Of a DNA stretch of 64,000 nucleotides, positions 1 to 64,000 are shown piece by piece. A program made the position numbers and the translations under genes. The DNA is from Salinibacterium sp. SWN248 (GTDB lineage Bacteria > Actinomycetota > Actinomycetes > Actinomycetales > Microbacteriaceae). The stretch is from the NCBI RefSeq assembly GCF_015864575.1, contig NZ_JADYWW010000001.1, positions 930,001 through 994,000 of the forward strand, read 5' to 3'. Under the pieces are notes generated by a model. That model searched no databases. It saw nothing but the letters and a program-made list of their open reading frames with translations, and was not told the origin of the DNA. How positions within the stretch are numbered: the stretch's first letter is position 1; the number at the start of each line of letters is the position of its first letter.

Positions 1-2
1 CC

Positions 3-464
3 TCTGGTCCGTGGCAGTTGTACGACCTCACGGTCGCAGCCACCGACTACGGGGTAGTGCAGCTTCCGGGAACAGACGGCGATCACCAGACCGTGTCCGG
101 CCCAGACATCTGGGCTTTGTTTGACCACGATGACAAGAATCGTGAGTACTGGACCTTCGAGTTCACGAACTGGCTCACGTCAGCGGAACAGGATGAACGG
201 TGGAATGTCGCTCTGGGCAACCTCCCGATTCGCTCCTCGGAGATCGACTCTGCGGCATTCGCCGAACAGGTTGAGGCTTACCCCGGACTTGACGTTATGG
301 CCGCGAACAACGACAACGCTCTCCAAGCCCGCCCCACAGTTGAGGGCTACGTCGGCCTGTCGGAATCAATCGGCAACGCCATTTCCGAAGTGCTTCAAGG
401 TAAGGGCGAGCCGAAGACTGCTCTCGAAGAAGCAGCAGCCGACGCCAACGATTCACTCCAGTAG
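3..464 (+). CDS. Sugar ABC transporter substrate-binding protein (C-terminal part, cut at window start)
   Basis: The reading frame is open from the first bases of the window and ends at 464, so about 153 C-terminal residues are visible and the true start lies upstream. The visible part begins SGPWQL and later has EYWTFEFTNWLTS and GYVGLSESIGNAI, which fits the C-terminal lobe of extracellular solute-binding proteins of the carbohydrate uptake class 1 (UgpB/MalE) family. Two sugar-type permeases follow 22 bp downstream on the same strand, which supports the assignment. The protein would be a lipid-anchored sugar receptor outside the membrane. The ligand cannot be told, and the signal peptide is outside the window. 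Confidence 0.85.
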   Translation, partial: SGPWQLYDLTVAATDYGVVQLPGTDGDHQTVSGPDIWALFDHDDKNREYWTFEFTNWLTSAEQDERWNVALGNLPIRSSEIDSAAFAEQVEAYPGLDVMAANNDNALQARPTVEGYVGLSESIGNAISEVLQGKGEPKTALEEAAADANDSLQ

Positions 465-486
465 CCAGTCGGAATAGAAGGAAATC

Positions 487-1428
487 ATGACAACGAGACC
501 GTTGCTGAAGCCGCCCCTCCGATCCCCAGGTGTGCAGCGCGCGCAGCGGTCTCGTCGTCGTTTTCGTGACGACCTGAGTGGTTGGCTTTTCGTCGCACCA
601 GCGTCAATTCTGGTGCTGGGACTATCGTTCTTTCCCGCCGTCTGGTCGTTTATCCTCTCGCTGCAGGAATGGAATGGCTTCAGCGAACCTGAGTTCGTTG
701 GTCTCGACAACTACTCCGCGCTCATTACGGATGACGACTTCGCTTCAGCGGTAATGCACACCGGTATCTACACGGCACTCTTTGTGCCGATGTCGGTGCT
801 GGCAGGCCTCTTTCTCGCAGTGGCGCTTAACCGCAAGATCCGCTTCATCGGTTTGTACCGCACAGCAATTTTCGTGCCCTTCGTCGCCTCAGCAGCGGCG
901 ACCGGAATTCTCTCGACCTACCTGTTCAACCCCCAATTCGGTTTGGTCAACAATGTGCTGCGTGTTCTCGGGCTTCCCGCCCAAGGATGGCTCGAGGACC
1001 AGACGCAGGCCATGTTCGTGATCGCGCTGATGTCGTTGTGGGGGCAAGCGGCCTTCACCACGGTGATCTATCTCGCCGCGTTGCAAGACGTGTCTCCCGA
1101 GCTTCTTGAAGCCTCTCGGCTCGACGGAGCTAACCCGTGGCAGTCGTTCTGGAGTGTCGTGTGGCCGTCGCTTCGCCCGGTCACCATTTTTGTGACGATC
1201 TGGCAAACTATTGGAGCTATCCAGCTCTTTGACCTTGTCTACACGACGACGCGAGGCGGGCCACTCGACGCCACCAAGACGATCGTTTACTACCTCTGGG
1301 AACAAGCGTTCCGCCGGCTCGAATTCGGCTACGGCTCAGCAGTGGCGTACGCCCTCTTCGCTCTCACTCTCGTTATCACCATCGGTGTCGTGTTGTATTC
1401 GCGTCGCCGAGGACAGGACGCATTCTGA
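487..1428 (+). CDS. Sugar ABC transporter permease, MalF type
   Basis: A 313-residue inner-membrane permease with a basic N-terminus (residues 20-28, RRSRRRFRD-like) followed by six hydrophobic segments. The cytoplasmic EAA loop that contacts the ATPase lies at about residues 205-231, with the core EASRLDGA. Length and order match MalF/UgpA-type (CUT1) permeases. An AGAAGGAAATC ribosome site precedes the ATG. The stop codon overlaps the start of the next permease by one base, so the two are surely co-translated. No ATPase gene is in this operon. A shared MsmK-type ATPase from elsewhere is probably used, as is common for CUT1 systems. Confidence 0.93.
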   Translation: MTTRPLLKPPLRSPGVQRAQRSRRRFRDDLSGWLFVAPASILVLGLSFFPAVWSFILSLQEWNGFSEPEFVGLDNYSALITDDDFASAVMHTGIYTALFVPMSVLAGLFLAVALNRKIRFIGLYRTAIFVPFVASAAATGILSTYLFNPQFGLVNNVLRVLGLPAQGWLEDQTQAMFVIALMSLWGQAAFTTVIYLAALQDVSPELLEASRLDGANPWQSFWSVVWPSLRPVTIFVTIWQTIGAIQLFDLVYTTTRGGPLDATKTIVYYLWEQAFRRLEFGYGSAVAYALFALTLVITIGVVLYSRRRGQDAF

Positions 1429-2324
1429 TGACCGCCCTTGATTCGCGACCCACCGTCGATGAAGCTGTGCAGACCACGGTCGCCCCGGTTGCTCGCGCTC
1501 GAACTCCACGTCGGCGCCGAATGAGCGGATGGCACTTTGTGCTCGCTCCTATTGCCCTGCTCTTTCTCTTGCCATTCGTGCAGATGTTTATGGCATCAGT
1601 TTCTCCCGCCAAAGAGTTGGTGAGTTATCCGCCGCCATTCATTCCTTCCCGGATCGACTTCACCGGGTTCATCGCGCTCTTTCAGAACACCGACATCATG
1701 CTTTGGCTGCTCAACAGCACCATCGTGTCGGCGACGGCGATCGCTTCCCACCTCGTATTTTGTTCGTTGGCAGGCTACGGCTTCGCGCGCCTGACATTTC
1801 GGGGCAGGAACTTCGGAATCTTCGCCATTCTGGGCACCATCATGATCCCCACCCAGCTGCTCATGATCCCGACCTACGTGCTGTTCTCACGGTTAGGTCT
1901 CGTCGATGGGCTCGGAGCCGCAATCGTGCCCTGGCTTGCTACCGCGTTCGGGGTGTTTTTGATGCGCCAATTCTTCATGTCGCTTCCACGCGAGCTTGAG
2001 GAAGCAGGTCGAATTGATGGAGCGTCTCGATGGCAGATTTTCATTCGCATCATTCTCCCTCTGGCCAAGCCGGCGCTCGCGACGCTCGCGATTTTCACAC
2101 TGCTGGGATCATGGAACGACTTGGTCTGGCCCCTCATCGCGATTAATAACGACAACGCGTTTACCCTGCAGTTGGGTATCGCCAATTTCCAGGGAACGCG
2201 ACGCACGCAGTGGAGTCTTCTCATGGCAGCGAATGTGGTCGCCACGATGCCCCTCATCCTGTTCTTCCTGTTTGCTCAGAAACAGTTCATTCAAACCATG
2301 ACCATGACAGGACTACGCGGATGA
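1428..2324 (+). CDS. Sugar ABC transporter permease, MalG type
   Basis: A 298-residue second permease of the CUT1 importer. It has six transmembrane stretches, the first at about residues 36-56, and an EAA loop at about residues 189-216 with EEAGRIDGAS. The C-terminus FIQTMTMTGLRG matches the usual G-x-K/R-G ending of MalG-type subunits. It overlaps the upstream permease by one base (TGATG) and the downstream kinase by four bases (ATGA), which is a tight operon. It pairs with the 487-1428 product to form the transmembrane channel. Confidence 0.93.
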   Translation: MTALDSRPTVDEAVQTTVAPVARARTPRRRRMSGWHFVLAPIALLFLLPFVQMFMASVSPAKELVSYPPPFIPSRIDFTGFIALFQNTDIMLWLLNSTIVSATAIASHLVFCSLAGYGFARLTFRGRNFGIFAILGTIMIPTQLLMIPTYVLFSRLGLVDGLGAAIVPWLATAFGVFLMRQFFMSLPRELEEAGRIDGASRWQIFIRIILPLAKPALATLAIFTLLGSWNDLVWPLIAINNDNAFTLQLGIANFQGTRRTQWSLLMAANVVATMPLILFFLFAQKQFIQTMTMTGLRG

Positions 2325-3223
2325 CCGCTCAATACCCGGTGCTCGTTGTCGGCGACGCGAATGTTGATCTTGTCGTGCGCGGCGATGTTGTTCCCCGATT
2401 CGGGCAGGTCGAGCAGCTTCTGGAGCACGCTAACCTCGTGCTCGGCGGCAGCGCGTGCATCATGGCGTCTGGCCTCGCTCAGCTGGGGGTTCCCACGTCT
2501 GTTGTCGCAGTGATCGGTGACGATGAATTCGGCGGGATCATGCGCGACTCATTGGCTTCCGCCGGGGTCGATGTCTCTGCGTTGCACGTTGACCCACAGG
2601 TTCCGACCGGCATCTCGGTGATCCTTTCGACAGCGGATGACCGTGCGATTCTTACTCTGCCGGGAACGGTGCCACTGCTCACGAGCGCTCACGTGCTCGC
2701 TGCTGTGGAGTCTTCTCAGGCCCACTGGGTGCACTTTGCTTCGCCCTTCTTGATGCCGGAGTTCACCGCGGGGCTCCCGGCGTTGTTGGCGGAGCTCAAA
2801 GTGCAGGGTATTCGTACCAGCCTCGACACCAATTGGGACCCGGCCGACGAGTGGGCAGGACTGGGTGAAGTGCTTCCGCTGATCGATGTGCTGCTGCCCA
2901 ATCGGGCTGAACTCGATGCCATCACTGCCGCGGTGGGGGAGATCGAATGTCGCGTCGTGGTGAAGGATGGCGCAGCGGGCGGATGGTCGAGATCACCGGA
3001 CGGTACGACGGTGCGGGCTCCGGGCATCCACCTCGATGTCGTGGACACCACGGGCGCCGGCGACAGTTTCGATGCTGGCTACCTCGCTGCGGTCGCCCAC
3101 GGAGTCGCCGACGAACAAACCCGCGTTCGCTGGGCGGCGGTGGCAGGCTCGCTGTCGACGCGCGCCTCTGGCGGCACCGGTGCGCAGGCGACTCTAGCTC
3201 AACTGCGAGAGCACCTGACGTGA
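2321..3223 (+). CDS. PfkB-family carbohydrate kinase
   Basis: A 300-residue ribokinase-fold sugar kinase. The N-terminal signature lies at residues 40-58 (LVLGGSACIMASGLAQLG, with the Gly-Gly turn). The C-terminal ATP-site signature DTTGAGDSFDAGY starts at about residue 242, with catalytic Asp at about 248. The ATG at 2321 overlaps the permease stop (ATGA). An in-frame upstream codon at 2210 would run into the permease gene and gives no PfkB-like sequence, so it was rejected. It probably phosphorylates the imported sugar or a keto-acid derivative (KdgK, RbsK and adenosine-kinase relatives share these motifs). The substrate is not determinable here. Confidence 0.88.
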   Translation: MTAQYPVLVVGDANVDLVVRGDVVPRFGQVEQLLEHANLVLGGSACIMASGLAQLGVPTSVVAVIGDDEFGGIMRDSLASAGVDVSALHVDPQVPTGISVILSTADDRAILTLPGTVPLLTSAHVLAAVESSQAHWVHFASPFLMPEFTAGLPALLAELKVQGIRTSLDTNWDPADEWAGLGEVLPLIDVLLPNRAELDAITAAVGEIECRVVVKDGAAGGWSRSPDGTTVRAPGIHLDVVDTTGAGDSFDAGYLAAVAHGVADEQTRVRWAAVAGSLSTRASGGTGAQATLAQLREHLT

Positions 3224-4131
3224 TCACGGTTCTACTGCTGAGCCCTTCCCTCGACGTCACGTACCTCGTCAATGAGGTGGGCGTCGGAGAGATTCACCGG
3301 CCTCACACCGTGCTGCGTTCCCCCGGGGGTAAAGGTCTGAACCTCGCGCGGGCTGCTCACCGCCTGGGGGTGAGTGCATCCGTAGTGATGCCGTCGGGCG
3401 GTCACATCGGTGCGCTTGTTTCTGAACTTGCCGCCGCCGAGGGGGTGACCGTGACCACCGTTCCCGTCAGGGAGCAGACCCGCAGCTGCGTGACCGCCAT
3501 CGACGGGTTGGGGCTCACAGAGTTTTACGAACCGGCGCCTGACCTCAGCGCCACCGAACAGTCACAACTGTGTGCCGCGCTCGCCGCCGAGCCGGCTGGA
3601 GGGTGGACGGCGCTCTCGGGCAGCATCCCCGCCGCGGTTGACACGCAGCTGCTTATCGGTGCTCTCGCAGCGCGGGCGGCCCAGGGCGATTCCATCGCGA
3701 TCGACACGCACGGCCCCGTGCTGGGGCTTCTTGCCTCAGAGCTTAAGCCGGCGCTCGTCAAAGTCAACCGGCACGAAGCCGCCGAACTGCTCGGCGCCGA
3801 CGCCAGCGCTGCCACTCTCGCCGCGCAACTTCGCACGATCACGGGCGGCACCGTTATCGTGACCGACGGCGTGGCCGGCTCAGTGGGAATCGATGGCACG
3901 GGCACGTGGAGTGCACGACTGGATGCCCCCGCCGGGCGTTACCCGGTCGGTAGCGGCGACAGCTACCTCGCCGGCATACTCGCCACTCTCTCTAGAGGTG
4001 GCTCGCTGGCTGCCGCCCTTGCCATCGCGTCCGGGGCAGCATCCGCTAATGCCGCGGTTGCGGGTGCCGCCACCTTTGATCCGGCTCTGGCAGCACATTT
4101 GGCCGAACGCGTCGTAATCAACTCCGCCTGA
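3220..4131 (+). CDS. PfkB-family sugar-phosphate kinase (1-phosphofructokinase / tagatose-6-phosphate kinase type)
   Basis: A 303-residue kinase that starts at a GTG overlapping the previous stop (GTGA, 3220-3223). A longer in-frame opening from 2947 lies inside the preceding kinase gene and is not family-like. The N-terminus has SPGGKGLNLARAAHRLG (residues 35-51), the mark of the FruK/LacC branch, which acts on sugar phosphates. The catalytic region is PVGSGDSYLAGI (GSGD at 244-247, with Ser replacing the usual Ala). Two different PfkB kinases in one operon suggest sequential phosphorylations, or a first kinase followed by a phosphofructokinase-like step. The substrate is inferred from the branch only. 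Confidence 0.85.
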   Translation: MITVLLLSPSLDVTYLVNEVGVGEIHRPHTVLRSPGGKGLNLARAAHRLGVSASVVMPSGGHIGALVSELAAAEGVTVTTVPVREQTRSCVTAIDGLGLTEFYEPAPDLSATEQSQLCAALAAEPAGGWTALSGSIPAAVDTQLLIGALAARAAQGDSIAIDTHGPVLGLLASELKPALVKVNRHEAAELLGADASAATLAAQLRTITGGTVIVTDGVAGSVGIDGTGTWSARLDAPAGRYPVGSGDSYLAGILATLSRGGSLAAALAIASGAASANAAVAGAATFDPALAAHLAERVVINSA

Positions 4132-4247
4132 CGCTTCGTCGGGGGTGATCCAAAGCGGTGAACACGACGGTCGCCCGTTTAGCGTTTAATGGAGTCGGCA
4201 GTTGTAGGTGGCCGATCAGCGTATGGGCCCGATTCGAACGGAAGACG

Positions 4248-5123
4248 ATGACCGCAGTAAAGCTTGATGGTGTTGCTACAGCAACCGCAGTGAAGAATGA
4301 ACTGCGCATTCGCGTTGACGCGCTCAAGGCTCGCGGCATCACTCCGGGCCTCGGCACCCTTCTCGTGGGCGACGACCCCGGAAGCCGTTCCTATGTCGCA
4401 GGCAAGCACCGCGACTGTGCCGAAGTGGGCATCGAATCTATTCGCGTCGATCTGCCGGCCACGGCATCCGCTGACGAAGTTCGGGATGCCATTGTGGCGT
4501 TGAACGAAAACCCTGCCGTCACCGGTTACATCATTCAGCTGCCGCTGCCCGCCGGTCTCGATGAGAACGCGATGCTCGAACTTATGGACCCTGCCAAAGA
4601 TGCGGATGGGCTGCACCCCACCAACCTGGGTCGTCTCGTGCTTGGCGTGGGCACGAAGCTCGATTCGCCGCTGCCCTGCACCCCGGCCGGAATCGTCGAA
4701 ATGCTCGAGCGCTACGACGTTCCCATCGCGGGTAAGCATGTTGTCGTTGTCGGTCGCGGCCTCACTGTCGGTCGCCCCATTGGCCTGCTCCTCACCCGCA
4801 AGGGACTGGATGCCACCGTCACTCTCACCCATTCCCGCACGACCCGGCTGGAGACTCACGTTCGCCAGGCGGACATCGTGGTTGCCGCCGTCGGCTCTGC
4901 TGGCCTTATTCGCCCCGAGTGGATCAAGCCCGGAGCAGCCGTTCTCGACGTCGGAATCACCCGCGTGATCGACGAAGAAACCGGCAAAGGCCGCCTCGTC
5001 GGAGATGTTGACCCTGGCGTTGCGGAAGTCGCCGGCTACCTCTCGCCCATGCCCGGTGGCGTTGGCCCGATGACTCGCGCGATGCTCGTGAAGAACGTCG
5101 TCGACGCGGCCGAACGGCTCTGA
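4248..5123 (+). CDS. folD: Bifunctional methylenetetrahydrofolate dehydrogenase / cyclohydrolase
   Basis: A 291-residue FolD that interconverts 5,10-methylene-, 5,10-methenyl- and 10-formyl-tetrahydrofolate in the cytosol. The active-site Tyr-x-x-x-Lys is at residues 49-53 ([10 protein letters not shown]). The conserved QLPLP is at 97-101, DADGLHPTN at about 118-126, and the NADP-site loop [11 protein letters not shown] lies in the C-terminal Rossmann domain. The chosen ATG at 4248 follows GGAAGACG. An upstream in-frame ATG at 4158 would add 30 residues (about [12 protein letters not shown]) that do not look like FolD. The gene is separate from the sugar operon, 116 bp downstream of its last gene. 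Confidence 0.95.
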
Positions 5124-5125
5124 CG

Positions 5126-5281
5126 GTGGCAGCGAAGAGGTCGGCGCCGACCGAGGGTGGCGCCGCCAAGCGCACCCCGCGCAAGCGTCGCTTTCCGTGG
5201 GCTCAGGTCTGGGTCTGGACCGGCACTATCGTGGCGATCGGATTCGCTGTCGCGCTCGTGCTCAAAATCGTGAGCGAATAG
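5126..5281 (+). CDS. Small single-pass membrane protein (51 aa), hypothetical
   Basis: A short frame starts with GTG three bases after the folD stop. It encodes a basic N-terminal half (KRTPRKRRF at about residues 16-24) and one hydrophobic helix at about residues 28-47 (VWTGTIVAIGFAVALVLKI), ending in VSE. The positive-inside charge and single helix suggest a small cytoplasmic-membrane protein translated with folD. I recognise no family. Codon use is normal for the strand and the arrangement is tight, but at 51 residues it could be a chance frame. Confidence 0.5.
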   Translation: MAAKRSAPTEGGAAKRTPRKRRFPWAQVWVWTGTIVAIGFAVALVLKIVSE

Positions 5282-5340
5282 GGCCTAGCGAATAGCCGCT
5301 GGCACAGAGCGCCTAGCGAAGAGTAGCTCCGCGGTTCCCG

Positions 5341-6357
5341 CTAGCGGTCGCGCAGCGCTCCGAGTGAGGGCAGTACCTCGGTGACGGTCGGCTGGCCCAG
5401 GGCATGCTCGGCGAACGCGCCATCGAGAGCAACGCGCACTCGCGATGCGGTGTCGGTGTCGACAAGGGCGACGGCGACTCCGCTAAACGGGCGGCCGAGC
5501 ATCCGCGCGCCAAGTGCTCCGGATGCCAGAGCAGTTTCCACGGCGAGGTCGACCTCGGTGGTGGAGATTCCGTAGTCGTCGCGCAGGCTCGCCTGCGACG
5601 CATCGAGCAGGGCGCCCAGCAGGCGAGGCGTCTCGTCACGGATGGCGAGAGCCGCGTCGCGGACCCGCTGGTTTTCAGTGATGGTGTGGAGGGTGCGACG
5701 CACTTCGTCGTCCGCGACCACTGTGTCGAGTTCGTCGGCGGTGGGCGCATCGGTGTCGATCACCAGCAGCTCGAGCCCCGCGGTTTTCCAGTCGAGGGGG
5801 AGTGGCTCGGGGCGGGTTTCACCTTCGAGCCGTACGAGGGCGTGGTCGTCGAGCGCAAAGACGCTCGCGGCAACGTCGGGGTGCTCGGGCAGGTGAGCGA
5901 TGTGTTCGCCCAGACTCCACAAATCGGTGAGCGCGAGCGCAAGCGCGGCCTCCAGCGCCGACGACGACCCCATGCCCGCACCCACAGGAATGGTGGTGTC
6001 GATGAACACGTCGACACCACTCAGGGCGCTCGAATCAGCGGATGACGCCATCACTTCCTGCACAATAGCCAGCGCACTGCGGCTCCAGCCTTCTACCGCG
6101 GTCGTCGCTAGCTCGTCGAGTTCCACCGTGACCATTTCGTCAACGAGGGCACTCGCGATGCGCACGGTGCGGTCAGGGCTGGGGCCGGCGGCGAGCACGG
6201 TGCGGCGGTTGATCGCGATGGCGAGTTCGGCATCCGTGTCAGGGCTATCGGGGGTGCCGAGCAGGGTGAGGCGACCCGGCGCCGACCAGACGCCAGCGGC
6301 GGGACGACCGAACACGGCCTCGAAGTCGTTGAGAACGTCATCGCGAATATCTGACAT
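5341..6357 (-). CDS. Galactokinase-like GHMP kinase with degenerate sugar-binding motif
   Basis: A 338-residue GHMP-superfamily kinase laid out like galactokinase. It has N-terminal APGRLTLLG (residues 26-34), the ATP-binding PVGAGMGSSSALE (124-136) and C-terminal LGARMLGRPFSGVAVALV (about 282-299). In true GalK the first motif reads GRxNLIGEHTDYN, and its Glu-His and Asp contact galactose. Here it is GTPDSPDTD, so those contacts are missing. The MDQ motif carrying the catalytic Asp is PDVAAS (160-165): the Asp aligns, the Gln does not. It may phosphorylate another sugar or have a non-enzymatic role. The start ATG has GGAAG upstream. The gene is divergent from an aldose-epimerase gene. Confidence 0.75.
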   Translation of the reverse strand: MSDIRDDVLNDFEAVFGRPAAGVWSAPGRLTLLGTPDSPDTDAELAIAINRRTVLAAGPSPDRTVRIASALVDEMVTVELDELATTAVEGWSRSALAIVQEVMASSADSSALSGVDVFIDTTIPVGAGMGSSSALEAALALALTDLWSLGEHIAHLPEHPDVAASVFALDDHALVRLEGETRPEPLPLDWKTAGLELLVIDTDAPTADELDTVVADDEVRRTLHTITENQRVRDAALAIRDETPRLLGALLDASQASLRDDYGISTTEVDLAVETALASGALGARMLGRPFSGVAVALVDTDTASRVRVALDGAFAEHALGQPTVTEVLPSLGALRDR

Positions 6358-6401
6358 GAGTGCTTCCTTCGTTGTTGCGTCTGCGCCGGTAGGCTGTTGC
6401 G

Positions 6402-7322
6402 GTGAGCACGCCTACAGGAACCCAGTACATCATCACTCGCGCCACTGAGCAGGGCGAAGCGCGAGCGACCATCACTGAACTTGCCGCATCGTTGCGTGAG
6501 TTCAGCATCGGTGGTGTCGATCTTGTGGAGTCCTACGCCGAGACTGCGATGCCTCCCTTCGCGGATGGCATCGTGTTGGTGCCGTGGCCGAACCGCATCG
6601 AAGATGGCACGTGGATGCTCGACGGTGAGCCACAGGATCTCGACATCACCGAGCGCGACCGTAACAACTCCATCCACGGACTGCTGCGCAACACGGGGTA
6701 TTCACTCATTGAGCGCACAGAGGGTTCGGTCACTCTCGGCGCCACGATCTTCCCGCAGCACGGCTATCCCTTCCACGTGCACACCACGGTGCGCTACGAA
6801 CTCGTCGAGGGCGGACTGCGCGTCAGCCACACCGCCACCAACCTGTCGGATGCCGCAGCGCCGTACGCGCTCGGAACGCACCCCTTCTTCAAGATCGGTG
6901 ACACTCCCATCGCGGAGCTGACTCTCACGATGACCGCCGCCACTCGCTTCGAGTCGAATGAGCGCCTCATCCCGACGGCAGAGGTAGCCGTGCCCGGAAC
7001 GGACTTTGACCTCAGCGTTGGCCGCCCCGTCGGTGAACTTGATCTCGATATGGCGTTCGCTGGCGTCGAAGTCGTCGATGGAGTCGCGGCTCGACTCACC
7101 GCTCCCGATGGCCGCGAAGTGCGCGTGACGGTCGACGAGAAGTTCGACTTCGTTCAGCTCTTCACTCCCCGCAACTTCCCGACCCTCGTAGGCATCGGCC
7201 AGGTCGTCGCAATCGAGCCCATGACGGCGGCGCCTAACGCTTTCAACACCGGCCGCGGACTGCTGTGGCTCGAGCCCGGTTCCCCGTTCTCGGCGACGTG
7301 GGGAGTCGAGTTCTCCGCATGA
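6402..7322 (+). CDS. Aldose 1-epimerase family protein (GalM-like)
   Basis: A 306-residue beta-sandwich epimerase of the GalM/YeaD superfamily, likely interconverting sugar anomers in the cytosol. Visible catalytic-site elements are the early PWPNRIEDG, the histidine in NNSIHGLLRN, the second histidine in LGTHPFFKIG, and the C-terminal Glu in VAIEPMTAAPNAF, where the family's general base sits. Translation starts at GTG 6402. It is divergent from the galactokinase-like gene (44 bp between starts), which hints at Leloir-type sugar metabolism. The stop overlaps the start of the next gene (ATGA), so the VIT1-type transporter is translated with it. Confidence 0.87.
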   Translation: MSTPTGTQYIITRATEQGEARATITELAASLREFSIGGVDLVESYAETAMPPFADGIVLVPWPNRIEDGTWMLDGEPQDLDITERDRNNSIHGLLRNTGYSLIERTEGSVTLGATIFPQHGYPFHVHTTVRYELVEGGLRVSHTATNLSDAAAPYALGTHPFFKIGDTPIAELTLTMTAATRFESNERLIPTAEVAVPGTDFDLSVGRPVGELDLDMAFAGVEVVDGVAARLTAPDGREVRVTVDEKFDFVQLFTPRNFPTLVGIGQVVAIEPMTAAPNAFNTGRGLLWLEPGSPFSATWGVEFSA

Positions 7323-8392
7323 CCCAGCCCGACGTGAGTTCAGCACCCCGAGCCCGCGATGTGCGCCGGTGGCGCCGGTATCTGGCCGCCGAACGCGCCG
7401 AAGCTGCCGTCTATCGGGATCTGGCATCCCGTCGCACCGGCGAAGAGCGCGAGATCCTTTTGGCGCTCGCCGCCGCCGAAAAACGACACGAAAACCACTG
7501 GCTGGTCTTGCTGGGGGAGCACGCCGGTCGACCGCTCCCCACCGATCCGCGCACCCGGATGCTCGGCTTCTTGGCCCGCCGCTTCGGCTCTGTCTTTGTG
7601 CTCGCCCTTGCCCAGCGTGCCGAATCACGGTCGCCTTATCTGGATGACGCCGACGCGACCGATACGATGGCCGCCGACGAAGCCGTGCATGAGGAAGTGG
7701 TTCGCGCTCTCGCTACCCGTGGGCGCCAACGGCTCTCGGGAACGTTCCGCGCCGCCGTGTTCGGAGCAAACGACGGGCTCGTCTCCAACCTCGCCCTCGT
7801 GCTCGGCATGAGTGCTGCCGGCCTTCCCAACGCTGTCGTGCTGCTCTCCGGAGTCGCCGGTCTTCTTGCCGGTGCACTCTCGATGGCTGCCGGCGAATAC
7901 GTTTCGGTGCGATCGCAACTCGAACTCGAACAAGCCGCAGCGCACGGACCCGTCGCCACCGACTCCGTCACCCACCTCGACGTCGACGAAAACGAACTCG
8001 CCCTCGTCTACCGGGCGCGCGGAATGTCCGCTCAGGAGGCCGAGCTGCACGCCGCCGAAGTACTCGCGGGGCGCACGACGGAAGCCGCGACCGCAACACC
8101 AGAACACAACCCGATCGGTTCGGCGCTGGGAGCTGCGGCATCCAGCTTCTGCTTCTTTGCGTCAGGCGCGGTTATTCCAGTACTGCCGTATTTGTTCGGG
8201 GCAGAAGGGTTCGCCGCCGTCGTGATCGCGTCGCTGCTGGTCGGTATCGCGCTGCTCGTCACCGGCTCCATCGTCGGCCTGCTTTCCGGAGCCTCGCCCC
8301 TCAAGCGGGCCCTGCGCCAACTCGCGATTGGCTACGGAGCCGCTACCGCAACGTATCTTCTAGGGCTACTATTCGGGGTAAGTCTCGGCTAA
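7319..8392 (+). CDS. VIT1/CCC1-family transporter with N-terminal ferritin-like domain
   Basis: A 357-residue two-part protein. Residues about 10-140 are a helical ferritin/rubrerythrin-like domain with Glu/His pairs (YLAAERAEAAVYRDL, AAAEKRHENHW, DEAVHEEVVR), as expected for a di-iron site. After that comes a VIT1 membrane domain with FGANDGLVSNLALVLGM, SMAAGEYVSVRSQLELEQ and four more hydrophobic stretches. Relatives export Fe2+ or Mn2+ from the cytosol. The start ATG at 7319 overlaps the upstream stop (ATGA), whereas an in-frame codon at 7265 lies inside the epimerase gene. Function is assigned by family. Whether it carries Fe or Mn is not visible. Confidence 0.88.
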   Translation: MTQPDVSSAPRARDVRRWRRYLAAERAEAAVYRDLASRRTGEEREILLALAAAEKRHENHWLVLLGEHAGRPLPTDPRTRMLGFLARRFGSVFVLALAQRAESRSPYLDDADATDTMAADEAVHEEVVRALATRGRQRLSGTFRAAVFGANDGLVSNLALVLGMSAAGLPNAVVLLSGVAGLLAGALSMAAGEYVSVRSQLELEQAAAHGPVATDSVTHLDVDENELALVYRARGMSAQEAELHAAEVLAGRTTEAATATPEHNPIGSALGAAASSFCFFASGAVIPVLPYLFGAEGFAAVVIASLLVGIALLVTGSIVGLLSGASPLKRALRQLAIGYGAATATYLLGLLFGVSLG

Positions 8393-8407
8393 AACCCGGA
8401 GGTCGCA

Positions 8408-8980
8408 ATGGCTGCAGCACTCATCGTTGTCGATGTACAGCAAGGGTTTGATGATGTCGTCTACTGGGGGCCGCGCAATAATGCCGACTGCGAATCCAAT
8501 ATCGGGGTGCTGATCGGGCACTGGCGCCGCGAAGGCTGGCCCATTGTGTATGTGCGGCACGATTCCAACGACGACACGTCGCCGCTGCATCCAAGCTCGC
8601 CAGGCAATGCCTTCAAGGAGTTGCTCTCGGGCACCCCCGATCTGCTCGTCACCAAGAGCGTGAACTCGAGTTTTCATGGCAGCCCCGACCTCGACGAGTG
8701 GCTGAAAGCATCCGTAATCGATTCGATTGTGGTGTGTGGCATCACCACCAATCACTGCTGCGAAACGACCGCGCGGGTCGGTGGCAATCTCGGCTACGAC
8801 GTTACTTTTGTGCTGGATGCCACCCACACGTTCGATCGCGAGGGGCCGTTTGGCGAAGAAGTCACCGCCGATGAGCTCTCGCGCATTACCGGAGTGAACC
8901 TGCATGACGAATTCGCTCAGGTGGTGTTGACCCGCGACCTCGTGGGAGGAAACGCGGGATTCAGTGGAGTCGTGATCTAG
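8408..8980 (+). CDS. Isochorismatase-like cysteine hydrolase
   Basis: A 190-residue alpha/beta hydrolase of the isochorismatase/nicotinamidase family. The probable catalytic triad is Asp9 (IVVDVQQGF), Lys83 (VTKSVNSSF) and Cys117 in the GITTNHCCETTAR segment at 111-123. Cysteine with Asp and Lys points to amide or C-N hydrolysis. Isochorismate ether hydrolases lack this Cys. An AACCCGGAGGTCGCA ribosome site precedes the ATG, 15 bp after the transporter stop. The last four bases (CTAG) are shared with the convergent downstream gene. Substrate unknown. Confidence 0.87.
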   Translation: MAAALIVVDVQQGFDDVVYWGPRNNADCESNIGVLIGHWRREGWPIVYVRHDSNDDTSPLHPSSPGNAFKELLSGTPDLLVTKSVNSSFHGSPDLDEWLKASVIDSIVVCGITTNHCCETTARVGGNLGYDVTFVLDATHTFDREGPFGEEVTADELSRITGVNLHDEFAQVVLTRDLVGGNAGFSGVVI

Positions 8981-9180
8981 AGCAGGGTGCTATTTCGACC
9001 AATCGCGAACCAGATCAGTGGCCCGAGGAATGGTGCGACCAGAATCACGATGAGCCACAGGAGTTTGGTATTCGTGGGCATGGTGGAGCGGTAAATCTGC
9101 AGCAACGCTACGGCGATCAGGGCCACATAGGCGACGATCGCCATAATACCGATCACGTTCCACAAGATAACTTCAGACAT
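8977..9180 (-). CDS. PLDc_N domain small membrane protein
   Basis: A 67-residue protein with two transmembrane helices (about residues 5-27 and 40-62). The second has the family signature WLIVILVAPFLGPLIWFAIGR, as in the N-terminal membrane domain of cardiolipin synthases (PLDc_N). The catalytic phospholipase domain is absent, which is normal for the stand-alone actinobacterial members. The ATG at 9180 is preceded by GGAGGCTTTC, deciding against a longer frame that begins at 9240. It converges on the hydrolase gene and overlaps it by four bases. Role unknown. Confidence 0.8.
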   Translation of the reverse strand: MSEVILWNVIGIMAIVAYVALIAVALLQIYRSTMPTNTKLLWLIVILVAPFLGPLIWFAIGRNSTLL

Positions 9181-9409
9181 GAAAGCCTCCCGATAGGCTG
9201 TTCGACCGCGTGGAGCGGGTACGTCAACTGTAGCGAGCATCGCTCATTAATCAAGGCAGTGGTGAGCGTAGGGTTGGCGGCATGTAGTTCGGCGTCGCCG
9301 GGCGCAATCCGACGGATTCTCAGCGGGTCAGGCTACTCTCAGAGAAGCTAAAGGCACACCGATTTTCGGTCGCTTGGCAGCTCACTCACGCTATAACGAC
9401 GGGGCCCCC

Positions 9410-10972
9410 ATGATTGACCATGTTTCTTCTCCTGCGGTAATGAACCGCGACGATGTTGTACTGCACGATGGACTCCTCGCGCTCAGCAATGACACTCTGA
9501 CACCGCGCGAAGCGGTGCGAGATGACCTGCTGTTTATTCGCGGCATTCTTGATGACGCTGAGATCCCGTTTCTGCTCGTGCGCGGCGACGGGGAGACCCC
9601 GGTTGTTGCCGTCGATTGGAAGGATCGCAAGGCGCTGAAGAACGCTTTGGTCACGGCCTGCCAGAACGAGCCCTTCTATGTGAAGCCGGCGCGCATCAAG
9701 GAGAACGGCAAGCCTGTTGCTTCGGATGAGCGCGATAGCCCCGTGTTGGTCGCCGATGGTGTGCTGGTCTCGTCGATCAAGGCAAAAGCGATGATGCTGT
9801 TTCGGCCTCGCGTTGAGCCCGCGGGTCGCCTGCGTTTCGATGCGCCATTCGGTGTGCGCCTTGAGCTGTGGGAGCACGTGCGCAACGAGGTTGTCGCGCC
9901 GAACCCGAACGCCCTCATGCGCCGCTGGGTTCCGCGCAGTGAAGCCATCGACGACACCGTTGAGTTCTATGGGCAGTCGTGGCCGACGCTGAAGGGCATG
10001 TTCGAGCCACTGGCCAGCGACATCCAGTTCGACATCGACATTGTGTTCTCGTGGGTTGATGGTGCCGCGGTCGAGTGGCAAAAGGCGAGAGCTGCCCGCA
10101 TGGCGAACTTCATTGTGGGCGAGGGCGACGACTCTGAGGCGCGCTACCGGCAGTTGGATGAGCTCAAGTACGCGCTTCGTTCCGTGCACTTGTTCGCGCC
10201 GTGGATCCGCAACATCTACATCGCAACCGACTCTCCGCGACCGGCTTGGTTGGCCGAGCATCCGCGGGTCACGTTGATGCGCAGCGAAGACTTCTTCGCG
10301 AACCACGACGACCTGCCAACGCACAACTCGCATGCGGTCGAGAGCCAGCTGCACAACATCCCGGGCCTCAGCGAACATTTCTTGTATTCCAACGACGACA
10401 TGTTCTTCGGTCGCTCGGTAAGCCCCTCGGCGTTCTTCACCCCTGGCGGCATCTCGAAGTTCATCGAGGCACGCACCCGCATCGGTTTGGGCGAGAGCAG
10501 CATTGAGCGCTCCGGCTTCGAGAACGCGGCGCGGGTGAACCGTCGACTACTTCAAGAGAAGTTCGGCGCGACGATCACTCGTCACCTGGAGCACGCGGCG
10601 ACCCCGCTGCGCGTTTCGGTGATGAAAGAGCTCGAGCAGACCTTTCCAGAAGACTTCAAGCGCACGAGTGCGAGCGCCTTCCGTCAGGCCACCGATGTGT
10701 CTGTCACGAACTCGCTGTACCACTACTACGCACTGCTGAGCGGCAAGGCAATGATTCAGGCGGATGCCAAAGTCAAGTACGTCGATACGACGTCGCTTGA
10801 GGGGTTGCGCAAGATGCGCTCGCTGCTGCGCAAGCGCACGAGCGACTTCTTCTGTCTCAATGACGGCAGCTTCCCGGAGATTTCGGTCGAGGATCGTGCA
10901 GCCGCAGTCGGCTCATTCCTTGATGAGTACTACCCGGTTGCAGCGCCGTGGGAGTTGCCAGAGCCTGAGTAG
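9410..10972 (+). CDS. Stealth-family sugar phosphotransferase
   Basis: About 520 residues with the Stealth conserved regions in order: CR1 near residue 208 (DIVFSWVDG), CR2 about 245-285 (LDELKYALRSVHLFAPWIR, IYIATD), CR3 about 305-335 (NSHAVESQ, GLSEHFLYSNDDMFF), and a CR4-like region near NSLYHYYALL. The family transfers sugar-1-phosphate units from UDP-sugars to make phosphodiester-linked capsule or wall polymers. The first 200 residues are less conserved. ATG 9410 is preferred to a TTG at 9374 and an ATG at 9440, with no clear ribosome site for any of them. No other polysaccharide gene is adjacent, so it stands alone. Confidence 0.85.
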   Translation: MIDHVSSPAVMNRDDVVLHDGLLALSNDTLTPREAVRDDLLFIRGILDDAEIPFLLVRGDGETPVVAVDWKDRKALKNALVTACQNEPFYVKPARIKENGKPVASDERDSPVLVADGVLVSSIKAKAMMLFRPRVEPAGRLRFDAPFGVRLELWEHVRNEVVAPNPNALMRRWVPRSEAIDDTVEFYGQSWPTLKGMFEPLASDIQFDIDIVFSWVDGAAVEWQKARAARMANFIVGEGDDSEARYRQLDELKYALRSVHLFAPWIRNIYIATDSPRPAWLAEHPRVTLMRSEDFFANHDDLPTHNSHAVESQLHNIPGLSEHFLYSNDDMFFGRSVSPSAFFTPGGISKFIEARTRIGLGESSIERSGFENAARVNRRLLQEKFGATITRHLEHAATPLRVSVMKELEQTFPEDFKRTSASAFRQATDVSVTNSLYHYYALLSGKAMIQADAKVKYVDTTSLEGLRKMRSLLRKRTSDFFCLNDGSFPEISVEDRAAAVGSFLDEYYPVAAPWELPEPE

Positions 10973-10990
10973 CGGCTAGCCGCTAGCGGT

Positions 10991-11014
10991 CGCAGCGTAG
11001 TGTTCTACGCTGCG
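10991..11014. terminator. Bidirectional hairpin between convergent genes
   Basis: A perfect 10-bp inverted repeat (CGCAGCGTAG / CTACGCTGCG) with the loop TGTT. It lies 18 bp after the Stealth stop and includes the last codons and stop of the convergent phosphoesterase gene (stop at 11005-11007). There is no T-tract, but the position suits a two-way transcription end point. Confidence 0.55.
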
Positions 11015-12012
11015 ATGGTGATTGCTGAGACCGGGTGTGTGGCGACGTCACCCTGAGCGTCATCGGCGACGTTGCTGGGCGCTGCGTCAGCGGTGCTGTC
11101 GGCGGGGCTGCTGGCCGTCACGTGCGGGTTCACTGCGGGGGCGATCGTGATGCCCTCCTTGACCAGAATCGCAGCGGTCTCTTCTGGCGTCACATAGGCG
11201 AGACTGCCGTAGTCGCCGAGCGGAACGACCGAGTGCAAGACGGTGTCGTCATACACGTGCACCAGGTTGAACGACTGGGCGCCATCGCGGCCACGGCTGC
11301 CGCCAACGGCCACGTTGAGGTCTTGCGTGTAACAGGTTGCCGAGGCAACAGACACGGGGATGCCGGCGAAGGTTGCCGCCGTGGAGTAGTGCAGGTGGCC
11401 TGCGATGATGCTGCGGATGTCGCTGCCGCGAATCACAGCGGCCAGTTCTTTCTGGCCACGTAATTCGACGGTCACCGCAAGGTCAAGCACGGCGGGTACC
11501 GGCGGGTGGTGCATGGCGAGAATGGTGCCGTGGGGTGCCGGGGTGGCAAGCACATTCTGCAACCACAGCAGCTGGGCATCCGTCACATGGCCGTAGTGGT
11601 GGTCGAGAACGGTGGAATCAAGCGAGATGACGCGAAGCCCATTGATGTCGATGACTCGGTCGATCGGGTCTTCAGAGGCGGCCTCATCGAGCAGGTGTGA
11701 GTTGAACGCAGAACGGTTGTCGTGGTTGCCCATGACCCACACCACACGAGCGCCGAGGCGTTCTGCTGCAGGTTCGACGATTTCGCGAATAGCGCGGTAG
11801 GCCACCGGGTCGCCCTTGTCGGCGATGTCGCCGGTGAAGACAATTGCTTCCGGACGGGAGTTGGATGCCTCGAGTTCGGCAAACAATTGCCGTAGTTTGA
11901 CCTCGCTGTCGAGGGAGTCGTAGAGCTTCCCCCCGTTTGCCAAGAAGTGAGTGTCACTCAGATGCAAAACGAAATGGTCGGGCCGTGGATACTGCGACGC
12001 GTAGCCGGTCAT
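11005..12012 (-). CDS. Calcineurin-like metallophosphoesterase (CpdA-like)
   Basis: A 335-residue protein with all five metal-binding blocks: HLSDTHF (Asp20, His22), FTGDIADKGD, MGNHDNR, the histidine pair in LAMHHPPVP, and AGHLHYS. This is the cyclic-nucleotide phosphodiesterase-like (CpdA/Rv0805) arrangement. The C-terminal 60 residues are Ala/Ser/Asp-rich and look disordered. The start at 12012 (weak GGA upstream) leaves 12 residues before the first core strand. In-frame starts at 12036 and 12063 are possible. It may hydrolyse cAMP or another phosphodiester. Confidence 0.85.
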   Translation of the reverse strand: MTGYASQYPRPDHFVLHLSDTHFLANGGKLYDSLDSEVKLRQLFAELEASNSRPEAIVFTGDIADKGDPVAYRAIREIVEPAAERLGARVVWVMGNHDNRSAFNSHLLDEAASEDPIDRVIDINGLRVISLDSTVLDHHYGHVTDAQLLWLQNVLATPAPHGTILAMHHPPVPAVLDLAVTVELRGQKELAAVIRGSDIRSIIAGHLHYSTAATFAGIPVSVASATCYTQDLNVAVGGSRGRDGAQSFNLVHVYDDTVLHSVVPLGDYGSLAYVTPEETAAILVKEGITIAPAVNPHVTASSPADSTADAAPSNVADDAQGDVATHPVSAITIAA

Positions 12013-12148
12013 AGAGGTAGTCCAACACTTCAACATGGATGCGAGGTGAACATACTGCGGCAAGTTGCAGCGCGGTACAAGGGTTTAGGCGGGTCGCGCC
12101 GCGGTTTGTGGCCCGGTTTGGGGGCATACATCCGCTTGCGGCGGAATG

Positions 12149-13588
12149 TTAGTCTCTGGAGCTCATCCGGAACTCAGGGGCATCAGCAGTCTCTTTAAAC
12201 TCTAGAACCTCTACATTGTGTTCTTTGAGAACGTCGAGTACGGCTGAGGGTTTGACTCTGAAAAACTCCCGGCGCAAATTCACTTTGTTCACGCGCTGCT
12301 CGGCGAACTCTCGATGTAGCATCGCCTCGATATCAATTGCGTCGTTCGCGAAGAAAAGCGCGTGAACGTCGAACTTGAATGGAACGGATGCGTCGCCGAG
12401 TTCATTGACCCGGTCCATCGGTTCTAAGCGGCGCGTCATTCCGATTTTGACCATGTGTTCACCAAACGCCCCGACGTTGGAAATTACGTAGACGTACCCT
12501 GCCCGTATATTGGCTGCTCGATAGTCGACGTCTTCGATAGCTTTCTCGACGTCTGCGAGTAGCGCTCGCATTCTTTCCACCCCTTCAAGATCGCCCTTGC
12601 TTTCGAGAGCTGCAATTGTCGTGAGGTAATGAGACTTCTGTTTGTCGAGTCTTTCCTGCTCACGCTTCAGTTCGGCCTCGGCCTTACGCTGCTCCGCGAG
12701 TTCAGCGCGACGGCTCCGTTCGGCTTCCTTCTCTGCTTGAAGAGCTTGCAAATGGCGCGAAGCGAGTTCGAGTTCTTTCAACCGGAGAGAGTGAAACAGC
12801 TCTGAGACACGAAGGTCGATCATCGTCCCCTGACGCGCGATCTGTTCTTTCACCTTGGAAAGCCGCTCTTGGGCTACTTTCAAGTTTCCCGCGCGCACGG
12901 TTTTGATCGCGTTCTCAGACTCTGCGTTGTACGCCCGTAGGAGGATGCTCGACATGTCCTTGACGAACTTCTTGCCTTTGCTCGCGGAATTGTTGAAAGT
13001 AAAACTAGTTGTCGCGGTTACAGCGGTACGTTGCTGCACCATACTTTTGATCTCGCTGCGGAGGGCCACAAGCTCGGTGTTGAGAGAAACCGAATTCTCT
13101 GCCGGGTGCTCAAAGTCAAAGAGACCAAGCTCTTGAAGGTCGTGTGCCGCGCGAACATCGAGAACTAGTGCTTTGGCCGCAGCAACTTCGTTCTCGCGTG
13201 CCAGAAGCTCGACCTCAACGCCACGAAGCCGCTCTTCGGCCCCGAATATTTTGTTCTGGATTGCTACTTTGAGCGCATCAATTTCCGCCACCTCAAGCAA
13301 GCCGTGGTCGGCGACCAGTTTCGAGAGGCGTTGGTTTTCATCTTGAAGCTTTTTGGCCGTTTTTAGGGCATTGAAGACATTGATTTTGGTTTCGCTGGTC
13401 TGTTGGACTTGTTCCGCCTGATGCAGTGCTGGGGCGGTCTCCACGCGAGGTGCAGCTGCCGCGGTTTGAAATCTCTTTAGATCCGCGCCTTGAGGCTCTG
13501 CGAATTCATCACGCCACGCTGTGCCGTCCCACCATTGCATCCGTACAGAGCCATCGTGAGCGGGATACCAACCTGCAGGAACTGTCAT
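12149..13588 (-). CDS. DUF2510 / DUF4041 / T5orf172 (GIY-YIG-like) fusion protein
   Basis: 479 residues with three recognisable parts. Residues 5-29 (GWYPAHDGSVRMQWWDGTAW) are a DUF2510 WW-like motif common in actinobacteria. Residues about 150-300 look like DUF4041, with flanking coiled coil rich in Glu/Arg/Gln/Lys (about 235-355). Residues about 364-446 match the T5orf172/Mug113 domain, a distant GIY-YIG nuclease relative: GYVYVISN, MVKIGMTRR, DRVNELG, and HREFAEQRVN with REFF. The DUF4041-T5orf172 pair is frequent in phages and mobile islands. The start ATG at 13588 sits directly before the DUF2510. Function unknown; DNA binding or cleavage is possible. Confidence 0.8.
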   Translation of the reverse strand: MTVPAGWYPAHDGSVRMQWWDGTAWRDEFAEPQGADLKRFQTAAAAPRVETAPALHQAEQVQQTSETKINVFNALKTAKKLQDENQRLSKLVADHGLLEVAEIDALKVAIQNKIFGAEERLRGVEVELLARENEVAAAKALVLDVRAAHDLQELGLFDFEHPAENSVSLNTELVALRSEIKSMVQQRTAVTATTSFTFNNSASKGKKFVKDMSSILLRAYNAESENAIKTVRAGNLKVAQERLSKVKEQIARQGTMIDLRVSELFHSLRLKELELASRHLQALQAEKEAERSRRAELAEQRKAEAELKREQERLDKQKSHYLTTIAALESKGDLEGVERMRALLADVEKAIEDVDYRAANIRAGYVYVISNVGAFGEHMVKIGMTRRLEPMDRVNELGDASVPFKFDVHALFFANDAIDIEAMLHREFAEQRVNKVNLRREFFRVKPSAVLDVLKEHNVEVLEFKETADAPEFRMSSRD

Positions 13589-13679
13589 GCGCTTATGTTC
13601 GCATAACTGAGCAGATCTCCGCACCAAGTGGGTGATTCTGAGGCACGCGTTTCAATCAGCCTGACCCTTCGACGCATAC

Positions 13680-15821
13680 TCAGCAGAACCCAACCCAGAG
13701 GGCGTCGCGAGCCCGGGTGGTGGCGACATAACGTTCGCGCAGATCTCGGGCCACTCGTTCGTCATCGGCAGTCTTCGGAACCTTCGGAGTCCAGGGCAGC
13801 ATCACGAGTTTGAACTCGAGCCCCTTTGCCCGGTTGATCGTGCCAACTTTCACTGCGTCTGTGGAGATACCGACGTAATCCATGAGACTCATAGACTTCA
13901 ACCCTGCTGCGGTAAGCAGCCGTCGGGCGGTATCTACCTGCCGGTTCGTATCGCACAGGATTGCAATGTCACCGATGGCGCACTCGCCCACACCGACGGC
14001 ATCCCGAATGTGGGCAACCATCGCAGCGTCATGTTCGTCGGTGGAAGTGAAGGTCGCCGAGACTGGTGCTGATCCGTGCCGACCGGTTGCGTTTACTGAG
14101 TTGCGGTGCAGCTCGCTACCAGCGGTGGCGGTTTCGTCAGCGTTACGAGCCCGGCTGCGACCAGGGGCGACGGAGGGCGCATCATCGATGTCGGCAAACT
14201 CATTGTCGGCAATGAAGGTAGAGGCGAACTCTTGAATCTCTATGGTGTTGCGGTAGTTGCGGTCGAGAACGACACCTCGCCCCGCGAGCGAGATCCCGGC
14301 TTCGCTGAGAACGTAGCCGCCCGGATAGATGCTCTGCTGGCCGTCTCCGATGAGCGTGAAACCGTCGGGGCCATCCCCGACAAGCGAATGCAGCATCCGC
14401 ACCATGGAGAGCGAGAGGTCTTGAGCTTCGTCGACAACCACGGCGGCATAGCCGGTTAGCGGGCGCTCGCGAAGGGCTTTCTCTGCCAAAAGGATTTGAT
14501 CCTTGAAATCATGGATGCCCTCAGCCCGCATGAGCCGTTCGTAACTCTCGAAGAGTGCCCAGACTGCGCGGCGGTCCTCAACGTTGAGCGGGATCATCCG
14601 CCCCGGTCGCGAGCAGTCTGCGTACTGTTCGAATGAGACAAGACCCCGCCCCTTGATGACTGAGTCGACCTCCTCTTTCCAGTACTCGAAACCGGCGATG
14701 GGTGCTCTCGCCATCAGGCGTGCGCGAGCAGGTTCATCGAGGCCGAACCACGCTTTTTTGAGGAGCACGCCCGAACGGCGGGAGTCAATCTTGAGTCGGA
14801 TCCCGCGCTCAGAGAGAGCTCGTGAGGCAAAAGAGTTCACACCGACGAAGTCGACACGCTCAGCAGCTTCTGGCGCCAATCGTGCCAGTAGGTTGCTCAT
14901 CACTGCGGGCAGCGTTTTGACGAACGTGGTGAAGAGGATGCGGCCATGCGGATGCATGCGTGCGAGGTAGGCTGCGCGATGCAGGCCCACGACAGTCTTT
15001 CCGGTGCCGGCGCTTCCCCGGATGCGGGAAGGGCCGTTGAAGCTTCGGCGCACCAAGTTCGCTTGCGTTGGGTGGAGGAACGTCATCCAGTCTTCGACAG
15101 GGGCAGCAAGTTCTGCGGCACCGAGCGCTTCCATCACTTCGGCCTCGCTGAGGAGCTCGCCATCGTTGAGCGCGTGATTGGGCAGCTCATGCAAGGTTGG
15201 CTCGGGCACGACCGTATGTGCTTGTTCGATTTGCGGTCCCGAATAGGCGGGGAAGTACTGCATTGCCGCCAGCAACACACGCTCGACCTGGGAGGGAGTT
15301 AGTCTTCGCCCGCGGGCCGCAAGATGCTTGTGAACATCGACCTCGCCGACGACCTCGATAGGGCCGACTTCTCCGAGGCGACCTTTGTGGCCGTGCATGA
15401 CAAGAGCAACACGTACCTCGCCGGGAGCGAGCCCCACTTCCGCCAGCGCGGATTCGGCAGAGTTCGCTACATCCGCCAATCGCAGCACCTCGTCGGTGAC
15501 ATCAGCTTGCTCTCGGAACATTGCCCCACCCGCAACGCTGAAATCGTTCCAGTGCTTCGAGTCGATAATCCACACGCCCGACGGGCCAACAACAACCAAA
15601 TCGATCTGTGCGCTGCGGGAACCAGGCCACTTGCGGTCAGCGAGAAGGTAATAACCGTGCGCCGTGAGCGGCGAGAGTCTTGTAGCGAGTTGACGCTCGG
15701 CGACAGCTGCCGCAGCGTAGCGGCCAGCCTCATCCGCGGCGCGTGCCGCTTCCTGGGCATAGCTCGACGCAAGCGCACCAAGCCGCTGCGCCTGCTGTTC
15801 GGCAGACGATCCCGCTGACAT
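13680..15821 (-). CDS. NERD-domain UvrD/Rep-type DNA helicase
   Basis: 713 residues. An N-terminal nuclease-related (NERD) domain (about 45-190) shows QIDLVVVGPSGVWIIDSKHW, with Asp74 and the D-x-K pair at 87-89. The superfamily 1 helicase follows: Walker A GSAGTGKT (269-276), motif II VVDEAQDLS (462-470), motif III-like GDGQQSIYP (492-500), motif IV-like LDRNYRNT (519-526), motif V AKGLEFKLVMLP, and motif VI YVATTRARDALWV near the C-terminus. It is expected to unwind or process DNA. GGGGGATCAGG precedes the ATG. It lies just upstream of the T5orf172 gene on the same strand. Confidence 0.9.
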   Translation of the reverse strand: MSAGSSAEQQAQRLGALASSYAQEAARAADEAGRYAAAAVAERQLATRLSPLTAHGYYLLADRKWPGSRSAQIDLVVVGPSGVWIIDSKHWNDFSVAGGAMFREQADVTDEVLRLADVANSAESALAEVGLAPGEVRVALVMHGHKGRLGEVGPIEVVGEVDVHKHLAARGRRLTPSQVERVLLAAMQYFPAYSGPQIEQAHTVVPEPTLHELPNHALNDGELLSEAEVMEALGAAELAAPVEDWMTFLHPTQANLVRRSFNGPSRIRGSAGTGKTVVGLHRAAYLARMHPHGRILFTTFVKTLPAVMSNLLARLAPEAAERVDFVGVNSFASRALSERGIRLKIDSRRSGVLLKKAWFGLDEPARARLMARAPIAGFEYWKEEVDSVIKGRGLVSFEQYADCSRPGRMIPLNVEDRRAVWALFESYERLMRAEGIHDFKDQILLAEKALRERPLTGYAAVVVDEAQDLSLSMVRMLHSLVGDGPDGFTLIGDGQQSIYPGGYVLSEAGISLAGRGVVLDRNYRNTIEIQEFASTFIADNEFADIDDAPSVAPGRSRARNADETATAGSELHRNSVNATGRHGSAPVSATFTSTDEHDAAMVAHIRDAVGVGECAIGDIAILCDTNRQVDTARRLLTAAGLKSMSLMDYVGISTDAVKVGTINRAKGLEFKLVMLPWTPKVPKTADDERVARDLRERYVATTRARDALWVGFC

Positions 15822-15920
15822 CCTGATCCCCCTATCGGATGATCATATTCTGGCAGGAATTCTCAACTATGGATGCCCCGCAACGTGGGGTGCGCTGAGG
15901 TGGCGTTCGCCAGCTGAGCG

Positions 15921-16775
15921 CTAGTTACGCCAGCTGTGCTGCGGCACCCAGCCGAGCAACCGCTCGGCCTTCGCGATCGACGTCAGCGAAGTGTTGACGC
16001 CGAGCTCGCCGCGAACCTCTACGCCGGGGAACACCTCAGCCACGAGCTCCGCATTTGGTCGTGACATGACGGTGTCGGCGGCGAAGATGTTGAAAACGTC
16101 ATAGCCGGGGCGGGAGGTTTCCAGTGCCACACGGATGGCGTTGGCGCCGTCGCGGGCATCGATGTAACCCCAGAGGTTCCACGACCGCTGTCGGGCATCC
16201 GCATCGAAGCTCGGGAATTCGGCGTAGTCGGCAGGGTCCATCACGTTGGAGAAACGCAGCGCGGTGATGGTCAGCGTGGGATCCCAGCGCACAAACTTTT
16301 GCGCCATCTCTTCCTCAAGATGCTTCACCATTGAGTAGGTCGACTCGGGGCGCGTCTCGTATTCCTCATCGAGCGGAATGTAGGGCGGGGGAGTCTCGAA
16401 CGGCAGCCCGAGCACCGTCTCGCTCGAGGCATACGCGATTGTCTTGATGCCGAGTCGCTTGCACGCCTGAAACACATTGAACGTGGCATTCATGTTGTTC
16501 TGAAAAGTGGCCACATCGGACCAGAGCCCTGGCGCAGGGATCGCACCGAGGTGAGCGACAGCATCCACGCCGTCGTGGCGGTCGTTCACGCCGGCGAGAG
16601 CATCGACGACCTGGCCATAGTCGGTGAGGTCAACGTAGGTGAACTGGGTGCGGTCGGGGCCAGCCATATCGAGCACAATCACCGTGTGACCAGCCGCACG
16701 CAAGCCTGCGACAGCCGCCCGCCCGAGCTTGCCGTTTCCACCGGTGACGGCGATACGAAGGGGAGTGAATGTCAT
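15921..16775 (-). CDS. NAD(P)-dependent epimerase/dehydratase (extended SDR)
   Basis: A 284-residue Rossmann protein. The dinucleotide motif TGGNGKLGRAA is at residues 11-21, the catalytic Ser-x-x-x(Tyr-x-x-x-Lys) region is seen as YASSETV and YSMVKHLEEE, and ALRFSNVMDP marks the substrate-binding half. This matches extended SDRs acting on sugars or uronates (uronate-dehydrogenase-like members have this length). The substrate is not visible. It lies downstream of the DUF4132 gene on the same strand, 80 bp away. The ATG has AGGAGCTAGCC upstream. Confidence 0.85.
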   Translation of the reverse strand: MTFTPLRIAVTGGNGKLGRAAVAGLRAAGHTVIVLDMAGPDRTQFTYVDLTDYGQVVDALAGVNDRHDGVDAVAHLGAIPAPGLWSDVATFQNNMNATFNVFQACKRLGIKTIAYASSETVLGLPFETPPPYIPLDEEYETRPESTYSMVKHLEEEMAQKFVRWDPTLTITALRFSNVMDPADYAEFPSFDADARQRSWNLWGYIDARDGANAIRVALETSRPGYDVFNIFAADTVMSRPNAELVAEVFPGVEVRGELGVNTSLTSIAKAERLLGWVPQHSWRN

Positions 16776-16855
16776 GGCTAGCTCCTTTGCTTGGCACGAT
16801 AGTGAATCGTTTTAGATGACCGGGAGCAATGCTAGCTCTGTGCATGCTGACGCGC

Positions 16856-19800
16856 CTAGGCCGCGCCAAAAAACTCGTAGTCCGCAACGAGCTCGGCCAG
16901 CAGTGCGGGTGGCAGCTCCGAGAATTGTGCTGCGCCACCGCTGCCGCGCGGAGTGATCCGGCGAATGGTGAGCGCCCCGAGCTCGATAGGGATGTTCGTT
17001 TCCGGCAAGCTGCTTCCCGAAAACGACAGCACGCCTTCCAACCCGACGGTATCGAACCGCTTCACGTATTCGAAGAAGCTCACGTCGTCGCCCGTCTCCC
17101 CACGGTTCCATTCCCTCGCTTTCGCTCGCGAGCGGAGTCGGAACGATTCACTCTCCGTCCCGTCGAGGTTGTCGCGCCGTGATTCCGTTCCTGTGGTGGC
17201 AATCGGGGTTGCGCCAAATTGGTCAAAGCCGAGCCCCAAGGGGGCTGCACTCGCGCGCCAGGCCTCAATCACGGAGGTGTCGAGCGTTGTCGGGTGCGCA
17301 ACGCTCACGCGGGCATCCGGGGTCACTTCGACAGGCGAGCCATCAACGGTTCGTAGGGTGCCGTCGAGATCAGGGCGAACTGTGATGCCATCGATGTGCC
17401 AGACCAACGCCGCAACGAGAACGCCCATGATCGGATGCTCGAGCAGCCGTTCGCGCCACTCAGCGCCAGTCCACTCCCGTCGTACGCACATCGCGTCGTA
17501 AAGCCGTCGGCGTTGGATTGTGACGACCGCGGTGAGCTCCTTCTTGTTGGTGGCCAAGTGGGTTTTCGCTGCCGCAGCAGATTCGTCAGCCTTGCGCGGG
17601 GCGGGGAGTGCCTTGATCAGTTCGCCCTCAGCAGTTTCGAGACTGAGTTTGAGAGAGGTGCCGAAGCGCGCCACAAACGAGCGCGGCCCATAGTCGAGCG
17701 CGAACGTGCGTGAACTGTCGAGACCGGCGGTCGGGATCATCCGATCGGCAAGTTCGTCTGTCGACCACCCGCGGGCCTCGGCGATCGCATCGACAAGCTC
17801 GCCAGCCCGCTTTTGGATGCCGGCGGTGCGATACCGCCGTGCCGTCGCGACGAGGAGCTGTGTCGGTTCTGGATCGCCCGAGAGCGACAAGACCACGAGG
17901 AGTGCGTCGATCTGCGCCCGCTTCAAATGCTTACGTCTCATGTACTGCCGCACGATTTCGGCAAGCTCGGCGCCTGGAACGTGGCTGCAGAGGGAGAGGA
18001 TGCCACGGTGTGCTGTCGCGGTTGGCACCTTGCCATATTCCCGCAAACGTTCCCGTTCGAAATAGTCCAACTCTCTTGAGTTCGCGAGAGAAAACTCCGG
18101 TGGCAAATCTGCATCCACGATGTCGAAGAACAGCAGAGTTTCGCGCGTAATTTCCGGATCATCTAGAGCGAGTGCCTTCACGATGCCTGAATAGCGGATA
18201 GCAGCTGTGAACGCTTTCTCCATGGAGACGGCGTCGTCTTTCGTCGCGTCGCGTGCGATCCACGTCGTCAGCACGAAGCGGCCGAGTGCACTGGCGCTCG
18301 CCGCAGTGAGCGTACGCAGGTATAGCGGCAGCAGACCCGCACCGGCAGGGTCTTTCAGCGTGAAGCCGAGAACGATCCACCAGCGCAGAACGTCGGAGGG
18401 CACCTCAACGCCGTCCGCGTAGGCGGCCGTCGGCAGGTCGGCGAAGGGAAACCACTCCATCTCCTTGGGCAGGCCCTTAGCGAGTCCCTTGGCTGCCTCG
18501 GACGCAAGAGCAGATGGCTGCAGATAAACCCCGATGTTTCGCCCTAGTCGCTCAAGCGCGGCGATGATCGTTGCGCGAACTGTCGGGACTGTTTCTTGTT
18601 CGAGTTGCTGAGCGAGTGCATCAACCGCCCAGTCGCCGCCGAGCGATCCCACCCAGACCACTGCTGCGGTGCGAATTTCGGTGTTGCCGACGCGGAGAGA
18701 CTCCTCGGCGATGCGCTCCGCCAGGCCGTGCTTCTCCAGCACCCGCTGAGCCGCTGCGCGATTCGACTTTGCAGTGCCGATTGCGAGGTCAGTAACAAGG
18801 GGTAAGTAGCGCGCAGCGAGACGGGGAGATGCTTCCAGAATCGGAAGCACATCGGCGCGCAAATCGTTGCCGGACCAGTGGCCTTCGATCTCACCGAATT
18901 CAAGACCCAGAACCACATCAAATAGGTGGGGGTTCTCCGCCATGAAGCCCACAAGTTGGGCGGGCAACAGCGATGGTCCGCTGAAATAGTCGGTGAGCGC
19001 TGAACCGAAGATATGGATGTTGGCGTTGCTGACCGTCGACCCCGATTGGATGAGCGCGTGTGCGATCGAACGAGCGTCGATCTCCCGATCGCTATCGCTG
19101 GCTCCACGTCCCCAGTAGGAGGTTCCTGATTGCCGTACCCAGTTGACAGGGGCGAAGCCCACGAGGCGATGGCTTACGTGATTCAGCGGGTATAACAGAG
19201 TGCGCTCGAGTGCCTCGCCTCCGTAGGAGAGGTAGTTGACGATTTGGGGTAGCGCTTTCAGCGTCGCGTCTGCCTCAACGACGTGCTGCTCATAGGACTC
19301 AACTAAGTTGCCTGTGGCGTTGCCCGGGTATTTCTTGAGAAAATCCTCTCGTTCTTTCTTTGCCGATTCGACCAGGCGGCTCTGTCGTGCGCGGTAGTCC
19401 GTGACAGTCGTGCGTATCGATTCGACAGCGGCGTCGTCGAGCACATTCTCGGCGAGTGGCACCATCGCGGGTACCGCAATGTGCTCCGGGGCTCCATACA
19501 GCTCGTAAATAGCGAGGCGTTGAATCGCCCGATCGATCTCTACCGTGCCCTTCGTGCCTCGTGCAAGCGCGCGCTCAAGTACACCGATGGCAGCCGGGAT
19601 ATCTGGCACGTTCTCCAGTGCGTAGATGACCCTTTCGCGATGGGCTGCAGACCCCGTTTCGAGAAGAGTTTCGAGAACGGCGAGTTGGCGGGCAGGGGCG
19701 ATTCCGCGTAGAACGGCCAGTGCAGGCATCCGCAATTTCTTATCGCCGTGAATGGCGAGGGCTGCGATGAGCTCCCCATGCATCTCTGCAAGCGGGGGAT

Positions 19801-20422
19801 GGCTCGCGGCGATTCTGACTAACTCGAAGAGCGCTCCGTACGTGAATTTGGGGAGCAAGTCTTCAAGCGCGTCGGCGTTCGTGACGAGAAACTCAGCCAT
19901 GCCGGGAATCGCTCGAAGTCCGGTGGCTCGATAGCGAGCGTAATCGTCTGCAGTGCCGATTAGTTCGGCGATCAACGTTCGGGGGAGATCATTCTCGTTC
20001 ACCTGCTCAAGTCGCATGAGCGCGGCGATTCTTTCAGTCGTTATCGACGTGAACGGAATGTCGGCAAACCTCCGCCGTCCGTTGCGGCTGAAAGCAGACA
20101 AGGCATCCATGACGAGCGCCCACACAGAGTTGGGCATCGCGCCAGGAGTGCTGAGGGGCTCGACTCGTGCCGCCGAGAGAAAACGACCCCACCGCACGAG
20201 AGTCTCATCGTCGGCTCGCTCAATGGACTCCAGCTGAAGGTAGAAGTCCGTGCGGGTAAGGGTGTCGATGCTGCAAAACGCGGCACGGTCGTTCTTGCTG
20301 AGCCGCGACGGATAATCCTGATTGCTGCCGTCGAAGACGTAGTCGAGAATGTCGTGACGCAGCACAACATCCAATTCCGCCAAAGAATCTGCGAGCAGAG
20401 TGCGGGGGTCGCTGGATGTCAT
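16856..20422 (-). CDS. Large DUF4132-domain protein
   Basis: 1188 residues. The C-terminal third carries the DUF4132 signature: STDELADRMIPTAGLD, FALDYGPRSFVARFG, RRRLYDAMCVRREWTGAEW, LLEHPIMGVLVAALVW, and further on VIEAWRASAAPLGLGFDQF. The N-terminal 800 residues are alpha-helical, with short HEAT-like stretches (ALAVLRGIAPARQLAVLETLL; TAAVVWVGSLGGDWAVDALA). The family is often called MolR-like and has no proven biochemical role. The start at 20422 is fixed by GAGGAA a few bases upstream. A GTG four codons earlier contains that ribosome site, so it was rejected. Cytosolic; no signal peptide or membrane segment. Confidence 0.85.
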   Translation of the reverse strand: MTSSDPRTLLADSLAELDVVLRHDILDYVFDGSNQDYPSRLSKNDRAAFCSIDTLTRTDFYLQLESIERADDETLVRWGRFLSAARVEPLSTPGAMPNSVWALVMDALSAFSRNGRRRFADIPFTSITTERIAALMRLEQVNENDLPRTLIAELIGTADDYARYRATGLRAIPGMAEFLVTNADALEDLLPKFTYGALFELVRIAASHPPLAEMHGELIAALAIHGDKKLRMPALAVLRGIAPARQLAVLETLLETGSAAHRERVIYALENVPDIPAAIGVLERALARGTKGTVEIDRAIQRLAIYELYGAPEHIAVPAMVPLAENVLDDAAVESIRTTVTDYRARQSRLVESAKKEREDFLKKYPGNATGNLVESYEQHVVEADATLKALPQIVNYLSYGGEALERTLLYPLNHVSHRLVGFAPVNWVRQSGTSYWGRGASDSDREIDARSIAHALIQSGSTVSNANIHIFGSALTDYFSGPSLLPAQLVGFMAENPHLFDVVLGLEFGEIEGHWSGNDLRADVLPILEASPRLAARYLPLVTDLAIGTAKSNRAAAQRVLEKHGLAERIAEESLRVGNTEIRTAAVVWVGSLGGDWAVDALAQQLEQETVPTVRATIIAALERLGRNIGVYLQPSALASEAAKGLAKGLPKEMEWFPFADLPTAAYADGVEVPSDVLRWWIVLGFTLKDPAGAGLLPLYLRTLTAASASALGRFVLTTWIARDATKDDAVSMEKAFTAAIRYSGIVKALALDDPEITRETLLFFDIVDADLPPEFSLANSRELDYFERERLREYGKVPTATAHRGILSLCSHVPGAELAEIVRQYMRRKHLKRAQIDALLVVLSLSGDPEPTQLLVATARRYRTAGIQKRAGELVDAIAEARGWSTDELADRMIPTAGLDSSRTFALDYGPRSFVARFGTSLKLSLETAEGELIKALPAPRKADESAAAAKTHLATNKKELTAVVTIQRRRLYDAMCVRREWTGAEWRERLLEHPIMGVLVAALVWHIDGITVRPDLDGTLRTVDGSPVEVTPDARVSVAHPTTLDTSVIEAWRASAAPLGLGFDQFGATPIATTGTESRRDNLDGTESESFRLRSRAKAREWNRGETGDDVSFFEYVKRFDTVGLEGVLSFSGSSLPETNIPIELGALTIRRITPRGSGGAAQFSELPPALLAELVADYEFFGAA

Positions 20423-20566
20423 GTGGTTCCTCACCGGGACGCGAACACGGGGTGAGTGAACCTCACAATGAAATGCTACGGGGCTGGATGCTACCGCGCT
20501 GTCCCCACATAGGGGCGCGTTGAGCGCGACGTTAGCAGTGCCTCGGCAGCACTCGCGGTGAGCGTC

Positions 20567-21043
20567 CTAGCCGCGCAGGGGGAACTCGGCGAGTTCCGTC
20601 TCCCACGCCGCGACCGCCTGCTTGAGGTCACTCGGCGCGATCGTGAGGTCCATGAAGAATTCCATCTCGCTCGTCACGCTCGGCGGTTGTGACTCAAGCC
20701 AGAGGAACACGCGGAGCACGACGGCAGAGGGATCCCAACTCACGAGACCAAACCCGAGGTTCGGTTCGACGTGAGAAATGGTGGGCTGCAGCGCGCCCGC
20801 CCCGCTCAGCTCTATTGGCTCAACAAGTCCGCGGGCGGCACGCGTCAGCCACGTGCCTAGGTTGAGCGCTTCCTCGACGAGCAAGCAGGGCTCGAGAAAG
20901 TTCCATTCTTCGGTGCCGCAGCGCGCACGCCCGTCGATCAACAGCCAGTTGGCGTCGTAGGGATCGACCCGTACATCCTCAAACTGGTACGCCATCGGCT
21001 CGATGCTGAGGTAGTTCGTTCCGCCAGCGTCCCATAACTCCAT
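20567..21043 (-). CDS. WapI-like immunity-family protein
   Basis: 158 residues, acidic. The pattern ANWLLIDGRARCGTEEWNF, then EPCLLVEEALNLGTWL, then ISHVEPNLGF, RVFLWLESQPP and a final ELAEFPLRG resembles WapI-type contact-dependent toxin immunity proteins. The assignment is by pattern only. No toxin gene (Rhs or WapA repeats) is adjacent, so it would be an orphan. It is upstream of the DUF4132 gene on the same strand, 144 bp away. No other features are visible. Confidence 0.6.
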   Translation of the reverse strand: MELWDAGGTNYLSIEPMAYQFEDVRVDPYDANWLLIDGRARCGTEEWNFLEPCLLVEEALNLGTWLTRAARGLVEPIELSGAGALQPTISHVEPNLGFGLVSWDPSAVVLRVFLWLESQPPSVTSEMEFFMDLTIAPSDLKQAVAAWETELAEFPLRG

Positions 21044-21139
21044 GGTGAGGAGCCTAATCGCGGCACGCTCCTGAATGCGGAGAACAACCGCACGCCGGAG
21101 AAGAACCGCAATCAGCTACTTCGAAGGCGAAGAAAAATG

Positions 21140-21212
21140 TGGGCCCGCCGGGACTCGAACCCGGGACCCGCGGATTAAAAGTCCGATGCTCTACCAACTG
21201 AGCTACAAGCCC
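21140..21212 (-). tRNA. tRNA-Lys (anticodon TTT)
   Basis: On the minus strand a 73-nt cloverleaf begins GGGCTTGTAGCTCAG, has the anticodon loop around ACTTTTAAT (TTT, lysine), the T-arm GGGTTCGAGTCCC, and closes with CGGGCCCA. The acceptor stem pairs with two G-U wobbles. CCA is not encoded: the genome continues CATTTTTC. A T-run just past the 3' end may serve as a terminator. Confidence 0.97.
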
Positions 21213-21237
21213 TACACGTTAAGCGTACCGTGAACTT

Positions 21238-21867
21238 ATGGCAGATAACTTCCATAAGCCCACTCAATACTCTGGAGATAAGTTTGACACATTCGAAGGC
21301 GGTCAAGATCCAGCCCAAATAATGCGCGCGGCCCATGACACGGCCCATGCACTCATCGATGGTGCTCGCAATTCGGATGACCCTGCCGTAGTCGACCGAA
21401 TCGTCGCGTACACCGACAAGCACGGCATTGATGCGCTCGCCGAGCTCTGGTCGCGATCGAGCGCCAGCAGCCTTCCGGGCGCACTCTGGCGCATCTATCT
21501 GCTGCGTGCTGTCATCCAGCAGGATGCGGTGGGCACGAGCCTTCTCTTCCAGCGGGGTATCGAGACTCTTCCCACTATCGATGCCGCTGTGACCGGTGCC
21601 GTGAATCCGACCGGGCCTCACGAGATCAAGGAGCTTGCGGACCAGATTCTGCGCGGGCTCTTCCACGGCGACTTTGGGGTCGCCCTCGATCGGGCGGCAT
21701 CCTTCAGTCGCATTTTGGCATCAGGCGCGACGAGCGTTGCGGATGATCAGGAGCTCCTCAATCCCGAGCGTGCGAGTGAGCTCACCACTCGAGCCGCTCG
21801 CTACTCGCTCACGGCTCAAGAGTTCACGGCGTGCGCGAAACTGTTCCGCGCAGGTTCGCTCGACTAG
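21238..21867 (+). CDS. Conserved actinobacterial hypothetical protein
   Basis: 209 residues, soluble and mainly helical, with no signal peptide. It begins MADNFHKPTQYSGDKF and has a central GALWRIYLLRAVIQQDAV. I cannot assign a characterised family from sequence alone. It starts with ATG 25 bp from the tRNA-Lys gene and divergently from it. Its stop shares four bases (CTAG) with the convergent potC gene. No catalytic motif is visible. Confidence 0.75.
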   Translation: MADNFHKPTQYSGDKFDTFEGGQDPAQIMRAAHDTAHALIDGARNSDDPAVVDRIVAYTDKHGIDALAELWSRSSASSLPGALWRIYLLRAVIQQDAVGTSLLFQRGIETLPTIDAAVTGAVNPTGPHEIKELADQILRGLFHGDFGVALDRAASFSRILASGATSVADDQELLNPERASELTTRAARYSLTAQEFTACAKLFRAGSLD

Positions 21868-22685
21868 TTCACTCCGGCCTGGTGCAGCTTCTCGAGCCGC
21901 TTCGCTCGGGCCGCGCCCGATACCTGCACGGTGACGACGATGATCAGCGCAAAGATGAACACTGCTGAAGCGAGAACATTCGCCTCAGCAGGGATTCCTC
22001 GCGCCGCCGATACCCAGATGTACTTGGGGAAGGTCGACACAGCGCCGGAGTTGAAGTTCGTGATGATGAAGTCGTCAAAAGACAGAGCGAACGACAGCAG
22101 GGCTGCGGCGAGAATACCCGGGAGCAACAGCGGGAACGTGATGCGCAGGAATACCTGAAGCGCTGAGCCGTAGAGGTCGCGGCCGGCTTCTTCGAGCGCC
22201 GGGTCCAAGCTGGCAACGCGGGCCTTTACCGCGACGACCACGAAGCTGATGCAGAACATCGTGTGGGCCAAAATGATGGTCAGCATGTCCTTCGGAACAC
22301 CGATCGACAGGAACTGGGCAGCAAGCCCGGCACCTAATACAACTTCCGGGGTGGCCATCGGCAAGAACAGGAACAGGCTCAATTGCGAGCGGAACTTGAA
22401 CCGATAGCGCACCATCGCTATTGCGATCATGGTCCCGAGGGTGGTCGCCAGCACCGTTGCTACGACACCGATGAAGATGCTGTTGCCGAAGGCCTCGCAC
22501 ACGGCGCCGTTTTGCACGTTGCAGACGTTGAGCCACTTGTCGAAAGTGAAGCCGCGCCACGTGATGTTTGACTTGAGCGAATCGTTGAAACTGTAGACGA
22601 AGGTGTAGCCGATCGGAATCATAAGGATCAGCAGCGCGAGGGCGCTGTAGGCGGGCAATACCCATTTGCTGATGGAGTGTTTCAC
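21864..22685 (-). CDS. potC: Spermidine/putrescine ABC transporter permease
   Basis: A 273-residue membrane protein with six helices. The EAA loop reads ALEEAGRDLYGSALQVFLRITFP at about residues 162-184. The hydrophobic SFALSFDDFIITNF near residues 200-215 is diagnostic of PotC-type permeases of polyamine importers. It starts with GTG overlapping the potB stop (GTGA). It is the last gene of the potDABC operon (order D-A-B-C on the minus strand). Confidence 0.92.
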   Translation of the reverse strand: MKHSISKWVLPAYSALALLILMIPIGYTFVYSFNDSLKSNITWRGFTFDKWLNVCNVQNGAVCEAFGNSIFIGVVATVLATTLGTMIAIAMVRYRFKFRSQLSLFLFLPMATPEVVLGAGLAAQFLSIGVPKDMLTIILAHTMFCISFVVVAVKARVASLDPALEEAGRDLYGSALQVFLRITFPLLLPGILAAALLSFALSFDDFIITNFNSGAVSTFPKYIWVSAARGIPAEANVLASAVFIFALIIVVTVQVSGAARAKRLEKLHQAGVN

Positions 22686-23599
22686 AGCAGGTCCTCCGTT
22701 CCCGACTTTTTCACGTAGATGCTCACCATCACGAGAATCGCTGACATCAGAATGATGGAGAGAGCTGCTCCCGCCGGAAAGTTTTGCAGCACGAGAAAGT
22801 TCGCCTCGATCACATTGCCCATCATTTGGGTTCCGGTGCCACCGAGAAACTCTCGGCTCGCATTGATGTAGTCACCCGCGGCCGGGATGAACGTGAGCAG
22901 GGTGCCTGCCACGATGCCCGGCATGGACAGCGGGATGGTTACCTTGCGGAAAACGTGGAACGGGCTGGCATAAAGGTCGCTGCCTGCTTCGAGGTAGCGC
23001 ACGTCGAGCCGTTCCAGAGTCGTGTACAACGGCAACGTCATGAACGGGATGAAGTTGTAGGTGAGACCGAAGATCACTGAGAACGCCGTACCGGTGACGT
23101 GAGCATCCGGCGCGAGTAGTGACACCGCTTTGAGCGATGTCACGAGGAACGACTCATCGGCGAAAATTTGCTTCCAGGCGAGAGTGCGCAGCAGAAAGCT
23201 GATGAAAAACGGAGCGACGACCATGACCAGAGCGAGGCTCTGCAACAGCGGCCAGCGTCGAGCCTTGACCCCGATGAAGTAGGCCAAGGGATAGCTAATA
23301 ATCAGGGCGAAGAACGTAGCCGTAATCGCGTAGCCGAAGGAACGAAGAATGTGCGGCCAGTACGCGGTGATGACGTCGGTGTAGTTCTCCCAACGGAACG
23401 CATAACTGAACTCGCCAATATCTCCGAACTCTGCCGGCACCTTGAACGAGGTCAATAGCAGCGACACTAAAGGCGCGAGAAAGAAAAGAACGAGATACAG
23501 GATGCCCGGAAGAAGCAGCAGCAGCGCTACCGGGCTCTTCTTCTTGACGCTGTCAGAAGAAGTCGGAGCAGCTGTCGTAGAGAAGGCCGCGAAAGCCAT
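22682..23599 (-). CDS. potB: Spermidine/putrescine ABC transporter permease
   Basis: 305 residues. After an N-terminal cytoplasmic tail (about 25 residues) there are six membrane helices, with an EAA-type loop YLEAGSDLYASPFHVFRKVTIP at about residues 205-226 and FIPAAGDYINA, typical of PotB. It forms the channel with PotC and is coupled to the ATPase encoded just upstream (stop at 23602, three bases before this start). The order and overlaps indicate one transcript. Confidence 0.92.
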   Translation of the reverse strand: MAFAAFSTTAAPTSSDSVKKKSPVALLLLLPGILYLVLFFLAPLVSLLLTSFKVPAEFGDIGEFSYAFRWENYTDVITAYWPHILRSFGYAITATFFALIISYPLAYFIGVKARRWPLLQSLALVMVVAPFFISFLLRTLAWKQIFADESFLVTSLKAVSLLAPDAHVTGTAFSVIFGLTYNFIPFMTLPLYTTLERLDVRYLEAGSDLYASPFHVFRKVTIPLSMPGIVAGTLLTFIPAAGDYINASREFLGGTGTQMMGNVIEANFLVLQNFPAGAALSIILMSAILVMVSIYVKKSGTEDLL

Positions 23600-23601
23600 C
23601 G

Positions 23602-24783
23602 CTACGCACCCTCGAGGTGGCGCTGCGCGGCAATCGAGCGAGTGTCGAAGTCAGCCTCGAACCGCGGAGCATCCGCAGGATCGTCGTCAAGGCCAAAACC
23701 GTGGCCAACGCCCCAGCTGACCCACACTCCATCTCCGAACTTGACGTCAGAGCCGAAGGTCATGTTTTGCGCGAACACGATGAGCGTGCCTGCGCCGGGG
23801 ACCTCAACCAAATACTGAGTGCTCACACCGCTGAACGAGACATCCGTGACGCGACCGGGGCCCATCACGTTGACATCAGCGTCATGGATGGGCTTTGCGG
23901 AGTGCAAGGTCAACTTCTCGGGGCGCACGCCGATCGTGATTTCACCGGTCGTGCGATGCGCTCGGGTGGCGGGCACGACAATTTTGTGACCCGCGACATC
24001 CACTGCCACACCCGCGCTTGTCGTGCTCACAACGGGGCCGGTGAACAGATTGGACTGCCCTAGGAAGTTCGCCACAAACGCTGTCCTGGGCAATTCATAG
24101 AGCTCTTGAGGGGCGCCCATCTGCTCTATGCGGCCCTTGTTCATCACGGCGATCGTGTCGGCCATAGTCATGGCCTCTTCTTGATCGTGGGTCACGTGCA
24201 GGAAGGTAAGGCCGACATCCTCTTGGATGGTTTTGAGCTCAAGCTGCATTTGGCGACGCAACTTGAGGTCGAGCGCACCCAGCGGTTCATCGAGCAGAAG
24301 CAGTGCCGGCCGATTGACGATGGCACGTGCCAGCGCAACACGCTGCTGCTGCCCTCCGGAGAGTTGCTGAGGTCGCCGACTAGCGAGGTGATCGAGTTCC
24401 ACCAGTCGCAGCACTTCGTGCGCTTTGCCCAGAGGGTCGGTCATCTTGCGGCGGCGCAACCCAAAAGCGACATTCTCGAGCACGGTCATGTGCGGGAATA
24501 GCGCGTAGCTCTGAAACACCGTGTTGACGGGTCGCTGGAACGACTTCTGGTTGGTCACATCGGTGCCACCGACCAAGATCCGTCCGGCGGTGGGAGCCTC
24601 GAGGCCAGCGACGAGTCGCAGCGTCGTTGTCTTGCCGCAGCCAGACGGTCCGAGCAGTGCAAAGAATGACCCTGCGGGGATGGTGAGATTGAGTTCTTCA
24701 ATCGCGGTGAAGCCGGGGAAACGTTTATGGATTCCCACCAACTCAAGGTCGGCGCCACTCTCCGCAAAGGTGTCTGTCGTCAT
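23602..24783 (-). CDS. potA: Spermidine/putrescine ABC transporter ATP-binding protein
   Basis: 393 residues. Walker A GPSGCGKTTTLRL lies at about 48-60, the Q-loop follows, the signature [15 protein letters not shown] is at about 141-155, Walker B ALLLLDEPLGALDL is at about 161-174, and a His-loop HVTHDQEEA comes later. The C-terminal third is a TOBE-type regulatory domain (EITIGVRPEKLTLH). It energises polyamine uptake. The start ATG shares one base with the potD stop (TAATG), so the binding protein and ATPase are coupled. Confidence 0.95.
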   Translation of the reverse strand: MTTDTFAESGADLELVGIHKRFPGFTAIEELNLTIPAGSFFALLGPSGCGKTTTLRLVAGLEAPTAGRILVGGTDVTNQKSFQRPVNTVFQSYALFPHMTVLENVAFGLRRRKMTDPLGKAHEVLRLVELDHLASRRPQQLSGGQQQRVALARAIVNRPALLLLDEPLGALDLKLRRQMQLELKTIQEDVGLTFLHVTHDQEEAMTMADTIAVMNKGRIEQMGAPQELYELPRTAFVANFLGQSNLFTGPVVSTTSAGVAVDVAGHKIVVPATRAHRTTGEITIGVRPEKLTLHSAKPIHDADVNVMGPGRVTDVSFSGVSTQYLVEVPGAGTLIVFAQNMTFGSDVKFGDGVWVSWGVGHGFGLDDDPADAPRFEADFDTRSIAAQRHLEGA

Positions 24784-25994
24784 TAAGCTGCCCCGAGCAC
24801 GACGCTCTGGAAAGCGGTGTTGTACTTCTGCTCTTCAGAACTGTCGAGCTCACGGAACACGAACGCTTTCGACAGCATCTCGTCGTCGGGGAAAATCAGC
24901 TTGTTCTCGGCGAGTTCAGGATCGATAGCCATCATCGCTTCTTTCGCGCCGACCACGGGCGTGATGTAGTTCACGTAGGCGGCAACCTCGGCGGCGACCT
25001 CGGGGTCGTAGTAGTAGTTGATCATTTCTTCCACGTTCGACTTCGCGCCACTGCCAATCGGCACCATGAAGTTGTCGTTCCACAGGGTTCCGCCAGCATC
25101 GGGAACGATGAACTCCCACTTGTTTCCGTTTTCGGCATTCAGCTGCACGATGTCGCCCGACCACACAATTGCAGCCACGGTATCGCCGTTGACGAGGTCC
25201 TCTTTGTACGAGTTGCCCTTGATGTTTCGAATCTGGCCATCGGCGACTTGCTTCGAGAACTCGTCGATCGCTGCGTTGAACTCGTCGTCGCCCCAGTCTC
25301 CAGCGATATCGACGCCCTGGGCGAGCATGATCAGGCCCATGGTGTCGCGCATCTCCGAGAGCACTCCGACGCGGCCCTTGAGGTCGGCCTTCCAGAGGTC
25401 CTGAACGGATTCGATTCCGCCGGGCAGTAGTTCCTTGTTCCAGCAAATGCCTGCGAAGCCGCCCTGCCACGGGATGCTCAATTCGCGACCCGGATCAAAG
25501 TCGACATTTTGCAGCGACGGCAACAGGTTGTCGACGTTCGGCATCTTGCTGCGGTCAAGCTTCTGCGCGTAGCCAAAGCGAATGAGGCGAGTGGCCATCC
25601 AGTCCGTGAGGCAAACGACGTCAGCGCCAATATCTCTGCCGAGCGAGAGCTGGTCTTTGACCTTGGCGTAGTAGGTGTTGTTGTCGTCAACAGCTTCGGT
25701 GTATTCGACCGTGATGCCGGTCTGAGCTTCGAAGGCGTCGATGGTGGGGTAGTTGCCTGCGTCATCGACGTCGACATACAGCGCCCAGTTGTCCCAACGG
25801 ACGAGCTTGTCGGTGGCGCTGGTGTCTGGGGCTGCGGTCAATTCAGCAGGGCCGGTCGAGCAGGCAGAGAGTGCAAGCCCGGTCGCGCCAGCAGCGGCGC
25901 CAGTCAGCAACGCACGTCGATTCATGGTGGCGCTCTGGGCCTTGCGGACCAGCTCACGGATGATCGGATCAGCAGGTAAAGGCTTGGACTTCAT
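24783..25994 (-). CDS. potD: Spermidine/putrescine ABC transporter substrate-binding lipoprotein
   Basis: 403 residues. An N-terminal stretch with NRRALLTG (about 25-32) and then a lipobox ALSAC (Cys45) suggests a lipoprotein, perhaps Tat-exported. The mature protein is of the PotD family (LVRWDNWALYVD, TGITVEYTEAVDDNN, NYYYDPEVAAEVAAYVNYITPV). ATG 25994 is preceded by GGAGAACTTG. An upstream in-frame start at 26066 would add 24 unlikely residues. It is the first gene of the operon and would bind putrescine or spermidine at the membrane surface. Confidence 0.93.
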   Translation of the reverse strand: MKSKPLPADPIIRELVRKAQSATMNRRALLTGAAAGATGLALSACSTGPAELTAAPDTSATDKLVRWDNWALYVDVDDAGNYPTIDAFEAQTGITVEYTEAVDDNNTYYAKVKDQLSLGRDIGADVVCLTDWMATRLIRFGYAQKLDRSKMPNVDNLLPSLQNVDFDPGRELSIPWQGGFAGICWNKELLPGGIESVQDLWKADLKGRVGVLSEMRDTMGLIMLAQGVDIAGDWGDDEFNAAIDEFSKQVADGQIRNIKGNSYKEDLVNGDTVAAIVWSGDIVQLNAENGNKWEFIVPDAGGTLWNDNFMVPIGSGAKSNVEEMINYYYDPEVAAEVAAYVNYITPVVGAKEAMMAIDPELAENKLIFPDDEMLSKAFVFRELDSSEEQKYNTAFQSVVLGAA

Positions 25995-26489
25995 GACAAG
26001 TTCTCCTAGCATTCGTGACGTGCACCGGACGCCCCGCTGCGCTGTAGGGCTGACTGATATTTGCACATATGCGCAGGAAAATCATTAAAAAGTGTCGAAA
26101 ACATCGGCATTGCAATATATTTGTCACGAAATCCGCACAAACCGGAAACAAAGGGCGTCTGCTCACGGGTGCGCATTCGGAGCGTGCGCACAGGAAGCCC
26201 TTTGCTACACTTTTCTTCGCCGGGCCACAGTAACCCCGGGCTCCAAAATTAGCCGCTTAGAGCGGCCCTGCGTCGTGAGGCGTTCTCTGTGGCTCGGCTT
26301 TTCTTCTGTCCGGGCACAACGCTACGAACAACACCACGGTTTCTGAATGCCGACCAATCCCTTTGCGCAAGGGCACCGAATCACCCACCAGTGAAAGCAA
26401 CCGACGAAAACCATTGCCGGTCCGCATCCACTCACTGATGATTCGCTGCTGAACCTGAAAACTGCGATGAAGGAGCACAGGAACCTGTC
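25995..26489. other. Long divergent intergenic region between potD and sigK
   Basis: About 495 bp with no supported coding sequence. It holds the potD leader and near-palindrome (26059-26075), an A/T-richer patch (about 26050-26130) that may contain the potD promoter, and the sigK leader ending in AAGGAGCACAGG. Small frames here have no family-like sequence. I see no RNA gene. Confidence 0.5.
26059..26075. promoter_or_regulatory. Near-palindrome upstream of potD
   Basis: TTTGCACATATGCGCA contains the near-perfect palindrome TGC(A/G)CATATG(C)GCA, 68-84 bp upstream of the potD start. The 13-base core ATTTGCACATATG (26059-26071) recurs as its reverse complement upstream of srlA at 49079-49091. 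It is a candidate operator; the cognate regulator is unknown. Confidence 0.4.
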
Positions 26490-27098
26490 ATGCTTGTCCT
26501 TATGTCTCGTGAAGCTGATGTCGGCGCAACCCCTGAAGAAGCGGGTGTGTCCGCCGCGACCCCACAAGATTTACTCGAGCGTGTCGCCACTGGTGACCAG
26601 ACCGCGTTTAGCGCGCTCTACGACCAGATGGCCCCCCGAGTTTTCGGACTCGTCAAGAGGCTCCTGCGCGACCATTCACAGTCCGAAGAAGTGACGCAAG
26701 AGATCTTCTTAGAGATTTGGCAAACCGCAACCCGTTTCGATTCGAACCGGGGCGCTGCGGTTAGCTGGATTCTCACCATGGCTCACCGCCGAACTGTTGA
26801 CCGTGTGCGTGCATCACAGTCGTCCCGCGACCGTGACGTTCGTATCGGTATCCGTGATCACAACCCGGACTACGATCACGTTTCAGAAACCATAGAGGTC
26901 CGACTCGAACACGAAAGGGTAGAGAAGGCCATGTCCCGACTGACTGAACTCCAGCGCCAAGCTGTCTCCCTGGCGTATTACGGCGGCTATAGCCACAGTG
27001 AGGTGGCGACCATGCTCAAGGTTCCTGTCGGCACTGTCAAAACCCGACTACGCGATGGAATGATCCGCTTACGCGACGAAATGGGGGTGGCATCATGA
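26490..27098 (+). CDS. sigK: ECF RNA polymerase sigma factor, SigK type
   Basis: 202 residues. Region 2 includes FSALYDQMAPRVFGLVKRLL, then SEEVTQEIFLEIWQTATRF and the DNA-melting AVSWILTMAHRRTVDRVR. Region 4 has LTELQRQAVSLAYYGGYSHSEVATMLKVPVGTVKTRLRDG, the helix-turn-helix that reads the -35 element. ATG 26490 has AAGGAG about 15 bp upstream; a second ATG at 26502 is possible. It is followed by its anti-sigma gene with an ATGA overlap, the arrangement of mycobacterial sigK-rskA. Probable targets are the genes that follow or its own promoter; this is inference. Confidence 0.92.
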   Translation: MLVLMSREADVGATPEEAGVSAATPQDLLERVATGDQTAFSALYDQMAPRVFGLVKRLLRDHSQSEEVTQEIFLEIWQTATRFDSNRGAAVSWILTMAHRRTVDRVRASQSSRDRDVRIGIRDHNPDYDHVSETIEVRLEHERVEKAMSRLTELQRQAVSLAYYGGYSHSEVATMLKVPVGTVKTRLRDGMIRLRDEMGVAS

Positions 27099-27991
27099 AC
27101 GACCGTAACGACGACCTCGCCGCCCAGTCTGGCGCCTACGCTCTCAATGCGTTAAGCCCCGAAGAACGCGAAGCATTCGAGAAACACCTGGCCTCATCCA
27201 GCGAAACTCGCACCGAAACCACTGAACTCTCTGACACAGCAGTAGCGCTCGGCCTGGCCGTTGACCCGGTCACGCCGCCGCCCGCGCTCAAGAACAACCT
27301 CATGGCGCTGATTGCGCAGACTCCGCAGTTGCCGCGCGAAGCCGACGTTGTTGCAGAAAGCGACGCCAACAGTGTGGATGCCGCATCTGCGCCACTCGCA
27401 CACGTCACGCCGTTGGCGGCTTCGGCTGCGCTCGCGGCTGACGACTCGGCGGAGCAGTCAAGCACCGCGCCTGCTGCCCCGGCAACTCCCGCGGAGACCA
27501 AGGCTCAGGCCCGCTGGTTCACGCGTCCGGCTACGGCGCTCGCCGCAGTGGCTGCCGCTGTGGCGCTCATTGTTGCGGGTGGTGTGGTGGCTGATTCCAT
27601 CGGTCGCTCAAGCATTGAGCAGTCCACTTTTGCGTCGCAGCAGGCTGACCAGCTTGCGGCAATTAACGCGGCGAGTGATTCGCAGCGGCTGGTTTCGACT
27701 GTGACGGGCGGCGCGACGGCTACCTTCGTGTGGTCGAGTGAACTCGCATCATCCGCAGTGATTGTGGATGGTCTTGAAGCGCTGCCCGCTGATCAGGTTT
27801 ACGAACTCTGGTACATCGATGACTCTGGCGCTCGGCCGGCGGGTCTCATGGATGCCGCTGACGATGGTCCCACCTGGCGCGTGCTTGATGGCGAGTTGGG
27901 TGCCGGCGATATCATCGGTGTCACGATCGAACCAAAGGGCGGCTCGGATGCACCAACCACCGATCCCATCGTTGTCTTCGAGAGCGCGTAA
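27095..27991 (+). CDS. rskA: Anti-sigma-K factor RskA-like membrane protein
   Basis: 298 residues. The cytoplasmic N-terminal helix has AAQSGAYALNALSPEEREAFEKHL (about 9-32), the sigma-binding segment of RskA-type factors. An Ala/Pro-rich linker (about 90-145) leads to one transmembrane helix (about 147-166), and the extracytoplasmic domain has FVWSSELASSAVIVDGLEALP and VYELWYIDDSGARPAGLM. The zinc motif HxxxCxxC is absent, as in RskA. Overlap with sigK means balanced synthesis. Release of SigK would need proteolysis of this protein at the membrane. Confidence 0.92.
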   Translation: MNDRNDDLAAQSGAYALNALSPEEREAFEKHLASSSETRTETTELSDTAVALGLAVDPVTPPPALKNNLMALIAQTPQLPREADVVAESDANSVDAASAPLAHVTPLAASAALAADDSAEQSSTAPAAPATPAETKAQARWFTRPATALAAVAAAVALIVAGGVVADSIGRSSIEQSTFASQQADQLAAINAASDSQRLVSTVTGGATATFVWSSELASSAVIVDGLEALPADQVYELWYIDDSGARPAGLMDAADDGPTWRVLDGELGAGDIIGVTIEPKGGSDAPTTDPIVVFESA

Positions 27992-28077
27992 ACTGTTGCT
28001 GAGTCGCTAACGCAGGCTGGCTCGCCCACGCAGCTGGCTCGCGTCACTCGCGAACTGTCGCACTCAGAGGAGCAATC

Positions 28078-28680
28078 ATGATCGGCAGGGGAACCCAAGT
28101 TCTCCGGGCGCTGATCGTCGCTGCCTTCTCGGTCTTTGTTGCCGCAGCCGCTCACGTTTTTGGTGGCGGCAGCATGCCCAGCTGGGTTGCTCTCGTTCTC
28201 GCTCTTACGTTCGCGGCGCTCATCAGCATTCCGCTCATCGGAAAGCGGATGTCGCTTCCGCGCGTCGTCGTGGCGGTCACGATTGCTCAAACGCTCTTCC
28301 ACACCGTGTTCGCGGTTATCGGCAATCCGGGCAACGTCGTGGCTCAGTCCAGCGGACACCACGACCTCGCGTTCACGGTCCTCGCTGGGTCGATTAACCA
28401 TGGCTCGCACGGTGCGGGGGCGATGACCGCAGGGCACATTGTTGCCGGCATCATCACGATTGTGGCGCTGCGCCAGGGCGTGACCGCACTCAGTTCGATT
28501 GCCGCGAGTGCTAGCCGCCACCTTCGTCACTTGTTCTCGACTCAGGTTGTTCCGGTTGTCATCCGTCGCACGGTTGTTGCTAGCGCTGTCTGCCGCGACG
28601 AGATTGTGGCAACGCTTCAGTTATTACGTTCCGTTGTGAGCCGCAGAGGGCCACCGACCGTCAGCGCGGTCTTCTCCTAA
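28078..28680 (+). CDS. Multi-pass membrane protein, hypothetical
   Basis: 200 residues with about four hydrophobic stretches (roughly 10-30, 37-55, 66-85, 115-140) and histidines between helices (SSGHHDLAFTV, INHGSHGAGA, TAGHIVAG). A basic C-terminal third carries ASRHLRHLF and two Cys-containing or Arg-rich segments. It lies between rskA and a CopC gene, so a part in copper handling is plausible, since clustered His and Met residues are typical of such proteins. I recognise no named family. Confidence 0.7.
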   Translation: MIGRGTQVLRALIVAAFSVFVAAAAHVFGGGSMPSWVALVLALTFAALISIPLIGKRMSLPRVVVAVTIAQTLFHTVFAVIGNPGNVVAQSSGHHDLAFTVLAGSINHGSHGAGAMTAGHIVAGIITIVALRQGVTALSSIAASASRHLRHLFSTQVVPVVIRRTVVASAVCRDEIVATLQLLRSVVSRRGPPTVSAVFS

Positions 28681-28789
28681 TTCCCTCTGCAGCGTGATGG
28701 TTTTGTGCCATCCCTGTGCGGTTGCGCGAACACGCCCCTGGCAGGCAGTGTGTGCCTCCGCGATAACAACGGAAAGCTGACTAACTCAG

Positions 28790-29362
28790 ATGACGTTTGT
28801 GCGAACTAGTGCGCGCGTAGTCGGGGGAGTGGCTCTTGCTGCTCTGCTCGTATTCGCGATGCCTCTGACGGCTTTTGCCCACGATCAAATCATTGGGCAA
28901 ATTCCGAATGAGAACGAAGTGCTTGAGGTTGCCCCGAGCAAGATCAGTCTCGAATTCACGGGCGATCTCATGGACATCACGCAACTTGCCATGGTGGTGG
29001 ATGCCGACGGCACCGACTGGGTCAGTGGGCCCATGCAGGTGACAGATCGCGCCGCCATCCAGCCTCTGCTGCCTGACATGCCCGAGGGCAGCTATCAGGT
29101 GCGGTGGCGTGTGGTGTCGAGCGATGGCCACCCGATTTCGGGAAGTTTTGAATTCGCGGTTGGTCAGGAGACGCCGGGGGCAACTTTCGGCCTCGAAGAA
29201 GAAGCCTCGGAGCAAGAAGACACCGCAGCCTCAGCAACAGACAACTCGACATCGAGCATGAGTCCGCTTGTTGTCGCCAGCCTCATCGGTGCCGGTAGCG
29301 GCATCGTCCTTTTTGCCGGAGTCATCGCAGCGCGATGGTTCTGGATTAGACGAAAGAAGTAA
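28790..29362 (+). CDS. copC: CopC-domain copper-resistance protein
   Basis: 190 residues. Signal peptide 1-30 ends AFA, and the mature protein starts with His31. The CopC beta-barrel follows (IPNENEVLEVAPSKISLEF; YQVRWRVVSSDGHPISGSF), with Asp112 and His114 as likely Cu(II) ligands together with the N-terminal histidine. An acidic Glu-rich spacer leads to a C-terminal helix (about 158-183) and RRKK, so the domain is anchored on the outer face. It is followed seven bases later by the PCuAC lipoprotein gene. Confidence 0.9.
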   Translation: MTFVRTSARVVGGVALAALLVFAMPLTAFAHDQIIGQIPNENEVLEVAPSKISLEFTGDLMDITQLAMVVDADGTDWVSGPMQVTDRAAIQPLLPDMPEGSYQVRWRVVSSDGHPISGSFEFAVGQETPGATFGLEEEASEQEDTAASATDNSTSSMSPLVVASLIGAGSGIVLFAGVIAARWFWIRRKK

Positions 29363-29369
29363 TACAGAA

Positions 29370-29939
29370 ATGATCCGCACCAAAAAATCCTTCAGCCTCA
29401 TCGCCGTTCTCGCGGCAGGAGCGCTTGCTCTCGCCGGATGCTCGACCACAGCATCCACCGATGGCGACGACAGCATGGAGTCGACCGCCACTACTCTCAC
29501 GACGTCCGACACGTGGGTCAAGGCAATCGACAGCGGCATGACGGCCGCGTTCGGCATGGTTGAAAACCCCACCGATCACGACATCACGATCGTGTCGGCG
29601 ACCACGAGTGCCTCAGATATGACGGAACTCCACGAGACGCTGGAGAACGAATCGGGCGACATGGTCATGCAGCCGATCGAGGGTGGCTTCACCATTCCGG
29701 CTGGCGGAATGCTCATGCTTGAGCCCGGCGGAAACCACATCATGATCATGGGTGTCGCTGACCCGATTCTTGCGGGAGACGACGTCACTGTCACCCTCAC
29801 GCTCGATGATGGCAGCACGCTCGAGTTCACGGCTCCGGCCAAGGACTACTCCGGCGCCAACGAGAACTACGAAGGCGATGACGACATGGACCTGGACAAC
29901 GGCGACATGGGCCACGATGACACGGAGATGGACGAATAA
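29370..29939 (+). CDS. PCu(A)C copper chaperone lipoprotein
   Basis: 189 residues. Lipobox ALAGC (Cys24) follows a signal peptide. The PCuAC core has MTELHETLENESGDMVMQP (His88, Met98, Met100), FTIPAGGMLMLEPGG and NHIMIM (His123, Met125), matching the family Cu(I) site. The acidic C-terminal tail (last about 20 residues) is rich in Asp and Met. It would carry copper to a cuproenzyme outside the cell. ATG 29370 is seven bases after the CopC stop. Longer frames from 29268 overlap CopC and lack the signal. Confidence 0.92.
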   Translation: MIRTKKSFSLIAVLAAGALALAGCSTTASTDGDDSMESTATTLTTSDTWVKAIDSGMTAAFGMVENPTDHDITIVSATTSASDMTELHETLENESGDMVMQPIEGGFTIPAGGMLMLEPGGNHIMIMGVADPILAGDDVTVTLTLDDGSTLEFTAPAKDYSGANENYEGDDDMDLDNGDMGHDDTEMDE

Positions 29940-31202
29940 TTGTCTGAACCAGTAGAGCCTGACACTTCGCGTCGGCTCTCGCGGCGGCACCTCCTCTGGG
30001 GCGGTGCCGCTGCGGCGGGTGTCGGCGCGGCAACAGCAGCCGGAGTGAGCATCGTTGGCGGCATTGCGGGTTCGGTCGCGCCGCCGAGCTCTGGTGCTGC
30101 CACGACTGCGGACTTCACCCCGCAGGAAGCCTTCGAGGGCGCTGTGCCGTTCTACGGCACCCACCAGGCTGGCATCGAAACGCCAGCCCAGTCCAACGCC
30201 GTCTTTGTTTCGCTCGACCTGCGCGACGATGTCGACGCTTCTGGGTTGCGTCGCCTCATGAGCGTCGTGACGGATGACGCGGCTCGCCTCACGGCGGGGC
30301 AGCCTGCTCTGGCGGACTCCGAGCCTGAGCTCGCCGTCATCCCGGCGCAACTCACGGTCACCTTCGGGTTCGGACCTCGCGTTGTCGAGCTGGCAGGCAA
30401 AGCCGCGCCCGCGTGGCTCGGCCCGCTTCCGGCGTTCGGCATCGACAAGCTCGATCCGGCCTATTGCGATGGTGATCTCCTGATACAGATCGCCGCTAAC
30501 GACCCTCTGACGGTCACTCACGCTGCGCGAATGCTGCTCAAGGATGCTCGGAGCTTTGCTCTGCCGCGGTGGTCGCAGAGCGGCTTCCGTCGCGCGGCGG
30601 GAGCCGAGAATCCCGCCGCCACGATGCGCAACCTCTTCGGTCAGCTCGATGGCACGGGCAACCCTTCGCCCGGCACCACCGAGTTCAGCGAGGCAGTCTG
30701 GAGCACAGACGTTCCTTCGTGGCTGGAGGGTGGCACGAGTTTCGTGTTGCGCCGTATCGCCATGGATCTCGATGGCTGGGACAAGATCGACCGCCTCGGC
30801 CGCGAGGAGACCATCGGTCGCACCCTCGACACCGGTGCGCCCCTCACCGGCACCGTTGAGGGTGACGAACCCGACTTGGAGACCAAAGACAGACTGGGTT
30901 TCCCCGTCATCCCCGCTTTCGCCCATGTTCGTCGGGCCAAAGAGAACGAGGCAGCAACCAAGATGTTCCGTCGTGGCTACAACTACGACGACACGGTGCT
31001 GACGGGCGCCGAGAGCGTCTCCAACTCGGGGCTGCTCTTCGCGGCATTCCAAGCGGATGTCGATACGCAGTTTGTCCCCGTGCAGAAGGCTCTCGACACG
31101 CTCGACCTGCTCAACACGTGGACCACGCCCGTCGGGTCAGCAGTGTTCGCTATTCCGCCGGGATGCCAGGAGGGCGGCTACATCGGGGACACCCTCTTCT
31201 AG
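29940..31202 (+). CDS. Tat-exported DyP-type haem peroxidase
   Basis: 420 residues starting with TTG directly after the PCuAC stop. The Tat signal has SRRHLLWGG (about 14-22), then a hydrophobic Ala/Gly segment. The DyP core shows the G-x-x-D-G motif as GQLDGTGNP, and the proximal-haem region GFPVIPAFAHVRRA and FRRGYNYDD near the C-terminus. It is EfeB-like in size but has no EfeU or EfeO partner here. Adjacency to CopC and PCuAC resembles the dtpA/ecuC copper cluster of Streptomyces. A peroxidase, possibly for copper oxidation, is a fair inference. Confidence 0.9.
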   Translation: MSEPVEPDTSRRLSRRHLLWGGAAAAGVGAATAAGVSIVGGIAGSVAPPSSGAATTADFTPQEAFEGAVPFYGTHQAGIETPAQSNAVFVSLDLRDDVDASGLRRLMSVVTDDAARLTAGQPALADSEPELAVIPAQLTVTFGFGPRVVELAGKAAPAWLGPLPAFGIDKLDPAYCDGDLLIQIAANDPLTVTHAARMLLKDARSFALPRWSQSGFRRAAGAENPAATMRNLFGQLDGTGNPSPGTTEFSEAVWSTDVPSWLEGGTSFVLRRIAMDLDGWDKIDRLGREETIGRTLDTGAPLTGTVEGDEPDLETKDRLGFPVIPAFAHVRRAKENEAATKMFRRGYNYDDTVLTGAESVSNSGLLFAAFQADVDTQFVPVQKALDTLDLLNTWTTPVGSAVFAIPPGCQEGGYIGDTLF

Positions 31203-31213
31203 AGCGTGCGAGT

Positions 31214-31260
31214 ACAACAGAACGGCCCCCGGCCAGCTGGCGCGGGGGCTGTTCTGTTGT
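31214..31260. terminator. Strong bidirectional terminator
   Basis: An 18-bp inverted repeat (left arm ACAACAGAACGGCCCCCG, right arm 31243-31260) with an 11-base loop between the convergent DyP and pstB genes. It is perfect except for one G-U pair and can end transcription from both sides. Confidence 0.9.
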
Positions 31261-31274
31261 GCTCAGGCGGCTCG

Positions 31275-32054
31275 TTAGCCGAACTTGCCCGAGACGTAGT
31301 CTTCGGTTGCCTGCACGCTAGGGTTCGAGAAGATCGTGGTGGTGTCGTCGTACTCGATGAGCTTGCCAGGAGCGCCGGTGCCGGCAATGTTGAAGAAAGC
31401 GGTGCGGTCAGAGACTCGGGCGGCCTGCTGCATGTTGTGGGTCACGATCACGATCGTGTAGTCCTGCTTGAGTTCCTCGATGAGGTCTTCAATGGCCAGA
31501 GTCGAGATGGGGTCGAGGGCCGAGCACGGCTCATCCATCAACACGACGTCGGGCTTGACAGCGATGGCGCGCGCGATGCAGAGTCGCTGCTGCTGTCCAC
31601 CAGAAAGGCCAGAGCCGGGCTTGTCGAGACGATCCTTTACCTCTTGCCACAGGTTTGCGCCGATGAGGGACTGCTCGACGAGGTCGTCGGCGTCACTCTT
31701 GCTCATGCGGGAGTTGTTGAGCTTCACACCAGCAATCACGTTGTCGCGAATCGACATCGTGGGGAACGGGTTGGGGCGCTGGAAGACCATGCCCACTTGG
31801 CGGCGAACGCTGACGGGGTCAACACCGGGCGCGTAGAGGTTGTTGCCGTCAATGAGCACTTCACCCTCAACGTACGCACCGGGAATCACCTCGTGCATAC
31901 GGTTCAGGGTGCGCAGAAACGTTGATTTGCCGCAACCGGACGGGCCGATGAAGGCGGTGACGGTGCGGGGCTCAATGGTGAGTGATACTCCTTCTACAGC
32001 GCGAAACTTGCTGTAGTAGACGTTGAGATCATTGACTTCGATGCGCTTAGACAC
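31275..32054 (-). CDS. pstB: Phosphate ABC transporter ATP-binding protein
   Basis: 259 residues. Walker [18 protein letters not shown] is at about 33-49, the family-specific [19 protein letters not shown] at about 148-166, Walker [12 protein letters not shown] at about 171-181 and a His-loop [13 protein letters not shown] at about 208-220. It hydrolyses ATP to drive high-affinity phosphate import. It starts with GTG 18 bp after pstA (downstream in the order S-C-A-B on the minus strand). It is the last gene of the operon, followed by the terminator at 31214-31260. Confidence 0.97.
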
Positions 32055-32072
32055 GAGTGGGGGTTCCTTCGG

Positions 32073-33155
32073 TTATCGACCGGTCTTGGGGGCGAAGATC
32101 TTGGCGATGATGCGTGCCAGGAGGTTCAGTGCCATCACGATCAGGATGAGGGTGAGTGCTCCAGCCCACGCCCGATCGATGTAGGCCTGGGCGTCGGTGC
32201 CCTGAGAAATGTAGGAGCTGTACACGAATACGGGCAAGCTCTGCATCCGGTCGCTGAACAGCGAGTAGTTGAAGTTGTTGGTGAAGCCAGCGGCAACCAG
32301 CAGCGGGGCAGTTTCACCGATGACGCGGGCGATGGAGAGCATCACACCGGTCGTGATTCCGGCGATGGATGTCGGCAGCACAACCTTCAGAATGGTCAGC
32401 CACTTGGGCACGCCGAGTGCAAACGCGGCCTCACGCAGTTCGTTGGGTACGAGTCGCAGCATTTCTTCGCTCGAGCGCACGACCACGGGGATCATGAGCA
32501 CCGACAGGGCGACTGCTCCGGCGATTCCGACGCGAACGCCGGGGCCAAAAATGAGCACGATGAGCGAGTAGGCGAAGAGACCAGCGACGATCGAGGGGAT
32601 GCCGGTCATGACATCCACGAAGAAGGTGATCGCTTGGGCAAGACGACCGCGACCGTATTCGACGAGGTAGATCGAGGTCATGAGGCCGATGGGCACCGAG
32701 ATGATGCTTGCCGCGAGCGTCATTTGCAGGGTGCCGATGATGGCGTGGGCTGCACCGCCACCTTCTCCGACAACGTTGCGCAGCGAGAGTGTGAAGAAGT
32801 CGAGGTCGAAGCGGGCAGCGCCGTTGATCGCCACGGTGTAGAGCAGCGAGATGAGCGGCAGGAGCGCGATAACGAACGCGAGCGTCACCAGAGTCGTCAC
32901 AAGGCGGTCTGTGGCGCGACGGTGGCCTTCAACGAGCCGTGAGACGGTCACGAGCACGATGCCGTAGAGCACGACGCCCAAAAGCACGGCGCCGACGACG
33001 TTGAATTCGGCTGCATCCTGGCCTGCTTGAACGAACAGGAAGATGATGACGAAAGTGGCAAGGCTGCTGATCAGGATGAGCAGAGGAGCCCAGCGGGGCA
33101 GTTGCCCGGCGGCGTAGGCGTTCTCGATGGGGCGCGCGGGTGTGGTGGTAGTCAT
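32073..33155 (-). CDS. pstA: Phosphate ABC transporter permease
   Basis: 360 residues. A long N-terminal cytoplasmic and membrane extension (about 60-110) precedes the conserved PstA core (AIIGTLQMTLAASIISVPIGLMTSIYL; SIVAGLFAYSLIVLIFGPG; VMLSIARVIGETAPLLVAAG). The C-terminal ends with LARIIAKIFAP. Six or more membrane helices. It pairs with PstC and shares one base with the pstC stop. Confidence 0.94.
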   Translation of the reverse strand: MTTTTPARPIENAYAAGQLPRWAPLLILISSLATFVIIFLFVQAGQDAAEFNVVGAVLLGVVLYGIVLVTVSRLVEGHRRATDRLVTTLVTLAFVIALLPLISLLYTVAINGAARFDLDFFTLSLRNVVGEGGGAAHAIIGTLQMTLAASIISVPIGLMTSIYLVEYGRGRLAQAITFFVDVMTGIPSIVAGLFAYSLIVLIFGPGVRVGIAGAVALSVLMIPVVVRSSEEMLRLVPNELREAAFALGVPKWLTILKVVLPTSIAGITTGVMLSIARVIGETAPLLVAAGFTNNFNYSLFSDRMQSLPVFVYSSYISQGTDAQAYIDRAWAGALTLILIVMALNLLARIIAKIFAPKTGR

Positions 33156-34099
33156 CAGTTCGCTCCCGAGAATTCCTTGCGGCGGTTGACGATGTAGCGC
33201 GCTATCGTGTTGACGATCAGCGTGATGGCGAACAGAATCAGGCCTGTTGCGATCAGTACGTTCACATTGAGTCCGTAGGCCTCGGGGAAGCTCAGTGCGA
33301 TGTTGGCGGCGATTGTCGACGGGTTAGTCGAGCTGATCACGTTGAAGGTGATGACGTTGGAGGCCGAAAGCACCATCGCAACAGCCATGGTTTCGCCGAG
33401 GGCCCGACCGAGGCCGAGCATTGCTCCCGAGACGATGCCGGCGCGACCGAAGGGAAGCACCGCGATTTTGATCATTTCCCAGCGCGTGGCACCGAGGGCG
33501 AGTGCAGCTTCTTCGTGCAGCACGGGGGTCTGGAGAAAGACTTCGCGACAGATGGCGGTGATGATCGGCAGGATCATCACGGCGAGCACGATGGATGCGG
33601 TGAGGATCGTGCGGCCGGTGCCCGAGGCAGGGCCGGCGAAGAAGGGGATCCAGCTGAGGTTATCGGCAAGCCACGCGTAGGCGGGCTGCACTCCGACGGC
33701 GAGAACGTTGCCGCCCCAGAGGCCGAAGACGACTGAGGGCACTGCGGCAAGCAAGTCGATGATGTAGCCGAGGGTCGCTGCCAGCGGTCGCGGTGCGTAG
33801 TGCGAGATGAAGAGCGCAATTCCGATGGCGATCGGCACGGCCATGATGAGAGCGAGGCCAGCTGACCAGAGCGTTCCGAAGACGAGAGGGCCGACATACG
33901 ACCAGAAGTTCGTTCCTTCAAGGAGCGTCGTCTTTTCGGGATCCGCGGTGATTCCAGGAACTCCCTGAATAACGAGGAAGGCAGCGACGGCGGCGAGAAT
34001 CGCGAGGATGAGCGCGCCAGCGGTGAGGGCCGTACCTGAGAAGAGGCGGTCTCCGGGGCGCTGTTTCGCGCGAATACGGGCGGCCGCAGTCGAGGTCAT
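33155..34099 (-). CDS. pstC: Phosphate ABC transporter permease
   Basis: 314 residues with six membrane helices. The conserved ETMAVAMVLSASNV and the EAA-like segment EEAALALGATRWEMIKIAVLPFGRAG are present. The N-terminus ARIRAKQRPGDRLF is basic and cytoplasmic. It forms the channel with PstA. A hairpin lies between pstS and this gene, which probably lowers its expression relative to pstS. Confidence 0.94.
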   Translation of the reverse strand: MTSTAAARIRAKQRPGDRLFSGTALTAGALILAILAAVAAFLVIQGVPGITADPEKTTLLEGTNFWSYVGPLVFGTLWSAGLALIMAVPIAIGIALFISHYAPRPLAATLGYIIDLLAAVPSVVFGLWGGNVLAVGVQPAYAWLADNLSWIPFFAGPASGTGRTILTASIVLAVMILPIITAICREVFLQTPVLHEEAALALGATRWEMIKIAVLPFGRAGIVSGAMLGLGRALGETMAVAMVLSASNVITFNVISSTNPSTIAANIALSFPEAYGLNVNVLIATGLILFAITLIVNTIARYIVNRRKEFSGAN

Positions 34100-34201
34100 G
34101 TGTCGAGTATCCCTTATCCGTGGCTTGGCTTAGTGCGTGATCTGTACTGCGTGGTGCTGACGGGGACTGCGCGGTGCGCCGGGCCCAGTGCAAAGTCTGC
34201 C

Positions 34202-34230
34202 CGACCCCGCTGCCGGTAGCAACGGGGTCG
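34202..34230 (-). terminator. Intercistronic hairpin between pstS and pstC
   Basis: A perfect 8-bp repeat CGACCCCG / CGGGGTCG, with an inner GCT/AGC pair and a 13-base outer loop, 17 bp after the pstS stop. A leaky terminator or an mRNA-stabilising hairpin here would give more PstS than PstCAB. Both ideas are inference. Confidence 0.55.
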
Positions 34231-34246
34231 AAGCAGACTCGAGGTG

Positions 34247-35341
34247 TTACTTGATGGCGTCTACTGCAGCCTGAGCCTTCTCGAACAGAGTCGAGGAGAT
34301 CGGAGCTGAACCAGCGGACTCTGCGGCAGTTGCCTGGCCTTCGTCGCTGATGATGTAGGACATGTAGGCCTTCACCAGATCAACGTTGTCGCTTGACGCG
34401 TACTCGTTGCAACCGATGAGGTAGCTGATCAGAACGACCGGGTAGACACCCGATGCGTCAGATGCGCGGTCGATCTCTACGGCGAAGTCGGTCTCGCCGC
34501 GGCCTTCTGCGAAGGGCGATGCGTCAACGATTGCTGCTGCAGCCTCTGGCGAGTACGGTACGTACTCGTCGCCGACCTTGACGGCAACGATTCCGAGGTC
34601 ACCGGCGCGCGAGGCGTCGGCGTAGCCGATGGTTCCGGTTCCGTTGGTTACTGCGTCAACGAGACCAGAGGTCTGAGGAGCGCCCTCGCCACCGAACTCG
34701 GTTGGCCACGTTTCGATCGATCCGACGGTCCAGACCGAGGAAGCTGCAGCCGACAGGTAGTCGGTGAAGTTCGCGGTCGTTCCCGAGTCATCAGCGCGGT
34801 GAACTGCGGTGATGCCGAGGTCGGGGAGGTCTACGCCATCGTTCTGGGAGACGATTGCATCGTCACTCCAGTTGGTGATTTCACCCGTGAAGATGCCGGC
34901 GATCGTGTCAGCGTCGAGGTTGAGCGAGTCAATGCCGTCGATGTTGAAGATGATCGCGATGGGGGAGATGTAGGCAGGGATCTCGAGGATGCCGGTGCCG
35001 GGAACGCAGGATGCGAAGTTGTCTTCGTCAATCTCTTCGCTCTTGAATGCGCGGTCGGATCCAGCGAACTGGCTTCCGCCACCGATGAACGTGTCGCGTC
35101 CTCCACCAGAACCGATGGGGTCGTACTCAACAGTGACGTTCTCGTTTGCCGTCTGGAATCCAGCAACCCAGGCCTCCTGGGCTGACTGCTGCGACGAAGC
35201 TCCGGCGCCAACGAGGGTGCCAGTGAGGTCGGACATGTTCTCGTCGCTGCTGCCGGTTTCGGCTGCTGTTGCGCAGGAGGAGAGGAGGATCGTGCCTGCG
35301 ATAGCAATGGCACCGATGGTGCCAAGACGCTTGAAGTTCAC
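34247..35341 (-). CDS. pstS: Phosphate-binding lipoprotein, copy 1
   Basis: 364 residues. Lipobox LLSSC (Cys23) after a signal peptide. The PstS core has TLVGAGASSQQSAQEAWV, DPIGSGGGRDTFIGGGSQFAGSDRAF (phosphate-site Ser/Gly/Asp/Arg residues) and AVHRADDSGTTANFTDYL. It is very similar to the adjacent copy (35519-36598) over the whole length. PHO-box-like repeats (35435-35452) lie about 95 bp upstream. It is the direct upstream neighbour of pstC. Confidence 0.96.
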   Translation of the reverse strand: MNFKRLGTIGAIAIAGTILLSSCATAAETGSSDENMSDLTGTLVGAGASSQQSAQEAWVAGFQTANENVTVEYDPIGSGGGRDTFIGGGSQFAGSDRAFKSEEIDEDNFASCVPGTGILEIPAYISPIAIIFNIDGIDSLNLDADTIAGIFTGEITNWSDDAIVSQNDGVDLPDLGITAVHRADDSGTTANFTDYLSAAASSVWTVGSIETWPTEFGGEGAPQTSGLVDAVTNGTGTIGYADASRAGDLGIVAVKVGDEYVPYSPEAAAAIVDASPFAEGRGETDFAVEIDRASDASGVYPVVLISYLIGCNEYASSDNVDLVKAYMSYIISDEGQATAAESAGSAPISSTLFEKAQAAVDAIK

Positions 35342-35401
35342 AGTTTTCCCTTCGGAATGTTGATTACAGGTTTCAGGTCGGTGCGACCCAAATAGAAAAC
35401 T

Positions 35402-35455
35402 TAGGCACGGCAGGTAGCCACCTTTGCCCGGTTAGGTAAACGGGAGGTAAACGCC
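35402..35455 (-). promoter_or_regulatory. PHO-box-like element upstream of pstS copy 1
   Basis: GGTAAAC occurs at 35435-35441 and 35446-35452, an 11-bp period like actinobacterial PhoP/RegX3 boxes. The wider segment (CACGGC, GCCACC, TGCCCG, GTTAGGT, AAC, AGGT) is shared in the same order with the region upstream of phoU (44401-44455). A site for RegX3, encoded 10 kb away, is inferred. Confidence 0.65.
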
Positions 35456-35518
35456 GAATCAACATGAGAAGGGTGAGCCCCGGTTTTGCGGGGATGACGT
35501 GGGGGGAGTGGCTGGAAA

Positions 35519-36598
35519 TTACTTCATCGCGGCTACGGCGGCCAACGCTTTCTCGTAGAGCGAGTCCGAGATGGGGGCCGAACCGGCGGAGGCGGCAGCA
35601 GCCTGCTGGCCTTCCGGACTGATCACGTAATTGAGGTAGCCCGTGATGACATCCAGCCGGTCGGTGGAAGCATATTCGTTGCAGGCGATGAGGTAACTGA
35701 TGAGCACTACCGGGTACACGCCGCTGGCGGTGGATGCTCGGTCGATGTCGACCGCAAAGTCTGTGTCGCCACGGCCTTCCCCAAACGGTGAGACATCGAC
35801 GATCGCTGCGGCTGCTTCTGCCGAGTAGGAGACGTACTCGTCACCGACCTTGACGGCGACGGTGCCGAGGTCGCCGGCGCGCGAGGCATCGGCGTAGCCA
35901 ATCGTGCCGGTGCCGTTGGTGACAGCATCCACAACACCGGATGTTTGCGGTGCCGCTTCACCGCCGAACTCGAGCGGCCATTTCTCGATTGAGCCACTTG
36001 TCCAGGCGTCGGGTGCTGCGCCAGAGAGGTAGTCGGTGAAGTTGGCGGTGGTGCCCGAGTCATCGGCGCGGTGTACGGCGGTGATGTTCAGGCTGGGCAG
36101 TTCAACGGTGGGATTTTGCTCGGTGATGGCCGCGTCATCCCACTGATCGATCTCGCCCGTAAAGATGCCAGCGATGGTCTCGGCGTCGAGGTTAAGCGAG
36201 TCGATCCCCTCGAGGTTGAAGATGATGGCAATCGGTGAAATATAGGCAGGGATTTCAAGGATGCCGGTGCCGGGCACGCACGAAACGAAGTCGGCTTCAG
36301 CGATTTCTTCGACCTTGAATGCACGGTCTGATGCCGCGAACACTGCGCCACCACCAATGAAGGTGTCGCGTCCTCCTCCGGAGCCGATGGGGTCGTATTC
36401 GACCGTTGCCGCCACGTTGGCGAGCTGGAAACCTCGAACCCATGCCTCTTGCGCTGCCTGCTGTGACGAGGCGCCGGCGCCGATTATGGTGCCGGAGGGG
36501 CCAGACGCGTCGCTAAGGTCGGTGGGTACACACCCGGTGAGTGCGAGTGCGCTGGTCATCGCGATGATGCTGACGGTGCCGAGGCGGGTGAACTTCAC
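35519..36598 (-). CDS. pstS: Phosphate-binding lipoprotein, copy 2
   Basis: 359 residues. Lipobox ALTGC (Cys23), then the same PstS motifs as copy 1 (TIIGAGASSQQAAQEAWVRG, DPIGSGGGRDTFIGGG, AVHRADDSGTTANFTDYLSG). Most of the sequence lines up with copy 1 without gaps, so this is a tandem duplication with moderate divergence. It has its own 102-bp upstream region with an 18-bp palindrome. A small weak hairpin (CCCCG/CGGGG, 35478-35493) follows its stop. It may differ in phosphate affinity or in regulation. Confidence 0.96.
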   Translation of the reverse strand: MKFTRLGTVSIIAMTSALALTGCVPTDLSDASGPSGTIIGAGASSQQAAQEAWVRGFQLANVAATVEYDPIGSGGGRDTFIGGGAVFAASDRAFKVEEIAEADFVSCVPGTGILEIPAYISPIAIIFNLEGIDSLNLDAETIAGIFTGEIDQWDDAAITEQNPTVELPSLNITAVHRADDSGTTANFTDYLSGAAPDAWTSGSIEKWPLEFGGEAAPQTSGVVDAVTNGTGTIGYADASRAGDLGTVAVKVGDEYVSYSAEAAAAIVDVSPFGEGRGDTDFAVDIDRASTASGVYPVVLISYLIACNEYASTDRLDVITGYLNYVISPEGQQAAAASAGSAPISDSLYEKALAAVAAMK

Positions 36599-36610
36599 TG
36601 GGGTCCCTTC

Positions 36611-36638
36611 GAGAAAATGACGTGCACGTCATTCTCTC
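36611..36638. promoter_or_regulatory. Perfect 18-bp palindrome upstream of the second pstS
   Basis: AATGACGTGCACGTCATT (36616-36633) is a perfect palindrome. One mismatch outside it, four more bases pair (GAGA/TCTC). It lies 13-40 bp upstream of the pstS start and about 64 bp downstream of the mutT1 stop. It could be an operator for a dimeric regulator, or a terminator of the upstream operon without a T-tract. Confidence 0.55.
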
Positions 36639-36701
36639 GCGAATTCCTTAGTAATTCACCGCCCGGCAACCTTGAGGGGCTGCAGGGTGGGCAGGCTTGA
36701 C

Positions 36702-37640
36702 TTAGGACTCGTGGGTCTCCACCGCTACGAGGCGCGGTTTTTTGGAATCGCGGGCAAAGTGCAGCACCGAAAAATCACCGGTGTTGAGCAGGGCCGCTGC
36801 GCGCAACTGGGAGTCGGGCTTTGCCTGGGCGGCTTCGGCGAGCGCCCCCACGATCTGTGGCAATACGGGCCCGTGACTACACAGCACCGCCGTCTGCTGC
36901 TTCTTGAGTCGCTTGGCGACGAGAGCGGTCACCGCTTTGCCGTTGCTTGCGTAGGCGTCTTGGCTCAGATCATCGGTCGCTTTGATCTCGAGTTCAGTGC
37001 GCTGCGCGAGCGGGGTGATTGTGGCGAGGCAGCGTGCTGCGGTGCTGCTCAGGATGCGGTCGGGGGCGAAGGCAGCAATGCTCCCGGCGATGGTGGCAGC
37101 CTGGTCTGTTCCGCGGTGCATGAGCGGGCGGGTGGCATCCGGTCCGTCCCAGGTTTCCCCGGGAACGGCTTTGCCGTGGCGAACGGCGATCATCGCAAAG
37201 GTGCGCGCGTTACCGGCGTCGTAGACAGCCGCGAAGCGATCGAGAATGTCAATGTCGTGGGCGTAGCTGACCTTTTTGCGTGCTTTTGCCAGCGATAACC
37301 ATTCGAGCGAGGAGATTTCGCCGTTGGGGGTGAACTTGGCGCGCTCAAGAATGTGGTCGTTCACTTCGGCAGCCCAGTAGTGCACATACTTGTCGCGGCC
37401 GTTGGCGAGCGTGTAATGCACGTTGCCGAGTGGCACCCCGAGATCGACGCTCAACCCGGTCTCTTCTAAGATCTCGCGCACAGCGGTCTCCGGCAGCATC
37501 TCACCAGGGTCGAGTTTGCCCTTGGGCAGCGAGACGTCCTTATGAACGGTGCGATGCACGAGCAACACTCGCGGTTTGCCGTCGACGACGCGCCAGCAGA
37601 CTATGCCTGCGGCGAGGACCGGAGTGTTCGCGGCGCTCAC
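36702..37640 (-). CDS. Nudix hydrolase / histidine-phosphatase fusion (MutT1 type)
   Basis: 312 residues. An N-terminal Nudix domain has the full box G41-x5-E47-x7-R55-E56-x2-E59-E60-x-G62. A C-terminal phosphoglycerate-mutase-like domain begins with [13 protein letters not shown] at about residue 163 and has a later active-site histidine (SHGPVLP). This matches mycobacterial MutT1, which hydrolyses 8-oxo-GTP and 8-oxo-dGTP and dinucleoside polyphosphates. GTG start overlaps the ppk stop (GTGA), so it is translated with polyphosphate kinase. Confidence 0.9.
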
Positions 37641-39817
37641 CGGCGAGACCCTCCTCGTTTGCGCTGCGTTATTCGCTTCATAAGAACATTCTGCATGTCA
37701 TTGAGGGGTTCACCGGTCTCTGAGCGGCCGTGGCGCACCCAATCGCCTGCCGCATCGAGCCACCACGAGGAGGTCTCTTCGTCGACGGCGAGGTCGAACA
37801 TGTACTCGAGTTCCGCGATGTCGTCGGGTTCGACGATGCGCACAAGGGCTTCAACGCGACGGTCGAGGTTGCGGTGCATCATGTCAGAACTGCCGATGTA
37901 CACCTGAGGGTCTCCGCTGTTGTGGAACGCAAATACTCGCGAGTGCTCCAAGTAGCGACCGAGGACCGAGCGCACCCGAATGTTTTCGCTGAGGCCGGGA
38001 ACTCCCGCCCGCAGGGAACAAATCCCGCGCACCACGATGTCGATCGGAACGCCAGCATTGCTCGCCCGGTAGAGCGCGTCAATGATCGCCTCATCCACCA
38101 TCGAGTTCAATTTGATGCGGATGCCTGATGGCAGGCCTTCGCGAGCGTTGGCGGCTTCGTTCTCAATCTGCTTGATGAGGCCCTTGCGCAGATGGCGCGG
38201 AGCCACCAGAAGCCGCTTGAACTTCTTCTCGATCGCGTAGCCCGAGAGCTCGTTGAAGAGTCTCGTGAGGTCTTTTCCGACTTGATCGTCGGCCGTGAGC
38301 AGCCCCAGGTCTTCATAGAGGCGGCTGGTCTTCGGGTTGTAGTTTCCCGTGCCGATGTGGGCGTAGTGACGAAGCTTGCCCTCTTCTTGGCGCACCACGA
38401 GCGCGAGCTTGCAGTGGGTTTTGAGGCCGACGAGTCCGTACACGACGTGCACTCCGGCTTTCTCTAGCTTGCGAGCCCACGAGATGTTCGCGGTCTCGTC
38501 GAAGCGCGCCTTGATCTCGACAAGCGCCAGAACCGCTTTCCCGGCCTCCGCAGCGTCAATGAGCGCCTCGACGATGGGGCTGTCACCACTGGTGCGATAC
38601 AACGTCTGCTTGATGGCCAGCACGTTGGGGTCAGCGGCAGCCTGCTCGAGAAACGCCTGAACACTCGTGGAGAACGACTCGTAGGGGTGGTGCAGCAGGA
38701 TGTCTTTGCGTGCGATCGCCCGGAAGATGTCCGCCCGCTCATTGCCCTCGGTCGGCATGAGGCTGCGACTCGTGATCGGCACGTGGCGCGGATACTTCAG
38801 CTTGGGGCGGTCGATGCCGGCGAGCTGAAAGAGTCCGCTGAGATTCAGTGGTGCCGGAAGGCGATAGACCTCTTGCTCGGTGATCTTGAGCTCGCGAACG
38901 AGCAAGCCGAGCGTGACGTCATCCATGTCGTCGGTGATTTCGAGCCGGATGGGCGGCCCAAAGCGACGGTTGAGAATCTGCTTCTCGAGCGACTTGATGA
39001 GATTCTCCGACTCATCTTCGTCAACGTTGACATCTTCGTTGCGGGTAACGCGAAACTCGTGGTGCGCCAGAATCTCCATACCGGGGAACAGGGCGCCCAG
39101 GTGATTGGAGATCAGATCTTCGAGCGGGATGTAGCGCAGCTGGTCGCTGCCATCATCCGGCAATTGGATGAAGCGCGGCAGAACGCTCGGCACTTTCAGG
39201 CGCGCGAACTCTTCTTTTTGGGTCTTCGGGTTACGCACTCGAATCGACAGGTTGAGCGAGAGCCCCGAAATGTAGGGGAACGGATGCGCGGGGTCGACCG
39301 CCAGCGGCATCAGCACGGGAAAAATCTGATTGGAGAAGATGTCGTGAACGCGCTCGCGGTCTTCCGGCCCGAGATCGGCCCACGTTTCGATATGGATGCC
39401 CTCGGAATCCAGTGCAGGCTTCACACTGTTGCGAAACTCGGCAGCGTGGCGCTCTTGCAGGGCGTGGGCGGCAGCACTCAGTTCTTCGAGAACCTCTGCC
39501 GGCGCCCGGCCGGTGTTGCTTGGCACGGCAAGCCCCGTGTCGATACGGCGCTTGAGGCCAGCAACGCGCACCATGAAAAACTCATCGAGGTTGCTCGCAA
39601 AGATGGCCAAGAAGTTGGCGCGTTCGAGCAGGGGCAGAGACTCGTCTTCGGCTAGTTCGAGCACGCGCTGGTTGAAGGCTAGCCAGCTCAATTCCCGATC
39701 AAGGTAGCGATCGTAAATCAGCGTTCCATCATCAACACTCGACGACTCGTCATTGTCGTACTCGTCAAGCGAGTCCGTTGCAGAGCTCGGGTCGACGATC
39801 GCGGTCTCGTTGTCCAT
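37637..39817 (-). CDS. ppk: Polyphosphate kinase
   Basis: 726 residues, all four PPK1 domains. Landmarks: [19 protein letters not shown] (N-domain), [17 protein letters not shown], then [24 protein letters not shown] (autophosphorylated His) and [25 protein letters not shown]. It makes polyphosphate from ATP in the cytosol and fits the phosphate island. ATG 39817 follows AGGATGAGGGG. The longer frame from 39865 adds residues unlike PPK. An acidic N-terminal tail (about 35 residues) precedes the core. Confidence 0.96.
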
Positions 39818-39891
39818 CCCCTCATCCTGCCACTGAGTGATGAACAACTGATTAACTCCGCCCACACTGGGAGGCAGTTGATAGCGCTTTG

Positions 39892-40623
39892 CTAGACAGC
39901 GATACTTTGCTGATCGATGTCGGCGGTGGAACTAGTTACTACATCTACGGCGGGGGCTTTTTCTATCTCTTCCGCGATATTGAAGCAGTAACCAACGTTG
40001 CGTACGGTGCCGATGAGCGATTCGAGATCCCCGAGCTTGGCGCGCAAGCGACGCACGTGCACGTCTACCGTGCGGGTTCCACCGAAGTAGTCGTAACCCC
40101 AAACTTCGCTCAAGAGCTGCTCACGCGTGAAAACATGCGAGGGGTGTGAGGCCAAGAAGCGCAGCAATTCGAACTCTTTGAAGGTGAGGTCGAGAGAGCG
40201 GTCGCGCGCCTTCGCCGAGTAGCTGGCTTCGTCGATGACGATTCCGGATGCGCGAATCTTCGAGGCGGAACTCTCACCTTCGCGGCGGGCCAGTGCCAAC
40301 CGGATGCGAGCATCCACTTCGGCTGGTCCGGCGCCTGCAACGAGGAAGTCGTCGATATGCCACTGGTGATTGACGGCCGCCAGGCCGCCGTCGGTGACAA
40401 TGGCGAACAACGGAACTGCAATCCCGCTGGAGTTGAGCACGTTGCACAGCCCTTTGGCTGCCGCAAGATTTGTGGTCGCGTCGACCATGATGAGGTCTGT
40501 CGTTGGGGCGGCAACAAGAGTTGCAGGCGCAGCAACGACCACCTCCACCGTATGGCTGAGCAATCCCAGGGCTGGGAGTGGTTCAACGTCGGGCGCAGAG
40601 CTAAGCATCAAGATGTGTGCCAT
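39892..40623 (-). CDS. glnR: OmpR-type regulator, GlnR-like
   Basis: 243 residues. The N-terminal receiver-like domain lacks the usual acidic pocket; it has [17 protein letters not shown] (Asp48) in the phosphoacceptor position, then [20 protein letters not shown], which resembles GlnR. The C-terminal winged helix has [31 protein letters not shown] and [14 protein letters not shown]. GlnR controls nitrogen assimilation genes in actinobacteria. An acidic tail of about 30 residues follows. Start at ATG 40623. It lies upstream of ppk, on the same strand. Confidence 0.85.
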
Positions 40624-40709
40624 ATGGCCTCCCCACTGCGTGAAAGGAATTCTACCGCGTGCTTGCGCTCTCCCCTGACGGGGCCCGGCTTCGCACATTC
40701 GTCGATACG

Positions 40710-40973
40710 ATGGGGAGCATGACTTGGCAAAAGTGGAGCGTCGTGCCCGTATGGGCGTTAAGCCTTATTGGTGCCGTCATTGTTGGTGTCTTCGAGGCAC
40801 CGGAGCTGCGAGTGACGTGGCTGGCGATTGTGCTGGCGGCCTGCGTAATCCTTACTTTCGTTATCCAGTTGATAATTCACCGTAAAGAGGGATTCGTGGC
40901 GCGAGCCACCGCCAGCATGGTTGGCGCGCTTGGCATCGTCGCGGCCTCTACCGCGATTTTCGCTCTGATTTAG
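40710..40973 (+). CDS. Small three-helix membrane protein, hypothetical
   Basis: 87 residues with three hydrophobic helices (about 11-28, 36-54, 66-85) and KEGF between helices 2 and 3. It is divergent from the GlnR gene. ATG 40710 was chosen; an ATG at 40719 with GGGAG just upstream is also possible. It looks like the small membrane proteins found near FABP and YgfZ genes in actinobacteria. No function can be given. Confidence 0.65.
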
Positions 40974-41006
40974 TGCGGTTCGGCTGCACAGGGATAGGAT
41001 TAGTAC

Positions 41007-41117
41007 ATGCTTCTCGCACTTGAGCTCTTCTTCGTTGGCCTTCTTGGTCTCGCGACGCTGTCAATCGGCTACGTGTCGGTTGTCGTTGTCTACAACCTCT
41101 TTCGCGGCCAGCGCTAA
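41007..41117 (+). CDS. Very small membrane protein (36 aa), hypothetical
   Basis: A frame starting ATG 41007 encodes one hydrophobic helix (about residues 8-29) and ends YNLFRGQR. AGGGATAGGATTAGTAC lies before it. It sits between two real genes on the same strand, 13 bp before the next, so translation is likely, but a frame of this length could be chance. Confidence 0.45.
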   Translation: MLLALELFFVGLLGLATLSIGYVSVVVVYNLFRGQR

Positions 41118-41129
41118 CCGCGCCGCATC

Positions 41130-41726
41130 GTGATTGAGCTAGACACCTCCGGCCCCGCTGAACTCGCGCCACTTTCGTGGCTCGTTGGACTGTGGGAAGG
41201 CACTGGCATCGTCGACTATAAGTTCGGCGAAGAGTCACGCAGCGTCGAATTTGGGCAGCGCATCAGCTTCACTCACGACGGTCTTCCGCACCTCAACTAC
41301 AACTCGTACACGTGGTTGCTTGACGACAAGCAAACTCCGCACGTCACCGAAACCGGGTACTGGCGACTTCGCCGTCCCGCCACCGAGGGAGACCCCGGTC
41401 CCGGCCTGTTGCCCGCGATCGGCGAACGACCCTACGGCACGGCTGACGACGTCGAAACGCTGCGCACAGCCGACGGCGGCTTTGAAATCGAAGTATCGAT
41501 CGTGCATCCAAGTGGCATCAACGAGTTTTATATCGGCGAAGTGAAAGGGCCACGCATCGATCTGGCTACCGACGCCGTGATGCGCACCGAAAGCGCCAAA
41601 GAGTACACGGCAGCTACTCGCATGTACGGCCTCGTGGAAGGCCACTTGCTCTGGGCGTGGGATATTGCCGCGCTCGGCCAAGATCTCCGCACGCACGCTT
41701 CAGGAAGACTCGCTCGTGTCGAATAA
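41130..41726 (+). CDS. FABP-family haem protein (nitrobindin-like)
   Basis: 198 residues of the THAP4/FABP beta-barrel family. The motif G-L-W-E-G-T-G at about 24-30 (GxWxGxG) is present. The rest (FGQRISFTHDGLPHLNYNS, ETGYWRLRRP, EFYIGEVKGPRI) matches actinobacterial nitrobindins, which bind haem and isomerise peroxynitrite. The start is GTG 41130. The stop overlaps the YgfZ start by ten bases. Function is by family. Confidence 0.87.
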   Translation: MIELDTSGPAELAPLSWLVGLWEGTGIVDYKFGEESRSVEFGQRISFTHDGLPHLNYNSYTWLLDDKQTPHVTETGYWRLRRPATEGDPGPGLLPAIGERPYGTADDVETLRTADGGFEIEVSIVHPSGINEFYIGEVKGPRIDLATDAVMRTESAKEYTAATRMYGLVEGHLLWAWDIAALGQDLRTHASGRLARVE

Positions 41727-42789
41727 TTCCTTTGCGGCTCGGCCCGGTGCGGTCGGAACCCCTCCCGAGCATTACGGAAACCCGTTTGGCGAGCAACGCG
41801 CTCTTGTCGAGGGGCGTTCCATTGTCGAGCTTGCCGACCGCGCAGTCATCACGATCACCGGTCCCGACCGGCTCACGTGGCTCGATTCTCTGACGACACA
41901 GTCGCTCAAGGGGCTTCAGCCCGGAGAGAGCGCCGAAACGCTGTTGTTGAACCCCAACGGTCGCGTTGAGCACGCCATGCGCCTTGTTGACGATGGCGAG
42001 ACCGTCTGGTTGCTTGTCGATGGCTCGCAACGCGAGGCGCTCGCCGCCTGGTTCGATCGCATGCGCTTCATGCTGCGCGTCGAAATTGCCGACCGCAGCG
42101 TCGACTTCATGACGATTGGCAGTTTCGGCACCTCGCTTGAGCTTCCCGTTGCCGTCTCGCGCGACACCGCACTTGACTGGCACGATCCGTGGGCAACCGT
42201 GACTCGTGGCGGGCACCAGTACTCCACAACTGATGCGCACCCGGCTGCCACCTGGAACTACCGTGAATCACTCGTCGCAGCCGACGCCGACCTCAGCGGT
42301 TTCGCCGCCGCAGGATCGCTCGCCGTCGACGCACTCCGCATTGCTGCCTGGCGCCCGGGCTACAGCTCCGAAGTCGACGACCGTACTATCCCGCACGAAC
42401 TCGACTGGATGCGCTCCGCCGTGCACCTCAACAAGGGTTGCTACCGCGGGCAAGAGACAGTGGCCAAGGTGCACAACCTTGGGCACCCGCCTCGTCGCCT
42501 TGTGATGCTGCACCTCGACGGCTCTGAGGGCGCACTGCCCGAAGCGGGTGCCGAAGTGAAACTGGGCGAAAAGACTGTCGGCAGCGTCACCGCTTCCGCA
42601 CGACACTTTGAGCTGGGACCCATCGCTCTCGCCGTGATCAAACGGGGAGTGAATGCCGCGGAGACTCTGGCTGTTGCCTCCGACATCGGTGAGATCGCCG
42701 CAGCGCAAGAAGTGATCGTTCCGCCTGACGCGGGTGCCGAAGCCAACGTGCCGCGCCTGCCTCGGCTCGGAGCCGTCACTCGCGGCTAG
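41716..42789 (+). CDS. ygfZ: YgfZ/GcvT-family folate-binding protein
   Basis: 357 residues. The YgfZ signature KGCYRGQETVAK (about 254-265), with the conserved Cys, and a GcvT-like fold (LTWLDSLTTQSLKGL) are present. It acts in folate-dependent maintenance of iron-sulfur enzymes in other bacteria. Start GTG 41716 lies inside the end of the FABP gene, a shared order in actinobacteria. It is followed by gpmA after 102 bp. Confidence 0.9.
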   Translation: MSNNSFAARPGAVGTPPEHYGNPFGEQRALVEGRSIVELADRAVITITGPDRLTWLDSLTTQSLKGLQPGESAETLLLNPNGRVEHAMRLVDDGETVWLLVDGSQREALAAWFDRMRFMLRVEIADRSVDFMTIGSFGTSLELPVAVSRDTALDWHDPWATVTRGGHQYSTTDAHPAATWNYRESLVAADADLSGFAAAGSLAVDALRIAAWRPGYSSEVDDRTIPHELDWMRSAVHLNKGCYRGQETVAKVHNLGHPPRRLVMLHLDGSEGALPEAGAEVKLGEKTVGSVTASARHFELGPIALAVIKRGVNAAETLAVASDIGEIAAAQEVIVPPDAGAEANVPRLPRLGAVTRG

Positions 42790-42891
42790 CACCATCCATT
42801 CGCTGTCCACAGTCCAGGCGACTCTGAACGTTCATTGCGAGTGACCTGTCATGGATGCACGTAACGTCGCTGTTCTCGGTACTCTTGAGAT

Positions 42892-43635
42892 ATGACTCAC
42901 ACCCTGATTTTGTTGCGCCACGGCAACTCCGAATGGAACCAAAAGAACCTCTTCACCGGATGGGTGGATGTCGGGCTCACCGATCAAGGCCGCACCGAAG
43001 CGAACCGCGCAGGCGAGCTCATCGCCGCGTTCGACAAGCAGCCTGACGTTCAGTACACCTCGCTGTTGAAGCGTGCGATCCACACCGCAAACATCGCGTT
43101 GCAGGTTGCTGACCTCGACTGGCTGCCCGTGAAGCGCTCATGGCGACTCAATGAACGCCACTACGGCGCTCTGCAAGGCAAAGACAAGGCGCAGACTCTC
43201 GAAGAGTTTGGCGAAGAGAAGTTCATGACCTGGCGCCGTAGCTTTGATGTACCGCCGCCCCCGCTCGACGACGATGCTGAGTACAGCCAGGTTCACGACC
43301 GCCGCTACGTCGGCATCGACGGCGAGATCCCTCGCACCGAGAGCCTCAAGCTCGTGATCGACCGCATGTTGCCCTACTGGGAGTCGGACATCACCAAGGA
43401 CCTCGCCGCCGGCAAGACCGTGCTCGTCACTGCCCACGGCAACTCGCTGCGCGCGCTCGTGAAGCACCTCGATGGCATCTCGGATGACGACATCGCGAGC
43501 CTCAACATCCCGACCGGTATCCCGTTGGTGTACGAACTCGACGACAACTTCATGCCGATCAAGCCGGCCTACTACCTCGACCCCGAAGCAGCAGCAGCCG
43601 GTGCTGCCGCTGTTGCGTCGCAGGGCAAAAAGTAG
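42892..43635 (+). CDS. gpmA: 2,3-bisphosphoglycerate-dependent phosphoglycerate mutase
   Basis: 247 residues. The phosphohistidine motif [10 protein letters not shown] has His10, the acid/base Glu lies in [14 protein letters not shown] (about 85-98), and the second His is in [11 protein letters not shown] (about 180-190). It interconverts 3- and 2-phosphoglycerate in glycolysis. The order gpm-(phoU)-senX3-regX3 is conserved in actinobacteria. Followed by a terminator at 43661-43699. Confidence 0.96.
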
Positions 43636-43660
43636 CCTTCAGCCCACGCACGCTTAACGC

Positions 43661-43699
43661 ACAAAGCCCCGACGAGAACGAATCTCGTCGGGGCTTTGT
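43661..43699. terminator. Terminator after gpmA
   Basis: A perfect 17-bp stem (ACAAAGCCCCGACGAGA with its complement) and a 5-base loop between the convergent gpmA and phoU genes. It is likely to end both. Confidence 0.9.
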
Positions 43700-43714
43700 C
43701 GCGGAGTGACGGGG

Positions 43715-44368
43715 TTAGTCGTCTGTCGGAACCCAGTCGCCGGTAGCAAGGTACTGAACCTTCTTGGCGATGGAGACCGCGTGGTCTGCGAAGCGCTCGT
43801 GGTAGCGAGACGCCAGAGTGGCATCGACGGTATCAACCGCTGCGCCCTTCCACGTCTCACCGAGCACCTTGTCGAAGACGCTCAAGTGCAGCGCGTCGAT
43901 CCTGTCGTCGTCGTTGCGAATCTCTTCAGCAACGCGCACGTCTTCATGCTTGAGCAGCTCGACCAGCTTGTTGGCAACCGCGACATCGAGTGCACCGAGT
44001 TCTGCGAAGGTTCCTCGCAGCGACTTCGGCACAACCTTGTCGGGGAAGCGGTAACGCGCAAGCTGAGCAATGTGCTCAGCCATGTCACCCATGCGCTCGA
44101 GTGAAGCGCTGATGCGCAGGGCGCTCACTACAATCCTCAAGTCGCGGGCGACTGGTTGTTGACGAGCGAGGATATTGATCGCAAGCTCATCGAGTTCGGC
44201 TGCCGCCGCATCAATCTGGTCGTCGTCTGCGATCACTGCTTCTGCCAGTGATACATCCGACTCATTAAATGCTTTTGTGGCGTTGTCGATCGACACCGCC
44301 ACCAGGCTGGCAATTTCCACGAGGCGATCTTGCACCTCGCGTAGTTCTTGTTGAAATACTTCGCGCAC
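43715..44368 (-). CDS. phoU: Phosphate signalling regulator PhoU
   Basis: 217 residues, two PhoU repeats with the metal-binding E/D-x3-D pattern (VREVFQQELREVQ; ISASLERMGDMAEHIAQLARY; EDVRVAEEIRNDDDRID; YHERFADHAVSIAKKVQYLATGD). It represses the sensor kinase when phosphate is ample. The start is GTG 44368; an in-frame codon at 44410 would add 14 residues unlike PhoU. It is divergent from senX3-regX3, 167 bp away. Confidence 0.95.
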   Translation of the reverse strand: MREVFQQELREVQDRLVEIASLVAVSIDNATKAFNESDVSLAEAVIADDDQIDAAAAELDELAINILARQQPVARDLRIVVSALRISASLERMGDMAEHIAQLARYRFPDKVVPKSLRGTFAELGALDVAVANKLVELLKHEDVRVAEEIRNDDDRIDALHLSVFDKVLGETWKGAAVDTVDATLASRYHERFADHAVSIAKKVQYLATGDWVPTDD

Positions 44369-44400
44369 GCTATCTACGTCCCTTCGATACGGGCATGACG

Positions 44401-44476
44401 AAGCCCGCACGGCTTAGGCCACCCTGCCCGCGTTAGGTTAACAGCAGGTGTTGGCGGCCTGAACTTTATCTGAAGT
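44401..44476. promoter_or_regulatory. PHO-box-like repeats between phoU and senX3
   Basis: GGTTAAC (44436-44442) and GGTGTTG (44447-44453) have the 11-bp period. A second pair CTGAACT / CTGAAGT (44459-44465, 44470-44476) has the same period nearer senX3. The 44401-44455 part matches the pstS upstream element in order and sequence. Binding by RegX3 is inferred; the two pairs might serve the two divergent promoters. Confidence 0.6.
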
Positions 44477-44535
44477 GAGCCCCCGTCGCGAACTTGCGGC
44501 AAGTGAACGCCTCAGATGTAACTAACCTAGTGGCT

Positions 44536-45690
44536 ATGGACTCTGCGTGGCTCGTGCCGGCCGCCCTCGCTTTCGGGGTATTTCTTGGCAGCGGTATGTC
44601 CTTCATCATTTATGCGGCAGCTAAACGCGGTCAGCGGGCTGCCCACGTGGTGTCTTCTGCGGTGCCGGATGGCGTCGATCAGGTCATCGATGCGCTCGAA
44701 TCCGCGGGTATCGTGCTCGATCCGTCGAACAACATCATGAAGGCGTCTAATGCGGCGCTGACCTACGGTCTCGTGTGGAATCACGCGCTCGTTCATCCCG
44801 AGCTCGTGGAGTTCGTCGACCAGGTTCGCCGCACTGGGGTGCCCATTGCGCAAGAAGTTCACCTTTCTCGTGGCCCCTTCGGCGACGCGAACATTTATCT
44901 TTTTGTTCGTGTTGCTCGCTTGGGCACGCGATACGTTTTACTGTTGGCCGAAGATCGAACCGAGTCGTACCGGCTGGACGACGTACGGCGCGACTTCGTT
45001 GCGAACATCAGCCACGAGCTGAAGACACCAATCGGCGCTGTTGGATTGCTGGCAGAAGCGCTCGTGAGCGCTTCTGATGAACCGGATCAAGTGAAGCGAT
45101 TCGCAAAACGGCTCACCAAGGAGTCACATCGTCTCGCTCGCATCACGCAAGAGATCATCGAACTCTCACGACTGCAGTCTGCTGACGGGCTTGCCGAGGC
45201 GGCTCCTGTCGACATCGACACCGTCGTGTCAATCGCGATTGATCAGAACCGTGCGGTGGCGGAGTTCAACAAGGTCACGCTCGTGAGCGGCGGGCTGACC
45301 GGGTTCGAGACGTTCGGCGATGAAACCCTTCTTGTGCTCGCCCTTGACAACCTCATCTCCAATGCCGTGCAGTACTCGCCCGAGAACACTCGAGTCGGCA
45401 TTGGGGTACGGCACCGTGATGGTGCCGTGGAAATTTCCGTCACTGACCAGGGTGTCGGAATTCCGGAAGAGGAACTCGACCGTGTCTTCGAACGCTTCTA
45501 TCGCAGTGACCCCGCCCGCAGCAGGCACACGGGCGGTAGTGGACTTGGTCTCAGCATCGCTAAACACGTTGTGCAAAACCACGGTGGCGACATCCGTGTG
45601 TGGTCTCAGCTTGGCCACGGTTCAACTTTCACGATTCGACTGCCCGAGATCGATCCCGACGTAATCAACGCACCAGGAGAAAAACAATGA
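44536..45690 (+). CDS. senX3: Sensor histidine kinase, SenX3/PhoR type
   Basis: 384 residues. One or two N-terminal hydrophobic stretches (about 1-25), a PAS-like region, then the HisKA domain with FVANISHELKTPIGAVGLLAEAL (phospho-His) at about 155-177. The ATPase domain has DNLISNAVQYSPENTRV, GVGIPEEELDRVFERFYRS and GGSGLGLSIAKHVV. It phosphorylates RegX3 when phosphate is low. ATG 44536 places the first helix at the N-terminus; the upstream TTG at 44494 is less likely. The stop overlaps the regX3 start. Confidence 0.94.
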   Translation: MDSAWLVPAALAFGVFLGSGMSFIIYAAAKRGQRAAHVVSSAVPDGVDQVIDALESAGIVLDPSNNIMKASNAALTYGLVWNHALVHPELVEFVDQVRRTGVPIAQEVHLSRGPFGDANIYLFVRVARLGTRYVLLLAEDRTESYRLDDVRRDFVANISHELKTPIGAVGLLAEALVSASDEPDQVKRFAKRLTKESHRLARITQEIIELSRLQSADGLAEAAPVDIDTVVSIAIDQNRAVAEFNKVTLVSGGLTGFETFGDETLLVLALDNLISNAVQYSPENTRVGIGVRHRDGAVEISVTDQGVGIPEEELDRVFERFYRSDPARSRHTGGSGLGLSIAKHVVQNHGGDIRVWSQLGHGSTFTIRLPEIDPDVINAPGEKQ

Positions 45691-46367
45691 CTCGCATTTT
45701 GATCGTCGAAGACGAACCGTCGTTGAGCGAGCCCCTTGCGTTTCTTCTTGAGCGCGAAGGCTACGAAACAACCATCGCCGAAGATGGACTTGCCGGCCTC
45801 GCGGAATTCGACCGCAATGGTGCCGATCTGATCCTGCTCGACCTCATGTTGCCTGGACTTGCCGGCACTGAGGTTTGTCGCGAGATTCGCACGCGTTCCA
45901 GCGTTCCGATCATCATGCTCACGGCCAAAGACAGCGAAGTGGATATCGTGGTCGGTCTCGAGCTGGGAGCGGACGACTACGTAACGAAGCCGTATTCGAG
46001 CCGCGAGCTCTTGGCCCGCATCCGTGCCGTTTCTCGCCGTCGTGCGGAAGACATCGACGACACCGATTCGGTTCTCGAAGCCGGCGGAGTGCGCATGGAT
46101 GTCGAGCGCCACACGGTGTCGGTGGATGGCAAAGATGTCACTATGCCCCTGAAGGAATTTGAGCTGCTTGAGCTCTTGTTGCGCAACGGTGGACGCGTAC
46201 TGACGCGTGGCCAGTTGATCGATCGAGTGTGGGGTGCTGATTACTTCGGCGACACGAAGACCCTTGATGTGCACATTAAGCGCATCCGCTCGAAGATCGA
46301 GACGACGCCATCGCAGCCGACGATGCTCGTGACGGTTCGAGGTCTCGGGTACCGCTTCGAAGACTAG
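45687..46367 (+). CDS. regX3: Phosphate response regulator RegX3
   Basis: 226 residues. The receiver has the acid pair EDEP (9-12 region), the phosphoacceptor Asp in LILLDLMLPG (about 50-59), Lys in GADDYVTKPYS, and a C-terminal winged helix (MPLKEFELLELLLRNGGRVLTRGQLIDRVWG; TLDVHIKRIRSKIE). It activates phosphate-starvation genes through PHO-box repeats. ATGA overlap with senX3. The nearest candidate targets here are pstS and phoU. Confidence 0.95.
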   Translation: MTRILIVEDEPSLSEPLAFLLEREGYETTIAEDGLAGLAEFDRNGADLILLDLMLPGLAGTEVCREIRTRSSVPIIMLTAKDSEVDIVVGLELGADDYVTKPYSSRELLARIRAVSRRRAEDIDDTDSVLEAGGVRMDVERHTVSVDGKDVTMPLKEFELLELLLRNGGRVLTRGQLIDRVWGADYFGDTKTLDVHIKRIRSKIETTPSQPTMLVTVRGLGYRFED

Positions 46368-46459
46368 AGATCAGCGGGGGTGCATGCCGGGCACGCTGAG
46401 CCGGTGTGCGCAGCTAGCTGCCCCTCTGTGTCGCTGGGGTGAACGAACGCTAGTGCGGG

Positions 46460-46969
46460 TTATTCGCCGAGCGCGCTTGCCGGAGCGAGGTCGCTGTAGA
46501 TCGGGTTGTCGCCGGAGATGACCGGAACGAGAAGTTCTTGGCCGCCCTCGTCGCCGAACTGCATGTAGATCGGGAACAGCGCGCCAGCCTTGACGCCGGC
46601 ATCGGTGATGACGATCGTGTCGCCGTCTACCTCGGTGCCGTAGGTTTTGACTGCGTTGGAGGTGATCGGCTTCGAGATGTCGATGCGCTCACCGTCGGCC
46701 GATTCGTACTGAAGGCGCAGGCTGCCGCTCGTGGTGGTCGTGTTGACGACCGTGATCATGAGGCTTACAGCGCTGTTGTCGTCGTTGCTGATGGCAAGAA
46801 CGTTGCGCACCTTGACCTCGCCAACCTCGGCTCCGATGCCGTCGCTGGGGTCATAGTGGTTCAATGTCGCCGTAGGCGTGATGAACGAACAACCGGCGGT
46901 GCCCACTAAAAGAGCGCCGGCAATAAGGGCGGAGGCTGCAGCGCGTGCTGCGCGAGTGCGTACTGTCAC
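46460..46969 (-). CDS. Secreted lipoprotein, hypothetical
   Basis: 169 residues. Signal peptide and lipobox VGTAGC (Cys27). The mature part is beta-rich, as in YSIRK-free actinobacterial lipoproteins (AEVGEVKVRNVLAISNDDNSAVSLMITVVN). It is divergent from carD. Similar lipoproteins are found beside carD in related organisms, but I do not recognise a function. Confidence 0.7.
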   Translation of the reverse strand: MTVRTRAARAAASALIAGALLVGTAGCSFITPTATLNHYDPSDGIGAEVGEVKVRNVLAISNDDNSAVSLMITVVNTTTTSGSLRLQYESADGERIDISKPITSNAVKTYGTEVDGDTIVITDAGVKAGALFPIYMQFGDEGGQELLVPVISGDNPIYSDLAPASALGE

Positions 46970-47006
46970 AGATCCATACTATAGATAGCCGAGCCGAGGG
47001 GTTTAC

Positions 47007-47025
47007 TTAGGCAAGCCTTACCATG
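47007..47025. promoter_or_regulatory. DtxR/IdeR-like box between lipoprotein and carD
   Basis: TTAGGCAAGCCTTACCATG matches the iron-regulator consensus TTAGGTTAGCCTAACCTAA at 14 of 19 positions and is nearly palindromic in its core. It lies about 45-65 bp before carD and a similar distance from the lipoprotein start. Regulation by iron is a guess. Confidence 0.35.
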
Positions 47026-47070
47026 TGTTTACTGTGATAAACTGGGTTTTCTTCGAGAGGACCACTATTC

Positions 47071-47553
47071 ATGTTGTTTGAGGTCGGCGAGACAGTCGTT
47101 TATCCCCACCACGGTGCTGCAACCATCACCGAGGTTAAGAAGCGCACCATCAAGGGTGAAGAGAAAGTTTATTTAAAGCTCAATGTAACCCAGGGTGATC
47201 TCACCATCGAAGTGCCTGCAGAGAATGTTGATCTCGTGGGTGTTCGCGACGTTATCGGTCGCGAGGGACTCGACGCAGTATTCGAGGTGCTCCGCGCGCC
47301 GTTTACTGAAGAGCCCACTAACTGGTCGCGCCGCTATAAGGCCAACCTGGAGAAGCTTGCTTCTGGCGATGTCATCAAGGTTTCCGAAGTTGTTCGCGAC
47401 TTGTGGCGCCGTGACCAAGACCGCGGGCTTTCAGCCGGCGAGAAGCGCATGCTTGCCAAGGCACGTCAGATTCTTATCTCCGAGCTCGCTCTTGCTGAGA
47501 AGACTGACGAAGACAAGGCATCGCTGGTTCTCGACGAGGTTCTGGCTTCCTAA
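47071..47553 (+). CDS. carD: CarD-family RNA polymerase-binding regulator
   Basis: 160 residues. An N-terminal RNA-polymerase interaction domain ([21 protein letters not shown]; about 1-60) and a C-terminal helical DNA-binding domain ([32 protein letters not shown]) match CarD. It stabilises open complexes at housekeeping promoters. GAGAGGACC precedes the ATG. IspDF follows 110 bp later on the same strand, a common order. Confidence 0.96.
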
Positions 47554-47663
47554 GCCTCGAATAGCTGGCCGTATTCACAGGTGAGCATGGGTAGGCTGAT
47601 TCGCTACGTCTTTCTGGCGGAGGAGTATTTCCTCGCCCATCGATTTGGAGATACCCGCCCCCT

Positions 47664-48869
47664 ATGAGTCAACAGAATGCTCCGCGCATTGCAGTAATCC
47701 TGCTCGGCGCCGGAAACGGTACCCGCCTCGGCCGCAACGAGCCAAAAGCTTTCGTTCATCTCGCTGGCCGTCCGACCCTGAGCCGTGCTCTTGAATCCGT
47801 GTTCGCAATGGTCGATCCGATTCAAGTCATCATTACGGTGCCTAAGTCGTACGCTCCCATCGCCAAGCAGCTTGCGCGCTCGGTTCCGGGTGGTCGCGAC
47901 CACGAGCCAACGATTATTGTCGGTGGCGCTACTCGCCAAGAGTCCGTGGCAGCCGCGCTCGACTTCCTTGAGCCCAGCGTCGACGTTGTTCTTGTGCACG
48001 ATGCCGCGCGCCCGCTAACCCCGAGCGTTGTCTTCGACTCTGTTGCTGCTGAAGTTCGCAGCTCCGGCGCTGGCGTTGTTCCCGGCCTCCCGGTTGCCGA
48101 CACCATCAAACGCACGGATGACAGCGGCCTGATTGTTGAGACCGTTGATCGCTCGGTGCTCATGGCCGTCCAGACCCCGCAGGGCTTTCCCCGCGACCAG
48201 CTCGTCGCGTCGCACGCCGCTGCTCAAGAAGAGCACACCGATGATTCCGCGCTGGTAGCCGCCGCTGGCTATCCCGTCTCGATCATTGCTGGCGACCCTC
48301 TCGCGTTCAAGATCACCACGGCATGGGAGCTTCGTCGCGCCGAACAGTTGTTCACCGAGTCCGCGGCCACCGGCATCCGGGTCGGCACGGGCACCGATGT
48401 GCACGCCTACGATGAAACCAAGCCGCTCTGGCTTGCGGGTCTTCACTGGCCAGACGAGGTCGGCCTTCGCGGTCACAGCGATGGTGACGTCGTTGCGCAC
48501 GCAATCTGCGACGCAATGTTGTCCGCAGCGAAGCTCGGTGACCTCGGCAGCGTCTTCGGCACGAGCGATCCCAAATTCGAAGACGCTCACGGTGATGTGT
48601 TCCTGCGTGAAACTCTCTTCCTCCTTCGGGATGCGGGTTTCGAGGTTGGCAACGTTTCCGTTCAGCTCATCGGCAATCATCCGATGGTGTCGCGCCGGCG
48701 CGTTGAGGCAGAGGAGTTCCTCAGCGGAATCCTTGGTGCTTCGGTGAGTATCGCGGGCACGACATCCGATGCTCTCGGCTTTACGGGCCGCGGCGAAGGA
48801 ATGGCGGCGATCGCTACAGCGCTCGTGCACGTGCGCACTGTCGCCGAAGCGGCGCACAGCAAGGGGTAG
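47664..48869 (+). CDS. ispDF: Bifunctional IspD/IspF isoprenoid enzyme
   Basis: 401 residues, a fusion of 2-C-methyl-D-erythritol 4-phosphate cytidylyltransferase ([31 protein letters not shown]) and MECDP synthase (GTDVHAYDE with metal Asp/His, [28 protein letters not shown]). The second half starts at about residue 240. It makes two steps of the MEP pathway in the cytosol. It lacks an own strong ribosome site. Confidence 0.95.
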
Positions 48870-49186
48870 CTTCCCGCGTCGCCCCTGGCGCTGGAGTTTT
48901 TCTGGTTCCCGTCGCTTGGTCGTCGTTTTCCGAGCCTCGTTTCGCGAGTTCTAGCGGTGTGGGGCGCTCTGTCGCGCCCCGAACAAAATCTGAGTACTAC
49001 TTTTTTTCGGTTCTGCCTTGGTTCAATGCTTGTCGGACTGCTATACCTGTTATTACACGACTGTGAGCCCAATGCTCACATATGTGCAAATGCAGTACCA
49101 GGGTCGATGGGGACACGCACCTCACGTCTACGCCGCCGGCCCTGACAGGCGCCGACAACGAAGTTGCGGCTGGAGAAAGGTGTGAG
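48870..49186. other. Intergenic region ispDF-srlA
   Basis: 317 bp with no supported gene. It has a hairpin GGGGCGC/GCGCCCC at 48961-48980 that could end ispDF, a T-run at about 49000-49008, and the srl promoter and operator at 49018-49091. The small frame starting at 49082 lies in the srlA frame but is upstream leader. Confidence 0.6.
49018..49091 (+). promoter_or_regulatory. Putative srl promoter with palindromic operator
   Basis: TTGGTT (49018-49023), 18 bases, then TATACC (49042-49047) can be a sigma-70 promoter. The perfect inverted repeat TGTGAGC-N5-GCTCACA (49062-49080) would lie on the early transcript, and CACATATGTG (49077-49086) overlaps it. A repressor site is likely. Confidence 0.5.
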
Positions 49187-49894
49187 ATGCAATCTGTTCT
49201 GGACACGATAATCTGGGCGGCTGATTCGCCGCCAGTGCCGGCCAGCGATAACCCGTTCATTCAGGCCCTGACCTGGGGTGCTACGCACTTCATCGGCCTC
49301 TTCAACGCCTCGGGTGAAGCCCTTGTTGGTTTGGCTACCGGCATCCTGCCGACACTGATCGTGCTCCTCACGTTCATGTACGCAATCACCACCTGGGTGG
49401 GCGAAGCGCGCATGACTCGTGCGGTGCAGTGGTCAGCTCGTTGGGCCATCACTCGCTACACGCTTATGCCCATCATCGCGGTCATTGTGTTGACCAACCC
49501 GATGGCGTACTCCTTCGGCATCTATCTACCCGAACGACAGAAGCCGGCGTTCTACGACTCAGCAGTATCGTTCGTGCACCCCGTTACGGCTTTCTTCCCG
49601 CACGCTAACGCCGGCGAGATCTTCGTCTGGGCTGGTGTCTCGGCTGGAGTGCTCTCCATCGCTCCTGAAAAGTACCCGCTGCTCGCGCTGCTGTACTTCG
49701 GAACCGGCATCGTCGTTATCTTCATTCGTGGCATCGTCACCGAATGGATCACGAACCTGCTCATCCGTCGCCAGGGTCTGACCGCCGTCTTTGACGAGTA
49801 CGACCGCGAATTTGCTTTGGCCAGTGAACGCTTCATCGAGGCAAAGTCGACCAAGAAAACCGGATCCTCGGTTGCCACTGAAGGGACGGTGTGA
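49187..49894 (+). CDS. srlA: PTS glucitol/sorbitol-type IIC subunit
   Basis: 235 residues, five or so membrane helices, GutA-type (ALTWGATHFIGLFNASGEALVGLATGILPTLIVLLTF; RTKYTLMP-like RWAITRYTLMPIIAVIVL; THIP region FAHVHPVTAFFPHANAGEIFVWAG). ATG 49187 has GGAGAAAGG upstream; frames from 49082 are leader. It is the first gene of a PTS that would phosphorylate a polyol during entry. Stop overlaps the next start region. Confidence 0.92.
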   Translation: MQSVLDTIIWAADSPPVPASDNPFIQALTWGATHFIGLFNASGEALVGLATGILPTLIVLLTFMYAITTWVGEARMTRAVQWSARWAITRYTLMPIIAVIVLTNPMAYSFGIYLPERQKPAFYDSAVSFVHPVTAFFPHANAGEIFVWAGVSAGVLSIAPEKYPLLALLYFGTGIVVIFIRGIVTEWITNLLIRRQGLTAVFDEYDREFALASERFIEAKSTKKTGSSVATEGTV

Positions 49895-49896
49895 TC

Positions 49897-50952
49897 ATGA
49901 CTGAGAACACCTACAACAAAGTATTCGTCAAGCCTGGTAACGGCGGCTGGGGCAAGGGCCTCCTGCTCGAGCCCAGCGAGACCAAGAACGTCGTTCTCTC
50001 GGTTACCGGTGGTGGAATCCACCCGGTTGCCGCTCGCATCGCTGAACTGACTGGCGCAGAAGCTGTGGATGGCTTCACCAACAGCATTCCCGAAGAGCGC
50101 GTTGTCGCTGTCGTGATCAACTGTGGTGGAACCGCTCGCATCGGCGTTTACCCCAAGAAGCGCATGATGACAGTGGATGTCTTCCCGGGGGAGCCATCGG
50201 GCCCCCTCGCGAAGTACATCACCGACGATGTCTTCGTCTCCGCAGTGGGAACCGAAGATGTTGAACTGGCCGGAGGCTCAGCAGCGTTCGCAACTCACGC
50301 CGCTGAGGCATCCGCTGCATCCGAAGCTGCCATTGGTAGCCCGGCACCCTCGGGAGCCTTCGGTACGAGCAACGTTCAGCACTTCACGGCTCAGACCACA
50401 ACCGGTGGCGGTTTCATCGGTTTCTTCTCGAACATCGCGACGCGCTTCGGTTCGGTCATCGGAAACATCATCAACACGCTTCTGTCGTCTGGTCGCCAGA
50501 CTGTTCAGCTCGTGCTGCAGACGATCCTCCCGTTCATGGCGTACGTGAGCCTCTTGATCGGTTTCGTCACCTACTCCGGGCTGTCGGACCTGATTGCGCA
50601 AGCCGTCACGCCGCTGGCCTCGAACCCGATCGGCCTGATCCTGCTTGGTGTGATCACGGGACTACCGTTCCTGTCGCCCATCCTGGGGCCGGGTGCGGCT
50701 ATCGCTCAGGTCGTCGGTGTACTCATGGGTACACAGATCGCCGCTGGCGCTCTGCCCGTGCAGTACGCACTGCCGACGCTGTTCGCCATCAACGGTCAGG
50801 TTGGTTGTGACTTCGTTCCCGTGGGTCTTGCCCTCGGAGAAGCCAAGCCGGAGACGGTCGCAGTGGGTGTTCCCGCTGTACTCTTCTCTCGCCTGATCAC
50901 ATCGCCGCTGGCAGTCTTGATCGCGTGGGGCGCAAGCTTCGCACTGATCTAA
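49897..50952 (+). CDS. srlE: PTS glucitol/sorbitol-type IIBC subunit
   Basis: 351 residues. The IIB domain has Cys76 in VVAVVINCGGTARIGVYPKKR, and membrane helices occur in the second half (PFMAYVSLLIGFVTYSG; PIGLILLGVITGLPFLSPILGPGAAIAQVVGVLMG; INGQVGCDFVPVGLALGEA). It passes the phosphoryl group to the sugar. ATG 49897 is preferred; a GTG at 49891 overlapping the srlA stop is possible. Confidence 0.92.
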   Translation: MTENTYNKVFVKPGNGGWGKGLLLEPSETKNVVLSVTGGGIHPVAARIAELTGAEAVDGFTNSIPEERVVAVVINCGGTARIGVYPKKRMMTVDVFPGEPSGPLAKYITDDVFVSAVGTEDVELAGGSAAFATHAAEASAASEAAIGSPAPSGAFGTSNVQHFTAQTTTGGGFIGFFSNIATRFGSVIGNIINTLLSSGRQTVQLVLQTILPFMAYVSLLIGFVTYSGLSDLIAQAVTPLASNPIGLILLGVITGLPFLSPILGPGAAIAQVVGVLMGTQIAAGALPVQYALPTLFAINGQVGCDFVPVGLALGEAKPETVAVGVPAVLFSRLITSPLAVLIAWGASFALI

Positions 50953-50997
50953 CCAGCACAACCACCACACGTAACAGCAGAGAAAAGCGAGACAGCA

Positions 50998-51372
50998 ATG
51001 ACTACCTACTACCGCAGCGAGGTCACGTCCATCGGAACGGACGCCACCGAAATGTTCGAAGGAGGAGTGGTGATCTTCTTCGGAGAACCCTGCCCCACTG
51101 AACTGGCTGAGGTAAGCGTGGTCCACACTGTCGCGCACCACCACCCGCAGCGCGACCCCCAGCCGGGAGACGTGCTGCGGGTGGGGGACTCTGAAGTCAC
51201 CATTACGGAGGTCGGCGAAATTGCCGGACACAATCTCCGCACGCTTGGCCACTTCGTGGTCTACAGCGACCCAGAAGACAGCCAGAAAGTTCTCCCCGGC
51301 GCCATTCACGCGAAGGGCACACTCTCGTTGCCCAACGCAGGCGTCACCATTGAGCTCATCGAAGGTAGTTGA
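50998..51372 (+). CDS. srlB: PTS glucitol/sorbitol-type IIA subunit
   Basis: 124 residues matching SrlB. The active-site histidine lies in AEVSVVHTVAHHH (about 38-50) and the family end LRTLGHFVVYSDPEDSQKVLPGAIHAKGTL is present. It takes phosphate from HPr, encoded at 56650, and passes it to IIB. 46 bp separate it from srlE; AGAAAAGCGAGAC lies before the ATG. Confidence 0.92.
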   Translation: MTTYYRSEVTSIGTDATEMFEGGVVIFFGEPCPTELAEVSVVHTVAHHHPQRDPQPGDVLRVGDSEVTITEVGEIAGHNLRTLGHFVVYSDPEDSQKVLPGAIHAKGTLSLPNAGVTIELIEGS

Positions 51373-51373
51373 C

Positions 51374-51775
51374 ATGGACACCGGCTTCGCATTGCTGCTG
51401 ATGGCAGCGCTCGTTCTGAGCGTTGTATTCAGCCTTCTTCAACAGCGCACGTACTCGCGTGCAACCAAGCGCCTGGGAACCAGCTTCCTCGGCGTCAAAG
51501 ATCACTTCCTCGTCTCCGGACGAGGCAAGAACTTCCTCCGGGGAGCGATCGTGCTTCTCGTCGTCGACGCATCAACGTCGCGCATCGTGGCCGCTGAGGC
51601 CATGGTGGGCAGCACCGTGATGGCGCACTTCAAGCCGCGGCCCGAGCTGATCGGTGATCTCGATACCGCCGTGCTTCGCACGAAGGAAAAGATGATGACC
51701 GCAGCCGTGGACTACGCGACCAAGCAGTACTGGGTCACGTACAAGCGCAACGTCGCAGCGGCAGCCCGCAAGTAG
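51374..51775 (+). CDS. gutM: GutM-family regulator/associated protein
   Basis: 133 residues. One N-terminal membrane helix (about 5-22), then LGVKDHFLVSGRGKNFLRGAIVLLVVDASTSRIVAAEAMVG, which matches GutM (glucitol operon activator). It starts two bases after the srlB stop. Longer frames from 51221 overlap srlB. In E. coli GutM modulates gut transcription. Confidence 0.85.
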   Translation: MDTGFALLLMAALVLSVVFSLLQQRTYSRATKRLGTSFLGVKDHFLVSGRGKNFLRGAIVLLVVDASTSRIVAAEAMVGSTVMAHFKPRPELIGDLDTAVLRTKEKMMTAAVDYATKQYWVTYKRNVAAAARK

Positions 51776-51862
51776 CGACCGTGCATGCTCGGGTGCTTCG
51801 GCATCCGGCATTGCATCGTCGTTCCTATCGGGGCATACTAAATACACATACTTGATTAACTA

Positions 51863-51878
51863 ACGCACATAAGTGCAT
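51863..51878. promoter_or_regulatory. Inverted repeat upstream of the SAF oxidoreductase
   Basis: ACGCAC-N4-GTGCAT, 26-41 bp before the start at 51904. A near-identical ACGCAC-N5-GTGCAT lies upstream of the ABC operon at 62841-62857. Candidate operator of a shared regulator. Confidence 0.45.
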
Positions 51879-51903
51879 ACAACGTGGTTTCAAAGGGGTA
51901 GTC

Positions 51904-53229
51904 ATGGGTTACACAAACAAACTGCTTGCGCGTCAGCGTGAGGTCGGTCGTCCCGTCCGCATCGGACTCGTGGGAGCAGGCCAGATGGGCTCCGGCTTCA
52001 TCGCCCAGATCGCACGTCAAAAGGGCGTCGATATCACTGCCGTCGCCGACATCGCGATCGACCGTGCCGTAGGCGCTCTCGCCAACGCCGGCATCACCGA
52101 CGTCGACCAGTCGTCCGATCTTGACACTCTCGCCGCCACGATCGAAGCGGGCGGCCACGTTGTCGTCAACGACGCTCTTACGCTCCCCAAACTCCCCATC
52201 GACATGGTTATCGAGTGCTCGGGCGTTCCCGAGATCGCAGCCAAGGTCGCGCTGGCATCGCTGCTCGGCGGCAAGGACGTCGCCCTCATGACGGTGGAAG
52301 CAGACGTCACCGTCGGTCTCCTCCTGGCTCGCATCGCCGCCCAGACCGGCAACATCTACACGGTCTGCCGCGGCGACGAGCCTGTTGAGTGCCTCAAGCT
52401 CGTCGAGTACGTCGAAGACATCGGTCTCGACGTTGTTCTCGCCGGTAAGGGCAAGAACAACCCGCTCAACGAAACCGCTACCCCCAGCAGCCTCGAAGCA
52501 GAAGCAAAAGCCAAGGGCATGAACCCGCGGATGCTGTGCAGCTTCGTCGACGGAACCAAGACGATGATCGAGATGGCTGCCCTCGCTAACGCGGCAGACC
52601 TCGAGCTCACGAAGCGTTCGATGCACGGGCCGGCCGCAACAGTGCCGACCCTGCAGGACATCTTCAAGCCCATCGAAGACGGCGGAATTCTCGACCGCAG
52701 CGGTGTTGTTGACTACGCCACTGGCCCGGTTGCTCCCGGGGTGTTCGTCGTGGCCAAGGCAACCGACCCCGTTGTTCATGAGGAACTCAGCTACCTCAAG
52801 CTCGGTGAAGGCCCCTACTTCGCGTTCTACCGCCCGTACCACCTCGCCAGCGTCGAGGCAGTGCTGTCGATCGGCGAGGTCATGATCGACCGCCAGCCGT
52901 CGCTTGCTCCGATCGCCTGGAACGCAGATGTTTCGGCCATGGCTAAGCGCGACCTCAAGGTCGGCGAAAAGATCGACGGAATCGGTGGCGAGCACGTTTA
53001 CGGTGACGCTGTTCCGGCAGCCGAGGCCAAGGCTGGGCGCGAACTGCCCATCGGTCTCGCATCGGCGGGCACGCTCATCCGTGACGTTGCCCAGGGCACC
53101 GCGGTGACCTACGACGACGTTCAGCTCGACGAAACAAAAACCATTGTCATCTTGCGCAAGCTGCAGGATGCCCTTCTCGCCGATGGCCAGTTGCAGGTTC
53201 CTGCACTCGCGTCGTTGCTCTCCGCCTAA
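51904..53229 (+). CDS. COG4091-type NAD(P)-dependent oxidoreductase with C-terminal SAF domain
   Basis: 441 residues. The Rossmann domain shows IGLVGAGQMGSGFIAQIA (20-37), then DMVIECSGVPEIAAKVALASLLGGKDVALMTVEADV; the middle has LSYLKLGEGPYFAFYRPYHLASVEAV; the C-terminal SAF-like domain (about 350-415) includes GEHVYGDAVPAAEA and LPIGLASAGTLI. This is the homoserine-dehydrogenase-like family with SAF that occurs near polyol genes. AAGGGG precedes the ATG. The substrate is unknown; dehydrogenation of the PTS product is the natural guess. Confidence 0.85.
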   Translation: MGYTNKLLARQREVGRPVRIGLVGAGQMGSGFIAQIARQKGVDITAVADIAIDRAVGALANAGITDVDQSSDLDTLAATIEAGGHVVVNDALTLPKLPIDMVIECSGVPEIAAKVALASLLGGKDVALMTVEADVTVGLLLARIAAQTGNIYTVCRGDEPVECLKLVEYVEDIGLDVVLAGKGKNNPLNETATPSSLEAEAKAKGMNPRMLCSFVDGTKTMIEMAALANAADLELTKRSMHGPAATVPTLQDIFKPIEDGGILDRSGVVDYATGPVAPGVFVVAKATDPVVHEELSYLKLGEGPYFAFYRPYHLASVEAVLSIGEVMIDRQPSLAPIAWNADVSAMAKRDLKVGEKIDGIGGEHVYGDAVPAAEAKAGRELPIGLASAGTLIRDVAQGTAVTYDDVQLDETKTIVILRKLQDALLADGQLQVPALASLLSA

Positions 53230-53243
53230 GAAAGGTGACCTCT

Positions 53244-54218
53244 ATGAACACGCAGATCGTTGCGGACCGCGAACTCGCGGCAGCCAGCCTCGCCACCATG
53301 TGGAAGATCCGCCGCTTTGAAGAAGCAGTGGAAGACCTCTACGGCCGTGGGCTCATGCACGGCACCATGCACCTGTCGATCGGCCAAGAGGCCGTACCGA
53401 CCGGTGCCTGCCTCGCTCTCAACAAGGACGACTACATCACCTCGACGCACCGTGGCCACGGTCACTGCATCGCCAAGGGCGCCGACATGGAGCGCATGAT
53501 GGCCGAACTTCTCGCCAAGGAAACCGGCTACTGCCGCGGACGTGGCGGCTCGATGCACATTGCGGATACCGAAACCGGAAACCTCGGTGCTAACGGCATC
53601 GTTGCCGGTGGAATCCCGATCGCGACCGGCGCAGCGCTGTCGGCAAAGATGCGCGGCACCAAGCAGGTTGCGGTGAGCTTCCACGGCGACGGCGCGATGG
53701 GCGAAGGCGCCTGGCACGAGGGCGTTGTGCTCGCGGCCATGTGGCAGCTTCCCGTTGTGTTCCTGTGCGAAAACAACCTCTACGGAATGTCGATGTCGTC
53801 AGAGAAGGCCTTCAATCTCGACCAGCTTTCTGACCGCGCCAAGGGCTACGGCATCCCCGGAGTCACCGTTGACGGTAACGACGTTCAGGCTGTCTACGAT
53901 GCCACGAAGGAAGCGGTTGACCGCGCTCGTGCCGGCGGCGGACCGACCTTCATCGAAGCTAAGACGTACCGCTGGCGCGGACACTCGAAGTCAGATAAGA
54001 ACCTGTACCGCACGCGCGACGAGATCGATGAGTGGCGCGGCAAGGACCCGATCCCTCACTTCGAAGCTCTTGCTCTCGCCGCCGGTGGCCTCACGCAGGC
54101 TGACATCGACGCTGTGCGCGACAACGTGCGCACCGAGCTGCGCAGTGCCGTTCAGCGCGCCAACGCTGCGCCGGACGCCACTGCTGACGATCTTCTTTCC
54201 GCCGTCTACGCAAGGTAA
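53244..54218 (+). CDS. acoA: Thiamine-diphosphate dehydrogenase E1 alpha (acetoin-dehydrogenase-like)
   Basis: 324 residues. TPP motif [22 protein letters not shown] and [10 protein letters not shown] at about 155-195, and [15 protein letters not shown] and [10 protein letters not shown] typical of acetoin dehydrogenase E1 alpha. It cleaves the C-C bond next to a keto group and transfers an acyl unit to lipoyl. AAAGG precedes ATG 53244; a GTG at 53235 is less likely. E1 beta follows 5 bp later. Confidence 0.87.
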
Positions 54219-54223
54219 CAACG

Positions 54224-55261
54224 ATGACTATTGAGACGACCGCGGCCCAGCCCGCAGCGGCCCCCGCAACGGCCGAGACAGTGACAATGACCTACTCTGA
54301 GGCCATTCGCGACGCTATGCGCATCGCCATGGCTAAGGACCCCGCCGTCTTCATCATGGGTGAAGACGTCGGAACCTACGGTGGCGCCTTCGGAGTGACC
54401 GGCGAGCTGATCAACGAGATCGGCCCCGACCGCATCCGCGACACCACCATCAGCGAGCTCGGCATCATGGGTGCCGGTGTCGGTGCAGCGATGACGGGCA
54501 TGCGCCCGATCGTGGAAATCCAGTTCTCCGACTTCACGGCTCAGGCCATGGACCAGATCGCGAACCAGGCAGCGAAGATCCACTTCATGCTCGGCGGCGC
54601 GGTGAGCGTGCCGATGGTTATTCGCGCTCCCGGCGGTTCGGGAACGGGTGCTGCCGCGCAGCACTCGCAGAGCCTCGAAGCGTGGTTCGTGCACATTCCT
54701 GGACTCAAAGTTGTCATGCCAGCGACGGCGGATGACGCCAAGGGCCTGCTGCTGTCGGCCATCGACGACCCCAACCCGGTCATGGTTATCGAGCACAAGC
54801 TGCTCTACAAGACCTCGGGAGAGGTGCGCACGGGAGACATCCGCACTCCGCTCGGTGTCGCTGCTGTTCCTCGCGAGGGCAAGGATCTCACGATCATCGC
54901 CACCGGTGTCGAGGTGAGCCGCGCGCTCGAGGCTGCCGAGATTCTCGCCGCCGACGGTATCGAAGCAACCGTGGTCGACCCGCGCACACTCAAGCCGCTC
55001 GACAGCGACACCATCCTGCGCACCGTCAAGGCCACCGGTCGTGTCCTGCTTGTGCAAGAGGCTGTGCGTACACTCGGCTTCATGTCCGAAGTGTCTGCGA
55101 TCATCTCCGAGTCGGATGCCTTCGGCTACCTTCGTGCGCCGATCAAGCGTCTTGCTGGCCTCGACATTCCCATCCCGTACGCACCCAAGCTCGAACGCGC
55201 TTCGGTTCCTCAGGTTGAAGACATCGTCGCGGCAGCCACTGATCTCGTTCGGAAGTGGTGA
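54224..55261 (+). CDS. acoB: Thiamine-diphosphate dehydrogenase E1 beta (acetoin-dehydrogenase-like)
   Basis: 345 residues. [38 protein letters not shown], then [32 protein letters not shown]-like ([22 protein letters not shown]) and [17 protein letters not shown] match the E1 beta fold. About 20 extra Ala/Thr-rich residues lead the protein. It forms the heterotetramer with the alpha chain. Stop is one base from the E2 start. Confidence 0.88.
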
Positions 55262-55262
55262 C

Positions 55263-56573
55263 ATGTCTGAGCTGCCACTGACAATGCCCAAAATGTCCAT
55301 GACCATGGAAGAGGGCACGATGGTCGCGTGGCTCAAGCAGGAAGGTGACTCGGTTCGATCCGGGGAACCGATCTGTGAGGTCGCGACCGACAAAGTTGAC
55401 ATGGAGGTGGAGTCGCCGTTCGATGGCGTTCTGGCTCGCATCATTGGCCAGCCCGACGAGGTGTTCGCCGTGGGCGACACCATCGCGTTCATTACGACCG
55501 AGGCCGATGACCTGCTCGGCGGACTCTTCGATGAGCCCGCCATTGACGCTCCTGCTGCTGCTCCGGCTGCGGCGGAAGTAGCTCCGGCTGCCGTACCCGC
55601 CCCCATCGCAACCGGATGGATCCCTGCCGTTCCTGCCGCCCGGGGCGCAGCAGACGCCGCCGGAATTAACATCGCGACAGTCACCCCGACGGGCCCGGAT
55701 AACACTGTGCGCCTCGCGGATGTTGAAGCGGCTGTTGCGGGAACGTCGACCGCGCTGGCTGCCGCCGCGCCCATCGGGGCTCCTGTTGCGCCGGTTGTGC
55801 CCGCAACCCCCGCTCCCGTCGCTGCGCCTGCTGCAGCTGCTGCACCGGTAGCGGCACCCGCTGTCGCGCAGGCCGCTCCTGCCGCTCCCGCCGCTCCTGC
55901 CGCTGCGGTGGACCCGGTAGAAGCTCGCCGTCTGCGCACCCGCAAGCAAGTTGCCAAGGTGATGTCGGCATCCGCTCTCGTTCCGCAGTTCACTGCCTAC
56001 GTTGATCTCGATTTGTCAGCTTTGGCTGCCGTGCGCAAAACCACGCTCGGCGGCGCAAGCTGGACTGCACTCTTCGTGCGGGCTCAAGCAATCGCTCTGG
56101 CCGAGAACGCTGCGCTCAACGGCACCTGGACTGATGGGGGAGTCGCTGCCAACGAGCACATCGGAATCGCGCTCGCGATTGACTCACCATCGGGGCTCAT
56201 CGCGCCGGTGCTGACGAACTCGCACGAGGGAACGCTCGCTGAGCTGGTAGCCGAAATCGCCACCGTCGTAGACGAGACGCGTAACGGCACACTACCGCCA
56301 GCGCGCCTCGGCGGCGGAACAAGCGTATTCTCGAACCTGGGGGGATTCGGCGTGGAATCGTTCAACGCACTACTGACACCACCGCAGTCGACGGCTCTGT
56401 CGTCGGGGGCCGTCAAGCCACGCATGCGCGTGTTCGCTGATGGAACCTTCGGTGTTCGTTTGAGCTGCACGATCGGCCTCACCGTCGATCACCGTGTAGC
56501 TGATGGTGCGGATGCCGCACGCATGCTCGCGACCATCACCAACCTCGTCGCGACCCCGGAGCGCTTGCTCTAG
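55263..56573 (+). CDS. acoC: Dihydrolipoamide acyltransferase E2
   Basis: 436 residues. Lipoyl domain with Lys44 in EVATDKVDMEVESP; Ala/Pro-rich linkers; a peripheral-subunit-binding region near IPAVPAARGAADAAGINIATV (about 118-138); catalytic domain ending LTVDHRVADGADAARML (His-x3-Asp-Gly). It moves the acyl group to CoA. Frames from 55041 lie in acoB and are shadows. No E3 gene is present, so the housekeeping E3 would be used. Confidence 0.9.
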   Translation: MSELPLTMPKMSMTMEEGTMVAWLKQEGDSVRSGEPICEVATDKVDMEVESPFDGVLARIIGQPDEVFAVGDTIAFITTEADDLLGGLFDEPAIDAPAAAPAAAEVAPAAVPAPIATGWIPAVPAARGAADAAGINIATVTPTGPDNTVRLADVEAAVAGTSTALAAAAPIGAPVAPVVPATPAPVAAPAAAAAPVAAPAVAQAAPAAPAAPAAAVDPVEARRLRTRKQVAKVMSASALVPQFTAYVDLDLSALAAVRKTTLGGASWTALFVRAQAIALAENAALNGTWTDGGVAANEHIGIALAIDSPSGLIAPVLTNSHEGTLAELVAEIATVVDETRNGTLPPARLGGGTSVFSNLGGFGVESFNALLTPPQSTALSSGAVKPRMRVFADGTFGVRLSCTIGLTVDHRVADGADAARMLATITNLVATPERLL

Positions 56574-56649
56574 AGCCGCAACCCGCTCGCGGGTTCCACC
56601 CCAGCGCTCCGTACGGGCGCTGTCCACCACGTTTCGAAATAGGTACACC

Positions 56650-56907
56650 ATGTCAGAACGCACAGCCACAATCGTTTCGCCGTCCGGACTTCACGCCCGC
56701 CCCGCTGCACTGTTCACGCAGGCCGTCAGCAAGAGCGGTTTCAAGATCACCGTCGCTAAGGGTGAGAAGGCTGTCAACGCAGCTAGCATCCTCGCCGTTA
56801 TCTCGCTCGGTGTCTCGCAGGGCGAAACCGTCACGATTGCCTCCGATGATGAGGGCGCTGACAGCGTTCTCGACCAGCTCGTAGAACTGCTCTCCACCGT
56901 CGAATAG
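56650..56907 (+). CDS. ptsH: Phosphocarrier protein HPr
   Basis: 85 residues. His15 in SPSGLHARPAALF is the phosphorylation site; Ser46 in AASILAVISLGV matches the regulatory serine. It carries phosphate to the IIA domains of the srl and gat systems. AATAGGTACACC precedes ATG 56650. EI is not in the window. Confidence 0.95.
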   Translation: MSERTATIVSPSGLHARPAALFTQAVSKSGFKITVAKGEKAVNAASILAVISLGVSQGETVTIASDDEGADSVLDQLVELLSTVE

Positions 56908-56911
56908 CAAC

Positions 56912-56958
56912 TAACGCAGAAGGCCCGCACCGGCATGGTGCGGGCCTTCTGTGCGTTA
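56912..56958. terminator. Terminator after ptsH
   Basis: A perfect 13-bp stem AGAAGGCCCGCAC / GTGCGGGCCTTCT with the 7-base loop CGGCATG, and an outer pairing TAACGCA / TGCGTTA. Confidence 0.9.
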
Positions 56959-57041
56959 AGAGCCGGTTCGACGGTGGGCGATTCTCTTTCAGGGCCGCCA
57001 GGGCCGTCTAGGGCCGACTAGTGCCGTCTAGTGCGCGCACA

Positions 57042-57075
57042 AAAGCCCCGCTCCTTCCTGGGGGAGCGGGGCTTT
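57042..57075. terminator. Terminator after gatC (minus strand)
   Basis: A 13-bp stem AAAGCCCCGCTCC / GGAGCGGGGCTTT with an 8-base loop, 22 bp downstream of the gatC stop. Between it and the HPr terminator are short GCCGTCTAG direct repeats (57001-57030). Confidence 0.85.
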
Positions 57076-57096
57076 CGGCGGCGAGGCCAGGCCTAA

Positions 57097-58533
57097 TTAG
57101 GCCTTGGCTGCTTCTTCGTCGGATGCTGCAACAGCATCCGCTTCGACCTGAGCACGAACGATGTCGCGCTTCTTTTCGAGGCGGCTCACCCAGTAGGCGA
57201 ATCCGAGGGAGAGAACGGCGAGGACCGCAATGGTCCAGCCGCCGAGGTTAGCTACTCCGAAGAACAGGCCGGTCAGAGGGTTAGCTCCGTCGACGAGCGA
57301 CGAGATGAGCTGTGATCCCTGGTTGTCGCTAAAGCCGGACGCTTCGGCGATGGCCGTGAACTGCGGTGCCGTTGCGGTGGCGATGAACAGGCCGATCGCA
57401 ATAACGATGGCGCCACCGATGACGGAGCGCACGATGTTGCCACGGAAGATCGGAACCATCATGGCCACGATGAACGGCAGGGTCGCAAGGTCAACGAGCG
57501 GCAGCACCTGGTTGCCCAGGGGAGCAAGCGCAATAGCGATCAACACGGTAACCGGCACGAGCACGAGCGACGTCGCGAGCACAGCAGGCTGGCCTACCGC
57601 GATTGCGGTGTCGAGTCCGATGTAGAACTTACGGCCGGGGAAACGCTTCTGCACGAACTCGCGAGCGGAGTCGGAGACGGGGATGAGGCCTTCCATGAGG
57701 ATCGACACCATGCGCGGCAGTAGCAGCAGAACGGCAGCGAGGCTGATGGCGAGAACGAGAATTGCGATCGAGTCTTCACGCGGGTCGTCGAAGCCGAAGC
57801 CAGCGAGCCCGATGATGATTCCGAGCACGAGACCGAGGATCATCGATTCGCCGAAGACACCGAAACGCTTCTCGATGGACTGCGGGTCCGCCTTCAGGTT
57901 GCGGAAGCCGGGGATGCGGTCGAAGATCCAGTTGAAGGGGATCGCGAACAGAATGTACGGCGCGCTGGTGCCGTGCGGGAACGAGATGTCGGGGAAGTTG
58001 AAGTACTTCTGAATCAGCGGCGCAGAGAGGTCGGCAAGGGCCAGAACGATCACCATGTGCACGGCGGCCGCGGCGATACCGATCCAGAAGTTGTCGGTGA
58101 CGGCACCGACGAGAGCGCCGACGAGGGCGAAGTGCCAGAAGTTCCACAGGTCGATGTTGAACGTGCGGGTAAGGCCTGACCACAGCAGCAGCATGTTGAC
58201 GAGGATGCCGACAGGGATAATCACCGCCCCGATGGTTGATCCGAAGGCGATGGCGGCACTTGCGGGCCAGCCAACGTCGAGAACGGTGAGGTTCACGCCG
58301 AGGTTCACGGCGAGAGCCTGCGCGGCGGGGCCAACGGTGCCGGCCATGAGGCCGATGACGAGGTTGATTCCGATGAAGCCGATACCGATGAGGACACCGG
58401 CGCGGAGGGCTTGGCTAAACTTTTGGCCAAGAATCATGCCGAAGATGGTGATGAGGATCGGCAGGGTGACCGCGGCACCGAGTGCCGTGAGATAGCTGGT
58501 GATATTCGTCAGAATATCTTCAATGATGTTCAA
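57097..58533 (-). CDS. gatC: PTS galactitol-type IIC subunit
   Basis: 478 residues with about ten hydrophobic segments. Family segments are LTALGAAVTLPILITIFGMILGQKF at the N-terminus, WPASAAIAFGSTIGAVIIPVGI, and SFPHGTSAPYILFAIPFNWI; the C-terminus is acidic. It would translocate a hexitol. No gatD, gatY or gatZ is near. Together with 58637-58918 it is one operon; IIB is upstream, 103 bp away. Confidence 0.92.
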   Translation of the reverse strand: MNIIEDILTNITSYLTALGAAVTLPILITIFGMILGQKFSQALRAGVLIGIGFIGINLVIGLMAGTVGPAAQALAVNLGVNLTVLDVGWPASAAIAFGSTIGAVIIPVGILVNMLLLWSGLTRTFNIDLWNFWHFALVGALVGAVTDNFWIGIAAAAVHMVIVLALADLSAPLIQKYFNFPDISFPHGTSAPYILFAIPFNWIFDRIPGFRNLKADPQSIEKRFGVFGESMILGLVLGIIIGLAGFGFDDPREDSIAILVLAISLAAVLLLLPRMVSILMEGLIPVSDSAREFVQKRFPGRKFYIGLDTAIAVGQPAVLATSLVLVPVTVLIAIALAPLGNQVLPLVDLATLPFIVAMMVPIFRGNIVRSVIGGAIVIAIGLFIATATAPQFTAIAEASGFSDNQGSQLISSLVDGANPLTGLFFGVANLGGWTIAVLAVLSLGFAYWVSRLEKKRDIVRAQVEADAVAASDEEAAKA

Positions 58534-58636
58534 CGTTGAACGTCCATTTCTCTGTCTGAAGTGAGTGGTGTGGGTGCGCTAGAGCGCGCTGTAATGCACC
58601 GCAATGGTTAACTGCGGTGCGCGACGTAGGGGTGAA

Positions 58637-58918
58637 TTAGGCGAACTGCTTCTCGATTTCGGCATACACCTTGTCGAGGCCCATTCCGGTAAGGAACGGG
58701 AGTCCGGCGATAACGGGGATTCCGACCGAGTCGGGCACTTGGGTAGTGGCGACGATGAAGTCTGCAGCGAGGTCGCCGCGCAGAGTGTCGGTTACTTTGC
58801 CTTGCGAGATTGTGGCGTCGAGGCCCTTGGAGGCGCAGAAATCCTTAATCTTGGTTGCAACCACGGTGGATGTTGCTACTCCGGTGCCGCAGATCACGAG
58901 GATGCGTTTTGAGGCCAA
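58637..58918 (-). CDS. gatB: PTS galactitol-type IIB subunit
   Basis: 93 residues. Cys10 lies in KRILVICGTGVATSTVVATKI, the phosphorylated P-loop of this IIB family; the end is GMGLDKVYAEIEKQFA. TTG 58918 is the chosen start, with GGAG nine bases upstream; no ATG or GTG fits, while a frame beginning at 58969 would add 17 residues with no family match. It passes phosphate from IIA to the sugar. Confidence 0.88.
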   Translation of the reverse strand: MASKRILVICGTGVATSTVVATKIKDFCASKGLDATISQGKVTDTLRGDLAADFIVATTQVPDSVGIPVIAGLPFLTGMGLDKVYAEIEKQFA

Positions 58919-58950
58919 TTTCGATACTCCAATGTATTCGCGAAGGACTG

Positions 58951-58991
58951 TTGTGACACAATTATGCACGTTTGATGTACAAATGTGTACA
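58951..58991. promoter_or_regulatory. Palindromes between gatB and gatA
   Basis: TTGTGACACAA (58951-58961) is a perfect palindrome, and TGTACA-AATG-TGTACA (58976-58991) repeats a palindromic hexamer, both in the divergent region. Candidate operators for a DeoR/GntR-type regulator. Confidence 0.4.
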
Positions 58992-59074
58992 AGTGGTTCT
59001 TGTTTTGACTATGACAGTCGCCAAGAGCCCGACAGGCACGAGACTTAACCACCGCCAATGAAGGATGAGGGTTC

Positions 59075-59599
59075 ATGAGCGACACGACCAACGCAGCTGC
59101 GGCAGACACCAACCACGACGGCGCGACCGCGGCCGTGGTGCCCCGCGCCGATCTCAGTTTTGTGGGGCTGCGCGCCAATTCGAGCGCGGAAGTTCTCACG
59201 GCTTTCGCGACCCAGGCACTCGCCGTCGGAGCCGTGCATCCCACCTATGAGGTGGCACTTCTCGAACGCGAAAGCGCGTACCCCACCGGGCTGCCGACCG
59301 TCATCCCTGTCGCTATCCCGCACGCGGATGTCGAGCATGCCATCGAATCAGGCCTCGGGATTGCGATGCTGGCAGAGCCAGTTCACTTCGGCGAGATGGG
59401 CGGAGCTGACTCCACTGTCGCAGCCAGAGTCGCGGTGCTCATTTTGGTCACCGAGCCGCACGTGCAAACGGAGATGCTCACGCAACTCATCGCCGTGTTT
59501 CAACTCGATGGCTGGCACGAGGCTCTGAGCGCCGCCACGACTCCCGAGGAACTCGCCTCAGCGTTCGCGGGCCTGCTGGCCTCAACCGCCGCTCAATAA
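59075..59599 (+). CDS. gatA: PTS IIA subunit, galactitol/fructose type
   Basis: 174 residues. Phospho-His83 in TVIPVAIPHADVEHAI, and LTQLIAVFQLDGWHEAL, match EIIA-2. The first 25 residues are an Ala/Thr/Asp-rich extension not found in short GatA. Divergent from gatBC, 157 bp apart. Receives phosphate from HPr. ATG 59075 follows GGATGAGGGTTC. Confidence 0.9.
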   Translation: MSDTTNAAAADTNHDGATAAVVPRADLSFVGLRANSSAEVLTAFATQALAVGAVHPTYEVALLERESAYPTGLPTVIPVAIPHADVEHAIESGLGIAMLAEPVHFGEMGGADSTVAARVAVLILVTEPHVQTEMLTQLIAVFQLDGWHEALSAATTPEELASAFAGLLASTAAQ

Positions 59600-59640
59600 C
59601 GACGAAGGGCCGCACCATCACGGTGCGGCCCGACTGTCGT
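59599..59640. terminator. Terminator after gatA
   Basis: Perfect 10-bp stem GGGCCGCACC / GGTGCGGCCC with the loop ATCAC, plus an outer ACGAC / GTCGT, between convergent gatA and the permease gene. Confidence 0.88.
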
Positions 59641-59648
59641 GTCGGCTC

Positions 59649-60569
59649 CTACTTCATTCCGCTGAGGGCGACGCCTTTCACGAGGAAACGCTGAAGAGTG
59701 ACAAACAGAATGATCGTCGGGATCATGCTGATCATCGTTGCGGCATTGATGAGGTTCCACTGGTTGAATTCTGATCCCGCGAAGTTCACGAGCCCTACTG
59801 TCACCGTGTACATCGCTTCGTCTTGAGCGACGAGCAGTGGCCAGAGGAACGTGTTCCAGGTGAACATGAACTTGATGATCACGAAAACTACGATCGCGGG
59901 AGCGACCATGGGCGTGATGACGCGAGTGAGAATGCGAAGCTCGCTTGCGCCATCCACTCTGGCAGCTTCGACGTAGCTGAAGGGGATCCCCTCCATGAAC
60001 TGCCGGAGCAAGTAGACGCCGAGAACAGTGAAGAGGTCGGGTAGCGCCATGCCGATGTAGGTGTTGGTGAGTCCCGCTTCAGAGACCATGAGGAACATCG
60101 GGATGACGAGGGCCTCTTGGGGCACCATGAACAGTGCGAGCACTAAGAGAAAGATGGGCTCTTTGAACGGGAACTGGTAGTACGCGAAGGCATACGCCGC
60201 CAGCAGGGCGATGACCAAGCTCGTGACGATACCGATGCCGGTCACGATAAAAGAGTTCGCGATGTATTGCCCGAAGTTGTACTGAGCGAAGAGCTGCACA
60301 TAGTTGTCAAAATTGAAGAAGTTGTCTGGCAGCCAGCGCACAGGAACTTCGAGAATTTCTGACGGTTTCTTGAGTGACGACAGCGCTACCCAGACCAGTG
60401 GCAGCGTCATGAGGATGCCGCCAAGAGCCAGAGCAGTAAAGATTCCTGCTTGCTTCAGATTATGAAGCGAGCGCCACGACCTCTTGCGAGCGCGCACTGG
60501 TGCGGGGCGCACAGCCGGGGATGAGTCGGCAGCGGTCGACGGGCGGTCCTTGATCGATGACGTACTCAT
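59649..60569 (-). CDS. Sugar ABC transporter permease, MalG type
   Basis: 306 residues. A basic N-terminal tail (about 1-40), six helices, EAA loop SYVEAARVDGASELRILTRVITPM, and the C-terminus LVKGVALSGMK. ATG 60569 overlaps the MalF-type stop (ATGA), whereas 60665 would lie in that gene. CUT1 importer with no ATPase nearby. Confidence 0.92.
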   Translation of the reverse strand: MSTSSIKDRPSTAADSSPAVRPAPVRARKRSWRSLHNLKQAGIFTALALGGILMTLPLVWVALSSLKKPSEILEVPVRWLPDNFFNFDNYVQLFAQYNFGQYIANSFIVTGIGIVTSLVIALLAAYAFAYYQFPFKEPIFLLVLALFMVPQEALVIPMFLMVSEAGLTNTYIGMALPDLFTVLGVYLLRQFMEGIPFSYVEAARVDGASELRILTRVITPMVAPAIVVFVIIKFMFTWNTFLWPLLVAQDEAMYTVTVGLVNFAGSEFNQWNLINAATMISMIPTIILFVTLQRFLVKGVALSGMK

Positions 60570-61471
60570 TCTGAGATGTCCTTTGTAAAGATTTTGCGGA
60601 TAACGGCGGTGATCGCTACTAAGAACACGAAGAAGATTACGACGTAGACAGCCGCTTCGCCCCATCGGTCAAGGCGGAATGCCAGCTCGTAAATTTCCAT
60701 CACCATCGAGCGGCTTGATCCCACCGGCCCGCCCTTGGTGGCGACGAAGGGGAGCTCGAAGAGCTTGAACGCATTCATGACTTCGACGCTGATGACGAGT
60801 ACTAGTTGCTTATTGAGCAGCGGCAGGGTGATCGACCACAGCATGCGAAGCGGCCCGGCACCATCGAGACGGGCCGCTTCGTAGTAGGAACGATCAATTC
60901 CATTGAGCCCTGCCACCAGAATGATCACATTGAATCCGAGACGTGCCCAGATGTACATGATCGCGAGCGAGGGAATCACTTGCCCATCGCTCGTGAGCCA
61001 GTCCTGCCCAGGGATGCCAAAGAATCCGAGGATGCTATTGGCAAGCCCATAGGCAGGATTGAAGATCCACAGCCATACAAATGCCACCGCGGTGAGCGAG
61101 GCGACGACGGGCGCAAAATACAGCGCCCGTATCAGTCCAGATCCACGTTTCCACAGCAGGGCATTGAATCCGAGCGCGACGATCAACGAGAGGACCACAC
61201 CGATTGGCACTCCGAGGAGTGTGAAGTACAGGGTGTTGCCTGCGGCGTTGATGAAACGTTCGCTGGTTACTACAGACACGTAGTTGTCAATGCCGATGAA
61301 CTCGCGTCGTCCGATAACGGACCAGTCAAAGAAACTGATGACGATGTTGTAACCCAAGGGAATGAGGAACAACAGAATGACGAAGAACAGCGCGGGGGCG
61401 AGGAAGAGGAACGCTCGAATGGTGGTGCGCCGAGAGAACGTCTTCTGGGGCCCGAGAGTGGGGACTGTCAT
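60566..61471 (-). CDS. Sugar ABC transporter permease, MalF type
   Basis: 301 residues with six helices (first about 20-40) and EAA loop SYYEAARLDGAGPLRMLWSITLPLL. Pairs with the 59649-60569 permease. AAAGGCTTCACC precedes the ATG. The binding protein gene is 31 bp upstream. Confidence 0.92.
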   Translation of the reverse strand: MTVPTLGPQKTFSRRTTIRAFLFLAPALFFVILLFLIPLGYNIVISFFDWSVIGRREFIGIDNYVSVVTSERFINAAGNTLYFTLLGVPIGVVLSLIVALGFNALLWKRGSGLIRALYFAPVVASLTAVAFVWLWIFNPAYGLANSILGFFGIPGQDWLTSDGQVIPSLAIMYIWARLGFNVIILVAGLNGIDRSYYEAARLDGAGPLRMLWSITLPLLNKQLVLVISVEVMNAFKLFELPFVATKGGPVGSSRSMVMEIYELAFRLDRWGEAAVYVVIFFVFLVAITAVIRKIFTKDISE

Positions 61472-61502
61472 GGTGTGAAGCCTTTCGAACTAGCTGCGGT
61501 GG

Positions 61503-62789
61503 TTACTTGCCTCGTTCGAGCAATTCGTTGACTTCGGTTACCGCACCGTCGAGTGACTCGCGGACGTCGGCGCCTTGGAGCGCGCTTTCGATTGCGGCAC
61601 CGACGGCAGTTGCGATCTGATTGGTGTACGGCGCGTTGTAAACCGGGCCTGCACCTTCATTGAGTTGCTTCTCAACAGCGACGTAGTCGGTGCGGTCGAG
61701 AACATAGGGATCTTCGAAGTTCTCGCTCCATACCGGCATGTAGCCCTCGAGCTGGGCGAGTTCGAGATCGAGTTCGGGGTCAGAAATCGCCCGCATCCAA
61801 TCCCAGGCGAGGTCACTGTTTTCGCTGTTGGCATTGACCATCCAAGCCCAGTTGAATAGCAGGCTCACTTTGGGGTAGCCGGCGTCACCAGTCGGATAAG
61901 GAACGACTCCGAAATTGACGTCGGGGGCGTTTTGCTTGAGCCAGCCCTCGTACCAGCCCTCACGGAAGGTCATCGAGGAGAGTCCCTGCGCAAAGGTGTC
62001 ATCAGGGGTGCCAAGCTGCAAGCTTGAAACGCCGTCGGTCACCATGTCTTGCATGTACTGAATCCCCGCCACCGTTTCGTCGCTGTTGAGGTAGCCATCG
62101 GCGGTTGAGTTGTCTTCTGCATAGAGGCGGCCGCCGAAAGCGTGGATGTAGGGAAGCGCCTTGTCGACGATGCCAGTGGGGTTGCCCGAGTAACGAAGTG
62201 CCATTCCGTTGCGGGTGACGGTGCCCGATGAATCCTGTGTCGCGAGAAGGTCGGCGTATTCGCGAAGTTCTTCGAAGGTCTCGGGCGGGCTGTCGGGGTC
62301 AAGGCCAACCTCGACGAACTGGTCGATGTTGTAGAAGAGTTCCATGCCCAGGTCAGAGCTGACCGGGTAGCCGCTCCATTCGCCATCGACCTTGAAGTTG
62401 CCGGCAGTGAGAGGAGTCAGGTTCTCTTCCCACAATTCCTGCAGGTCATCCGGAGCCTGGTCGGCGACGCCAAGCGCGCCGCCGTAGTAGGAGACTTGAC
62501 CCATGAAGATATCGGGAGCGTCGCTCTTGCTCGCGAACCCTGCGGTGTAGCGGGCTTCGTACTGGCCGTAAGGAATGTCGACGTACTTGACGGTGACGTT
62601 GGGGTGTTCTTTTTCGAAGTCTGCGATCTTGTCTTTGTAAAAATCTGTTGTTTGGCGCCAGTTGTCCTGGGGGTTCCAAATCGTCAACGTCGCCTCCCTG
62701 TCGGGATCGGTCGATGCCGTCGAACATGACGACAAACTGACCGCGGCCACTACTGCGAGTGCCAGCGTTCGCCTAATGCTGTGTTTCAT
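61503..62789 (-). CDS. Sugar ABC transporter substrate-binding lipoprotein
   Basis: 428 residues. Lipobox SLSSC (Cys22). CUT1 receptor fold (LTIWNPQDNWRQTTDFYKDKIADFEKEHPNVTVKYVDIPYG; FREGWYEGWLKQNAPDVNFGVVPYPT; VNELLERGK at the C-terminus). ATG 62789 is fixed by AAGGAGG; 62846 would add 19 residues before it. Binds the sugar at the cell surface. SDR and RbsD/FucU genes are divergent, so the sugar may be fucose-like; inference. Confidence 0.93.
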   Translation of the reverse strand: MKHSIRRTLALAVVAAVSLSSCSTASTDPDREATLTIWNPQDNWRQTTDFYKDKIADFEKEHPNVTVKYVDIPYGQYEARYTAGFASKSDAPDIFMGQVSYYGGALGVADQAPDDLQELWEENLTPLTAGNFKVDGEWSGYPVSSDLGMELFYNIDQFVEVGLDPDSPPETFEELREYADLLATQDSSGTVTRNGMALRYSGNPTGIVDKALPYIHAFGGRLYAEDNSTADGYLNSDETVAGIQYMQDMVTDGVSSLQLGTPDDTFAQGLSSMTFREGWYEGWLKQNAPDVNFGVVPYPTGDAGYPKVSLLFNWAWMVNANSENSDLAWDWMRAISDPELDLELAQLEGYMPVWSENFEDPYVLDRTDYVAVEKQLNEGAGPVYNAPYTNQIATAVGAAIESALQGADVRESLDGAVTEVNELLERGK

Positions 62790-62840
62790 TCGGTCCTCCT
62801 TGACTGATGAGCATTTCCGCGCCGTTTGCTTGTGCAACAT

Positions 62841-62934
62841 ACGCACGCATTGTGCATCTTATGGGCGCCCCGCGAGGGCTGTCAAGCGAAAAACAAGTTC
62901 TCTGATATACCAATATCTGTGCGTAGAATGCACA
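62841..62934. promoter_or_regulatory. Inverted repeats between the ABC operon and the SDR gene
   Basis: ACGCAC-N5-GTGCAT (62841-62857) lies 52-68 bp from the binding-protein start. TGTGC-N7-GCACA (62918-62934) is closer to the SDR start. Both are in the divergent promoter region; the first is shared with the site at 51863-51878. Confidence 0.45.
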
Positions 62935-63014
62935 GTGTGTGCGCTGTGTGTGACATTCATCTTCGGGTGATGCCGTGCTGCGCAGCACTCTAACGAGAAG
63001 GAAGAGGGCACGAA

Positions 63015-63776
63015 ATGGGAAACACTTTGCAGGGTGCATCCGCGCTGGTCACGGGAGGCGGCGTAGGAATCGGACGAGCGATTGCTGCTGGATTGGTGGC
63101 AGAGGGCGCGCGCGTTGCCCTCACCTATCGTTCGCACGCGCCGGAGGACAGTTTCTTGAGCGAGCTCGAGAGAGTGTCAGGGCACAGGCCGCTGGCTATT
63201 CAGCTCGACGCCACGAACGAGGCTGAGGTCGAATCCGCGACCGCGCAGGTCGCTGCAAAGTTCGGTGCGATCAATATTCTTGTCAACAACGTTGGTGGGC
63301 TCGTTGAGCGGTCACCGATCGCAGAGATGAGTGCCAGCCTCTGGGATCACGTTGTCGCGGTGAATCTCGATAGCCTTTTTTTGGCCACCAGATACGCACT
63401 GCCATTCCTAGCGGCGGATGGCGGCAGAATCATTAACATCGCGTCACTGGCCGGTCGCAATGGCGGCCATGCGGGCGCGACCGCCTACGCCACTACAAAA
63501 GCCGGCATCTTTGGGTTCACTCGCGGGCTGGCGAAAGAGCTGGGGCCGACCGGAACGACGGTGAATGCAATTGCCCCAGGATTCATCGAAGCAACACCAT
63601 TTCACGACCGGTTCACCTCGGCCGCTTCCAAAGCAGCAACCATCGAGACCATTCCGGTTGGTCGCGCCGGCACCCCAGAAGACGTCGCCTCGGCGGCGAC
63701 GTGGTTGGCCAGCCCCTCAGCCAGCTTCGTCAGCGGCATCGTTCTCGATGTCAACGGCGCACAGTACTTCGGCTAG
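63015..63776 (+). CDS. SDR-family dehydrogenase
   Basis: 253 residues. Cofactor motif TGGGVGIG (13-20), NNVGG (91-95), catalytic Ser144, Tyr158 and Lys162 (NIASLAG; YATTK), PGFIEATPF. Classical SDR, which could be a sugar (e.g. L-fucose) dehydrogenase or a 3-oxoacyl reductase; the neighbours favour a sugar. GAAGGAAGAGGG precedes the ATG. Confidence 0.88.
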   Translation: MGNTLQGASALVTGGGVGIGRAIAAGLVAEGARVALTYRSHAPEDSFLSELERVSGHRPLAIQLDATNEAEVESATAQVAAKFGAINILVNNVGGLVERSPIAEMSASLWDHVVAVNLDSLFLATRYALPFLAADGGRIINIASLAGRNGGHAGATAYATTKAGIFGFTRGLAKELGPTGTTVNAIAPGFIEATPFHDRFTSAASKAATIETIPVGRAGTPEDVASAATWLASPSASFVSGIVLDVNGAQYFG

Positions 63777-63779
63777 CGC

Positions 63780-64000
63780 GTGATTACAGCACCGATCATT
63801 CATCCACCTATTCTGGGCGCGCTCGCTGCTGCGGGACATAAGTCCACCATCATGATTGCGGATGCGCACTTCGCTGCAGCGACGACGTCGGGCAGCCGGG
63901 CAACGGTGGCTTATTTGAACTTCACGGCGGGCACCCCGCTCACCACTGATGTGCTCGCCACTCTGGCACAAATGGTTCCGTTCGAGCGCTACACGAGCAT
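63780..64000 (+). CDS. RbsD/FucU-family sugar mutarotase (N-terminal part, cut at window end)
   Basis: About 73 residues are visible from GTG 63780: IIHPPILGALAAAGHKSTIMIADAHFA, with the family histidine in the G-H-K turn and ADAHFA near the start, then VAYLNFTAGTPLTTDVLATLAQMVPFE. The family interconverts pyranose/furanose or alpha/beta anomers (ribose pyranase, fucose mutarotase). It follows the SDR by three bases. The 3' end is outside the window. Confidence 0.82.
   Translation, partial: MITAPIIHPPILGALAAAGHKSTIMIADAHFAAATTSGSRATVAYLNFTAGTPLTTDVLATLAQMVPFERYTS

Follow-up and report, generated by a model that had tools for sequence, protein, structure and literature searches.

The closest described relative of the oxidoreductase considered here is DRL of Brucella (PDB 3UPY per PMC3847144; 3UPL by sequence), which belongs to the DXR-II/DRL family, whose published activity is the conversion of DXP to MEP (PMC3847144). 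Other parts of the locus recall the glucitol/sorbitol PTS operon (srlAEB-gutM-srlD), with which it shares its PTS and GutM families, and acetoin dehydrogenase (AcoABC), which likewise combines a ThDP-dependent E1 alpha/beta with a lipoyl E2 and would split CH3-CO-CHOH-R into an aldehyde and acetyl-CoA. DXP synthase (DXS) acts on the same C2-C3 bond, through the same hydroxyethyl-ThDP intermediate, as we propose for this E1. In the 64,000-nucleotide stretch analysed here (the window), an operon that joins these elements quite probably encodes, judging from sequence, a catabolic pathway for 2-C-methyl-D-erythritol (ME) that is widespread and apparently so far undescribed.

The cluster comprises nine plus-strand genes, all scoring above the curated Pfam cut-offs for their own families. 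A glucitol-family PTS comes first: srlA (IIC, EII-GUT; 49187..49894, alternative ATG at 49082; PF03608, 4.5e-62; NF049923 above cut-off), srlE (IIBC, EIIBC-GUT; 49891..50952; PF03612 and PF07663; NF049924 above cut-off) and srlB (IIA, PTSIIA_gutA; 50998..51372; PF03829, 2.3e-25), followed by the activator/accessory gene gutM (51374..51775; PF06923, 1.1e-12). The oxidoreductase (51904..53229; DRL_cat plus NAD_binding_3; PF21135, 1.5e-63) leads into E1 alpha (53235..54218; E1_dh, PF00676, 5.1e-89), a transketolase-type E1 beta (54224..55261; PF02779 and PF02780), an E2 acyltransferase (55266..56573; PF00364, PF02817 and PF00198) and HPr (56650..56907; PF00381). Spacing ranges from a 4-base overlap (srlA/srlE) to a gap of 128 bases (gutM/oxidoreductase).

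The original prediction had listed these nine genes on one strand, and open reading frames and Pfam matches confirm each of them; it had also given the oxidoreductase a SAF domain, of which Pfam scored none at E 0.001. As it had further stated, acoR, butanediol dehydrogenase, an SrlD-type SDR and an aldolase are absent from the interval, where the nine genes leave no room. This sets the cluster apart from AcoABC, whose acoL is likewise missing from the interval by open reading frames and Pfam. It also led us to reject a sorbitol operon: no SrlD-type sorbitol-6-phosphate dehydrogenase is found among the nine genes (49-57 kb), and DXR-II and E1/E2 come instead. No E3 gene lies within the nine-gene interval; a lipoamide dehydrogenase above the curated cut-off is encoded elsewhere in the host genome.

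By sequence, the cluster's COG4091 oxidoreductase is a member of the DXR-II/DRL family. The window protein matches 3UPL at 3.7e-100 over residues 8-429, scores above the PF21135 cut-off and keeps all of Brucella K191, K193, T229, H250, R320 and Y322. In window numbering, the substrate-anchor residues K182, K184 and T220, common to both enzymes, and the divergence sites H241 and R310 are present; the T229 position is non-Thr in 8 of 95 DXR-II sequences (7 Ala, 1 Ser). Relative to Brucella, G121 is replaced by Ala and the dimer-interface residues E174 and F178 by Lys and Tyr. In the tree, the window protein falls on the side of the published DXR-II species, apart from DLO-like controls, a division that takes one change on the tree and has low branch support (74/61); NGR234 and Listeria innocua are listed as DXR-II species (PMC3847144). 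Where Brucella DRL has Ala-Arg, the window protein carries an NAD-type signature (Asp49-Ile50). With five near-identical same-genus rows excluded, this signature occurs in 72 of 72 linked DXR-IIs versus 9 of 18 unlinked ones; it is not specific, since 15 of 25 DLO rows also have it. We propose that, in contrast to Brucella DRL, the window enzyme runs from MEP to DXP with NAD, as part of a catabolic operon.

The family assignment points to a specific substrate, ME taken up as MEP. SrlAEB would import ME and phosphorylate it to MEP, which DXR-II would oxidise to DXP, presumably using NAD. The ThDP-dependent E1 alpha/beta would then split DXP at C2-C3, the reverse of DXP synthase, releasing D-glyceraldehyde 3-phosphate. 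The hydroxyethyl unit would pass from E1 to the lipoyl-E2 to yield acetyl-CoA, with E2 reoxidised by an E3 encoded elsewhere in the genome, and both acetyl-CoA and D-glyceraldehyde 3-phosphate would feed central metabolism. The outline drawn in the original prediction, in which a PTS delivers a polyol phosphate, COG4091 oxidises or rearranges it to a methyl ketone and E1/E2 splits that into acetyl-CoA and a sugar phosphate, fits the evidence. Its suggested 1-deoxy alditol is less likely: since the oxidoreductase is a DXR-II/DRL, which that prediction had missed, ME, a branched tetritol, is the most likely substrate, the methyl ketone being most likely 1-deoxy-D-xylulose 5-phosphate and the sugar phosphate D-glyceraldehyde 3-phosphate, as read from the gene families.

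The dehydrogenase subunits carry features of their own. E1 alpha has a GHSKSD loop and T44; the corresponding GHS[KR]SD motif, which we take to lie near the active site, was present in 64 of 64 linked E1 alphas and in none of 23 others, none of the latter being a confirmed AcoA. The motif was chosen after inspection of the data, and sequences covering less than 75% of the reference were excluded from the counts. The two E1 alpha paralogs found at ~18 kb in the DXR-II loci L054 and L055 were counted among the others because they fall in another clade; counted as linked, they would make the tally 64 of 66. The paralog search covered 25 genomes, with 20 stretches taken for E1 paralogs. In the E1 alpha tree, there is a 50-row group of linked sequences (support 94/82); those of Bacillota and Spirochaetota form no single resolved clade with the window E1 alpha. 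The best PDB matches of E1 alpha and E1 beta are to pyruvate dehydrogenase, and E1 beta has in addition a weak match to DXS. Unlike the DXS reaction, that of E1 would be reverse and oxidative, and would proceed without decarboxylation. E2 has a lipoyl lysine motif (TDKVDMEV), an E3-binding domain and the catalytic H...DG (DHRVADG). Pyruvate dehydrogenase and acetoin dehydrogenase form 1-deoxyketoses according to Yokota and Sasajima (1986), as cited in PMC3424233.

That the neighbourhood of PTS, COG4091 oxidoreductase and E1 should recur in other genomes was borne out. We used the best 80 of at least 564 matches to the window DXR-II protein as the locus sample; these include near relatives (Cryobacterium, Amycolatopsis, Salibacterium and two near-identical Spirochaetaceae), so locus counts are not independent. 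Across the 44 well-flanked loci (at least 7 kb on each side of DXR-II), which span several phyla, SrlE was found in 36, E1 alpha with E1 beta in 34 and both in 33, and neither Srl nor E1 in 7; among 20 control loci, drawn from 34-39% matches, Srl was found in none and E1 in one. Because it recurs across phyla, the Srl-DXR-II-E1 arrangement is not due to chance. Some loci with DXR-II and E1/E2 have an ABC transporter and a PfkB-type kinase in place of the PTS, and another type has an FGGY kinase and an MFS transporter, swaps in keeping with a substrate that is again phosphorylated. In Listeria and Ligilactobacillus, the locus combines the PTS with DXR-II, and no E1 is present in the stretch covered.

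A different use of imported ME would be isoprenoid salvage, in which the PTS delivers MEP only for IspD, DXR-II is a spare biosynthetic DXR and E1/E2 is incidental. Consistent with this, 30 of 80 loci have, no more than 10.5 kb from DXR-II, a distinct IspD-family gene (NK[AVI] instead of PK[AQ]); this count excludes the IspD of L061, which is of the housekeeping type. In addition, Planktophila-like actinobacterial MAGs with no match to DXR-I have DXR-II and the distinct IspD, without E1 in the sequence covered. Genome-content searches of the hosts of 49 of the 80 loci argue against it: in 9 of the 49, HMG-CoA reductase was present and IspH and DXR-I had no match, yet all nine of these mevalonate-only hosts carry Srl and DXR-II, and eight carry E1 too. 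With the MEP markers missing from hosts that keep this set of genes, DXR-II should not be biosynthetic there. The distinct IspD-type gene was found in none of the nine, versus 21 of 38 IspH-positive hosts. The frequency of E1 at well-flanked loci and the NAD-type signature of linked DXR-IIs also speak against salvage, and the window genome already has its own DXR-I and ispDF. We consider salvage unlikely as the purpose of the operon, and we rejected a biosynthetic role for the window DXR-II on two of these grounds, the host's own DXR-I and the retention of the cluster in mevalonate-only hosts. Alongside ME catabolism, the distinct IspD-type gene near DXR-II in MEP-pathway hosts could send a share of the incoming MEP into isoprenoid synthesis.

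One genome, which we take to be that of Chloroflexus aurantiacus J-10-fl, has a SorC-E1a-E1b-E2-SrlA-SrlE-SrlB-DXR-II-HPr-PtsI cluster. The DXR-II of C. aurantiacus, a mevalonate-only organism, has been reported active by complementation (PMC3847144), and this complementation-active enzyme appears to be encoded in a cluster of this kind. DXR activity published for DXR-II members, probably including one from the same cluster type, counts against a reading along the lines of the original prediction, in which the scheme is unchanged but the polyol is a 1-deoxy alditol or other methyl tetritol, the DXR-II-like protein a plain dehydrogenase and a 1-deoxyketose phosphate the target of E1/E2; so do the IspD-type partner genes, which point to MEP, and the conserved substrate-anchor residues. 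In its favour, the chemistry is known at family level only, and a second PTS suggests more than one substrate; we nevertheless find this reading quite improbable. The second PTS consists of a galactitol-family IIC (57097..58533, minus strand; PF03611), IIB (58637..58969, minus; PF02302) and IIA (59075..59599, plus; PF00359). This galactitol-type system is a recurrent neighbour, adjoining DXR-II in 12 of 80 loci, and its substrate is perhaps 1-deoxy-D-xylulose. That ordinary acetoin or 2-oxo-acid dehydrogenase genes lie by chance beside a polyol PTS and an unrelated oxidoreductase, as the pyruvate dehydrogenase matches of E1 might suggest, is very improbable given the linkage across phyla, the distinct E1 signature, the 50-row group of linked E1 alphas and the lack of the PTS in the control loci, and we rejected it.

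We give an even chance to the broader view that ME catabolism, in which NAD and a ThDP-lipoyl complex would serve to reverse the two opening steps of the MEP pathway, is widespread and is the main, perhaps original, role of DXR-II; in Brucella, other Rhizobiales and Planktophila-like actinobacteria, the enzyme would have been recruited to biosynthesis later. If true, microbes with the pathway would act as a sink for ME of plant origin and for the 2-methylerythritol that arises from atmospheric isoprene; 2-methyltetrols, described as tracers of isoprene aerosol in PMC5171866, would gain a possible biological fate. It would add a route for bacterial growth on ME and would explain a seemingly redundant isoprenoid enzyme in many bacteria; a DXR-II gene alone would be no proof of isoprenoid synthesis. 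Among the matches listed in the open-licence literature (titles and abstract openings), we found no description of ME catabolism by such an operon; subscription papers lie mostly outside that scope, and earlier proposals are possible. In PMC6529453, 2-methyltetrols occur in the reference list only.

In the operon, scanning for promoters found 1 site (1.6 expected), and terminator-like sites numbered 9 (5.3 expected), so neither count is used as evidence. A SorC-type regulator gene starts ~1.06 kb past the window end. Just upstream of the operon lies ispDF, a MEP cytidylyltransferase/cyclase gene (47664..48869, plus strand; PF01128 and PF02542) found in 18 of 18 searched same-genus genomes without DXR-II; it is a housekeeping gene outside the cassette. 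In a same-genus genome that has no such operon at this site, an HPr gene lies directly 3' of ispDF, which makes a dedicated role for HPr doubtful; it is perhaps no dedicated part of the pathway. A terminator-like site lies at 48876-48891, 3' of ispDF.

Nine genes on the plus strand at 49.1-56.9 kb, encoding SrlA, SrlE, SrlB, GutM, a COG4091 oxidoreductase, E1 alpha, E1 beta, E2 and HPr, are each supported by Pfam, bearing out the original prediction of a polyol PTS joined to this oxidoreductase and an acetoin-dehydrogenase-like E1/E2. Enzyme families, gene context and individual residues suggest a route for catabolism of 2-C-methyl-D-erythritol (ME). SrlAEB would convert ME and PEP to ME phosphate (MEP) and pyruvate; the oxidoreductase, as a DXR-II, would convert MEP and NAD to 1-deoxy-D-xylulose 5-phosphate (DXP) and NADH; and E1/E2, with an E3 encoded elsewhere in the genome, would convert DXP, CoA and NAD to acetyl-CoA, D-glyceraldehyde 3-phosphate and NADH. 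The excerpted text of one study offers precedent for this E1 chemistry, namely that a mutated form of E. coli aceE provides DXP in vivo, with no rescue by the wild type, and that pyruvate and acetoin dehydrogenases form 1-deoxyketoses (Yokota and Sasajima 1986, as cited in PMC3424233). All the enzymes belong to known families; the pathway would be new if the scheme is right. The portions of the open-licence literature searched held no description of such a pathway, and a 2026 review, as excerpted, continues to see no pattern that defines how Dxr is distributed (PMC13001223).

The oxidoreductase falls in Pfam DRL_cat, and sequence comparison with the PDB at E 0.001 gave just two relatives, 3UPL and 3UPY. 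According to the available sections of PMC3847144, 3UPY is Brucella DXR-II, an alternative to DXR that makes MEP from DXP (11 members verified by complementation), and all four tested members of the sister families DLO1 and DLO2 failed. The substrate-binding residues named there for DXR-II, K191, K193 and T229, are retained in the window protein, along with H250, R320 and Y322; it differs in having A at G121, K at E174 and Y at F178. In a 61-row tree it sides with proteins of NGR234 and Listeria innocua, species listed as having DXR-II in the same sections (PMC3847144), apart from DLO-like proteins, but the branch that divides the two sides has support of only 74/61.

We scanned contigs with a nine-protein DXR-II alignment and used the best 80 loci of at least 564 confirmed relatives. 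SrlE lay within 10.5 kb of DXR-II at 54/80, E1 alpha and beta at 48/80 and both at 43/80; these counts are not independent, because the ranking followed similarity to the window protein and some of the loci are closely related. At the 44 loci flanked by at least 7 kb on each side, the figures were 36, 34 and 33, and one locus scored as having a PTS without E1 (L124) carries an E1/E2/E3 set with the GHS[KR]SD motif just beyond the stretch first scored. SrlE and E1 alpha/beta accompany DXR-II in Actinomycetota, Chloroflexota, Bacillota and Spirochaetota, and in Pseudomonadota plasmid records. Twenty DLO-like control loci of the same order had Srl at 0/20 and E1 at 1/20. At that one (L150:9326-15000), an E1 alpha/beta/E2 set whose E1 alpha has no GHS[KR]SD adjoins the DLO-like oxidoreductase; the two may form a similar pathway that handles a different substrate.

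Other uptake genes occur at some loci: Agrobacterium and NGR234 have an ABC transporter and PfkB-type kinase in place of the PTS, and Priestia has an FGGY kinase and MFS transporter with DXR-II, its Srl and E1/E2/E3 genes lying ~5-12 kb off. Seven of the 44 well-flanked loci have neither PTS nor E1: five Rhizobiales-type Alphaproteobacteria (by title), one uncultured actinobacterium and one Hyphomicrobiales MAG, the last with an ABC ATPase and PfkB-type kinase. In Agrobacterium the gene after E3 in the cluster is lipA, for lipoyl synthase (L043:18303-19277), as would suit a pathway that depends on lipoyl groups. Some DXR-II loci (L040, L105, L107) carry a fructose-6-phosphate-aldolase-like gene, joined in Ligilactobacillus by a transketolase, with no E1/E2 seen in the stretch examined; these genes perhaps represent alternative DXP splitting in anaerobes. 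The Listeria innocua locus (L039, NZ_CP095725.1) is on a 475 kb record labelled plasmid but with chromosomal-looking genes, and the label may be wrong.

That DXR-II instead serves isoprenoid synthesis is an unlikely alternative; the window genome has an ordinary DXR-I of its own. Among 49 of the 80 host genomes searched for DXR-I, IspD, IspH and HMG-CoA reductase, nine had HMG-CoA reductase and no match to IspH or DXR-I; Srl accompanies DXR-II in every one of these, and E1 is present as well in eight. The nine include several MAGs and a near-identical pair of Spirochaetaceae, but also an isolate, Terrimesophilobacter mesophilus, whose contig measures 2.4 Mb. Isoprenoid synthesis should not be the role of DXR-II in these hosts. 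Two further genomes matched neither MEP nor mevalonate markers and are probably incomplete. In a genome that we take to be Chloroflexus aurantiacus J-10-fl, a single cluster comprises SorC, E1 alpha, E1 beta, E2, SrlA, SrlE (matched in part), SrlB, DXR-II, HPr and PtsI; two other homologues there have lower scores, and GKGKNNP is missing from the one whose sequence was inspected. The available sections of PMC3847144 describe C. aurantiacus as mevalonate-only and encoding a complementation-active DXR-II.

Use of NAD by DXR-II would suit MEP oxidation. Where the second Rossmann strand ends, every one of the 72 DXR-IIs whose locus has a PTS, E1 or kinase shows Asp/Glu and then a hydrophobic residue, a pair that generally signals NAD use. 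Nine of the 18 without these partners in the stretch examined carry Arg, Thr or Ser as the second residue, and Brucella DRL has Ala-Arg; the NAD-type pair also occurs in 15 of 25 DLO rows.

The linked E1 alphas carry their own signature. In an 87-row tree, 50 of them cluster together (support 94/82), and these come from Actinomycetota, Pseudomonadota, Chloroflexota and a single contig bearing the label Bacteroidetes; the tree does not settle the placement of those from Bacillota, Spirochaetota and a few MAGs. The Bacteroidetes-labelled contig is probably misbinned, since its E1 alpha row is identical to that of an Acidimicrobiia contig (L083, L084). T44, mostly Phe in others, is present in all 64 linked E1 alphas, as is GHS[KR]SD, a motif picked after inspecting the data (64/64 versus 0/23 others). 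Its K aligns with the Met of GHSMSD in human pyruvate dehydrogenase E1 alpha, in a loop that presumably borders the active site, where a basic residue would suit a phosphorylated substrate.

At 30 of the best 80 of at least 564 loci, DXR-II has within 10.5 kb a distinct IspD-family gene, with NK[AVI] plus an aromatic residue in place of the PKA of the window ispDF (47664-48869). It probably acts on MEP, because certain host genomes, that of Kocuria rosea among them, have no other strong IspD match. Its presence in 0/9 mevalonate-only versus 21/38 IspH-positive hosts suggests an isoprenoid branch in hosts able to use MEP, and the partnership supports MEP as the PTS product. In six Planktophila-like actinobacterial MAGs (L070-L073, L078, L098), DXR-II adjoins this IspD type, with no PTS/E1 in the stretch examined; the five genomes searched gave no DXR-I match, and biosynthetic use is likely there.

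The cassette is accessory in the genus, since DXR-II occurs at ≥97% identity in six of the genomes G000-G026 (the window genome and same-genus relatives) and the rest have no match among those listed. We compared the site in four same-genus genomes without it. In G009, an HPr-like stretch comes after ispDF, and next, by ORF reading, a gene resembling hydroxyacyl-CoA dehydrogenase and then cysS. In G020, sequence from beyond 59.6 kb directly follows ispDF. A galactitol-type PTS (IIC, IIB, IIA; 57097-59599) adjoins the operon, and its IIC recurs at 12 of the best 80 of at least 564 DXR-II loci. Between this PTS and a SorC regulator, the window genome has an ABC transporter and, by reading, an IclR-like regulator (59649-62846; locus L204), a stretch missing in same-genus L130, L131 and L134 and present without the operon in L201 and L202.
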